Below are positions 1 through 39,852 of a stretch of DNA of 39,852 nt, in pieces (position 1 is the first letter of the stretch; every line of letters starts with the position of its first letter). The position numbers and the translations under genes are program-made. The stretch lies in contig PMMG01000139.1 of the NCBI GenBank assembly GCA_003162335.1, positions 1-39,852 on the forward strand, read 5' to 3'. The notes under the pieces were generated by a model, which worked only from the letters and a program-made list of their open reading frames with translations, was not told the origin of the DNA and did no database searches. This stretch comes from Dehalococcoidia bacterium. Its GTDB lineage: Bacteria; Chloroflexota; Dehalococcoidia; Dehalococcoidales; Fen-1064.

Positions 1-172
1 TCTTAACTAATTTGTTACTTTAAAGTCCGCTTTAGCGGAGTGGCAAAAATAATGCGTCTGCCGTAATATTTTGCTTTTATTAGAATTTATTTGATTATTG
101 ATACTTGAATCTTGATTATTTTTCTTTTGTCCCGGTGTTATAATACTTTCAATAACATCGAGGAGGCTCTTT

Positions 173-766
173 ATGGAAGAAAAAATCGTCTATTTCGCGG
201 AACATGGAAATATGAATACCGAAGACACGCTGCGGCTGGCAATCGAAAGAGCGAAAGCCCGCGGCATTAATAAGATTGTCCTCGCCTCCACCCGGGGCGA
301 TACTGCTAAACTGTTGGCGGAAAAACTGACCAGTACCGGGATTAAGATGGTTATCGTTCCCCATCAATACGGCTTCGGGCCGGGACAGCGTTTTCCCCAG
401 GAGTTAGTTAAGTCGTTGGAAAAAGACGGGCACATTGTCCATTTCGGCACGATGCTTTTTCACACCGAAAATCTGTACGGCACTACTGTTCCCCGCATCA
501 TGGCAGTGCTTTTGCGCACATTTTGCCAGGGTATGAAGGTCTGCGTGGAGACTGTGCTCATGGCGGTCGACGGTGGTTGTGTTGTATCCGGCGAGATGGT
601 CATTGCCGTTTCCGGAACGGGACGCGGCGCCGATACCGCAATCGTAGTGCAAGCTGCAGCTTCCAGCGACCTTTCGAATCTGCATATCACCGAGATAATT
701 TGTAAGCCGCTCCAGACCAAACAGCGTGCACCCCATGCTGTACCCGAGGAATATGAAAGCCGCTGA
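173..766 (+). CDS. Pyruvate kinase alpha/beta (C-terminal)-domain-like stand-alone protein
   Basis: 197-aa ORF with ATG and upstream GAGGAGG-like RBS; 'ENTEDTLRLAIERAKARGINKIVLASTRGDTAKLLAEKL' resembles PK C-terminal-domain proteins; no catalytic barrel. Confidence 0.75.
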   Translation: MEEKIVYFAEHGNMNTEDTLRLAIERAKARGINKIVLASTRGDTAKLLAEKLTSTGIKMVIVPHQYGFGPGQRFPQELVKSLEKDGHIVHFGTMLFHTENLYGTTVPRIMAVLLRTFCQGMKVCVETVLMAVDGGCVVSGEMVIAVSGTGRGADTAIVVQAAASSDLSNLHITEIICKPLQTKQRAPHAVPEEYESR

Positions 767-796
767 AAAATATTTCGGGAAGTAGCTCCCGGTGCA

Positions 797-1585
797 TCAT
801 GCCGCCTCGCGCAACCCATAACCACTTTCGATCAATTCTTTGAATTGGGTTATAAAACGTGCGGCAGGAGCACCATCAATAACATTATGGTCGAAACTGG
901 CAGTAAGATCGAGGAATTCGCGTGTTTCCAGCTTGCCGTCGATCAGCGCGGGTTTCTGACTGATGGTTCCCATGGTGACGCTCAGTGAATATGTGGAAAT
1001 GGGAATTCCCCAGCCTGTTCCTTTGCCGAACATGCCCAGCGCTGAAAAACCTACTGTCCCGGTTAATCTTTTACGCCAGTAAGGTGAGCCCAGCCAGAGA
1101 TACCACAAAAGACTTCTGATAAAACCAGGCGCATACCAATATAGATCAATCAGGCTGCTATTTTGGGGCTTGTTTATATTTTCAACTTTAGCATTACTGA
1201 TCTCGTTGTGAATTTCATTGAGTGTTTTTCGGTTAGCCGCTTTGACGACAAACGGATTAATGGGAATTTTGTCCCCTTCAAATTCACGTTCAATTATGAC
1301 CGCGATGTCCACATCATCGAAGATGACCAGTTTACCACCTTTTCTGTAAGCCTGGACGGATTTGTTTTCTGCGACCGCGTGTGCCAGGCAAAACGTTAAA
1401 AACGCTGTAAAAGATAACGGATTCCCTGTTTTTACCCTGAATTCTTTCACCATCCGGCGGGCATCGGTCACGTCTGCTTCCAGAAGTGCGTGCATGACAT
1501 TCATGCGTTTGGCTTGCCGCAGAGCATCGACTATCGGCTGCCTTGCTTTAGGAAAAGGGATTATTTTATAATCTTTTTCTGTCAT
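797..1585 (-). CDS. 2-oxoacid dehydrogenase acyltransferase (E2) catalytic-domain protein lacking lipoyl domain
   Basis: 262 aa; C-terminal 'SFDHNVIDGAPAARFITQFKELIE' matches the E2/CAT HxxxDG active-site region. Confidence 0.8.
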   Translation of the reverse strand: MTEKDYKIIPFPKARQPIVDALRQAKRMNVMHALLEADVTDARRMVKEFRVKTGNPLSFTAFLTFCLAHAVAENKSVQAYRKGGKLVIFDDVDIAVIIEREFEGDKIPINPFVVKAANRKTLNEIHNEISNAKVENINKPQNSSLIDLYWYAPGFIRSLLWYLWLGSPYWRKRLTGTVGFSALGMFGKGTGWGIPISTYSLSVTMGTISQKPALIDGKLETREFLDLTASFDHNVIDGAPAARFITQFKELIESGYGLREAA

Positions 1586-1648
1586 GCTGTAAGCCGAATT
1601 TTGTCTGAATAAATTATTATCCCGCCAATTTTGAAATGATTTGGTATT

Positions 1649-2710
1649 TTATATTGTTACTATCCAGTCGAACTTGTCCGGCTTTTCTCCATATTGGATG
1701 GCGGTCACTTCATCGTAAAACTTTTGTGACAACGCCCCGATTTTACCTTCATTGACAATGATAGACGATTCCTGATGCTTAATCTCACCGACGGGAGAAA
1801 TAACCGCCGCTGTGCCTGTGCCGAAGACTTCGTTCAATTTACCGGCTTTTGATGCCGTAAATAACTCGTCGATCGTGATCGGACGTTCATTGACTTTGAT
1901 ACCCCACTCCCTGGCCAGCTTTAAAACACTATCACGGGTAGTGCCTTCCAGAATCGAACCATCGAGCGGCGGCGTTACCAGTTCGTTGTTGATCACGAAA
2001 CAGATATTCATCGTCCCCACTTCTTCGATGTTTTTGTGCGTGACCGCATCCAGCCACAGCACCTGGGTAAAACCTTTTTTCTGCGCTTCGTCAGCCGGTA
2101 ACAGGCTGGCTGCGTAGTTGGCCGGAGTCTTGGCCGCGCCCAATCCACCTTTTGTCGCGCGTACGTATTCCCCTGAGGTAATCAACCGGACCGGATTCAG
2201 CCCCTCTTTATAATAAGACTCGACGGGTGAAAGGATGATCATGAACCGGTAAGTATGAGAGACACGTACCCCGATGTGATTATCAGTGGCAAAAATGAAC
2301 GGGCGGATATACAACGAATAACCGCGCTGCCTGGGCACCCAGGCTTTTTCCAGTTTGATTAGTTCTAACAAGCAATTCAGGAATACATCGTAACTGATTT
2401 CCGGAATGCACAACCGGCGGCAGGAACGGTTCATCCGTTCGTGGTATTTCTGCGGACGGAAGATATTGATCTTTCCCTGCTTGCTGTAAAATGCTTTGAT
2501 TCCTTCGAATATCACCTGCCCGTAGTGCAATGAGCAGATGGCGGGTGAAATGCTGATCTCACCGTAGGGAACAATTTGCGGGTCCTGCCATTGCCCGTTT
2601 TTGTAATCCATGATCAGCATATGGTCGGAAAATACATCCCCGAAGGTCAGATGTTTCATGTCTACGCTATTGATTTTACTTTGCTTCACCGGAGTTATGT
2701 TTATCTTCAA
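1649..2710 (-). CDS. ilvE: Branched-chain amino acid aminotransferase
   Basis: 353 aa; 'HYGQVIFEGIKAFYSKQGKINIFRPQKYHERMNRSCRRLCIP' and 'EVGTMNICFVIN...TPPLDGSILEGTTRDSVLKLA' are typical class IV BCAT motifs. Confidence 0.92.
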   Translation of the reverse strand: MKINITPVKQSKINSVDMKHLTFGDVFSDHMLIMDYKNGQWQDPQIVPYGEISISPAICSLHYGQVIFEGIKAFYSKQGKINIFRPQKYHERMNRSCRRLCIPEISYDVFLNCLLELIKLEKAWVPRQRGYSLYIRPFIFATDNHIGVRVSHTYRFMIILSPVESYYKEGLNPVRLITSGEYVRATKGGLGAAKTPANYAASLLPADEAQKKGFTQVLWLDAVTHKNIEEVGTMNICFVINNELVTPPLDGSILEGTTRDSVLKLAREWGIKVNERPITIDELFTASKAGKLNEVFGTGTAAVISPVGEIKHQESSIIVNEGKIGALSQKFYDEVTAIQYGEKPDKFDWIVTI

Positions 2711-2982
2711 AGAAGTTCACCTCGTTTATCTTATTTTGATGGTATTACTCTCATGTTACCGTTATTCCAGTTTACATCACAAATAAAACCATTTCAAACA
2801 TTTGAGTCTGGCGATCGGAAGATGACCGCATATGTAATGGGAAATTGGTCACTCGCCACTTGTTCTTCCAGATTGTGCTACAATGTCCTCAGCAGAGGCT
2901 CATTCCTCATCTGAAAAATTGCCAGATAACAAATTCTCTTCAAGACATCCAAGTGCTGATTGCTAACGAAAAGGAGAGTAAG

Positions 2983-3672
2983 ATGGCAAAAGTAAAAAGC
3001 AGTTCCCCCCAAAAAGCCAACTATAAAGTCAAGATTACCACCAACGGTCCTTATCTTGTAACGGGTAGAGTCCCACTCTCCGAACAAATCATGCGTGTCG
3101 ATGCTGACGGCCAGTGTCACGGTTGGAAAGAGGGTAAAAAATACCCGATACAGGAATCCTATGCGCTTTGCCGTTGCGGCCGTTCTAAAACCAAGCCCTT
3201 CTGCGACGGATCCCATGTTAAAGCCAAATTCGATGGTACCGAAGAAGCTGCACGTATTCCTTATTTGGAACAGGCCGGCGAAATTGTCGGGCCTGACTTA
3301 AAACTGACCGATGTGCAGAATATCTGTGCCAGCGCCCGTTTCTGTCACCGCTCCGGCGGAACCTGGAAACTGACCCGTCAGTCTGACGAACCGGTAGCCC
3401 GGCAGAAAGCAATCGAAGAAGCCTGCGATTGTCCTTCCGGTCGGCTCGTCGCCTGGGATAAAAACGGAAAGGCCATCGAACCTGATTTCAAACCGTCCAT
3501 TGGTCTGATCGAAGATGAACAGGCCGGTAAAATGGGCCCGATGTGGGTGCGCGGCGGTATTCCCATCGAAGCCGCTGACGGCACCACCTACGAAATCCGC
3601 AATAGGGTCACCCTTTGCCGCTGCGGGAAAAGCTTTAATAAACCATTCTGCGACGGCAGACATTTAAAATAG
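2983..3672 (+). CDS. CDGSH iron-sulfur domain protein (two CDGSH-type motifs)
   Basis: ORF track starts at 2845; an ATG at 2983 with AAAGGAGAG upstream is preferred. 'CRCGRSKTKPFCDGSH' and 'CRCGKSFNKPFCDGRH'. Confidence 0.9.
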   Translation: MAKVKSSSPQKANYKVKITTNGPYLVTGRVPLSEQIMRVDADGQCHGWKEGKKYPIQESYALCRCGRSKTKPFCDGSHVKAKFDGTEEAARIPYLEQAGEIVGPDLKLTDVQNICASARFCHRSGGTWKLTRQSDEPVARQKAIEEACDCPSGRLVAWDKNGKAIEPDFKPSIGLIEDEQAGKMGPMWVRGGIPIEAADGTTYEIRNRVTLCRCGKSFNKPFCDGRHLK

Positions 3673-3741
3673 AAATCAGGTTGGTCTCCTGCCCACGGTG
3701 GGAGATGGCTTAGTTGATAATTTGCTAATTGGAGCACTAAA

Positions 3742-4896
3742 ATGGAAAAAAGAAAATTACGCGGCGGCATGGTTGGCGGCGGTATCGGGTCATTCTTCGG
3801 ACCTGTGCACCGCATGGCGGCAGAACTGGACGGACAGGCGGAATATGTCTGCGGAGCTCTTTCTGCCGACCCACGGAAATCAAAAAAGTCCGGCGCGGCT
3901 TTATATCTGGACCCTGCCCGTGTTTATAAAGATTATCAGGAAATGGCTGTAAAGGAAGCGGCGTTGCCTGCGGACGAACGTATCGATTTTGTTACTATTG
4001 TTACCCCCAATTTTACCCATTTTGACGCTGCCAGCACGTTTTTGGAAGCGGGTTTTCATGTGGTCTGTGACAAGCCGATGACTTGCAATCTTGCCGAAGC
4101 CAAAAAACTCAAATCGATCGTCGCTAAAACCGGCAAGGTCTTTGCCTTGACTCACACTTACACCGGCTATCCGATGGTGAAACAGGCAAGGTATTTTATC
4201 CAGCAGGGACTGCTTGGAGAAATTAACAAGGTCGTTGTAGAATATCCCCAGGGCTGGCTGGCTAATTTCCTCGACGAGGGCGTTACCACCACGACGATGT
4301 GGCGCACCGACCCGAAAAAAGCCGGAGTGTCTCTCTGCATGGGAGATATTGGCATTCACGCGGAAAACCTGGGCCGTTATGTTACCGGATTGAAAATTGA
4401 AAAGCTCTGCGCCGATTTATCCCATTATATTCCCGGAAACCAACTGGATGATGACGGCAATATCCTGGTCAATTATAACGGCGGCGCCAAAGGCATTATT
4501 TACGCCTCTCAGATTTCCACAGGCGAAGAAAACGGCCTCAATATCCGGGTTTACGGCACCAAACAAAGCCTGTACTGGAATCAGGAAAATCCCGGTTATC
4601 TTACCCTGAAAAATAAAGATGGTATTACTACCAGATATTCGAAGGGCAACCGGACGCTCTGTCAGGAAGCGCAAAATGCGACCCGCCTGCCGCCCGGACA
4701 TCCCGAGGGTATTATCGAAGCGCTTGCCAATATCTATCTGGGCGCTTTTAAAGCAATTCAAGCCGGGAAAGGAAATCAGTTCATTGCCGGGTATGATTAT
4801 CCCACCGTCGATGACGGCGTCACCGGCATGGCTTTCGTCGAAACAGTTCTCGCCAGCGCGGTATCTGAGCGTAAATGGGTGAATATGCTCCATTAG
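3742..4896 (+). CDS. Gfo/Idh/MocA family oxidoreductase
   Basis: 384 aa; N-terminal GGGIGSFFGPVH nucleotide-binding motif; 'DFVTIVTPNFTHFDAASTFLEAGFHVVCDKPMTCNLAEAKKL'. Confidence 0.92.
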   Translation: MEKRKLRGGMVGGGIGSFFGPVHRMAAELDGQAEYVCGALSADPRKSKKSGAALYLDPARVYKDYQEMAVKEAALPADERIDFVTIVTPNFTHFDAASTFLEAGFHVVCDKPMTCNLAEAKKLKSIVAKTGKVFALTHTYTGYPMVKQARYFIQQGLLGEINKVVVEYPQGWLANFLDEGVTTTTMWRTDPKKAGVSLCMGDIGIHAENLGRYVTGLKIEKLCADLSHYIPGNQLDDDGNILVNYNGGAKGIIYASQISTGEENGLNIRVYGTKQSLYWNQENPGYLTLKNKDGITTRYSKGNRTLCQEAQNATRLPPGHPEGIIEALANIYLGAFKAIQAGKGNQFIAGYDYPTVDDGVTGMAFVETVLASAVSERKWVNMLH

Positions 4897-5175
4897 AGCA
4901 GGAATTTAAAGAGTCTAAAATAATACACAATATCGACTTCTTCACCATATCCTCTCTCCCGGAAAGGAGAGGATAAAACTAAATGGATTTTGAAATTGAT
5001 TATTATTTCGATATTTTCACTGTGGCGAATTATCTGGATAATTGACTGTTGAAACCTGATTAATTTTCTGAAAACTCAGAACTCATTACTGTTGGCCTTC
5101 TTTGACAACTCCACCCTCCATTGTGCAAAATTAGCTAAAATTACAAGTTTCAAAGAAAGAACAAAGGGGGCAAAT

Positions 5176-6324
5176 GTGCCTGACAAAACTGTGACAATAC
5201 TGGCGGTAGGGGACAACCTGCTGGTCATGAAAAACCCCGATGAGCAATTTGCATTAGCAGCCCCGGTTTTAAAAGCTGCCGATATTGTCGTGGGGCAATT
5301 AGAAACGCCATGTACGATGCGGTCTGCGGTCACCGGAGCCTGGAGCGGCTTCGGCCCACAACCGGGAAACCCCCGCGGCGCTGACCCAAAAAAATTAAAA
5401 TCCCTGCGTACTGCCGGTTTTAACGTTATTCACCTTGCCGGTAACAAAATCTGGGACGCCGGCGCGCCGGGTATTGAGGACACCGTCAATGGACTGCGCA
5501 GCCTGGGAATCGCGCCGGTTGGCGCCGGTATGAACATGGATGAAGCTCGTACACCTGCCGTCATCGAACGGAAAGGAACTAAAGTCGGTTTTCTTTCCTA
5601 TAATTGTGTCGGCCCAAAAGAAACCTGGGCCAATCCGCTTAAGCCGGGCTGCGCATGGTTGCGTATTGTCACTGCTTATGAATTAGACCATCCGACGCCA
5701 GGTGGTAATCCCTCGGTTTATACTTTCGCTGAACCCCAAAGTCTGAAAATGATGATCGAAGATATCGAGAAACTGCGCGTATTCTGTGATGTGCTGGTCG
5801 TCCATTTCCACAAAGGTATCGGTATGACGCCTGCCCTGCTGGCCATGTATGAGCAATCAGTATCGTATGCTGCCGTTGATGCCGGAGCTGATCTGATCAT
5901 CAGCGAACACGCGCACATGCTGCGGGGGGTTGAATTGTATAAAGGTAAAAACATTTACCACGGCCTGGGGCATTTTGTTCCTTATGACCCGGATGCCAAA
6001 GCGGAGGAACGTCCTGAGTGGCTGGTTAAACAGCAGCAGCGGATATTCAATGCCGACTTTGGTGGCAATTTGACCGGGACTCAGCTCTGGCCCAAAGACC
6101 CATTATCCAACCTGACTATTATCGCTAAAGTCACAATCGCTAATAAGAAAATAACACGTGCAGGATTCTTGCCATGCCTGATCAACAACCGCGCCCAACC
6201 GGAAGTATTAAAACATGACGAACGCGGCCAGAATGTCGTAGACCATATGATAAGTATCACCGCAGTTGAGGGGCTGAATGCTAAATATGAGTGGGATGCG
6301 GATGAGATAATTATCACCGCATAA
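5176..6324 (+). CDS. CapA-family (PGA_cap-like metallophosphatase) protein
   Basis: ORF track starts at TTG 5092; GTG at 5176 with AAAGGGGG upstream is more plausible. 'TVTILAVGDNLLV...ETP', 'FNVIHLAGNKIWDAG', 'VLVVHFHKG', 'SEHAHMLRGVELYKGKNIYHGLGHF'. Confidence 0.8.
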   Translation: MPDKTVTILAVGDNLLVMKNPDEQFALAAPVLKAADIVVGQLETPCTMRSAVTGAWSGFGPQPGNPRGADPKKLKSLRTAGFNVIHLAGNKIWDAGAPGIEDTVNGLRSLGIAPVGAGMNMDEARTPAVIERKGTKVGFLSYNCVGPKETWANPLKPGCAWLRIVTAYELDHPTPGGNPSVYTFAEPQSLKMMIEDIEKLRVFCDVLVVHFHKGIGMTPALLAMYEQSVSYAAVDAGADLIISEHAHMLRGVELYKGKNIYHGLGHFVPYDPDAKAEERPEWLVKQQQRIFNADFGGNLTGTQLWPKDPLSNLTIIAKVTIANKKITRAGFLPCLINNRAQPEVLKHDERGQNVVDHMISITAVEGLNAKYEWDADEIIITA

Positions 6325-6339
6325 TGCTGTCCAAGACAG

Positions 6340-7605
6340 TTATTGTGTTCGTATCTGCAATTGCTCCTGGTAGTACCACCCTAGGGCGCTCATTTTGCCC
6401 TTACGGACATTACTGATGGCAGTCTGGTTCATTATGCTGTTGTATTCTGTGGTCGTCAGATTGTTCGTTGTGTTGTTATAATCCAGATTGGAAAACAAAT
6501 TTCGTGTCCAGAAGAACGAAACAAAATCCATGTTGGTCGCGTCCGCCAGGTTGACAATATCCCGGAAAAACCGTTCGTCCAGCGGCGTCCAGAAGCTGAA
6601 GACATCGCGGTTCATGATCTTGTCGGAGGAAGCAATGCCGCTGCCCAGTTCTTCCGGTGCGGCCTTCCATAGCCATGCTTCGCTCGCAGTTACGCGTTTC
6701 CCAACCGCCTTTGCCTCTTGAGCATAGGTCAAAGCCCGGTCCAACAATGTGGCATTTTTATTCATCGCGTAAATGTGCAGGTCGATGTAATCAAGGCCGC
6801 TCATATTAAAAAGAGTGTTAATATAGGCGGGGTCTTCCCATGTGCCGCAACCCGCTCCTACCAGTAGTCCATTCGATTTGTCGATTCTTTTCAGAGTGGC
6901 GGCGATAAAATTACTCCAAACCGCCGGGGTAATAATCAGTTTGGTTAACGATTCCTCTGTCTCCGGTTCGTTTGCCAGGGTGAGGTAATCCGGTTTGATT
7001 TCCTGCGCCACGAGCACCAGTTGGTCTGCTAATCCCTGCAAAAAGCTGTCCGTAGTATACTTCGACCAGTCTACCTGTACCGGTGAATAAGGCGTACCGG
7101 AAAAAATTGCCCCGCATTCCACCAGCACCTTCATTCCACGCTGATGACATTCCGCCATGATGTTCCGGAAAAATTGTAGATATTCCCCCGAATTTGGAAA
7201 ATCCGGTTTAAGCAAAGGGAATTTTATTGCCAGCACTACACCTTTAACACCCATCGCCTGCAGCCGGTCGAGTATTATGCGGTTATTCTCCAGGTTGATT
7301 GCGGTCAGCAGCGCCGGTCCGACATTGCCGTTTGCGTAGGCTAACTCGGTGGCGATAATCGACTGCCCCTGTTTTCCTGTTGAGTTTTGCGCTAATGTAG
7401 TCTCAAAAGATGCCATCTCGGTATCGAGTTCATTATAGAGGGCCTGGTATAGTGCGGGTATGGTTGCTGTTGAATCTACGGTCGAAGTTGTTATTGGCGG
7501 CGGGACGGTTGTCGAAACGTTGGTAGTTTGGGTTTTACAACCTGTTAAAGAAATTGCCAATGCCAAAACCAGCGCGGGTGATAACCATTTTTTCACAGCA
7601 GGCAA
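6340..7605 (-). CDS. Lipoprotein with clan GH-A-like TIM-barrel (putative glycoside hydrolase)
   Basis: Lipobox 'ALAISLTGC'; 'YLTLANEPETEE' (NEP acid/base-like) and 'RVTASEAWLW' (nucleophile-like Glu). Confidence 0.65.
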   Translation of the reverse strand: MPAVKKWLSPALVLALAISLTGCKTQTTNVSTTVPPPITTSTVDSTATIPALYQALYNELDTEMASFETTLAQNSTGKQGQSIIATELAYANGNVGPALLTAINLENNRIILDRLQAMGVKGVVLAIKFPLLKPDFPNSGEYLQFFRNIMAECHQRGMKVLVECGAIFSGTPYSPVQVDWSKYTTDSFLQGLADQLVLVAQEIKPDYLTLANEPETEESLTKLIITPAVWSNFIAATLKRIDKSNGLLVGAGCGTWEDPAYINTLFNMSGLDYIDLHIYAMNKNATLLDRALTYAQEAKAVGKRVTASEAWLWKAAPEELGSGIASSDKIMNRDVFSFWTPLDERFFRDIVNLADATNMDFVSFFWTRNLFSNLDYNNTTNNLTTTEYNSIMNQTAISNVRKGKMSALGWYYQEQLQIRTQ

Positions 7606-7687
7606 TTTTCTAACTCCTTTGGCGTCTACAGTTGTTTTAACAATCTTGCTGGCAAAAATAACACGGCAGGGACAATTATCTGGAATT

Positions 7688-7984
7688 TTATCCCCCGATA
7701 GGAATGGTCAGCAGCGCGATGTGGTCGCCGTCTTTTAATTGCAGGTCATTATCATCGTCATAGCCGTCGATGTAAAAGCGGCCATGAATGTTGAATGTAT
7801 ACCCTTCGATAATATGGTCTTGCCCCGGAACGATTATATTCCCTTCTAATGCCGGTACCTTTTGTCGGAGCGCAGCGATTACATCTTTCAACTTAGCCTT
7901 CTCTTTCACTTCAATATCAACTTTCAAATCGGTCGGATTAACCGGCACCCCGAAAAATTCAATAATGCATTTGGTCATTTTCAT
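7688..7984 (-). CDS. MoaD/ThiS-like beta-grasp protein with C-terminal Gly-Gly
   Basis: 98 aa; 'LKDGDHIALLTIPIGG*' C-terminus. Confidence 0.75.
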   Translation of the reverse strand: MKMTKCIIEFFGVPVNPTDLKVDIEVKEKAKLKDVIAALRQKVPALEGNIIVPGQDHIIEGYTFNIHGRFYIDGYDDDNDLQLKDGDHIALLTIPIGG

Positions 7985-8288
7985 TCACCTGATCTTTCCT
8001 GTCTCCATTTTTCTTTATTATAAACGATTTTAACTCGTCCATATAATTCTTTTCTCTTTCTTGTCCATACCGCTTGAACGCCCATTCAATGAGGCTATCC
8101 AAACAAATGAGGTGAGAAATTAATAGACAAAGATGTATATTGGATCATGGGAGAATTTTGGCAGGAAGGTTACTGTTGCGAATGTGAGGTTGATCTTAAA
8201 GGACGAACTCAAACACAGCAAACAAATCAACATGAAAATGGCGAGTCGCCAAAACAGCGCAAACCTGCTTTAGTGCATTAACTGACCC

Positions 8289-8306
8289 ATCGAACAGACG
8301 TTCGAT
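8289..8306. promoter_or_regulatory. Candidate LexA/SOS-box-like palindrome
   Basis: ATCGAAC-agac-GTTCGAT fits the CGAACnnnnGTTCG Gram-positive-type LexA consensus. Confidence 0.35.
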
Positions 8307-8359
8307 TTCTCCTGCGGATGCAAGAATTAACGAATGACATGCTTGATGCGATAGACGTA

Positions 8360-9490
8360 CTATTTCCAGTTATTCTTTTTAATAGCGTTCTCTAATGTAT
8401 GTGTCAGATTGTCAAAGGATTTGTTGAATTTGTCAACACCTTCATCCTCAAGCTGTTGTGTAACCTGGTTGATATTTATGCCTAATGATGTCAATCGTTC
8501 TAACATCTGGAATACTTTTCCTGACTCTTGTTCAATGCGTTCTTCCGGTTCTCCGTGTTCGCAGTAAGCGTCCAGTGTTTCGACAGGAATTGTGTTGATT
8601 GTGTCCCGTCCGATAAGTGCTTCGATGTATTTTACATCACTATACTCAGGATTCTTAGTGCTGGTGCTGGCCCAGAGTAATCTTTGGGGACGAACGCCTT
8701 TGTCAGCTAATTTCTTGAACCGGTTGCCATTGAAGATCTCTTTATAAATCTGATATGCTGCTTTCGCACTGGCCGTGGCGGCTTGACCTCTTAATGCTTT
8801 CGCTGATTCCGCATCCTTACCGTCTTGCGTAATAATTTTTTCCAATAGAGGATCCACTGCCGTATCGATACGACTGATGAAAAAACTGGCTACTGAGGCG
8901 GGAATCTTCGCAGTATTTTGTTTGGTTAAGAACTCTTCGATGCCGGCCAGGTATGCTTCTACAACTTGTCGGTAGCGGGGAAGCCCGAAGAGCAACGTAA
9001 CGTTTACATTGATTCCCTCGCTGAGAAGTTGCCGGATGACCGGTAATCCCTCCACGGTAGCCGGTACTTTGATCAAGACGTTAGGGCGGTTTAGCGCGGT
9101 CCACAGCCGGCGGGCTTCCTGAATTGTACCTTGGGTGTCGTGTGCCAGATGGGGATTGACTTCCAGACTCACATATCCGTCCATTCCTTCAGTTTTGGTA
9201 TGAACAGGTCGAAACAGATCAGCGGCGCTCTGAACATCTCGCTGGCTGAGGGTTTCATAGATTGTCTGGACATCCTTACCTTCAAGCGCCATGGTTCGAA
9301 TATCATCATTGTAATCATGACTGCCCGCAATCGCTTTTTCAAAGATAGAGGGATTGGAGGTTATTCCCCGAAGTCCAGCTTCATCAATCAGGGTACGCAG
9401 CTTGCCGTTGACAATGAGATCGCGGCAGATGTAATCGAGCCAAATTGACTGGCCGAGAGCCTCTAATTTCTTTATCCTGGTGTAATCCAT
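8360..9490 (-). CDS. tal: Transaldolase
   Basis: 376 aa; 'LIDEAGLRGITSNPSIFEKAI', 'VLIKVPATVEGLPVI', 'INVNVTLLFGLPRY'. Confidence 0.95.
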   Translation of the reverse strand: MDYTRIKKLEALGQSIWLDYICRDLIVNGKLRTLIDEAGLRGITSNPSIFEKAIAGSHDYNDDIRTMALEGKDVQTIYETLSQRDVQSAADLFRPVHTKTEGMDGYVSLEVNPHLAHDTQGTIQEARRLWTALNRPNVLIKVPATVEGLPVIRQLLSEGINVNVTLLFGLPRYRQVVEAYLAGIEEFLTKQNTAKIPASVASFFISRIDTAVDPLLEKIITQDGKDAESAKALRGQAATASAKAAYQIYKEIFNGNRFKKLADKGVRPQRLLWASTSTKNPEYSDVKYIEALIGRDTINTIPVETLDAYCEHGEPEERIEQESGKVFQMLERLTSLGININQVTQQLEDEGVDKFNKSFDNLTHTLENAIKKNNWK

Positions 9491-9607
9491 AAATCTGCGT
9501 CCTCGTTTTTAGCAATGATATTATTTCAATTGGGCAGAGATTATGTTTAGTGATGACAATTCTATAACTTTTATTTAGTTAATACAACACACACCTGTAA
9601 CTCAAAA

Positions 9608-10291
9608 CTAGTCGGTTATCACCACAGCGTCTGCTTTTTTCGGCACGGTTATTGTATGCTGTTTCAGATGCGTCTTGATATCGATAAATGTTTTCAAGAC
9701 AATCAAAAAGACTAACCCTACGACCGGCGAACCCAGCGCCATCATTAAGAACCCCCCGATCATAATCGTCAAGTGAAGAATGATTACCCGTCCGTACGGC
9801 TGCGCCATCAAATCGGACAAACTGGCCTGCTTGTATTCCCCATTGCCGATGTAATTCGTGATAAATGAGACGGTATGACTCAGCATCAATGCCAGCACCG
9901 CGCCCCCGATCTGCAGGCTGCCTATCAGATTTAAAAGATCTGAAATACCTGGCATTGGGCTTCCCGATTTCATATACCCGCCGAAGAAAACCAAAATAAA
10001 AATACCGTGTACCAGGGTAAACATCCCGTAGTGTACGCAGAAAAACGGGATCATGAAGAATTTAGCAACCCACTGTCCGGGGCTGCCCGGAGAAGACAGC
10101 AGCATCTTCAGCACATTTGATATACCGATGATTACGTTTTCTATCCAGTAAAGGAATATTACCGGAAAAACCTGCCAGCCCATGAACAACACCCCGTAAA
10201 TGGGTATCAGGTTCGTAATGATTATTGCTATTACCGATATTCTTTTAAATTCGGCCGGACTTATTTTCAGGCGTGCCAGAAATGATACCAC
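9608..10291 (-). CDS. Multi-pass membrane protein, DUF6498-like
   Basis: 227 aa, several hydrophobic helices; 'WQVFPVIFLYWIENVIIGISNVLKML' and 'IPFFCVHYGMFTLVHGIFI'. Confidence 0.65.
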   Translation of the reverse strand: MVSFLARLKISPAEFKRISVIAIIITNLIPIYGVLFMGWQVFPVIFLYWIENVIIGISNVLKMLLSSPGSPGQWVAKFFMIPFFCVHYGMFTLVHGIFILVFFGGYMKSGSPMPGISDLLNLIGSLQIGGAVLALMLSHTVSFITNYIGNGEYKQASLSDLMAQPYGRVIILHLTIMIGGFLMMALGSPVVGLVFLIVLKTFIDIKTHLKQHTITVPKKADAVVITD

Positions 10292-10565
10292 ATTCTAAAC
10301 CTTACACATATTGATTTCAGCATACTGTAATCTATGTATTTGATTCAATGGTACTTTGGGCTTTTAACGGGAAATAATACGTAGCCATTTTAACTAGCGA
10401 TGGGCAATTTCCATTAATCATAAATGTTGCTCTATAATTGAAAGTGTATTAGGGTTTTAGTCAATAGAAGTTTCAACATTAACATCGAAAAGAGGCATAA
10501 TTGCTCGAGATCTTGCCTGTCTTTCTTATTAATACTTGTATCAATATCCGGCGTGAGGTGAAGTA

Positions 10566-11333
10566 ATGAAGCAATTTTTCCTGACCGTTGCAATGGGGAA
10601 ACGTTTGATCGGAAAAGCTATGGCTGTCCATCCGTCAGTTACCAGCGCATTGAAGAACGGGACAGTTGTTATTGTGGCCGGGACTACCAATGGTTATGTC
10701 GCGGAAGAAATCCTTCATTCTATCGGCCAGGCTGCAAATTTTTCACCCAAACGGTTTATGCGTGGTATTACTCTCCCACCTGGCTACAAAACTACTGCTG
10801 CAGGCAGACTTTCCGATGAAAGCAAGTTTCCCGGCGATGTAGTTATTACCGGGGGTTTTCTGCAAGCCGGTAAAACTATCGATGATATCGTCGATTCTTT
10901 AAAAGAAGGAGACGTCATCATCAAGGGGGCAAATGCGCTTGATGTTCCCCACAAGCGGGCAGCTGTCTTAATCGGTAATCCACAAGGTGGCACTACCACT
11001 GTTGCGCTTTCTGCTGTTATTGGGCGCAGAGTGCAGCTGATATTACCAGTCGGGTTAGAAAAACGCATATCAGGTGATATTGACCAGATTGCCAATAAAG
11101 TAAATTCACCGGGGGCCGTAGGCTGCCGTCTGCTGCCTGTGCCCGGTGATGTGGTAACCGAAATTGATGCTTTGAAGATCTTAACCGGTGTAAGGGCAGA
11201 AATGGTTGCAGCCGGCGGCGTTAGCGGTGCGGAAGGCGGTGTCTGGTTGAATCTTGAAGGCTCACCTGAACAATTGCAGGAATCGGAAAAAATACTTCAC
11301 TCAATCTCGTCTGAACCGCCTTTCACCATATAA
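10566..11333 (+). CDS. Hypothetical protein, Gly-rich
   Basis: 255 aa; GTG/AGGTGAAG-like RBS before ATG; no catalytic motif I can name. Confidence 0.7.
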   Translation: MKQFFLTVAMGKRLIGKAMAVHPSVTSALKNGTVVIVAGTTNGYVAEEILHSIGQAANFSPKRFMRGITLPPGYKTTAAGRLSDESKFPGDVVITGGFLQAGKTIDDIVDSLKEGDVIIKGANALDVPHKRAAVLIGNPQGGTTTVALSAVIGRRVQLILPVGLEKRISGDIDQIANKVNSPGAVGCRLLPVPGDVVTEIDALKILTGVRAEMVAAGGVSGAEGGVWLNLEGSPEQLQESEKILHSISSEPPFTI

Positions 11334-11844
11334 ATAATCGTTATTAATATTCTGGAGTATTGTTAGCAATTAGCTTTTTGACTATTTCGCATGCTGGTAT
11401 ATCTTGATAAACTGATGTTACTGACTTAGAATAGTTGTTTTGTTGAATCGCTATGTCTTTGATTTTTCTGAGAATTACCGCAGGAGTCGATTTGATTATT
11501 GTTATTCAATACGGGTAACTTCTTACTTAAAACCAGGCTTGTTTAGAAATTATTTAGATTTTAGATGTTGCTTTTTGTGTTGTTAAAATTGTAAAGTCCC
11601 ACTTTACCTCTTCAAACCTCACAAATCCCCACAGCCAATAAGTACCTGTTACTCCCATCATATTACTAACGACTGATTGACGCCACTCCTGATTAACAAT
11701 TAATATTGCTTCAGTTGAGTATGAGACATCAGTCACATTCCTTTGCCTTCGTTCAGGTTAAATTAATCTAAACGTTGTCCACCAGAGTCTCTTACGAAGT
11801 ATAATAAGGAATCTGACAACTCGCCAGTAAAACGGAGACTTAAA

Positions 11845-12378
11845 ATGACAACCGGAGTGGAAAAGACAATGGATGGGCTGCTATACGCCATTCGAATGGA
11901 AATAGACGGTAAAGAATTTTATTTGAAAGCTAGCCTTGAGAGCGAAAATGAAGTCGGTAAAAAACTGCTGGAATCGCTGGCTGTACAGGAAGATAATCAC
12001 CGCAAAAAATTTCAGCAAATATTCGAAAATCTGCGCGAGTCCCGTCGGTGGCCTCTGGTGACCTTTAAAAATAATGCGACTACCGTGTTGCGCACTATTT
12101 TCTCCGAAGAAACTGCTCGCTTGAAAACCAGGGTCAGGCCCGAGTTTTCGGAAGTTGAAACTGTACGGGAAGCAATGCTGATGGAAGATAAATCTTATGA
12201 CCTCTACCGCCAGCGTTACGAGCAGGCTGCCGACATTGATGAACGTCAGTTTTATGAGAAGATCGCCGCTGAAGAGCGGGAGCATAAATTGATTCTCCTT
12301 GATTACTTCGAGTTTATTAACGACCCGGTTTCGTGGTATGTTAAAGCTGAACGTCATTCCCTTGACGGCGGCAATTAG
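11845..12378 (+). CDS. Rubrerythrin/ferritin-like family protein
   Basis: 177 aa four-helix pattern with ExxH motifs: '[13 protein letters not shown]', 'QEDNHRKKF', '[10 protein letters not shown]', '[18 protein letters not shown]'. Confidence 0.85.
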
Positions 12379-12379
12379 C

Positions 12380-12577
12380 TTCCCTTACCATCAAGCGGCT
12401 GTCGGTAAAATTACCGAAGAAGAGGTAGAATATCTGATGGCACGCGGTATGACCCGTGACGATGCCACATCTACCATTTTTCGCGGCTTCCTTAACGTCG
12501 ATATCGAAGGTCTCCCACCGTTGCTTCATGCTGAATTGCAGCGCGCGGTAAAAAGCAGCGAAAAAGATTTCATGTAA
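12380..12577 (+). pseudogene. SufB/SufD C-terminal remnant
   Basis: '[65 protein letters not shown]' matches only the extreme C-terminus of the SufB/D family; no proper start, the beta-helix core is absent. Confidence 0.75.
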
Positions 12578-13004
12578 TTTTGCCTTTTTGTCATGTTGGT
12601 CTTTCTGCTCTATTAATAGTCACGCCCAAATAGCGAAGCGCCCATTATATTAATTAGCGGGTATTTGCCTTTTATTTAGCTGCGGGAAATCTTTAATTCA
12701 TTTAATCATCTTCTGTATTCCTTATTTTCTTGATTATTACTAATAGTCTCAGAATTAAATGGAGACATTCTTTAGCCTCCGAATACACAATTTTAATCGT
12801 AAAATAAGGCGCTATCGAGAGTAATTTGTTAGTTCAGATGATATAAGACCATTAGTAACTTAAAACTGGTGACTCAAAATTCATTATTTGTTTTTATATT
12901 TCGATATAAAAATTTAATATTTTTAAGTTACCGGAATGCATTTTTGTAGTATAGTAATATTGATTGCCATATCAGCCTGAATCAAATAACGGTGGAGGAT
13001 TATC

Positions 13005-13688
13005 ATGAACCCGAAAGCTTTTTTCAAAATGAGCTATGGAATGTATGTAGTTTGCAGCAAAGATGGTGATAAAGTAAACGGGCAGATTGCTAATACTGTT
13101 ACCCAGGTTGCCTCGGAACCAGCTCTGATTGCCGTCGCCATCAACAAAAAAAACCTGACTCATGAATACATCGATAAAAGTAAAGTTTTAACCGTTTCTA
13201 TCCTGGCGCAGGACACACCGCTGTCCTTTATCGGTAATTTTGGTTTCAAATCCGGTCGGGATATCGATAAATTCAAGGGTATCGATTATACTACTCAGGA
13301 AACCGGTGTGCCCATTGTCACTGACAATGCCCTGGCCTATATGGAAGCGAAGGTCATCGGGCAGACCGATGCTGTTACTCATACCGTTTTTGTCTGCCAG
13401 GTTATCAGCGCAGAAGTTGTGAAAGAAGGCGAGCCGATGACCTATGCATATTACCATGAAGTAAAGCGCGGCAGTACTCCCAAATCCGCTCCCAGTTATG
13501 TCGAAATAAAAAAGGAGGAAAAACCCGTCATGTCTAAGTACGAATGCACCGTCTGCGGCTATATCTATGATCCCGAACTAGGCGACCCCGAAGGTAAAAT
13601 CCCGCCCGGTACTCCTTTTGAGAAGATTCCCGATAATTGGGTTTGTCCTGTCTGCGGAGCTGCCAAAAGCGACTTCAAGAAAGTATAA
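13005..13688 (+). CDS. hrb: High-molecular-weight rubredoxin (flavin reductase-rubredoxin fusion)
   Basis: N-terminal flavin reductase-like domain plus C-terminal rubredoxin '[46 protein letters not shown]'. Confidence 0.93.
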
Positions 13689-13705
13689 GTAGGAGATACC
13701 TGAGA

Positions 13706-14902
13706 ATGAAAGCCAGAGAATTTGCTCCCGGGATATTTTCTGTCGGCGTCGTGGATTGGGACCGTCGTTTGTTTGATTCACTGATCCCGTTACCGGACGG
13801 TACCAGCTACAATGCTTATCTGATCAAAGGCAGCGAAAAAACCGCACTAATCGATACTGTCGACCATAAAATGCCGGAGATATTACTTGATAATCTGGAT
13901 TTATTAGGTATCAAACGCCTTGATTATGTTATCTCCAATCATTCAGAACCTGACCATTCCGGCGCGATTCCCCACGTCCTGGCCAAATATCCGGAAGCTC
14001 TGGTGATTTGTACTCCTAAAGCCAAAGATCTGCTCACCGACTTGTTCCATCTGGCGCCTGAAAAATTCAAGACGGTTAATGACCTGGAAACTCTTTCCCT
14101 TGGTGACCGCACTTTGGAATTCATTTATGCGCCGTGGGTACACTGGCCGGAAACCATGTTGACATACCTGCGCGAGGACAAAATCCTCTTCCCCTGCGAT
14201 TTCTTTGGCTCGCACATCGCTACTACCGACCTATATGTCACGGATGAAGGGCGGGTGTACGAAGCCGCCAAACGCTATTACGCCGAAATTATGATGCCTT
14301 TCCGTGCGCAAATTAAAAATAACCTGGAAAAGATCAAAGGTTATGAATTCGAATTGATCGCCCCCAGCCACGGCCCGATGTATGGAGAACCGGATTTCAT
14401 CATCAATGCCTACCACGAGTGGGTTTATGATGAACCGAAAAATGTTGTCGTAATACCTTATATCTCCATGCACGGCAGCACAAAGAAAATGGTGGATTAC
14501 CTCGTCAGTTCCCTGGCGGTTAATGGGGTCACCGTCGAGCAGTTCGATATGTCTGTCGTGGATACAGGCAAGATGGCGATGGCCCTCGTCGACGCAGGTA
14601 CCATTGTTATCGGCACGCCCACCGTCATGATTGGCCCCCATCCGCTCATCGCTTACGCCGCTTTCCTGGCCAATGCCCTCAAACCTAAGGCCAAATTTGC
14701 TTCCATCATTGGCTCTTACGGGTGGGGAACCAAAGCCGTGGATACGATTGTCGGCCTTGTGCCCAATCTCAAAGTGGAAATCATCCCGCCGGTAATTTGT
14801 AAAGGCCAGCCGCGAGACATCGATTATCAAGCCCTCGAAAAGCTTGCCGAAACTATCGTCCAAAAACATAAAGATGCCGGCTTTGTAGAAAAAGCTGAAT
14901 AA
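13706..14902 (+). CDS. fprA: A-type flavoprotein (flavodiiron protein)
   Basis: ATG 13706 in frame with ORF 13637; diiron motif 'SNHSEPDHSGAIPH' and C-terminal flavodoxin domain 'VVVIPYISMHGSTKKM'. Confidence 0.95.
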   Translation: MKAREFAPGIFSVGVVDWDRRLFDSLIPLPDGTSYNAYLIKGSEKTALIDTVDHKMPEILLDNLDLLGIKRLDYVISNHSEPDHSGAIPHVLAKYPEALVICTPKAKDLLTDLFHLAPEKFKTVNDLETLSLGDRTLEFIYAPWVHWPETMLTYLREDKILFPCDFFGSHIATTDLYVTDEGRVYEAAKRYYAEIMMPFRAQIKNNLEKIKGYEFELIAPSHGPMYGEPDFIINAYHEWVYDEPKNVVVIPYISMHGSTKKMVDYLVSSLAVNGVTVEQFDMSVVDTGKMAMALVDAGTIVIGTPTVMIGPHPLIAYAAFLANALKPKAKFASIIGSYGWGTKAVDTIVGLVPNLKVEIIPPVICKGQPRDIDYQALEKLAETIVQKHKDAGFVEKAE

Positions 14903-14950
14903 AAAGGTAAGCATCAATAATCGATTGGCAATAATCAAGAAATGAGAAAG

Positions 14951-14985
14951 AAGGGGGAAATTCGTTCCCCCTCTTTTGTTTTTCC
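14951..14985 (+). terminator. Rho-independent terminator after fprA
   Basis: AGGGGGAA-attcg-TTCCCCCT followed by cttttgttttt. Confidence 0.85.
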
Positions 14986-15150
14986 TCGCCCCTCGAGGGA
15001 GAGAATTACGGTCAGGGGTTTAACCAAAGAATCTACCATGCTCTAAAATTGAATGTCACTTCGAATTCTACATAAACTTGTATTCCGAGCATAACTGACC
15101 GCATAATATTAATTATATTGTCACAATTATAAAAATATCAGGAGCGTAAC

Positions 15151-15993
15151 ATGAGACCAAATAGACTTAGAGAACTACTTAAGGCGGGTAAACCAACACT
15201 GGGCATGCATTTGATCGATCCATGGCCGGGTATGGCAGAGGTGGTCGGGCATTCCGGCGGATTCGATTATATTGAGTATGTTGGTGAGTATTCCCCCTTC
15301 AGTCTGGAAGTGATGGATAATTTCTGCCGTTCTATTGAGCTTTTCCCCAACCTGAGCGCCATGATGAAGGTTGAAGAAAACGGCCGCGGTTTTATTACCC
15401 CCCGGGCAATTGATTCTGGATTCCAGAGCGTCCTTTTCACGGATATCCGCACTGTTGATGATGTCAAAGATTGCATCCGGGCGGTTCGTTCTGAAAGACC
15501 CGATGCCGGCGGAGTGCACGGCTACGGTATGCGCCGCAGCGTGGGTTATGTGGTGGATGGGCCGGAAGCCTGGGCAAAGGCGATGGATGATATTGTTATC
15601 GCGATCATGATCGAGAAAACCGGCGCCATGGATCACCTCGAAGAAATTCTCTCTGTTCCGGGCGTTGATATGGTGCAGTTCGGCCCCAGTGATTATTCCA
15701 TCAGCTACGGCAAACCAGGCCAGAGCAGATCGCCGGAGATACTGGACACTCAGAAAAGAATGGTTGAAATGGCGCTGAAAAAGGGCGTTGCCCCCAGGGT
15801 TGAAGTCCCGTCTTTCGAGGCGGCAAAACCGTGGGTTGACTTGGGCATACGCCATTTTTGCATCGGATGGGATGTCACCATCATTTATGCCTGGTGTAAC
15901 CAGAACAGCGAGGGGATGGGCAATCTCATTCCCGGACTGAAACGGCAAAAAACAGAATCCAAGGATGGCGGTTACGCGGGTATCAAGAAATAA
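15151..15993 (+). CDS. HpcH/HpaI aldolase/citrate lyase family protein
   Basis: 280 aa; 'RLRELLKAGKPTLGMHLIDPWPGMAEVVGHSGGFDYIEY', 'IAIMIEKTGAMDHLEEILSVPGVDMVQFGPSDYSISYG'. Confidence 0.9.
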   Translation: MRPNRLRELLKAGKPTLGMHLIDPWPGMAEVVGHSGGFDYIEYVGEYSPFSLEVMDNFCRSIELFPNLSAMMKVEENGRGFITPRAIDSGFQSVLFTDIRTVDDVKDCIRAVRSERPDAGGVHGYGMRRSVGYVVDGPEAWAKAMDDIVIAIMIEKTGAMDHLEEILSVPGVDMVQFGPSDYSISYGKPGQSRSPEILDTQKRMVEMALKKGVAPRVEVPSFEAAKPWVDLGIRHFCIGWDVTIIYAWCNQNSEGMGNLIPGLKRQKTESKDGGYAGIKK

Positions 15994-16025
15994 TAGAAGA
16001 TTTATACTTTTCTAAAACAGAAGAA

Positions 16026-16062
16026 AAAAGAGAAGCGAGAGCATTGCCCTCGCTTCTCTTTC
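16026..16062. terminator. Hairpin between convergent aldolase and hicB genes (possibly bidirectional)
   Basis: AGAGAAGCGAG-agcattgcc-CTCGCTTCTCT-tt, A-rich on the 5' side. Confidence 0.8.
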
Positions 16063-16115
16063 AATCAATTCAATTACGCAGGAAGCAGATTGTTGAAGAC
16101 TGAAAGCACCCTCTA

Positions 16116-16589
16116 TTATTTCCGGTACTTTCTTTTACCTTCGGTTACTATTAATCCTCTCGAGTTATTAGGTTCGTACCGAAATTCAATGGCCGTGTTG
16201 CTTTTTATCTTGTTCTCGTATTCAGGGTAACCCACTGCCCTCGCCAGTGCCATCACCATAAACTGGTTCAGGCTCACTTCTTCAATCATCGCTCTGTCTG
16301 ATATAAAGCGGTGCAAAGTAGGCGGCATTCTCACCCGTATCTCTCCGCTAAAATTATGGTCAACGGGTTCCGGTATCGGATGGCCTTCTTCCAGATTCGA
16401 CCGAATCCAATCCATTTTTATTTCTTCAATATCTTTCAGAGCTTCTCCAGGTGTATTCCCGTGTATCATACAAAATGGTAATTCGGCCACTCGAGCCACC
16501 CAATATCCACCCTGGTCATCATATTTTTCCAGAATAATGGTGTAAGGTAATCCAGCGTAGTACTCCAAATCTTTAATAACCTTATTCAT
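16116..16589 (-). CDS. hicB: HicB-family antitoxin with C-terminal RHH-like segment
   Basis: 'PYTIILEKYDDQGGYWVARVAELPFCMIHGNTPGEALKDIEEIKMDWI' HicB fold; 'RMPPTLHRFISDRAMIEEVSLNQFMVMALARAVG' RHH-like. Confidence 0.9.
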   Translation of the reverse strand: MNKVIKDLEYYAGLPYTIILEKYDDQGGYWVARVAELPFCMIHGNTPGEALKDIEEIKMDWIRSNLEEGHPIPEPVDHNFSGEIRVRMPPTLHRFISDRAMIEEVSLNQFMVMALARAVGYPEYENKIKSNTAIEFRYEPNNSRGLIVTEGKRKYRK

Positions 16590-16818
16590 ATTTATTCTCC
16601 TGACAGCGATCGATAATTTTCAGCAGGTTCTTTACATAAGCGAACTTGATTGGATTTTCCCTTTTATAAGGTAATTTGTCCTCCCCGGTCATCGCTTTAA
16701 AATGTCTTCCGCAAGTTGTAATCTGACCATATTGAATAATTATATTTTCAAAATCCTGCAACGAAACATTCGTTGGATTCAGCCTGATTCTCTGCTCTCT
16801 TTTCTCTTGTTTGGTTAT
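16582..16818 (-). CDS. hicA: HicA-like toxin with apparent ATA start (cryptic or mutated)
   Basis: Manual translation '(ATA)TKQEKREQRIRLNPTNVSLQDFENIIIQYGQITTCGRHFKAMTGEDKLPYKRENPIKFAYVKNLLKIIDRCQENKYE*'; stop overlaps the hicB start; AGAGAGG RBS 9 nt upstream of ATA; not in the ORF track. Confidence 0.65.
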   Translation of the reverse strand: MTKQEKREQRIRLNPTNVSLQDFENIIIQYGQITTCGRHFKAMTGEDKLPYKRENPIKFAYVKNLLKIIDRCQENKYE

Positions 16819-16832
16819 GACTTAATTCCTCT

Positions 16833-16860
16833 CTTATGGTATCACCGGTGACACCATAAG
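16833..16860. promoter_or_regulatory. 28-bp palindromic operator overlapping the hicAB promoter
   Basis: CTTATGGT A TCACCGGTGA C ACCATAAG (one mismatched pair). On the minus strand TTGACT-17 bp-TACCAT spans the palindrome. Confidence 0.75.
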
Positions 16861-16940
16861 TCAATACTCGATGGGGCACAATTATGCTTATTATGTCATA
16901 TGAGAAAATAACATTCAAGATGCACAGATGTGGTACTAAC

Positions 16941-16973
16941 AATAAAGCGAGGGGAATTGCCCCTCGCTTTATT
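16941..16973 (-). terminator. Strong hairpin downstream of pycB and upstream of hicAB
   Basis: AATAAAGCGAGGGG-aattg-CCCCTCGCTTTATT (14-bp perfect stem). Confidence 0.7.
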
Positions 16974-17038
16974 AAAAATCGTTTCTATATATTCAGTATT
17001 TAGAATTTATATGAATCTTGCCGAAGGTTGATTCTTGA

Positions 17039-18439
17039 TTATTTCCCGTCAGGGGACGCTATTCCATATTTTTTCTTCAGGAAGGTTAATCCGGTGATTG
17101 GGTAAATGGCAGCGATCAAGATATCCCCTTCATCCTGCGTGAAATCTTTCACCAGTGCGCGTGCGGTTTCCATTTCCGGTGGCAGCAAATCAGCCGGACG
17201 ACACTCGATGGTCTTGGCTACCTTCTTGTAATATTTCAATACCAGAGCCATTACCTCCGGGTCGATCGGCGCCGGCGGTTTGCCGTACAATCCGCAGCAG
17301 TATTCCATCACCTGCTTGGAAATCAACTTGTATCTACCCACCAGCACATTCTGGACGGCCTGCGTGCCGACGATCTGGCTGGTCGGGGTTACCAGCGGCG
17401 GATACCCCAAATCTTTTCTCACCCGCGGCATCTCTTCGTATACTTCCTTGATCCTGTGTAGAGCGTTCGACATCTTTAATTGCGAAACCAGATTAGAAAT
17501 CATTCCGCCTGGAATCTGGTGCACCAGCACTCCAGCATCGATGATTGACAATGTGGTTTGATTCAGGAACTCTTTGTACTTTGGCGCAATCGACTCAAGG
17601 TAATCGCCAACTTTTAAAATCTGGGCTAAGTCCAGGCCGGTATCTCTATCCGTCCCTTCTAAAGCCACCAGCAGTGGCTCAATCGCCGGGTGGGAAGAAC
17701 GCAAAGCAAACGGTGCCACGCAGGTATCGAGGATATCCACTCCGGCTTCCACCGCTTTCAAGCAGGACATCGACGCCATACCGCTGGAATAGTGGGTGTG
17801 CAACTGCAACGGTACATTCACAGCTTTTTTCAATGCGGAAACCAGTTTATAGGCGTCATACGGCGCGATCAGTCCGGCCATGTCCTTGATGGCGATGCTG
17901 TCAGCGCCCATTTGCTCCAGGATTTTCGCTTTATTTACATAATATTCGAGGTTGAAGACCGGACCGCCCATTTTACGCTCGGTCAACGAGTAACTGATGG
18001 CCAATTGTGCGTGTTTGCCGGCCTTTTTAATGGCTTTAACACTCGTTACCATGTTTCGCTCATCGTTTAAAGCATCGAAAACACGGAAGATATCGATCCC
18101 GACTTCGGCGGAATGCTTGACGAAAGCCTCGACAACATCATCGGCATAATGGCGGTAACCTACAAGGTTTTGCCCGCGCAATAACATCTGTAGGGGCGTA
18201 TCCGTCATCAGCTTTTTGAGTATGCGTGGTCTGTCCCACGGGTCTTCATTTAAAAAGCGGGTGGCTACATCAAAGGTTGCGCCGCCCCAGACCTCCATCG
18301 AATGGAAGCCGATTTTATTCATCTCCGGCGCGATCGGTACCATGTCTTCAGTTTTCATTCGAGTGGCGAAGATGGATTGGTGCCCATCGCGGAACGTCAC
18401 ATCGGTAATTTTAACGGGATTCTTGCCTGTTGGATTCAT
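17039..18439 (-). CDS. Pyruvate carboxylase subunit B / oxaloacetate decarboxylase alpha-like carboxyltransferase (no biotinyl domain)
   Basis: 466 aa; 'ITDVTFRDGHQSIFATRMKTEDM', 'SMEVWGGATFDVATRFLNEDPWDRPRILKKLMTDTPLQMLLRGQNLVGYRHYADD'. Confidence 0.92.
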   Translation of the reverse strand: MNPTGKNPVKITDVTFRDGHQSIFATRMKTEDMVPIAPEMNKIGFHSMEVWGGATFDVATRFLNEDPWDRPRILKKLMTDTPLQMLLRGQNLVGYRHYADDVVEAFVKHSAEVGIDIFRVFDALNDERNMVTSVKAIKKAGKHAQLAISYSLTERKMGGPVFNLEYYVNKAKILEQMGADSIAIKDMAGLIAPYDAYKLVSALKKAVNVPLQLHTHYSSGMASMSCLKAVEAGVDILDTCVAPFALRSSHPAIEPLLVALEGTDRDTGLDLAQILKVGDYLESIAPKYKEFLNQTTLSIIDAGVLVHQIPGGMISNLVSQLKMSNALHRIKEVYEEMPRVRKDLGYPPLVTPTSQIVGTQAVQNVLVGRYKLISKQVMEYCCGLYGKPPAPIDPEVMALVLKYYKKVAKTIECRPADLLPPEMETARALVKDFTQDEGDILIAAIYPITGLTFLKKKYGIASPDGK

Positions 18440-18649
18440 CGTGCGGCACTCCCTGAGACTGTCGGTGTGGTTTGTACAAACACACTAGTCTGCTTTATTT
18501 TTTGTAAATTATAAGAACGCTCTTCACTTAGTATAAGAACTCCAGTAATTGATTGTCAAAGCCGATAAGGAATAATTAATCATTATTGTATTCGCTGGTG
18601 AAACCTGTCCTCGAACGCTTTTCACTTTACTGAACATTGTTGAAAAATT

Positions 18650-18865
18650 CTATTGGTACCGTCTGATAAACCAATCCTGCCTGGCTCCTACCGCAAAGAG
18701 CGGCGCCACGACCAGCCAGATTGTGATCGTCACCAGCATGGCCTGCGCATAATTGATCTTCGGTAACCCGATCTGCGGCGCGAACACACCCCACAATAGC
18801 ATCAATATCAATGAACTGACAAAGAAACCGGGAATCGCTGCCAGAATTCTGAAACAACCGAACAT
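18650..18865 (-). CDS. Small two-helix membrane protein
   Basis: ATG at 18865 with AAAAGGAGT RBS; 'ILAAIPGFFVSSLILMLLWGVF' and 'YAQAMLVTITIWLVVAPLFAV'. Confidence 0.65.
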   Translation of the reverse strand: MFGCFRILAAIPGFFVSSLILMLLWGVFAPQIGLPKINYAQAMLVTITIWLVVAPLFAVGARQDWFIRRYQ

Positions 18866-19073
18866 ATGAAACTCCTTTTCGGAAAATACCAATATTGAAC
18901 ATTTAAATTTTAAACAATTATTTGGACAAAATCCAAATAGCATTCCCCCGTGTATTTGCTGCGCAAAGTAAGAGTACCTTCGGGCTTTCAGCGCTCAGCA
19001 GTTAGTATCAGGCATGAGGGGTATTATGTATTAGGCTAACGGGTGAATTCATCAAATAAAGTGGGATGATTCT

Positions 19074-19739
19074 CTACTTATTCTTGCTCGCTTTCGCAAT
19101 CACCTTTTCTACCAGCGGCATCAAACGGTTTTCTATATCTACCCAATCATATGACTGTACCGGGAATATTTCTTTTTCACTTTTACTCACTGTTTTCACT
19201 GGAAAGACCACACCCGTGAGCCATTTGTCATCCAACCCTACTATATCCATCATTACCGTTTGCAGTGCATTTGCGATCGTATCCAGCACCATCTCTTTAT
19301 AGGAGTGTAACATCCATTCATCACTGCCGCCGCCATGGGCGATAATGCCCACCGGTTTCCGGTACACGACGGATTTATAGCTGTTGTCATGAAACCAATG
19401 CAAGAATACAGGTTGTTCCATTTTCTCCAGCAATATACTCAATTTGGCGGGGATTGGAGCGTAATGCGGGGACACAATGAAAACTGCGTCTGATTCGGCG
19501 ATTTTGGTGTAAATATTGTTAAAATCATCAACTGCCGCACATCTATTTGTCTTGTAGCATTTTCCGCATCCGGTGCAGGGGCTTAATTCCGCATCCACCA
19601 GCCTGATAATCTCAATCTGTGCTTCGTTTCTTTTTAGCTTCGTTTTAATGATCTTCTCAATTATTTGACAGACCAAAAAAGACGTGCTTTTATTCCCGGC
19701 GTGTTTTATGTTAGAAGCAGAAATACAAACTAATTTCAT
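19074..19739 (-). CDS. Flavodoxin-like / NADPH-dependent FMN reductase family protein with Cys motif
   Basis: 'CTGCGKCYKTNRCAAVDDFNNIYTKIAESDAVFIVSPHYAPIPAKLSILLEKM'. Confidence 0.88.
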   Translation of the reverse strand: MKLVCISASNIKHAGNKSTSFLVCQIIEKIIKTKLKRNEAQIEIIRLVDAELSPCTGCGKCYKTNRCAAVDDFNNIYTKIAESDAVFIVSPHYAPIPAKLSILLEKMEQPVFLHWFHDNSYKSVVYRKPVGIIAHGGGSDEWMLHSYKEMVLDTIANALQTVMMDIVGLDDKWLTGVVFPVKTVSKSEKEIFPVQSYDWVDIENRLMPLVEKVIAKASKNK

Positions 19740-19800
19740 CTTATTTACTTAAAACTCATCAATGGCTATATTTAGAATTTTGTAATTAGGATTTGTTTGA

Positions 19801-21324
19801 TTATTGGCTATTTAATTTGGTATCCCACTTCTGATGCGCAAAGAAATCGATGTCCAGCCCCGCCTTTTCTATTGCCCGATGCCACTGCGCCAGCGAAAGT
19901 CTTTCAACATTCGCCAGAACAGCTGCCAGCCGCTCATCCCCGCGTGACAGCACTGCCTGCACCTCGCTCCATTCCAGGCTCTCATTTTTAACGCTGATGC
20001 CCCTTGCGGTCAGTTTGCTTTTCAGCAGCGATAATCGATGTTTCAATATTTCCAGCCCTGCCATACCTTCCTGTTGGAAAGGTGTGCCCGCCTTCGGCAC
20101 AAACGGCGCAATTGTCAATGTGATTCTGCTCCAGGACTGATGTTGATCAAAAATATCTTTGCATTTTGTCACTAATAAAGCAATCGATTCGATATCCTCA
20201 TCGGTCTCTTCCGGCAGGCCGATCATGAAATATAGTTTAAGCTGTTTGATTCCCTGTGCTGCCACTTTTTCCACTGCCTTTAAAATATCGTCCTCATTTA
20301 TCCGCTTGCCGATAATATCTCGCAGCCTCTGTGACCCTGCTTCCGGCGCCAACGCGACGGTATTTGTGCCACTTTCGATTACTTCTCCGAGTACAATCGG
20401 CGATAGCGGTTTTATTCTTAATGAACTGACGGATAGCTCTGCTCCCATGTCGTGCAGTTTCCCTGCCAGTTCCTCGATCCGGGGGTGGTCGGTCACTGCC
20501 GGCCCCATTAATCCCAGCCGCTTACGGTATTTTAGCCCATTTTCCGCCTGGTCTAGAAGGCTTTCCACCGAGCGAAAACGCACCGGTTTATAGCAGTTAC
20601 TGACCAGGCAAAATTTGCATCCCCAGTTGCAGCCGCGCTCCACTTCGACAAGGTACATGTTCCCCAGTTCCGTATCTCTGGTCAGCACTGTGGAATGCAC
20701 CGGGAATTTGTCCAGATCTTTGACCCATTGCCGCACCGCCGGCTGTTGCGAAAAACCCGGCACATAAACTCCGGGTAGTTTCATCAATTTCTGCTTTAAT
20801 TCCGCCCTGTTCTCAGAAGCACCTGCTTTTAATACGGGTAGCATTTCCGGTAGTATTGCTTCTGCTTCCCCGATGCAGCAACAATCGAAAAACGGCGCCA
20901 GCGGCATCGGATTAGTAGTAATGCACGGTCCACCGGCGATGAGCAGTGGATATGTTTCGTCGCGGTCTTTAGCGTATAAAGGAATGCCTGAGGCCTTTAA
21001 AATCGGCACTACATTAAAATAATCCAGTTCGTAACTTAAAGAAAAAGCCATCACGGCGAAATCGGTCAGCGGGCGCTGTGATTCCATTGCCAGCGGTAGC
21101 ACATCGGTGGAGTCCTTTGGTTCCCAGAAAACCCGCTCGCAAACGACATCGGGCTGCTCATTAATAAAACGGTAAATCGCCTGGATGCCCAGGTTGGACA
21201 TTCCGATTTTGTAGGAATTCGGATAAATTAGCGCAACAGGAAGTTTACCGCCCCAATCCTTAATGATCGTGCCCTGCTCGGCGTCAAGCCTTCTCCTGAT
21301 TTCCTTCTCTGTTCGCCATGTCAT
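19801..21324 (-). CDS. B12-binding-domain radical SAM protein (TIGR03960-like)
   Basis: 507 aa; 'ERGCNWGCKFCLVSNCYKPVRFRS' CxxxCxxC; N-terminal 'IYPNSYKIGMSNLGIQAIYRFIN'. Confidence 0.92.
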   Translation of the reverse strand: MTWRTEKEIRRRLDAEQGTIIKDWGGKLPVALIYPNSYKIGMSNLGIQAIYRFINEQPDVVCERVFWEPKDSTDVLPLAMESQRPLTDFAVMAFSLSYELDYFNVVPILKASGIPLYAKDRDETYPLLIAGGPCITTNPMPLAPFFDCCCIGEAEAILPEMLPVLKAGASENRAELKQKLMKLPGVYVPGFSQQPAVRQWVKDLDKFPVHSTVLTRDTELGNMYLVEVERGCNWGCKFCLVSNCYKPVRFRSVESLLDQAENGLKYRKRLGLMGPAVTDHPRIEELAGKLHDMGAELSVSSLRIKPLSPIVLGEVIESGTNTVALAPEAGSQRLRDIIGKRINEDDILKAVEKVAAQGIKQLKLYFMIGLPEETDEDIESIALLVTKCKDIFDQHQSWSRITLTIAPFVPKAGTPFQQEGMAGLEILKHRLSLLKSKLTARGISVKNESLEWSEVQAVLSRGDERLAAVLANVERLSLAQWHRAIEKAGLDIDFFAHQKWDTKLNSQ

Positions 21325-21335
21325 AAACTACACGG

Positions 21336-22442
21336 CTACATCCTGAAATTTTGCCCCGGCGGCCGGGTCTCTCTTCCTTTGGTAGAAGACGGCGCGGTGA
21401 CGTTGTAACCGGGGTCGAGTTTTACTGCTTCCTGGAAAGCCTTGGTCGATTCCTCATGCCGTCTTGCCTGATGATATGTCATGGAAAGGTTATACCAGGC
21501 TTTGGCGAATTTCGGGTCGATTTTGACCGATTTCTCATAAGCTGCAATGGCTTCCGTATATTTCCCGGTTTTAGCCAGGATTGCGCCCTTTTGGAACCAG
21601 GCGTCCGCGTAGCCGGGGTTTATTTCAGTTGCTTCAATGAAACACCGGTAGGCTGCCATCTGTTTGGCAGACTGGATTAAAGCCATTCCTTTGTAATACC
21701 ACGCTTCCGAGTCATTCGGGTCGATTTTTATTGCTTCATCGAATATTTTTATCGCTTCGTCCTGCATTGCCAGGTCCATTAGCGCCACGCCTTTACTGGT
21801 CATTGCTTCGGTGAATTTCGAGTCGAGTTTGATCGCTTCATCATACGCTTTGATTGCATCGCCATGCTTCCCCATGTCGTCCAGCGAATTCCCCTTGTTA
21901 TTCCAGGCTTTCACATAACCGGGGTTGAGTTTGATTGCTTCCTCGTAAGCTTTGACTGCTTCTTCGTATCTGTTGAGGTTGTGCAGCGCCACTCCCTTGT
22001 TGTTCCAGACCTGTGCCGCGTTTGGATTCAGTGCCAGCGACTCATCATAGACCTTGATTGCTTCTTCGAATTTTTCCTGTTTGTGCAGAACAATCCCTTT
22101 GTTGTACCAGACATCCGGATCCTTGGGATTCAGGCGTATTGCTTCGTCGAAAGCGGTAATTGCTTCATTGAGCATGTTCATATTGTTCAGCAGCACGCCC
22201 TTGTTCAACCAGGTTTCCCAGACAGAAGGGTTAGCTTTAATGGCTTCTTCGTAGGTCTTCAGCGCCTCTTCGAACTTACCAAGCACGATCAGTGCGTTCC
22301 CCTTGTTAGTCCATGCTTCGGCTAGACCGGGGTTTATTTTTATCGCCTCATTATATGCCATGATCGCTTCCTCGAACTTGTTGTTTTCAAAATACCCCAC
22401 ACCTTTTTCGAACCACTCTTTCGCAGAAACTGTTTCTGCCAT
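21336..22442 (-). CDS. Tetratricopeptide repeat protein (about 10 TPRs)
   Basis: Ten consecutive 34-aa units such as 'AEAWTNKGNALIVLGKFEEALKTYEEAIKANPS'. Confidence 0.95.
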   Translation of the reverse strand: MAETVSAKEWFEKGVGYFENNKFEEAIMAYNEAIKINPGLAEAWTNKGNALIVLGKFEEALKTYEEAIKANPSVWETWLNKGVLLNNMNMLNEAITAFDEAIRLNPKDPDVWYNKGIVLHKQEKFEEAIKVYDESLALNPNAAQVWNNKGVALHNLNRYEEAVKAYEEAIKLNPGYVKAWNNKGNSLDDMGKHGDAIKAYDEAIKLDSKFTEAMTSKGVALMDLAMQDEAIKIFDEAIKIDPNDSEAWYYKGMALIQSAKQMAAYRCFIEATEINPGYADAWFQKGAILAKTGKYTEAIAAYEKSVKIDPKFAKAWYNLSMTYHQARRHEESTKAFQEAVKLDPGYNVTAPSSTKGRETRPPGQNFRM

Positions 22443-22723
22443 ATCTCTACCTCCCGCCGGAAACTACCTCAAAATTACTCGCCTGTTTTGAAATTATTCA
22501 ATAACAGCCTGTAAATGTCAAGCTGTAGCCGCGACTAGAGTTCCTTTTAGTAACGGACTACGTTATGTGGTTATTTGAAATTAACGTACACATTTTTAAT
22601 ATTAATAGACACAAAAATATCAGTTCGACAAATTTAAAAAACCAACTCACCGCTAAAAACATGCTCAGTGTCTATGGCCACCACAAGAAGTTCAAGAAGG
22701 GCGCCAAGCCCGTCGTCTAACAA

Positions 22724-22757
22724 AAAATCCCCCTCGCCTTTTCGGGGAGAGGGGGAT
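22724..22757 (-). terminator. Terminator of the R3H/AAA ATPase gene
   Basis: Minus strand reads TCCCCCTCTCCCCGAAAAGGCGAGGGGGATTTTTT. Confidence 0.8.
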
Positions 22758-22796
22758 ATGATGGTAAGGTTCTTATTTATTTAGTATTTTCCGTCC

Positions 22797-24344
22797 TTAA
22801 ACTCTGTAAATCTGCACCCTTCTGTTCGGGTCTTTACCCGTACTGCGAGAAAACATCCCATGCCGCTCTGCCACCAGGTGCTGGAAACGCCGAATGTAAG
22901 CGCTCTGCGGACTCAATTCCACCGTGTTTTCGCCTTTCTTGATCATTTGTACGGCTTCGTTGGCGTCATCCAGCGCACTCTTGAATGATTCGTCTCTGCT
23001 TTCCGGGCGTTCCTGTTCATTTATTTCGATATGATACAGCGAACCCAGCAGCTGCTTGATCTGCACCGGTGTACCACCTTTCAGTACGTAGATCGGCAGA
23101 TTCGTCGCCTCCGCGTCTCTGATTTTCTGCGGCTTCTGGCGGTAATATTTCTTCGAGGTCACGAGCAAAGTCGCTTCTCGCAGGTCTTCGACGACTTCTA
23201 AATTTACTCCCATTTCGCCTGCTACTTCTTCCATGCGCACACGGTTGACTCCGTACAGGAAAAGCTTCGCGCTCGTGCCGTTCTTCGGCGGTGCTTTGTT
23301 GCTGCGTACCGGTCTTCTATTGTTATCGCCCGTTTCCGGCTGTAAATGTTTGATAATCAGTTCGCTGGTCACTTCATCGATTTGCCGTACTTCCAGAGCC
23401 TGCGGTTCCCCGAGTAAAATTGCGTCGACTGCTGACGCAACATCGGCATGGATCGCAACGATGTCGCGTTCCTGAATTTCGACCAGAATATCAAAGGTCG
23501 GCGCAGACATCCGTTCCAGGATCGATTTCTGGGTGCCGCGTCGTTTGGCTTCTTCGTCTCCCAGCGTGACAGATTGAATTCCGCCGATCAGATCCGCGAG
23601 GGTTGGGTTCATCATCAGGTTTTCCAGGGTGTTGCCGTGGGCGGTCGCCACCAGTTGGACGCCTCTTTCCGCGATGGTGCGCGCGGCCTGTGTTTCCAGC
23701 TGCGTGCCGATTTCATCGATGACGATGACTTCCGGCATATGGTTTTCTACTGCCTCGATCATTACTGCATGCTGCATATTGGGTGTCGTCACCTGCATAC
23801 GGCGGGCATGTCCGATCGCCGGGTGCGGGATATCGCCGTCGCCGGCAATTTCATTCGAGGTATCCACTATAATGACGCGTTTATTAAAATCATCTGCCAG
23901 TACCCGTGCCACTTCCCGCAGCATCGTGGTTTTGCCTACCCCCGGTCTGCCCAGCAACAGGATGCTTTTTCCTGTTTCTACCAGGTCTTCGATGATCTTG
24001 ATCGTACCGAAAACAGCTCTGCCAACGCGGCAGGTTAACCCGACAATTCTACCTTTGCGGTTGCGGATTGCGGAAATACGGTGCAACGTGCGTTCGATGC
24101 CGGCTCGGTTATCATCGCCAAAACTGCCGATACGGGAGATGACATATTCGATGTCCTCTTCGCTCACTTCTCTTTCGTCGAGGATGACTTCCCGGTTCAA
24201 AAAACGGGCTTCCGGTACCCTCCCCAAATCCAGCACCACCTCGATCAGTTGTTTGAAATCTTCCTGTTCCTTCAGTTTCTGGCTGGTTTGCGGCGGCAGG
24301 ATTTCCAGTAAGGCATCCAGGTCATCGGTAATTACTTTTTGCAA
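22797..24344 (-). CDS. R3H/AAA ATPase (Ycf45/SpoIIIAA-like nucleic-acid-binding ATPase)
   Basis: Walker A 'LLLGRPGVGKTTMLREVARVLAD', 'EVIVIDEIGTQLETQAARTIAERGVQLVATAHG', C-terminal R3H-like segment. Confidence 0.88.
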   Translation of the reverse strand: MQKVITDDLDALLEILPPQTSQKLKEQEDFKQLIEVVLDLGRVPEARFLNREVILDEREVSEEDIEYVISRIGSFGDDNRAGIERTLHRISAIRNRKGRIVGLTCRVGRAVFGTIKIIEDLVETGKSILLLGRPGVGKTTMLREVARVLADDFNKRVIIVDTSNEIAGDGDIPHPAIGHARRMQVTTPNMQHAVMIEAVENHMPEVIVIDEIGTQLETQAARTIAERGVQLVATAHGNTLENLMMNPTLADLIGGIQSVTLGDEEAKRRGTQKSILERMSAPTFDILVEIQERDIVAIHADVASAVDAILLGEPQALEVRQIDEVTSELIIKHLQPETGDNNRRPVRSNKAPPKNGTSAKLFLYGVNRVRMEEVAGEMGVNLEVVEDLREATLLVTSKKYYRQKPQKIRDAEATNLPIYVLKGGTPVQIKQLLGSLYHIEINEQERPESRDESFKSALDDANEAVQMIKKGENTVELSPQSAYIRRFQHLVAERHGMFSRSTGKDPNRRVQIYRV

Positions 24345-24365
24345 GATAACCTCCCCGTCTCCGGT

Positions 24366-24947
24366 CTATACTTTTCCGGAGACGATGTCAAGGAAATAAT
24401 GATGGAATCGTGTATCATCTGTCAACTCAGGGTGAAAGGAGCAAACCAGCAGTTTTCCTTGACGCGCGGCCACGATCGTGCCGTCAGCGAGTCTGGCCAG
24501 CACTTCCGCTGCTTTTCCCACCGACTCAATTAACGGCGCCCTGATAAAAACTCCGGTAAGCGGCTTTTTACCGATTACCGGAATATTGATCTCCGCCTCG
24601 AAGCTGTCCACCTGTCTGCCGAAGGCATTGCGGTTTACTTTGATATCCATCACACCGGTGGGTTTGACGCCGCCGCTGCTGGATAGTTCACCCGCCAGAA
24701 TAATCATTCCGGCACATGTTCCGAAGATGGGGAAGCCGTTCCTGGCCAGTTCGATGATTTTGTTCTTGAGTTTATAATGCACCATCAGTTTGGTGATAGT
24801 GGTACTTTCTCCGCCGGGAATAATTAACCCGTCCAATCCTTCCAGTTGCTGCGGAAGACGGACGGGTATGACTTCTATTTTCAGTCGTTCTAATATTGCA
24901 ATGTGTTCGGCAAAGGCTCCCTGCAGTGCAAGGACACCGATTTTCAT
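24366..24947 (-). CDS. pdxT: Pyridoxal 5'-phosphate synthase glutaminase subunit
   Basis: 'MKIGVLALQGAFAEHIAILERL', 'GLIIPGGESTTI', 'FGTCAGMIILA', 'CSFHPELTDDTRFHHYFL'. Confidence 0.96.
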   Translation of the reverse strand: MKIGVLALQGAFAEHIAILERLKIEVIPVRLPQQLEGLDGLIIPGGESTTITKLMVHYKLKNKIIELARNGFPIFGTCAGMIILAGELSSSGGVKPTGVMDIKVNRNAFGRQVDSFEAEINIPVIGKKPLTGVFIRAPLIESVGKAAEVLARLADGTIVAARQGKLLVCSFHPELTDDTRFHHYFLDIVSGKV

Positions 24948-24948
24948 G

Positions 24949-25830
24949 CTACCATCCTCGACCCGCCATCAATTGGTCCGGCGGGATCTGTTTCGCGCTC
25001 AGCCCCGGCATCGCCTCGCCCAGATTCTTGGAAACTTTGGCAATGATCTTGGCGTCCTTATAATGAGTGGTTGCCTTGACGATCGCCTTGGCCATTATCG
25101 ACGGTTTGCTCGATTTAAAAATTCCGGAGCCCACGAACACGCCGTCCGCGCCCAGCTGCATCATCAATGCGGCATCTGCGGGAGTGGCAATGCCGCCCGC
25201 GGCAAAATTAACTACCGGCAACTTTCCCGTTCTATGTATTTCAATCACTAATTCCAATGGAGCGCCCAGTTCTTTTGCTTCCGCCGGGAGTTCGTCTTCA
25301 GACATATTCACCAGCTTGCGGATTTCATCCTGCACGGTGCGCATGTGCCGCACTGCTTCCACGATGTCGCCGGTACCCGCTTCGCCCTTAGTGCGTATCA
25401 TGGCCGCGCCTTCGCTGATGCGCCGCAGAGCCTCTCCCAAATTGCGGCAGCCGCAAACAAACGGCACTTTGAAATCGTGTTTCCAGACGTGATGAGATTC
25501 ATCAGCCGGGGTTAAAACTTCAGACTCATCGATGTAATCCACACCTAATGCTTCCAATACCTGCGCTTCCACAAAATGCCCGATGCGGCACTTAGCCATT
25601 ACCGGGATTGTCACTGCTTTCATGATTGCTTCGATTACGGTTGGGTCGGACATGCGTGCCACGCCACCGGCTTTTCTGATATCGGAAGGAACTCTCTCCA
25701 GTGCCATCACGGAACATGCCCCTGCGTCCTCCGCGATTTTTGCGTGTTCCGCGGTCACTACATCCATGATCACGCCGCCCTTTAACATCTGGGCCAGCCC
25801 GACTTTCACTCTAAATGTTCCGGTTTCCAT
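24949..25830 (-). CDS. pdxS: Pyridoxal 5'-phosphate synthase lyase subunit
   Basis: '[44 protein letters not shown]', '[21 protein letters not shown]'. Confidence 0.97.
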
Positions 25831-25926
25831 TTCAATCTCCTACAAGCTCAGGAAAAGTGTTTGCCCCAATCGGGACCACACAGCTATTTTACAACTGTTT
25901 ATGTGTGATTATCAAACGAGAAGTTG

Positions 25927-26010
25927 CATTCAGCTCTCAGCAAATAGCTTTCAGCGTAAAATCGGGAAGAAGAAACTAATTAGTTACTTATAACCGAGAG
26001 CTGACTGCTT
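25927..26010. repeat. Dispersed intergenic repeat family (TCAGCTCTCAGC/GCTGAnn)
   Basis: 'cattcagctctcagcaaatagctttcagcg' and 'aaccgagagctgactgctt'; related strings at 18984-19015, 32882-32922, 39651-39670. Confidence 0.55.
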
Positions 26011-26066
26011 CAATGGGATTTTATTCTTAGAATTTTGATATTATTTAGGATTTAGTGCTCACCCCA

Positions 26067-26939
26067 TTACCCGGTCACATCCCTTTTCTTAAACAGGTAA
26101 TAAGCGATTACAAGAAATACGACGCTGTAGATGCTCAAAACAATGAATGCATGAGCTGCCCCGGGGAATGTGACGGTGAAACCCCCGTTGCCACCTCCAG
26201 AGAAACCCTTCGGCAGCTTCGCCAGCGCTGTGATTGCCTGCTGATTGGCGTACAACAGGTAGTCAGGGATCTTGGCAATCCACCCCTTCGCGAGGTACAT
26301 AAAACTAACAATAAACTGTTCCAGGAAAAATATGCCGATACCCGAGGCGATACCCGGCATTGCCGACCGGCCAAGTATCGCGAACATGAATCCCAGTAAT
26401 GAATACGGCATTATCACAAAAAAAGTACGACAGAATTGCAGGAACTGGTCCCACAAATAACCGCCGGTCATGAAGTTGAAATCGAATTTATACCCGCCGA
26501 TCGCGGTTGTAATCAGGCTCATAATAAAACCGACAACCAGTCCGATCGCCATCCCGATTAGAACATATATCGCCGCGGAAATCAATTTAGCGGTCAGTAA
26601 TTTGAATCTGCTTTCACTGGAAACCACAGCTGACCGCATTGTGCGCCAGTTGTATTCGCTTCCCACCGAGCTGGCTGCCAGGATAATTGACAGTACACAC
26701 CCGAAATAGGACAATATATACATAGTTACCGGGAGTGCGATGGGCAACCCAAGAACGTTCTGGATGGTCCCCGGGTGTACCCCTGTATTTGTCGGAAGGT
26801 TAACTTTGGATATCGCCAGCAACACAAGATAAAGCACGACGATAATAGCTACCAAAATATATAGAAGTATTCGCGTCATAGAGCGCTTCCGCATTTTAAA
26901 CATTTCCGCGCCGATCAATCTAATCACCGCTGTTACCAC
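26067..26939 (-). CDS. ABC-2-type transporter permease
   Basis: 290 aa, about six hydrophobic segments; 20-nt overlap with the ATPase gene. Confidence 0.88.
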   Translation of the reverse strand: MVTAVIRLIGAEMFKMRKRSMTRILLYILVAIIVVLYLVLLAISKVNLPTNTGVHPGTIQNVLGLPIALPVTMYILSYFGCVLSIILAASSVGSEYNWRTMRSAVVSSESRFKLLTAKLISAAIYVLIGMAIGLVVGFIMSLITTAIGGYKFDFNFMTGGYLWDQFLQFCRTFFVIMPYSLLGFMFAILGRSAMPGIASGIGIFFLEQFIVSFMYLAKGWIAKIPDYLLYANQQAITALAKLPKGFSGGGNGGFTVTFPGAAHAFIVLSIYSVVFLVIAYYLFKKRDVTG

Positions 26940-27879
26940 CTGTTACTTGCAAGAATACATCTTCCAGACTGGCGGCTTTGTTCACCAGCTCGAAAGCGAA
27001 TATTTTATTTTCCGCGAGCACTTGATTTACACGGGCCGCGCTGTCGCCGGGAGCATCCACGATCAGGTATCCATTCTCGGTTTTTACAGATTTTATCCAC
27101 GGCTGGCTCTTCAATATAGATAATGCCGCCGTTTGATTTTCTACTTTAATGTAGAGCAGTTGTCCATGCGAAGTTAATTCCGCAACCGTGGAATTTGCCA
27201 GCATCACACCCTGCTTAATGATCGCCACTCTATTACAGACCAGTTCTACTTCGTGCAACAAGTGACTGCACAAGAAAACAGCCCGGCTTTCGTGCGCTAA
27301 TTGTGGAATCAAGTCACGGACTTCTTTGGTGCCGGCGGGGTCAAGACCGCTCGTCGGTTCATCCAGGATAATTAATTCGGGATCGCGCAGCAGCGTCGAA
27401 GCAATCCCCAACCTTTGTTTCATTCCCATAGAGTAGTGGTCGTAACGGTCACCGGCACGCTCAAACAGATTAACGCGCTTTAATACTTCATCTATTCTTG
27501 TTTTAGGAACGTCGCCGATGGATCTAGATAATGTCTCCAGATTGTCGCGCCCGGACATATAAGGATAAAAGGCGGGTTCCTCGATGATTGCCCCTACGCG
27601 CCGCATTAATGGCCAGCTGTTGCCGTCCAGTTTGGTACCGAAAAGCTCGATGCTGCCTGCGCTTGGTGCGACTAATCCCAGTATCATGCCGACGGTGGTG
27701 CTTTTACCCGCGCCGTTAGGCCCCAGAAACCCGAAAACCTCGCCGCGGCGCAGTTCCAGGTTGAGATTATTTACAGCAGTCAATGCCCCGAACTTCTTGG
27801 TTAGACCGACTGTGCGCAGAATAACATCGTTATCTGTTTTAACCGTAGCTCGCGGTGTCAGAATAGCTTGTGTTGTCAT
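26920..27879 (-). CDS. ABC transporter ATP-binding protein
   Basis: 'GFLGPNGAGKSTTVGMILGL', 'YSMGMKQRLGIASTLLRDPELIILDEPTSGLDP'. Confidence 0.95.
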   Translation of the reverse strand: MTTQAILTPRATVKTDNDVILRTVGLTKKFGALTAVNNLNLELRRGEVFGFLGPNGAGKSTTVGMILGLVAPSAGSIELFGTKLDGNSWPLMRRVGAIIEEPAFYPYMSGRDNLETLSRSIGDVPKTRIDEVLKRVNLFERAGDRYDHYSMGMKQRLGIASTLLRDPELIILDEPTSGLDPAGTKEVRDLIPQLAHESRAVFLCSHLLHEVELVCNRVAIIKQGVMLANSTVAELTSHGQLLYIKVENQTAALSILKSQPWIKSVKTENGYLIVDAPGDSAARVNQVLAENKIFAFELVNKAASLEDVFLQVTGGNSGD

Positions 27880-28037
27880 ACCGGAATTCTTCCCATTTAT
27901 TGATTTAATACTATACTCAGGTTATCCTTACGTCAAACACCATCGCCATATCAGACGGATAACATTTTTATTACAATTTCACATTGTAATTTTGGGTTTT
28001 GATATTTGAAATTTGTATATTGGCACTCGATTATTTG

Positions 28038-28760
28038 TTAACTGAGGGGTCTTTTTACCGGCAGTCCCGACCCGCGTGGGTACTGCTCGGGTGTCGGTGC
28101 TATTTTTTCGATAATCACCAGTACCCGGTTGTCTGGAAACTCCGTCATCAATACCGGTTTTATATCGATCAATTTTCCTCCCATCGTAGAGATTGCCCGC
28201 TTGGCCAGATTCATTTCCTCTTTGATATCTCCTTTTTTATATGCCACGAATTTACCGGCGATCTTGCAGAAAGGAATCGTTAACTCTGCTAGCGTCGGCA
28301 TCGGTGCCAGTCCTCTAGCCAGTACCAGGTCGTAACTCTCCCGGTAGATCTGGTGTCCCAGCTCTTCCGCCCGGCCGTTTATTATTTCAATGTCGTCCAG
28401 TCCCAGCTTTTGCTTCAGATGATTTAAAAATGTTATTTTCTTATTCGTCGAATCCATTAAGGACAGTTTTATCTGCGGGTATGCTATCTTCAACGGAATG
28501 CCCGGCACTCCGGCACCCGTCCCGATGTCAATTACCTTTGCATTTGGTCTATTCGTGGACGGTTTCCACGCAGACACCACCGTCAACGAGTCCAGAAAAT
28601 GGTTGATTTGGACCTTATCGTATTCAATGATCGCGGTCAGGTTCATACGCTGATTCCAATCGATCAGCTCCTCATAATAGGTTTGAAAGAGTCCAAGCTC
28701 CCGTTCTCCCAGTTTCAAACCCAGCTTTTCAGTTCCTGCCGCCAATAATTCCATGACCAT
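28038..28760 (-). CDS. rsmG: 16S rRNA (guanine-N7) methyltransferase
   Basis: 'YYEELIDWNQRMNLTAI', 'VIDIGTGAGVPGIPLKIAYPQIKLSLMDSTNKKITFL', 'ARGLAPMPTLAEL'. Confidence 0.95.
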   Translation of the reverse strand: MVMELLAAGTEKLGLKLGERELGLFQTYYEELIDWNQRMNLTAIIEYDKVQINHFLDSLTVVSAWKPSTNRPNAKVIDIGTGAGVPGIPLKIAYPQIKLSLMDSTNKKITFLNHLKQKLGLDDIEIINGRAEELGHQIYRESYDLVLARGLAPMPTLAELTIPFCKIAGKFVAYKKGDIKEEMNLAKRAISTMGGKLIDIKPVLMTEFPDNRVLVIIEKIAPTPEQYPRGSGLPVKRPLS

Positions 28761-28946
28761 GACTTCATTATAGCAGGACGATAAATTACCCCCTTTTTTA
28801 CAGGGAGATATAGAGGGATTGACTATTTTCCGGTAATTCGTTACTGAAACTCAAAATTGTTAAGCCCCGTGCCTGTAATTTGCTTTCTCTCATTGATTCT
28901 GTTATAATTAAAAATACAAACCTGAAAAATTGAATAGTAAATTATC

Positions 28947-29033
28947 CGCTAGGGGTGCTGTAAGCTGAGAGTTCTTTCATTGAAGAACGACCCTTAGAAC
29001 CTGAACTCGGTAATGCGAGCGTAGGGATGCGGT
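28947..29033 (+). ncRNA. TPP (THI-element) riboswitch
   Basis: 'AGGGGTGCTGTAAGCTGAGAG...GACCCTTAGAACCTGAACTCGGTAATGCGAGCGTAGGGATGCGG' conserved THI-box segments directly upstream of thiC. Confidence 0.96.
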
Positions 29034-29038
29034 CAAAC

Positions 29039-29074
29039 AAACCAGGGAAATCGCACCCTGGTTTTATTGTTTTT
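29039..29074 (+). terminator. Riboswitch expression-platform terminator
   Basis: AAACCAGGG-aaatcgca-CCCTGGTTT then tattgttttt; thiC RBS GGAGGGG starts just after the U-tract. Confidence 0.85.
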
Positions 29075-29084
29075 GGAGGGGTCT

Positions 29085-30386
29085 ATGACACAACTAGAAC
29101 AGGCACAAAAGGGCATTATCTCCACGCAAATGAAAATAGTTGCCGAACAGGAACAACTTGATCCTGAATTTATCCGCGCCGGAATTGCGGCCGGTAATAT
29201 CATTATCCCCGCCAATGTCAATCACAATAATTTCACTCCTTTCGGCATCGGCAAAGGCCTGCGTACCAAGGTTAACGCCAACCTTGGCACGTCTTCCGAT
29301 TACGGTACGATTAAAACCGAGTTGGAAAAACTGAAAGCCGCCATCGAAGTCGGCGCTGATACCGTCATGGACTTATCCACCGGCGGCGATATTCCAGCCG
29401 TGCGCCATGCTGTTATGAAAGCCAGCACTATTCCTGTTGGCACTGTGCCCCTTTATCAGGCCTCGATTAAAGCCATCAAAGAATCCGGCGCTATCGTCAA
29501 GATGACCGCTGACGATATTTTCTCGGCCATCGAAGACAATGCCAAAGACGGTGTCGATTTTATCACCGTGCATTGCGGCGTCACGCGGTCTGCTATTGCC
29601 CGGCTGAAAGCACAGGGCAGGATCACCGACGTCGTTTCCCGCGGCGGCGCTTTTACCGTCGGCTGGATTTTACATAATGAGAAAGAAAATCCTCTTTATG
29701 AATATTACGACCGCCTGCTGGAAATTGCACGTCAGTATGATATGACATTAAGTCTCGGCGACGGTATGCGCCCCGGTTGTCTGGCCGATGCCACCGACCA
29801 TGCCCAGGTAGAGGAATTACTGATTCTTGGCGAACTTGTTCAACGCGCCTGGAAGGCCGGTGTACAGGTCATGGTGGAAGGTCCTGGACATGTGCCCTTG
29901 AATCAGATCGAGACCAATGTCAAACTCCAGAAATCCATCTGTAAGGGGGCGCCTTTCTATGTGCTCGGCCCGCTCGTTACCGATATCGGCGCTGGTTACG
30001 ATCATATCACCGGAGCCATTGGCGGCGCTATTGCCGCCATGCACGGGGCGGATTTTCTGTGCTACGTGACCCCGTCCGAACATCTCTCCCTGCCTGATGT
30101 CGAAGACGTCCGCCAGGGTGTTATTGCTTCCCGAATCGCTGGACATGCCGCCGATATTGCCAAAGGAGTCAAAGGCGCTATAGATTGGGACATCAAAATG
30201 GCCAAAGCCCGCAAAGCATTGGATTGGGAAGGTCAGGCCAAACTGACGCTAACCCCGGAATATTCTCGTAAAGTCCATGCCAAACATACCTCCGGCGGCG
30301 AAGCCTGCAGCATGTGCGGTGATTATTGCGCTATGAAAGTTGTCGGCGCATATCTGGGTGTAACTGCTCCGGCTTGCCAGGAATAG
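29085..30386 (+). CDS. thiC: Phosphomethylpyrimidine synthase
   Basis: ATG 29085 with GGAGGGG RBS; '[22 protein letters not shown]', '[17 protein letters not shown]', C-terminal '[11 protein letters not shown]'. Confidence 0.97.
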
Positions 30387-30546
30387 CAGTACTTGAAATA
30401 CTGATATCAAAATTAGAAAAACTAAATAAATAAATGTGGTAAAGAACCGATCTGGTGTTCAGACTGTCTTATTAATTTCCTCTACAAATTAGCCTTAACC
30501 AGGTGTTTCGTGTTAAGCTAAATATTGGGGTTGTCTTCCAAGTTGT

Positions 30547-31773
30547 ATGACTAGAAAAATCGATTCTTACGATGTGATTGTAGTTGGTGGCGGACCGTCA
30601 GGCAGCCAGGTGGCTTACAAATTGGCGGCGATGGGTTACATCGTTGCGGTGGTGGAAAAAAAAGCCTCTCTCAACGGTGTCGTCTGCTGTACCGGACTGG
30701 TCAGCCGCGAATGTGTCGAAAAATACTCTATCCCCGAAGGTGTAATTCACCGTTGGGTCAATGGCGCCAGCCTCTTCCCTCCAACCGGTAAACCGATTCA
30801 TGTCCAGCGAGATTCTCCCCAGGTGGCAGTTCTAAACCGCTCTGCCTTCAACCAGATCTGGGCGCAAAGAGCCCAGAAAGCTAGTGTCGAATATCATTTT
30901 GGCTGTTATATAAAACGAATTACGCGCGAAAAAGGCAAGGTTACCGCTGAAGTCAACCGCCATGGAGAAATTATTACCCTGCAAAGTCGGGTTATCGTCA
31001 TTGCCACCGGATTCGGCACGCAGCTTTTGGATAATCTTGGCCTAGGCGGTGCCGGTGATTTTGCTATGGGTGCTCAAGCAGAAGTAGAAACGAAAAATGT
31101 CAACGGCAGTATTTATGGCGTCGAGGTTTACTTCGGGAAAGAAGTAGCGCCGGGATTTTTTGCATGGATGGTTCCTTCCGCTCCGGGGAAAGCACTGGTC
31201 GGTCTGTTAGCCCGGCGTGACAATCCTTTCTACCTCCGGAAATTACTGGCATCTTTGGCCTCCGAAGGTAAAATTATTTCGACCGACGTTAAAATAACCT
31301 ACGGTGGTGTTTCTCTCAAACCGCTGCCGCATACGCGCAGCGATAATTTACTGGTAGTCGGTACGGCGGCGGGGCAGGTGAAACCCATTACCGGCGGCGG
31401 TATCTATTTCGGTTTGATCTGTGCGGATATTGCGGCTAATACTCTTAAAACAGCTTTAGAGACCGGCAACCTTTCCGCGCATGCCCTGGCCGGTTACGAA
31501 CGTGCCTGGCATAAAAAACTTAACCGTGAATTAAGAAGCGGCTATTGGGCCAGAAAAGCCTACGAAGTGCTCAGCGACCGGCAGGTGACCCGGGTTTTCG
31601 GCTTGCTCCAATCCACCGGCATCATCGCCGACTTAGAGCGAAATGAGGACATGTCCTTTGACTGGCATGCCGATGTCATCGCCAGGGTAATGGGACAGAA
31701 GTTCTTTACTAAAACCGTCGGCTCTATCAGAGACTCGTTTAAACGGGAAAAACCGTTGGGCGATGCCAAATAA
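30547..31773 (+). CDS. Geranylgeranyl-reductase-family FAD-dependent oxidoreductase
   Basis: 'VIVVGGGPSGSQVAYKLAAMGYIVAVVEKK', 'LLVVGTAAGQVKPITGGGIYFGLICADIAANTL'. Confidence 0.88.
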   Translation: MTRKIDSYDVIVVGGGPSGSQVAYKLAAMGYIVAVVEKKASLNGVVCCTGLVSRECVEKYSIPEGVIHRWVNGASLFPPTGKPIHVQRDSPQVAVLNRSAFNQIWAQRAQKASVEYHFGCYIKRITREKGKVTAEVNRHGEIITLQSRVIVIATGFGTQLLDNLGLGGAGDFAMGAQAEVETKNVNGSIYGVEVYFGKEVAPGFFAWMVPSAPGKALVGLLARRDNPFYLRKLLASLASEGKIISTDVKITYGGVSLKPLPHTRSDNLLVVGTAAGQVKPITGGGIYFGLICADIAANTLKTALETGNLSAHALAGYERAWHKKLNRELRSGYWARKAYEVLSDRQVTRVFGLLQSTGIIADLERNEDMSFDWHADVIARVMGQKFFTKTVGSIRDSFKREKPLGDAK

Positions 31774-31805
31774 ATTGATAAGTTAAAAATGTAAAAAGGG
31801 GTGCA

Positions 31806-32636
31806 ATGGCTACTAATAACAATATCGAGAGTATCAGTTTAGGGGATGCGGTCGGGAAATATCTGGCAATTTTGCCAGATGAGAAAAAGAATGCCGCGCA
31901 ACAGGAAATTAACAATTTTATCCGCTGGTACGGTGGTCGTGAGAAAACCCTGGACAGCCTCGAAGGTTCTGCCGTCGGTAATTACGCTGAACGTCTGGCC
32001 AAAACAGATGCTGCTTGTATGCAAAAACTGGATCTGGTCCGTGGGTTTCTCACCTACGCGCATAAGCAGCGCTGGTGTCAGGAGAACCTTTCAGTCAGTA
32101 TTCGTATCGTGAAAAAAACTCCATCTAAAACCGCTTCATCTTCGGCAAAAAAGAAGAATCAGAAGAAAAACGCGGTCTGCATGACCCAGAAAGCCTTTAA
32201 TGAAATTGAAATTGAATTAAAAACCCTACAGGAAAAACGACTTGTGGTGATTGAAGATATTAAACGAGCCGCCGCGGATAAAGATTTTAAGGAAAATGCG
32301 CCTTATCATGCCGCGCGCGAACAAAAAAGTCTACTCGACGGCAAGATCATGGAACTCGATGAGATGGTTGCTAACTCGGTCATCATCGAAGAAAACCTCA
32401 ATACCAATACCGCTGTCATCGGAAGCACCGTTCTCTTACAGAATCTGGATTCGGGTAAAGAATGCCGCTATACCCTGGTCGGCCCTCGTGAAGTCAACCC
32501 TGCTAAAGGTAAGATTTCAGCCGTTTCACCCGTCGGTAAGGCGGTCTTCGGTAAAGCCGCCGGCGATAAATTCGAGGTAAATGTCCCATCCGGTAAATTG
32601 CACTTTGAACTAAAAGTCATCGAACACTCTAAATAA
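31806..32636 (+). CDS. GreA/GreB-type transcript cleavage factor fused to N-terminal tyrosine-recombinase SAM-like domain
   Basis: C-terminal 'AADKDFKENAPYHAAREQKSLLDGKIMELDEMVANSVII...KISAVSPVGKAVFGKAAGDKFEVNVPSGKLHFELKVIE' is GreA-like; N-terminal about 100 aa resembles integrase core-binding domain. Confidence 0.85.
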   Translation: MATNNNIESISLGDAVGKYLAILPDEKKNAAQQEINNFIRWYGGREKTLDSLEGSAVGNYAERLAKTDAACMQKLDLVRGFLTYAHKQRWCQENLSVSIRIVKKTPSKTASSSAKKKNQKKNAVCMTQKAFNEIEIELKTLQEKRLVVIEDIKRAAADKDFKENAPYHAAREQKSLLDGKIMELDEMVANSVIIEENLNTNTAVIGSTVLLQNLDSGKECRYTLVGPREVNPAKGKISAVSPVGKAVFGKAAGDKFEVNVPSGKLHFELKVIEHSK

Positions 32637-32655
32637 TATTTTCTAAACTCAAGAG

Positions 32656-32690
32656 AGAGGGTTATGTCGAAGGCGTAACCCTCTTTTGTT
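32656..32690 (+). terminator. Rho-independent terminator after the greA-like gene
   Basis: AGAGGGTTA-tgtcgaaggcg-TAACCCTCT-tttgttt. Confidence 0.85.
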
Positions 32691-32962
32691 TATCCATTCT
32701 GGTGAAGCTACATCCTGTGTTTTTCGATAGTTAGAATCAATTTCATTAACATTACCATCTTAATCATAATTCCCATCCTTTCGTGAAATGGTGAGATAGT
32801 GGGATTTATAGACCAATGCTGTGAAAATAGGAGCCTCTTCCCTTGTGCTTCTGCCTCTGAAACGCATTAATAGCAAATTACAACTGAGAGCCGAACGCTG
32901 ATTGCTGAATACCGATAGCTATGCTAATATTACAGCAATAATCACATCAAAGAAGGTCGGGG

Positions 32963-33238
32963 ATGGCAGACTGGCAGGTAACCGCCGTTACAATCAATTG
33001 CCCCTCAGTGGCAGAAGAAGTGACTATCATTGTCAAAAGCGATTGGTCCGTTCAGTGCTCCGGTTTTGAAAAATATGCATCCTCCCGCCGTGCCCAGTTG
33101 GCTCTAGTTGACCGTAGTCTGACGATCAAACGCGTTCTCGAATGTAAAAGTGTAGAGTGTAACCAGATTACCGAATACGTCCAAAAATTACAGGCGGAAG
33201 AGAATCACAAAATTGAGCCCACCGGAGACAAGAAATGA
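32963..33238 (+). CDS. Small four-Cys hypothetical protein
   Basis: 91 aa; 'INCPS', 'VQCSG', 'LECKSVEC'; overlaps the downstream ATPase start by 4 nt (ATGA). Confidence 0.6.
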   Translation: MADWQVTAVTINCPSVAEEVTIIVKSDWSVQCSGFEKYASSRRAQLALVDRSLTIKRVLECKSVECNQITEYVQKLQAEENHKIEPTGDKK

Positions 33239-34026
33239 CAACCCCTGCCGAACGTCAGGTAAAAATAAAAATCGAGAATCTCTCACTTTCGATTGGCAGT
33301 GTGAAATTGCTGGATAATATCAATATCGATGTCTATGACAATGAAATCCTTGCCGTGATCGGCCCTGCTGGCGCCGGTAAAACTGCTCTGCTCAATTGTA
33401 TCAATGGTTTTCTAAAACCGCAAAACGGCGATATCTTTTTCGAAGGAAAGAAAATTACCGGCATCCGTCCAGACAAAGCGGCGCAACTTGGCTTGGGGCG
33501 CACTTTCCAGAATAGTGAATTTTTTCCAGGATTAACAACACTCGATAACCTCATGGCTGCCCGCCATTTGCTTGTCGACCAGAATTTCCTTACCGGCGCT
33601 CTCTATGTTGGACCCGCTCACGGGGAGGAACTCGACCACCGCCGTGCTGTCGAAGATATCATCAGTTTTTTGGGACTGGAAGCAGTCCGAAAGAGCCTTG
33701 TCGGCACACTATCCGATTACCTGCGTAAAAAAGTCGAACTTGGCCGTGCACTAGCTACCGAACCGTCAGTCCTGTTGTTGGATGAACTGACAGCAGGTTT
33801 GAAACCGCAAGAACGAACTGATATTACCAATCTCATTTTGGATATTTTTAAAGGACAAGGTGACATCTATCCTCGCACGCCGGTATTACGCGATGGCGTC
33901 AAATGCATCGTGTTATTTGCGCGCGATTTGGCCTCCGTTTCATCTATTGCAAACCGTATCGTCGCCCTCGATTCCGGTAAAAAGATGGCCGAGGGCAAAC
34001 CCGCTGAAATCAAAACAACCCACTGA
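33235..34026 (+). CDS. LivG-like ABC ATPase with degenerate signature and H-loop
   Basis: Walker A 'GPAGAGKT', Q-loop 'TFQNSEFFPGLTTLDNL', Walker B 'VLLLDE', but 'LSDYLRKK' replaces the signature and 'FARDL' replaces 'EHDM'. Confidence 0.85.
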   Translation: MTTPAERQVKIKIENLSLSIGSVKLLDNINIDVYDNEILAVIGPAGAGKTALLNCINGFLKPQNGDIFFEGKKITGIRPDKAAQLGLGRTFQNSEFFPGLTTLDNLMAARHLLVDQNFLTGALYVGPAHGEELDHRRAVEDIISFLGLEAVRKSLVGTLSDYLRKKVELGRALATEPSVLLLDELTAGLKPQERTDITNLILDIFKGQGDIYPRTPVLRDGVKCIVLFARDLASVSSIANRIVALDSGKKMAEGKPAEIKTTH

Positions 34027-34119
34027 TCTTTCGTTCCCGCTTACTATGCGACTCTAAACACACTAATCCCATGGTGGGGAATGTGGCCTATCTTAAAACT
34101 CTCGATTGAGAGCTTTATT

Positions 34120-35808
34120 TTACTCCATTGTCTTTGACCACACCGCTTTAGATCGGAAACCCACTCTTTCCAGCAGCGCATCGCCCGTCATCATAAAGGT
34201 GAATATTATCAGTGAAAGACAGAATGCCGGCCAGAGCCCCAATCGAGGAGCTGTGAACAGATATTGTCGCCCTTCATTTGACAGCATTGTTCCCAGTTCC
34301 GGAACTCCCGGAGGCACGCCAAGACCGACATAACTGATTGCCGAGAAATAGATGATGACACTGGCGGTGGCGAATAAAAATACCACCGGTAGCGACCACA
34401 ACACCCCTTGCAGACAGCTCTTTCCCTTCGGCGCTGAAAGGTAAGCTTCCTGAACCATGCCTGCAGCACGGGGCAGCATTACCAAGCCGCAGATCACCGC
34501 AGGAAAAACAGTGCTCATACTCAACGGGTTGAAGGATATTATGAGCCAGATCAACGCCAGCCATGGTAAAGCACAAACGATTTCTTTGGGTAGCATTACC
34601 AGGTCTTCCAATGTATCCCCTGTCCAATTATTCATCTTCCCGCAATAAGCTGCCAACATTCCCCAACCGGCAGCTGCGATGGTTACTACTGCTGCGCAGG
34701 CGATACCGATTAAAACATCGATTCTGATACCATAAAGCAGACGGCTGAAAATGTCTCTACCCAGTTGGTCGGTGCCCAATAGGTATTTTGCCGACGGCGG
34801 ACTGAGCCTGTCTATCAGGTGGATCTCATTCATACCATAGGGCGCCAGCAGCGGTCCGATTATCGCTACCAATACGATCAGAACGACTAATGCCAATGAG
34901 AATATCAGCCACCACTGCGGTATGGCAAACCGTAACGGACTTTCCGACTTATCCTGTTCAATATTTGCCAGGGTTTTATTGGCATAGTTGTAGGCGATTT
35001 CTAATAAATTGGCGACCAGTTTCGCCGCGACCACGATCAGTACGAATATCCAGATTATACCGAAAACTACCGGGAAATCTCCGCTCAGAGTGGATTGCAG
35101 CAGTAAACTTCCAATGCCGATTTCCAGTGTTACCACTATGATAATACCGATCAATCTTAACAACCTGATTACCAATTTGATGATTCCGTGGTATGCCAGC
35201 GTCCTGAAAGGCGTATTTCCCGGCCATTTTGCCAATTCTCCATGTCCGGTCTGTGTCAGCAGACCCGCGGGCAGGATACACGCGCATAAAGCAGCCAGAT
35301 ATATTAAGGGAGATGAATTAGCGGGCAGCCACCAATTCCAACCGTAAAGATGAAAAATTACCATCATTCCTACTGATAAAGGTCCGAAAGTCAGGATAAG
35401 AATGCTCGAACTGCTGCTGACCAGCACCACCCGTAAAATACTTCTCAACCGCGCCAGCCAATTTGGTTTTTCAGTAAAACGACGGATAAAAAAACCGACA
35501 GATAGCGTGATTCCTGCAATTATTAGACTGAACAACCCTGTTAGCCCGATTAATTGCATTGTCAGACTTATGCGGGGATTGATATCTTGTGCCACAGTGT
35601 GACCTGTCCAAATAGATTTATTCCAGTCCCATGTAGCGGAATCACGGGAAACTGGGATTTTACGTCCTGTGTTTATCTGGTTGACTACATTTACGGGTAT
35701 AGCATGCCTGAGGACCAGTAATATGAGCCACACGATGAGTAAAATCAACCCGGCAAATACTATTTTCCGCCCCGCCGCAATCAGCGCACGTTTGCCTTCT
35801 GTACTCAT
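34120..35808 (-). CDS. Fused DppB-DppC-like ABC permease
   Basis: 562 aa; N-terminal half DppB-like, C-terminal half DppC-like with 'PPSAKYLLGTDQLGRDIFSRLLYGIRIDVLIG' and 'SYVGLGVPPGVPELGTML'. Confidence 0.85.
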   Translation of the reverse strand: MSTEGKRALIAAGRKIVFAGLILLIVWLILLVLRHAIPVNVVNQINTGRKIPVSRDSATWDWNKSIWTGHTVAQDINPRISLTMQLIGLTGLFSLIIAGITLSVGFFIRRFTEKPNWLARLRSILRVVLVSSSSSILILTFGPLSVGMMVIFHLYGWNWWLPANSSPLIYLAALCACILPAGLLTQTGHGELAKWPGNTPFRTLAYHGIIKLVIRLLRLIGIIIVVTLEIGIGSLLLQSTLSGDFPVVFGIIWIFVLIVVAAKLVANLLEIAYNYANKTLANIEQDKSESPLRFAIPQWWLIFSLALVVLIVLVAIIGPLLAPYGMNEIHLIDRLSPPSAKYLLGTDQLGRDIFSRLLYGIRIDVLIGIACAAVVTIAAAGWGMLAAYCGKMNNWTGDTLEDLVMLPKEIVCALPWLALIWLIISFNPLSMSTVFPAVICGLVMLPRAAGMVQEAYLSAPKGKSCLQGVLWSLPVVFLFATASVIIYFSAISYVGLGVPPGVPELGTMLSNEGRQYLFTAPRLGLWPAFCLSLIIFTFMMTGDALLERVGFRSKAVWSKTME

Positions 35809-36073
35809 TTTCAGTGCTCCTTATATTAAACCACTGGTCATGAATTATTCATCTCCAAGGGCTTAATTTCCCACATTAGCACTTCATATACGGAAAGTCA
35901 ATATACCACAGTCATGAAAAAACAACGAATCGTTAATCAGGGGGGTATTGAAAGCGAGCAACGAGTCGTATGTAATCTCAGAGAGTGGCGGTATCCATTA
36001 TGACTGAAAACGGTAAACTTGTAATTGAAAACTGTTTAGCTATAGTAGAATTTATTATTTGCTTTAGTATTGT

Positions 36074-37060
36074 TTATAGAGTCTTGAATATTAACCGGTG
36101 TGCTGTTCTTCCACAAATACAGCGCTCAGTGGTATAAGATGCCATTGCGCCTGTGCCGAATCTTATCAAACCCCACACTTTGTTGTCGATCGGCGTCACC
36201 ACTATTTCCCCTACCTCTCCCGGCTTCAACTGATTCCCGGTTGCCGGATCGACGATTTCCACTACATAGTCATCCGACATGTGGAAACCTGCCTTTTGCG
36301 GACATTCGTAGGTGATCGCACCGCCTGCCTCGGGCACTGTATAGGCTTGCCTTGTATCGATGCCGTAGTTCTCTTCCAGTTTCTTCCGGTCTTCGGGCAA
36401 TAACATTTCGCTGGTAAACCAGGCGCGTTCCAGGTTAAAAGAGTTGCGGAAATCCAGTCCCATTTCTTCCGCCTTTGTGATCAGGCTCATCATCATTGAA
36501 GGCCTGCCGACAAAACCATTCACTTTGAGGTCGCGTATGACCGGTAATTGGGCCTCGGGATTATTTTCGCCGGCTGGAATGACAGTCGCGCCGCATTGTC
36601 TCAGTCCTTCATGGGCCAGCATACCTTCCGTACCGTGGTTGTAATCAAATGCATTAATTACAATATCGCTCTTTCTAAATCCGGCTGCCCACAATGCCCG
36701 GGCAAACCACTCGATTTTGGCGGAATGCGGCGGCAGGTAGAATGGGCCGGGAGCTATAAATACTCTCTCTACAACTTCCGGTTTTATCGCTAAAAATCCG
36801 CCGTAGGGCGGTTGCGCTTTTTGCCGCTCGACCAAATCGTTCCTGCGGATAATCGGCAGCCGCACCAGGCTTTTCATAGAGTGTATGTCACGCGGTTTTA
36901 CGCGTGCTTTGTCCATCATTTCCTTTGCGGCCGGAGCATACTTATAAGCGTGACTGATTGAGGCACGCAACTTTCTTTCCAGGTAGATGTGCCTTGCGTT
37001 GACAGGGCGCTCTTCCAGGTCGTCAAAATAAATGTCTTTTCGGGTTGACTTTAATACCAT
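36074..37060 (-). CDS. Phenylacetate-CoA ligase (PaaK)-like protein, degenerate and C-terminally truncated
   Basis: 'SISHAYKYAPAAKEMMDKARVKPRDIHSMKSLVRLPIIRRNDL', 'CGATVIPAGENNPEAQLPVIRDL', 'RCICGRTAHRL'; ends before the lid domain. Confidence 0.82.
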   Translation of the reverse strand: MVLKSTRKDIYFDDLEERPVNARHIYLERKLRASISHAYKYAPAAKEMMDKARVKPRDIHSMKSLVRLPIIRRNDLVERQKAQPPYGGFLAIKPEVVERVFIAPGPFYLPPHSAKIEWFARALWAAGFRKSDIVINAFDYNHGTEGMLAHEGLRQCGATVIPAGENNPEAQLPVIRDLKVNGFVGRPSMMMSLITKAEEMGLDFRNSFNLERAWFTSEMLLPEDRKKLEENYGIDTRQAYTVPEAGGAITYECPQKAGFHMSDDYVVEIVDPATGNQLKPGEVGEIVVTPIDNKVWGLIRFGTGAMASYTTERCICGRTAHRLIFKTL

Positions 37061-37093
37061 TTTAATAGCCTCGAAATAGACTGCTTTCCGCTA

Positions 37094-38113
37094 TCATTTT
37101 AATATCTTCCAACCGTATTTGCGCCGGTCCGGCAGTAGTGCCAGGAATACTATTGAAACAACCACCACTATTATCATTGCCAACCATGAAGGACCGTCCC
37201 CCGGTATTAGCTTTGTGCCCAGGATGGCGGGCGCCAGTTGATTACTGATTAGAACGACGATAATCGCTCCCAGTACCGGTCCCCACATCATGCCGAATCC
37301 GCCGATAACCAGAATACCGAGGTAAATAACCGATTGAGTAAAACCGAACATACCAACCATGCCGCTGTTAATCAATCCGGTTGAATGCGCTAAAAGAGCA
37401 CCCGCCGTGCCTGCCATCGCGCAGCCGATACCGAAAGCCAGCAGTTTATAGCGGAATAGATTGACGCCCGTTGCTTCCGCCGCACGCTCGTTATCACGGA
37501 TGCCAATAAAAGCTCTTCCCGTGCGAGTCCTGACCAGGTTGTTACCAAAAAATAGCGTTAAACCCATGATGATCATGATTAAATAGAACTGGCTGCCTGG
37601 TGTTATTACATCGATCGCGCCGACCTTCATGCCACTGACCTTCAGACCATCCGTGCCGCCGGTAACACTTGTCCAGTGGCCGATGACCCACAAAATGATG
37701 AATTGGACGGCGGCGGTGATCAGCGCCAGTTTCCAGCCTTTAACCTTCCAGGTTGGTAGCGCTGTTAGCATTCCCAGCACCCCTGCAATTAAACCCGCCG
37801 CGATCAGCCCGACAATAAATGACTGATTGAATTTGCCGGTCAATACCGCCGAAGTATATGCTCCCACAGCAATGAATCCCGCGTGCCCGATGGAAAGCTG
37901 GCCGCAGTAGCCGGTAATCAGATTGAGCCCGACGGCGGCGATCACCATGATGCCCATCAGGTTGAGCAAACCGAACCAGTAACCGGAAACCCATATCGGG
38001 GCGGTCACCAGTAATATCACGATGATCCACAGCAGCGCTTTTTGAGTTCGTGTGTGGAAGATTGCGGTGTCTTCGTCGTAAGTGTAATTTCGGAGTCCGG
38101 CGGGTAAAGCCAT
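37094..38113 (-). CDS. livM: Branched-chain amino acid ABC transporter permease (LivM-like)
   Basis: 'LNLITGYCGQLSIGHAGFIAVGAYTSAVL', 'RTGRAFIGIRDNERAAEATGVNLFRYKLLAFGIGCAMAGTAGALLA'. Confidence 0.93.
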   Translation of the reverse strand: MALPAGLRNYTYDEDTAIFHTRTQKALLWIIVILLVTAPIWVSGYWFGLLNLMGIMVIAAVGLNLITGYCGQLSIGHAGFIAVGAYTSAVLTGKFNQSFIVGLIAAGLIAGVLGMLTALPTWKVKGWKLALITAAVQFIILWVIGHWTSVTGGTDGLKVSGMKVGAIDVITPGSQFYLIMIIMGLTLFFGNNLVRTRTGRAFIGIRDNERAAEATGVNLFRYKLLAFGIGCAMAGTAGALLAHSTGLINSGMVGMFGFTQSVIYLGILVIGGFGMMWGPVLGAIIVVLISNQLAPAILGTKLIPGDGPSWLAMIIVVVVSIVFLALLPDRRKYGWKILK

Positions 38114-38114
38114 T

Positions 38115-39563
38115 TTAAGTTCCCTCCGTCTTTGCTGCCGCTTTATCAGTCAGGATTAATTGTCCCTTTTCGTCGATTTGAGCCGGGATGCCGGTATAGT
38201 ACCAGCCGTCTATCAAGACCTGGCCGGTTTTAACCGGGTCTTTGTAGTAACCGCTGAACATGGCGGTGCTTCTGACCAGCATTTCGCCGTTTTTCAGGAT
38301 TCTGATTTCGGAGTTCATGGTTGGGCGACCGGCTGTTTTAAAATCGTTCTCTTCCAGACTTTGACTGGCAATCAGTCCGGTTTCCGCGATGGCGAAGGTT
38401 TGCCGGATTTCCACACCGAGCGTGTGCATTAAAAGAAGTGTCTCCATGGCGGGCGCCGTGCCGCCGAAGGATACCGCAAACCTGGTGCGGCTCAGTCCGG
38501 TTTTGTCCTTGAGCGGGCTGCGTATCCAATCGACTGGTAAATCCCAGAGCCGTTGGAAAATGTTGGGCTTTCTGCTTCTTATTTTCAACGAGGCTACTTT
38601 ATTGCCGGTTGGGAGCAAAGTTTTATAAAAAAACCGTGCAATCGGGTTGCTGCCGCTTACTTGCGACTTGATCTCCGCGGCCAGGTTTTCCCATTGCCCG
38701 GCGCTACAGGCGACGAAGTCCGGGCCGGTTTCGCGGGTATCGGGGGCGGATGTTTCCGTGTTCTCCGGGTAGTTCAAAGTCGCGCCGGTGAGCAAATGCG
38801 GCATGGTCGCGAAAAGGCTGTTTTCTGCCGAAGCCGCCGGTAAACTCGCCATCAGGTGGTCTTCGGGTTGAACCGGGAAGCGCAATTGCAGACCTTCGGC
38901 AGAGCTAATGAGTGCCTTGTGAGTCATCACCGCGCCTTTGGGCTGCCCTTTGACATCGAGGGTATAAAAGATGAAGGCCGTGTCATCGCTACGCCCGCTA
39001 TTGATGTTCTGTTCGAAAACGCCGGCATTGGCTTTCCCATAGTCTTCTCCCAATTTGAGCAGAGCGTTGAAGCCGATCAACCGCGGGTCGTCATAGTCTT
39101 TCAAACCTTTCGGGTTGAGGTAGATGATCTTTTGAACGGCGGGTATTTCCGGTGTGCCGGTGAGGAACTTTTCGGCCTGTTTATAATCGGTGACGAAGGC
39201 GAATTTCGCGCCCGACTGCCGGACGATATATTGTGCTTGTTCCGCGGTGGATTCGGCCGGGATGCCAGCAGCGATGCCGCCTGCAGTCTGCGCTGCGAAT
39301 TCAGACCAGAGCCATTCCGGCTCGTTGTCCCCGAGCAGGCAAACGACATCGCCGTGCTGCAGACCCAGGCTGATGAATCCCAGCGAGAGCTGCCGGACAA
39401 TTTCGTAGTACTTGCGCCAGGAATATTTTTGCCAGATGCCGTACTTTTTCTTGCAGAGTGCGGTCTCGATGGCCCACCTGTCGTAGTTGCGACGGACGAG
39501 CTTCGGGATGGTGTCATAAACCCTGGCGGGTCTTTTGGGTTCGATGTTTTTTGGCGTTACCAT
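38115..39563 (-). CDS. AMP-binding (long-chain acyl-CoA synthetase)-like protein, degenerate and C-terminally truncated
   Basis: 482 aa; 'SLGLQHGDVVCLLGDNEPEWLWSEFAAQTAGGIAAGIPAESTAEQAQYIVRQSGAKFAFV' acyl-CoA synthetase N-terminus; core motifs altered. Confidence 0.85.
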   Translation of the reverse strand: MVTPKNIEPKRPARVYDTIPKLVRRNYDRWAIETALCKKKYGIWQKYSWRKYYEIVRQLSLGFISLGLQHGDVVCLLGDNEPEWLWSEFAAQTAGGIAAGIPAESTAEQAQYIVRQSGAKFAFVTDYKQAEKFLTGTPEIPAVQKIIYLNPKGLKDYDDPRLIGFNALLKLGEDYGKANAGVFEQNINSGRSDDTAFIFYTLDVKGQPKGAVMTHKALISSAEGLQLRFPVQPEDHLMASLPAASAENSLFATMPHLLTGATLNYPENTETSAPDTRETGPDFVACSAGQWENLAAEIKSQVSGSNPIARFFYKTLLPTGNKVASLKIRSRKPNIFQRLWDLPVDWIRSPLKDKTGLSRTRFAVSFGGTAPAMETLLLMHTLGVEIRQTFAIAETGLIASQSLEENDFKTAGRPTMNSEIRILKNGEMLVRSTAMFSGYYKDPVKTGQVLIDGWYYTGIPAQIDEKGQLILTDKAAAKTEGT

Positions 39564-39852
39564 GATTTACTATTATACACACTTTTGGGTGAAGAGCGAA
39601 CAGCGGTCAGTACGTTTTGACTTAAGGGAAGTATTTCGTCTGCGGCCTCAACTTTCAGCTCTCAGCTTTTTAATTTGCTTGCCGTGCATTCGGAGACAGG
39701 GAAACTTTTTTGTTAAAGTGCAGTGTGCTGTTGTATTCATTATGGTACCTCTCGGCCTACGGTCTATCGGCGATTCGTTTTTTTATTGGGGCAAAATTTC
39801 TGACCGGCGTGTTTGTTTTGGGTATGCGGAAGCACTCTCGTGTTTTCAGATG

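Follow-up and report, generated by a model that had tools for sequence, protein, structure and literature searches.

We found that a LivG-like ABC ATPase (LivG*) of a Dehalococcoidia bacterium shows a real, lineage-specific loss of catalytic residues in a known protein family, within a transport module that is itself eroded. LivG* is encoded in the window, the 39,852 nucleotides of contig PMMG01000139.1 (assembly GCA_003162335.1). It is descended from the LivG family and has lost its ABC signature and switch histidine; genes of its module have been deleted, and those that remain have evolved under purifying selection. We favour, with modest confidence, the reading that LivG* is a pseudo-ATPase specific to this lineage, that its transporter has ceased to pump, and that a binding or scaffolding function accounts for its retention.

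Family assignment and motifs of LivG*

The initial annotation placed the reading frame and its motifs correctly and described the product as LivG-like, in agreement with our profile matches, orthologues, alignment to MJ1267 and predicted fold. LivG* matched ABC_tran (3.2e-26), and its best NCBIfam match was LivG PRK11300 (NF008449, 8.3e-49). The predicted structure was a confident ABC fold (pLDDT 88) with LivG and LptB as PDB matches. Homology to LivG in sequence and fold extended over nearly the full length, placing LivG* in the LivG family; identity to orthologues was mostly 57–69%, and hydrophobicity was kept at 79 of 86 conserved hydrophobic positions. The score of 166 bits was far below the LivG equivalog cut-off of 362; by the NCBIfam equivalog criterion, LivG* is a divergent relative and no equivalog. 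The protein and its motifs are as follows.

33235..34026, plus strand: LivG*, LivG-like ABC ATPase in a putative pseudo-ATPase form, 263 aa
33361..33384, plus strand: Walker A GPAGAGKT with N45A (family GPNGAGKT)
33496..33513, plus strand: Q-loop GRTFQN, kept in the orthologue alignment
33709..33753, plus strand: lost ABC signature, LSDYLRKKVELGRAL (family LPYGMRKRVELGRAL)
33769..33786, plus strand: Walker B VLLLDE, kept in the orthologue alignment
33787..33813, plus strand: proline/D-loop region LTAGLKPQE (family PMAGMNLEE in the orthologue alignment)
33853..33897, plus strand: insertion GQGDIYPRTPVLRDG
33910..33939, plus strand: lost H-loop, VLFARDLASV (family VLIEHDMGVV)

Walker A, the Q-loop and Walker B with its catalytic glutamate were all present in LivG*, with N45A as the sole change. 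Walker A and Walker B had both been described as intact, which holds for Walker B; in Walker A, N45A sits in a column that is invariant in 70 of 70 orthologues. The loss of the signature and the replacement of the H-loop histidine by arginine, both proposed initially, were borne out. LSDYLRKKVELGRAL lay opposite LSGGQMKLVEIGRAL of the solved LivG MJ1267 (1g6h) in an alignment without gaps, indicating a true loss of the signature instead of a displacement, and the orthologue alignment agreed; LPYGM has become LSDYL, which is neither of the signatures of functional ATPases (LSGGQ or LPYGM). ARDL lay opposite the EHDM that is invariant in the 70 orthologues, and the switch histidine is absent (H230R). 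A displaced but intact signature or H-loop was rejected on these two alignments. In addition, the proline after Walker B is replaced by leucine, the D-loop region has changed from AGMNLEE to AGLKPQE, and the C-terminal tail conserved in orthologues (VISAYLG...) is missing. Among invariant columns, changes affected 12 of 19 in the signature, D-loop and H-loop regions versus 1 of 17 cis nucleotide contacts (Fisher p=4e-4, for groups defined post hoc on data already seen).

Compared with the LivG of branched-chain amino acid ABC importers, LivG* resembles MJ1267 (PDB 1g6h/1gaj) in fold and length and shares with importer LivG (PRK11300/NF008449) the Walker A and B motifs, the Q-loop and a LivM in the gene context, whereas it is without the signature, D-loop, switch histidine and C-terminal tail. 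An insertion of about 13 aa before the H-loop sets LivG* and its close orthologues apart from MJ1267. Its consensus, GQGxTYPxTPVLRDG, occurs in nearly all orthologues, the close ones included, alongside intact motifs, was absent from the more distant LivG proteins compared, and ranks among the best conserved stretches of LivG*. The insertion had been noted next to the losses of LivG*; it is indeed present, but as close orthologues combine it with intact motifs, it is normal for the family. For the same reason, the insertion was rejected as the cause of the motif loss.

The orthologue search covered 156 genomes of the order and identified a LivG orthologue in 69, counting the source genome, i.e., in 68 of the 155 others. 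All 70 other orthologue sequences had GPNGAGKT, the signature glycine, DEP and EHDM, including that of the congener G001, which was pieced together from two contig ends. LivG* differed at 25 of the 78 columns invariant across these sequences; when each other sequence was left out in turn, it showed 0–1 such changes, except for one outlying sequence with 7. The losses are therefore not conserved across orthologues, a check that had been proposed at the outset, and a clade-shared loss was rejected among the sampled genomes. Nor does a "non-canonical transporter-derived system" hold as a conserved system, since all 70 orthologues keep the motifs. Among the sampled genomes, the catalytic loss is confined to the source species. 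A scan of genome contigs with the LivG* protein as query matched only unrelated ATPases.

Erosion of the surrounding module

Relatives carry the module as FadD-LivH-LivM-LivK-LivF-PaaK, with sORF91-LivG in convergent orientation to it. The corresponding genes of the window are as follows.

32963..33238, plus strand: sORF91, a 91-aa four-cysteine protein overlapping livG through ATGA and conserved 5' of livG in relatives
34120..35808, minus strand: OppC-type permease, 562 aa, between PaaK* and LivG*, with no such gene there in relatives
36074..37060, minus strand: PaaK*, 328 aa, similar to phenylacetate-CoA ligases, without the C-terminal domain and with TGA in place of TGD
37094..38113, minus strand: LivM permease, evolving fast, with most of the coupling loop preserved and without its C-terminal tail
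38115..39563, minus strand: FadD*, acyl-CoA-synthetase-like, 482 aa, stopping at the hinge, YTSGTTG changed to YTLDVKG and TGD to TGI

The window shares with the module of the order its orthologous genes, the convergent LivG and sORF91 upstream of it. It differs in the deletion of LivH, LivK and LivF, in the catalytic degeneration of LivG, in an intervening OppC-type gene, and in a FadD and a PaaK that have changed ATP motifs and no C-terminal domain. FadD* adjoins LivM, which in turn is almost contiguous with PaaK*. What the window encodes is an import module of the ordinary Liv type that has undergone secondary erosion. A complete Liv importer would combine two permeases, two ATPases and a binding protein, of which LivM and LivG* are left. 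The window comprises the entire contig, whose end is 289 bp upstream of FadD*, and displaced genes may lie beyond. Neither LivF or LivK orthologues of the module nor a second intact orthologous module were found in the rest of the draft assembly (86% complete). A check for a second ATPase elsewhere in the genome had been proposed; two complete canonical Liv operons, each with its own full set, do supply LivG/LivF pairs, while an orthologue of the module's LivF was not found. Promoter and terminator scans gave scores no better than shuffles, and our literature search yielded nothing direct on this module or on pseudo-ATPases in bacterial importers.

The pseudo-ligases that had been suspected nearby were confirmed, as both are cut before the C-terminal domain and have changed ATP motifs. 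In the complete FadD of G001, AMP-binding_C_3 spans 483–616, and FadD* stops at 482, right before it; in the complete PaaK of G001, AMP-binding_C_2 spans 344–426, and PaaK* stops at 328, likewise shortly before the domain. The structure model of FadD* was moderately confident (pLDDT 72). As a separate matter, none of the 15 aligned orthologues of the PaaK-like ligase has the SSGTTG phosphate loop that is usual for such enzymes; most have SPGPIYEP, and orthologues (e.g. L060:13834-15123) keep TGD and the C-terminal domain despite it. This oddity belongs to the whole PaaK-like set and is independent of the losses in the window.

The OppC-type permease is probably outside the module. Its C-terminal half matches OppC/NikC and its N-terminal half resembles a diverged second permease; an OppB-OppC fusion is possible. 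The four cysteines of sORF91 are conserved, selection on it is not relaxed, and neither the window copy nor the single orthologue scanned had a Pfam match.

Selection on the remnants

LivG of G001 was 75–87% identical to the copies of other lineages, compared with only 57–68% for LivG*. LivM and FadD showed the same excess divergence as LivG or more, whereas ThiC, GG-reductase and GreA on the same contig did not; acceleration was thus seen only in module genes. Using a branch codon model run with our own script, whose omega values are rough as synonymous sites are saturated on the branch, dN/dS was 0.114 on the branch versus 0.027 in the background for LivG (2dlnL 13.2), 0.090 versus 0.042 for LivM (2dlnL 17.7), 0.079 versus 0.048 for FadD (2dlnL 13.4) and 0.122 versus 0.076 for PaaK (2dlnL 2.3; the rise was not significant). 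Four control genes showed no rise, and omega=1 was rejected for all four module genes. Because of the saturation, the model was rerun with the branch fixed at 4, and the outcome was unchanged; with this setting, dN/dS in LivG was 0.48 (background 0.010) in the catalytic segments and 0.11 (background 0.032) outside them. A neutral phase long enough to account for the excess would be expected to leave about 15–22 stops in the four genes; we observed none in about 1,400 codons, and no frameshift. The remnants therefore have neither the disrupted frames nor the dN/dS near 1 of pseudogenes: all four are open and have been under purifying selection along the lineage. We take this as an argument that the proteins still do something.

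The main alternative is slow decay, i.e., a useless module is lost piecemeal under selection that is relaxed but present, and the reading frames now have no role. We consider this plausible, though short of probable. It would account for the three deleted genes, the truncated ligases and tails, and the relaxed dN/dS in three of the four module genes, and the two complete Liv operons may render the module dispensable. In the congener G004, our searches gave no match for PaaK, FadD or LivK, and the relatives of LivG, LivF and LivM that they did turn up were distant. The pseudo-ATPase reading, for its part, draws on a single genome (179 contigs, 86% complete). However, decay fits poorly with the absence of stops and the rejection of omega=1, with changes that cluster in the catalytic segments and spare the cis ATP residues, and with tight gene packing across the deletions.

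Proposed state of LivG* and remaining alternatives

In an ABC dimer, each ATP site takes Walker A and B, the Q-loop and the switch from one chain and the signature from the other (PMC12038006). As a single chain has lost the H-loop together with the signature, both composite sites would be affected with any partner; with both sites damaged, LivG* would be more than the degenerate half of a transporter that retains one working site. Heterodimers in which one site is degenerate are common (PMC12038006), and LivG* might be such a half, paired with a LivF or LivG of an intact Liv operon. The genome does encode two canonical LivG/LivF pairs, and subunits with degenerate ATP-site residues are found in MsRv1273c/72c, TAP and BmrCD. 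These systems keep one consensus site, whereas the defects of LivG*, which is without switch and signature, would hit both; moreover, the module's own LivF is gone and both intact operons are complete in themselves. We consider this pairing unlikely. It is very improbable that the sequence reflects an error of assembly or sequencing or that the contig is a contaminant: the assembly is a draft of 179 contigs with 2.2% contamination and the module lies at a contig end, but the changes are codon-structured with omega well below 1, which is impossible from errors, the neighbours LivG, sORF91, GreA, GG-reductase and ThiC also occur in G001 with congruent divergence, and GC content is even along the contig.

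LivG* descends from an ordinary LivG, which together with LivF supplied the ATPases of a conserved FadD-LivHMKF-PaaK/LivG module for import and activation. In the source lineage, the module no longer has LivH, LivK (the binding protein) or LivF (the partner ATPase), the C-terminal domains and ATP motifs of both ligases are gone, and LivG has lost the elements through which it contributes to the closed dimer and to hydrolysis. Under the pseudo-ATPase reading, LivG* should still bind ATP in cis through the kept Walker A, Q-loop and Walker B, and would form no productive sandwich dimer and not cycle. The remnant of LivM, LivG*, FadD* and PaaK* would no longer be a primary pump and may be kept for a non-catalytic role, most likely nucleotide or ligand binding or membrane scaffolding. 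ATP binding without turnover, loss of pumping and a retained role are what we infer for LivG*; the initial proposal that it binds ATP and hydrolyses it poorly is supported to the extent that motifs can predict it. More tentatively, and with some doubt, the whole import-and-activation module may have turned into a non-catalytic membrane complex that, in place of pumping, senses a ligand, facilitates its passage or serves as a scaffold. Such a complex would consist of one Liv permease, a LivG that binds ATP and does not cycle, and two ligase domains stripped of their catalytic parts.

Like pseudoenzymes in general, LivG* keeps the fold and part of the nucleotide pocket under purifying selection and has lost catalytic residues. 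A motor without its trans-acting and catalytic residues, with its ATP pocket spared, its partners deleted and purifying selection still acting on it, is rare among bacterial ABC importers. The intact orthologues, in the congener and in 68 of the 155 other genomes of the order that were searched, offer a ready comparison for what a non-cycling ABC ATPase is used for, or for how a module dies. The degenerate state would be more interesting if it were stable across strains.

We also noted two other genes of the contig. GreA (31806-32636) has an N-terminal extension of about 120 aa, which is present in relatives and has no Pfam match, and a 262-aa protein (797-1585) looks by eye like the catalytic domain of a 2-oxoacid dehydrogenase acyltransferase without the lipoyl domain.

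Follow-up and report, generated by a model that had tools for sequence, protein, structure and literature searches.

A probably old, reduced and non-catalytic remnant of an acyl-CoA synthetase and Liv transporter operon in a Dehalococcoidia bacterium

Results

The window (the whole stretch of DNA analysed here, 39,852 nucleotides of contig PMMG01000139.1 from a Dehalococcoidia bacterium) probably holds an old, reduced and non-catalytic remnant operon on which purifying selection has been relaxed without being absent. The original prediction had described three genes, two degenerate adenylate-forming (ANL) homologues on either side of a LivM permease, and we found all three open frames, on the minus strand, the motif changes it quoted for the FadD-like and PaaK-like proteins, and the missing lids (Table 1). 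It had taken these three genes as the affected unit, which proves to be larger: a damaged LivG belongs to it too, and LivH, LivK and LivF were not found at the locus when it was compared with the order in relatives.

Table 1. Features of the locus, with positions counted from the first letter of the window
Feature	Position	Strand	Description
LivG-like ATPase	33235..34026	+	263 aa; PF00005
OppC/NikC-like permease, between LivG and PaaK	34120..35808	-	562 aa; orphan, with an N-terminal extension of ~300 aa
PaaK-like ANL homologue	36074..37060	-	328 aa; APGP for SPGP, TGD to TGA, no lid
Junction	37061..37093	-	relatives have livK and livF here (~2.1 kb)
LivM-like permease	37094..38113	-	339 aa, fast-evolving; PF02653 (BPD_transp_2)
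Junction	38113..38142	-	place of the FadD lid (~165 codons) and of livH (~0.9 kb) in relatives; neither is present in the window
FadD15/FadD11-like acyl-CoA synthetase homologue	38115..39563	-	482 aa, N-domain only

Our orthologue searches covered 40 related genomes, most of which have orthologues of FadD, PaaK and LivM. The order in the relatives that were fetched is FadD (647 aa)-LivH-LivM-LivK-LivF-PaaK (429 aa), with LivG commonly convergent to PaaK. In the window, LivM starts 1 nt past the FadD stop, and ATTAAAATG stands at the livM end and is repeated at the paaK start, making a deletion via a short repeat possible at this second junction. The OppC/NikC-like permease probably did not belong to the operon in its ancestral form, because PaaK and LivG face each other without it in relatives; it is 46% identical to its counterpart in the congener G004, though PdxS is 99% identical between both genomes (88% for the congener G001). 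Two PdxS copies, 79% identical, are present in the window genome (24949-25830, and contig G000:C80), and G004 also gave two matches. Elsewhere in the window, an open frame at 31806-32636 (+) has ~120 N-terminal residues without a Pfam match followed by GreA/GreB domains. Promoter and terminator scans gave matches at chance level.

The FadD-like protein matches the AMP-binding domain of Pfam (PF00501, E=1.5e-42, residues 28-440), and its N-domain is 54% identical to that of the intact G001 orthologue, in which Pfam also finds the AMP-binding_C_3 lid that it does not find here. Its likeness to the FadD11/FadD15-type long-chain acyl-CoA synthetases (PF00501 with AMP-binding_C_3) consists of this N-domain homology and of the predicted N-domain fold; unlike them, it has lost the A3 P-loop, the adenine GSS motif, the A7 Asp and the whole lid with its A10-type Lys. 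Residues 200-210 read YTLDVKGQPKG in place of YTSGTTGxPKG, the A7 region is GWYYTGIPAQID, in which TGD has become TGI, and the protein ends on LTDKAAAKTEGT with the lid lysine motif ELTRTRK.RR of its relatives absent. Every FadD relative that covers the site has the P-loop (one reads LQKG), and T-x-D Asp and lid motif are likewise kept by all that cover them; since full relatives are all intact, the three losses are derived. The nucleotide-site motifs have 24 of 40 invariant positions changed, compared with 67 of 204 elsewhere in the protein (odds ratio 3.1, Fisher p=0.002), and by this count the ATP site is eroded faster than the remainder. Elsewhere in FadD, one in three invariant positions has changed too, and constraint is therefore weak. 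AlphaFold2, run for FadD only and with 10 remote homologues, returned an ANL N-domain (mean pLDDT 80, pTM 0.81) whose closest structures are fatty-acyl-CoA synthetases and related adenylating enzymes; because the alignment rows are motif-intact homologues, this model indicates that the fold is allowed rather than proven. A protein without P-loop, Asp and lid should not carry out adenylation. A contig scan with FadD gave only homologues of 25-29% identity, mostly from Acidobacteria-type genomes, plus other remote matches, and the window's relatives were not among them.

The PaaK-like protein has a different history. Pfam matches its AMP-binding N-domain but not the AMP-binding_C_2 lid that is found in the G001 orthologue, and its motifs read FIAPGPFYLPP and FGTGAMA. 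In PaaK1 structures, the ATP phosphates are held by the SSGTTGKP loop (PMC8388817). We found this loop missing in 48 of 48 PaaK orthologues, which have SPGP instead (PPGP in one); these were chosen phylum-wide by similarity to G001 PaaK, down to 37% identity, and stand for one orthologous group, not for all PaaK. The window protein has APGP at this place. The loss of the P-loop is thus ancestral, and the same holds for FGTG where R-T is usual. The A7 Asp is kept in all PaaK relatives checked, so that the change of Asp to Ala and the loss of the lid are the only local losses. The original prediction had the two ANL proteins sharing the same losses, which holds for the Asp and the lid but not for the P-loop. 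That both are non-catalytic, as it also proposed, is very probable given these motif and lid losses.

With regard to known families, the likeness to PaaK (phenylacetate-CoA ligase; solved relatives 2Y4O, 2Y27 and 4R1L) is the PF00501 core, and an intact PaaK orthologue aligns over most of the length of these structures; SSGTTGKP is nevertheless missing in the whole orthologous group examined, and the window protein additionally lacks the Asp and the AMP-binding_C_2 lid. The DVU_1553 family of AMP-dependent CoA ligases (NF045666, a 331-position model), a PaaK-type core without a lid-length C-terminus, matches the PaaK-like proteins of both the window and G001; the window protein scores 112 bits against a cut-off of 300 and is not a member. 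LivF adjoins the PaaK-like gene in most of the sampled orthologues. At loci L144-L154 and L156-L173, and at the PaaK loci L022-L040, SPGP replaces SSGTTGKP, yet the A7 Asp and the lid are kept, mostly beside LivF. This P-loop-less group is conserved and is probably a misannotated ANL subfamily: because no orthologue examined has the ATP P-loop, the phenylacetate-CoA ligase annotation is doubtful across the phylum sample.

Both remaining transporter genes have changed. LivM, described as intact-looking in the original prediction, does keep all eight hydrophobic segments, but its C-terminal tail is gone and 28% of the positions that are invariant in relatives are altered; the corresponding figures are 37% for FadD, 19% for PaaK and 27% for LivG, against 0-6% in leave-one-out controls. 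We take the window LivG as the operon orthologue because it shares with G001 its position beside the thiC side. Its Walker A is kept; the signature LPYG has become LSDY, DEPMAG has become DELTAG, the H-loop EHD has become ARD and the C-terminal end is lost, whereas signature and H-loop are intact in 17 of 17 relatives. This remaining ATPase is probably dead. The ancestral locus resembles the LivHMKFG branched-chain-amino-acid-type ABC importers through its LivM (PF02653) and LivG (PF00005) homologues; the window differs from them in missing LivH, LivK and LivF and in having lost the LivG signature and H-loop, which makes ATP-driven import by the window set very unlikely. Outside the locus, the closest homologues of LivH and LivK in this genome reach only 26-30% identity and are parts of other Liv systems, on contigs C15 and C159, that look complete. 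We also considered the window LivM as a backup permease for these systems and rejected this, as each has its own LivM-type permease. Given this state of the transporter, the proposal that the ANL proteins present ligands to it is not supported.

Within the genus, the locus is found in several states. The operon is intact in G001 and G002 (in the latter, FadD is split across two contigs). G003 has lost most of it and has an intact PaaK; there, at L054:1674-2309, the FadD N-terminus (~75 aa) is fused in frame to the C-terminal half of LivF (residues 133-263), with PaaK directly downstream. In G004, a fragment of FadD lies at the end of a contig; it has TGI and the same end point as the window (LILKGK, then the stop), and among the 157 overlapping FadD residues 15 are common to the window genome (G000) and G004 alone, compared with 0-2 in controls; the P-loop of G004 lies beyond the contig end, so this sharing covers the Asp, the lid and the tail. 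Based on the shared TGI, end point and 15 unique residues, the degenerate form of FadD (Asp and lid lost) is older than the split of the two genomes. The original prediction held that finding P-loop, Asp and lid intact among close relatives would point to recent pseudogenisation; G001 and G002 do have such an intact FadD, but G004 has the same Asp and lid losses as the window, and the degenerate protein is not a recent accident of a single genome. A transposase-like ORF (L139:18407-19168, contig G004:C28) lies directly downstream of the G004 fragment. LivM and PaaK were not found in G004, an absence that is provisional in an assembly 83% complete, and the LivG position beside the thiC side is taken by other genes. 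The genus can do without this locus, given that just a FadD piece is left in G004 and that most of the operon is gone from G003.

The reading that competes most directly with an old remnant under weak constraint is an ordinary pseudogene remnant, in which function was lost, decay is neutral and the frames are open only because this decay is recent. Three genes are deleted, the four survivors have all lost their C-termini, catalytic motifs are gone, change is accelerated, and G003 and G004 have deletions at the same locus, all of which fits this reading. However, no stops or frameshifts were found in the four genes, whereas neutral simulation to the same divergence gave a mean of 8.5 stops for FadD, 4.1 for LivM, 3.1 for PaaK and 2.8 for LivG (~18 in total, an expectation that applies to surviving frames, as ORF limits were set after the fact). 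Zero stops occurred in 0, 3, 16 and 20 of 300 neutral runs, respectively; the view of the original prediction that both pseudoenzymes are kept as open ORFs was thus borne out, beyond neutral expectation. The degenerate FadD form also predates the G000/G004 split, and over its 157-codon tail the two genomes differ less at second than at third codon positions (0.47, 0.33 and 0.60 at positions 1, 2 and 3). On this tail, omega=1 on both lineages was rejected (lnL -3741.1 vs -3709.1, 2 x delta lnL = 64) under a codon model with one omega per branch class, in which saturated synonymous sites make omega rough. The dN/dS check suggested at the outset therefore supports constraint on the shared tail but does not extend to the window branch alone, for which a 'functional, then neutral' model comes close to the free model in fit and a late neutral phase is not rejected. 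Pairwise NG86 dN/dS was uninformative for most pairs owing to synonymous saturation, and four-gene branch models hit branch-length bounds. On balance, we regard the pseudogene remnant as doubtful: the data speak for genes that are old, non-catalytic and still open under weak constraint rather than for fresh pseudogenes.

Discussion

From the genes and motifs seen to be lost, the features shared with G004 and the absence of stops, we infer a stepwise reduction. The starting point would be a conserved operon for the uptake and activation of acyl substrates, comprising FadD, LivH, LivM, LivK, LivF, the PaaK-like protein and a convergent LivG. FadD would have lost its A7 Asp and lid in an ancestor that this species shares with one or more congeners, and its P-loop either by that time or afterwards. 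In the window lineage, LivH, LivK, LivF and the PaaK lid would have been lost too, so that neither ATP-driven import nor the making of acyl-CoA would remain. Purifying selection would then have weakened while the four surviving genes stayed open. If the proteins are produced, the FadD and PaaK N-domains most likely persist folded and non-catalytic beside an orphan LivM, and they might bind a membrane partner or ligands of the acyl or aryl type. Such a folded acyl-ligand-binding or scaffold role, suggested by the retained fold, is our likeliest guess for a residual function. It is unlikely, in our estimation, that the ATP-site-less and lid-less FadD and the P-loop-less and lid-less PaaK, with the orphan LivM and the signature-less LivG, make up a lineage-specific, non-enzymatic acyl-ligand-binding module, derived from an importer operon with a PaaK-like partner that was already P-loop-less throughout the phylum sample. 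In the literature searched, we found no account of this cluster or of such ANL pseudoenzymes.

A repurposed module along the lines of the original prediction, in which the pseudoenzymes, LivM and also LivG make up a novel sensor or carrier at the membrane, would account for four genes that are still open, three of them compact with partly 1-nt spacing, for the kept hydrophobic segments of LivM, and for change concentrated at the nucleotide site. We nevertheless find it quite improbable: no LivH or LivK partner is present, the LivG signature and H-loop are broken, and the three-part unit is not conserved, as the G004 assembly has FadD without LivM or PaaK. A chimeric contig or wrong frames mimicking truncations and deletions could arise in a draft genome of 179 contigs, but such an artefact is very improbable, as the junctions lie inside a single contig with normal neighbours, the independent genome G004 has the same FadD end and TGI, and distributed substitutions are not producible by chimerism.

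In conclusion, the reduced remnant operon described here is one in a series of states that the operon takes within a single genus, from intact (G001, G002) through fused and deleted (G003) and a FadD remnant (G004) to the four degenerate genes of the window, and this series shows enzymes losing catalysis with their frames still open. The P-loop-less PaaK-like partner of a widespread LivF-linked operon may outweigh this main result in importance, and whether that group represents a conserved ANL pseudoenzyme or an unusual chemistry is directly testable.
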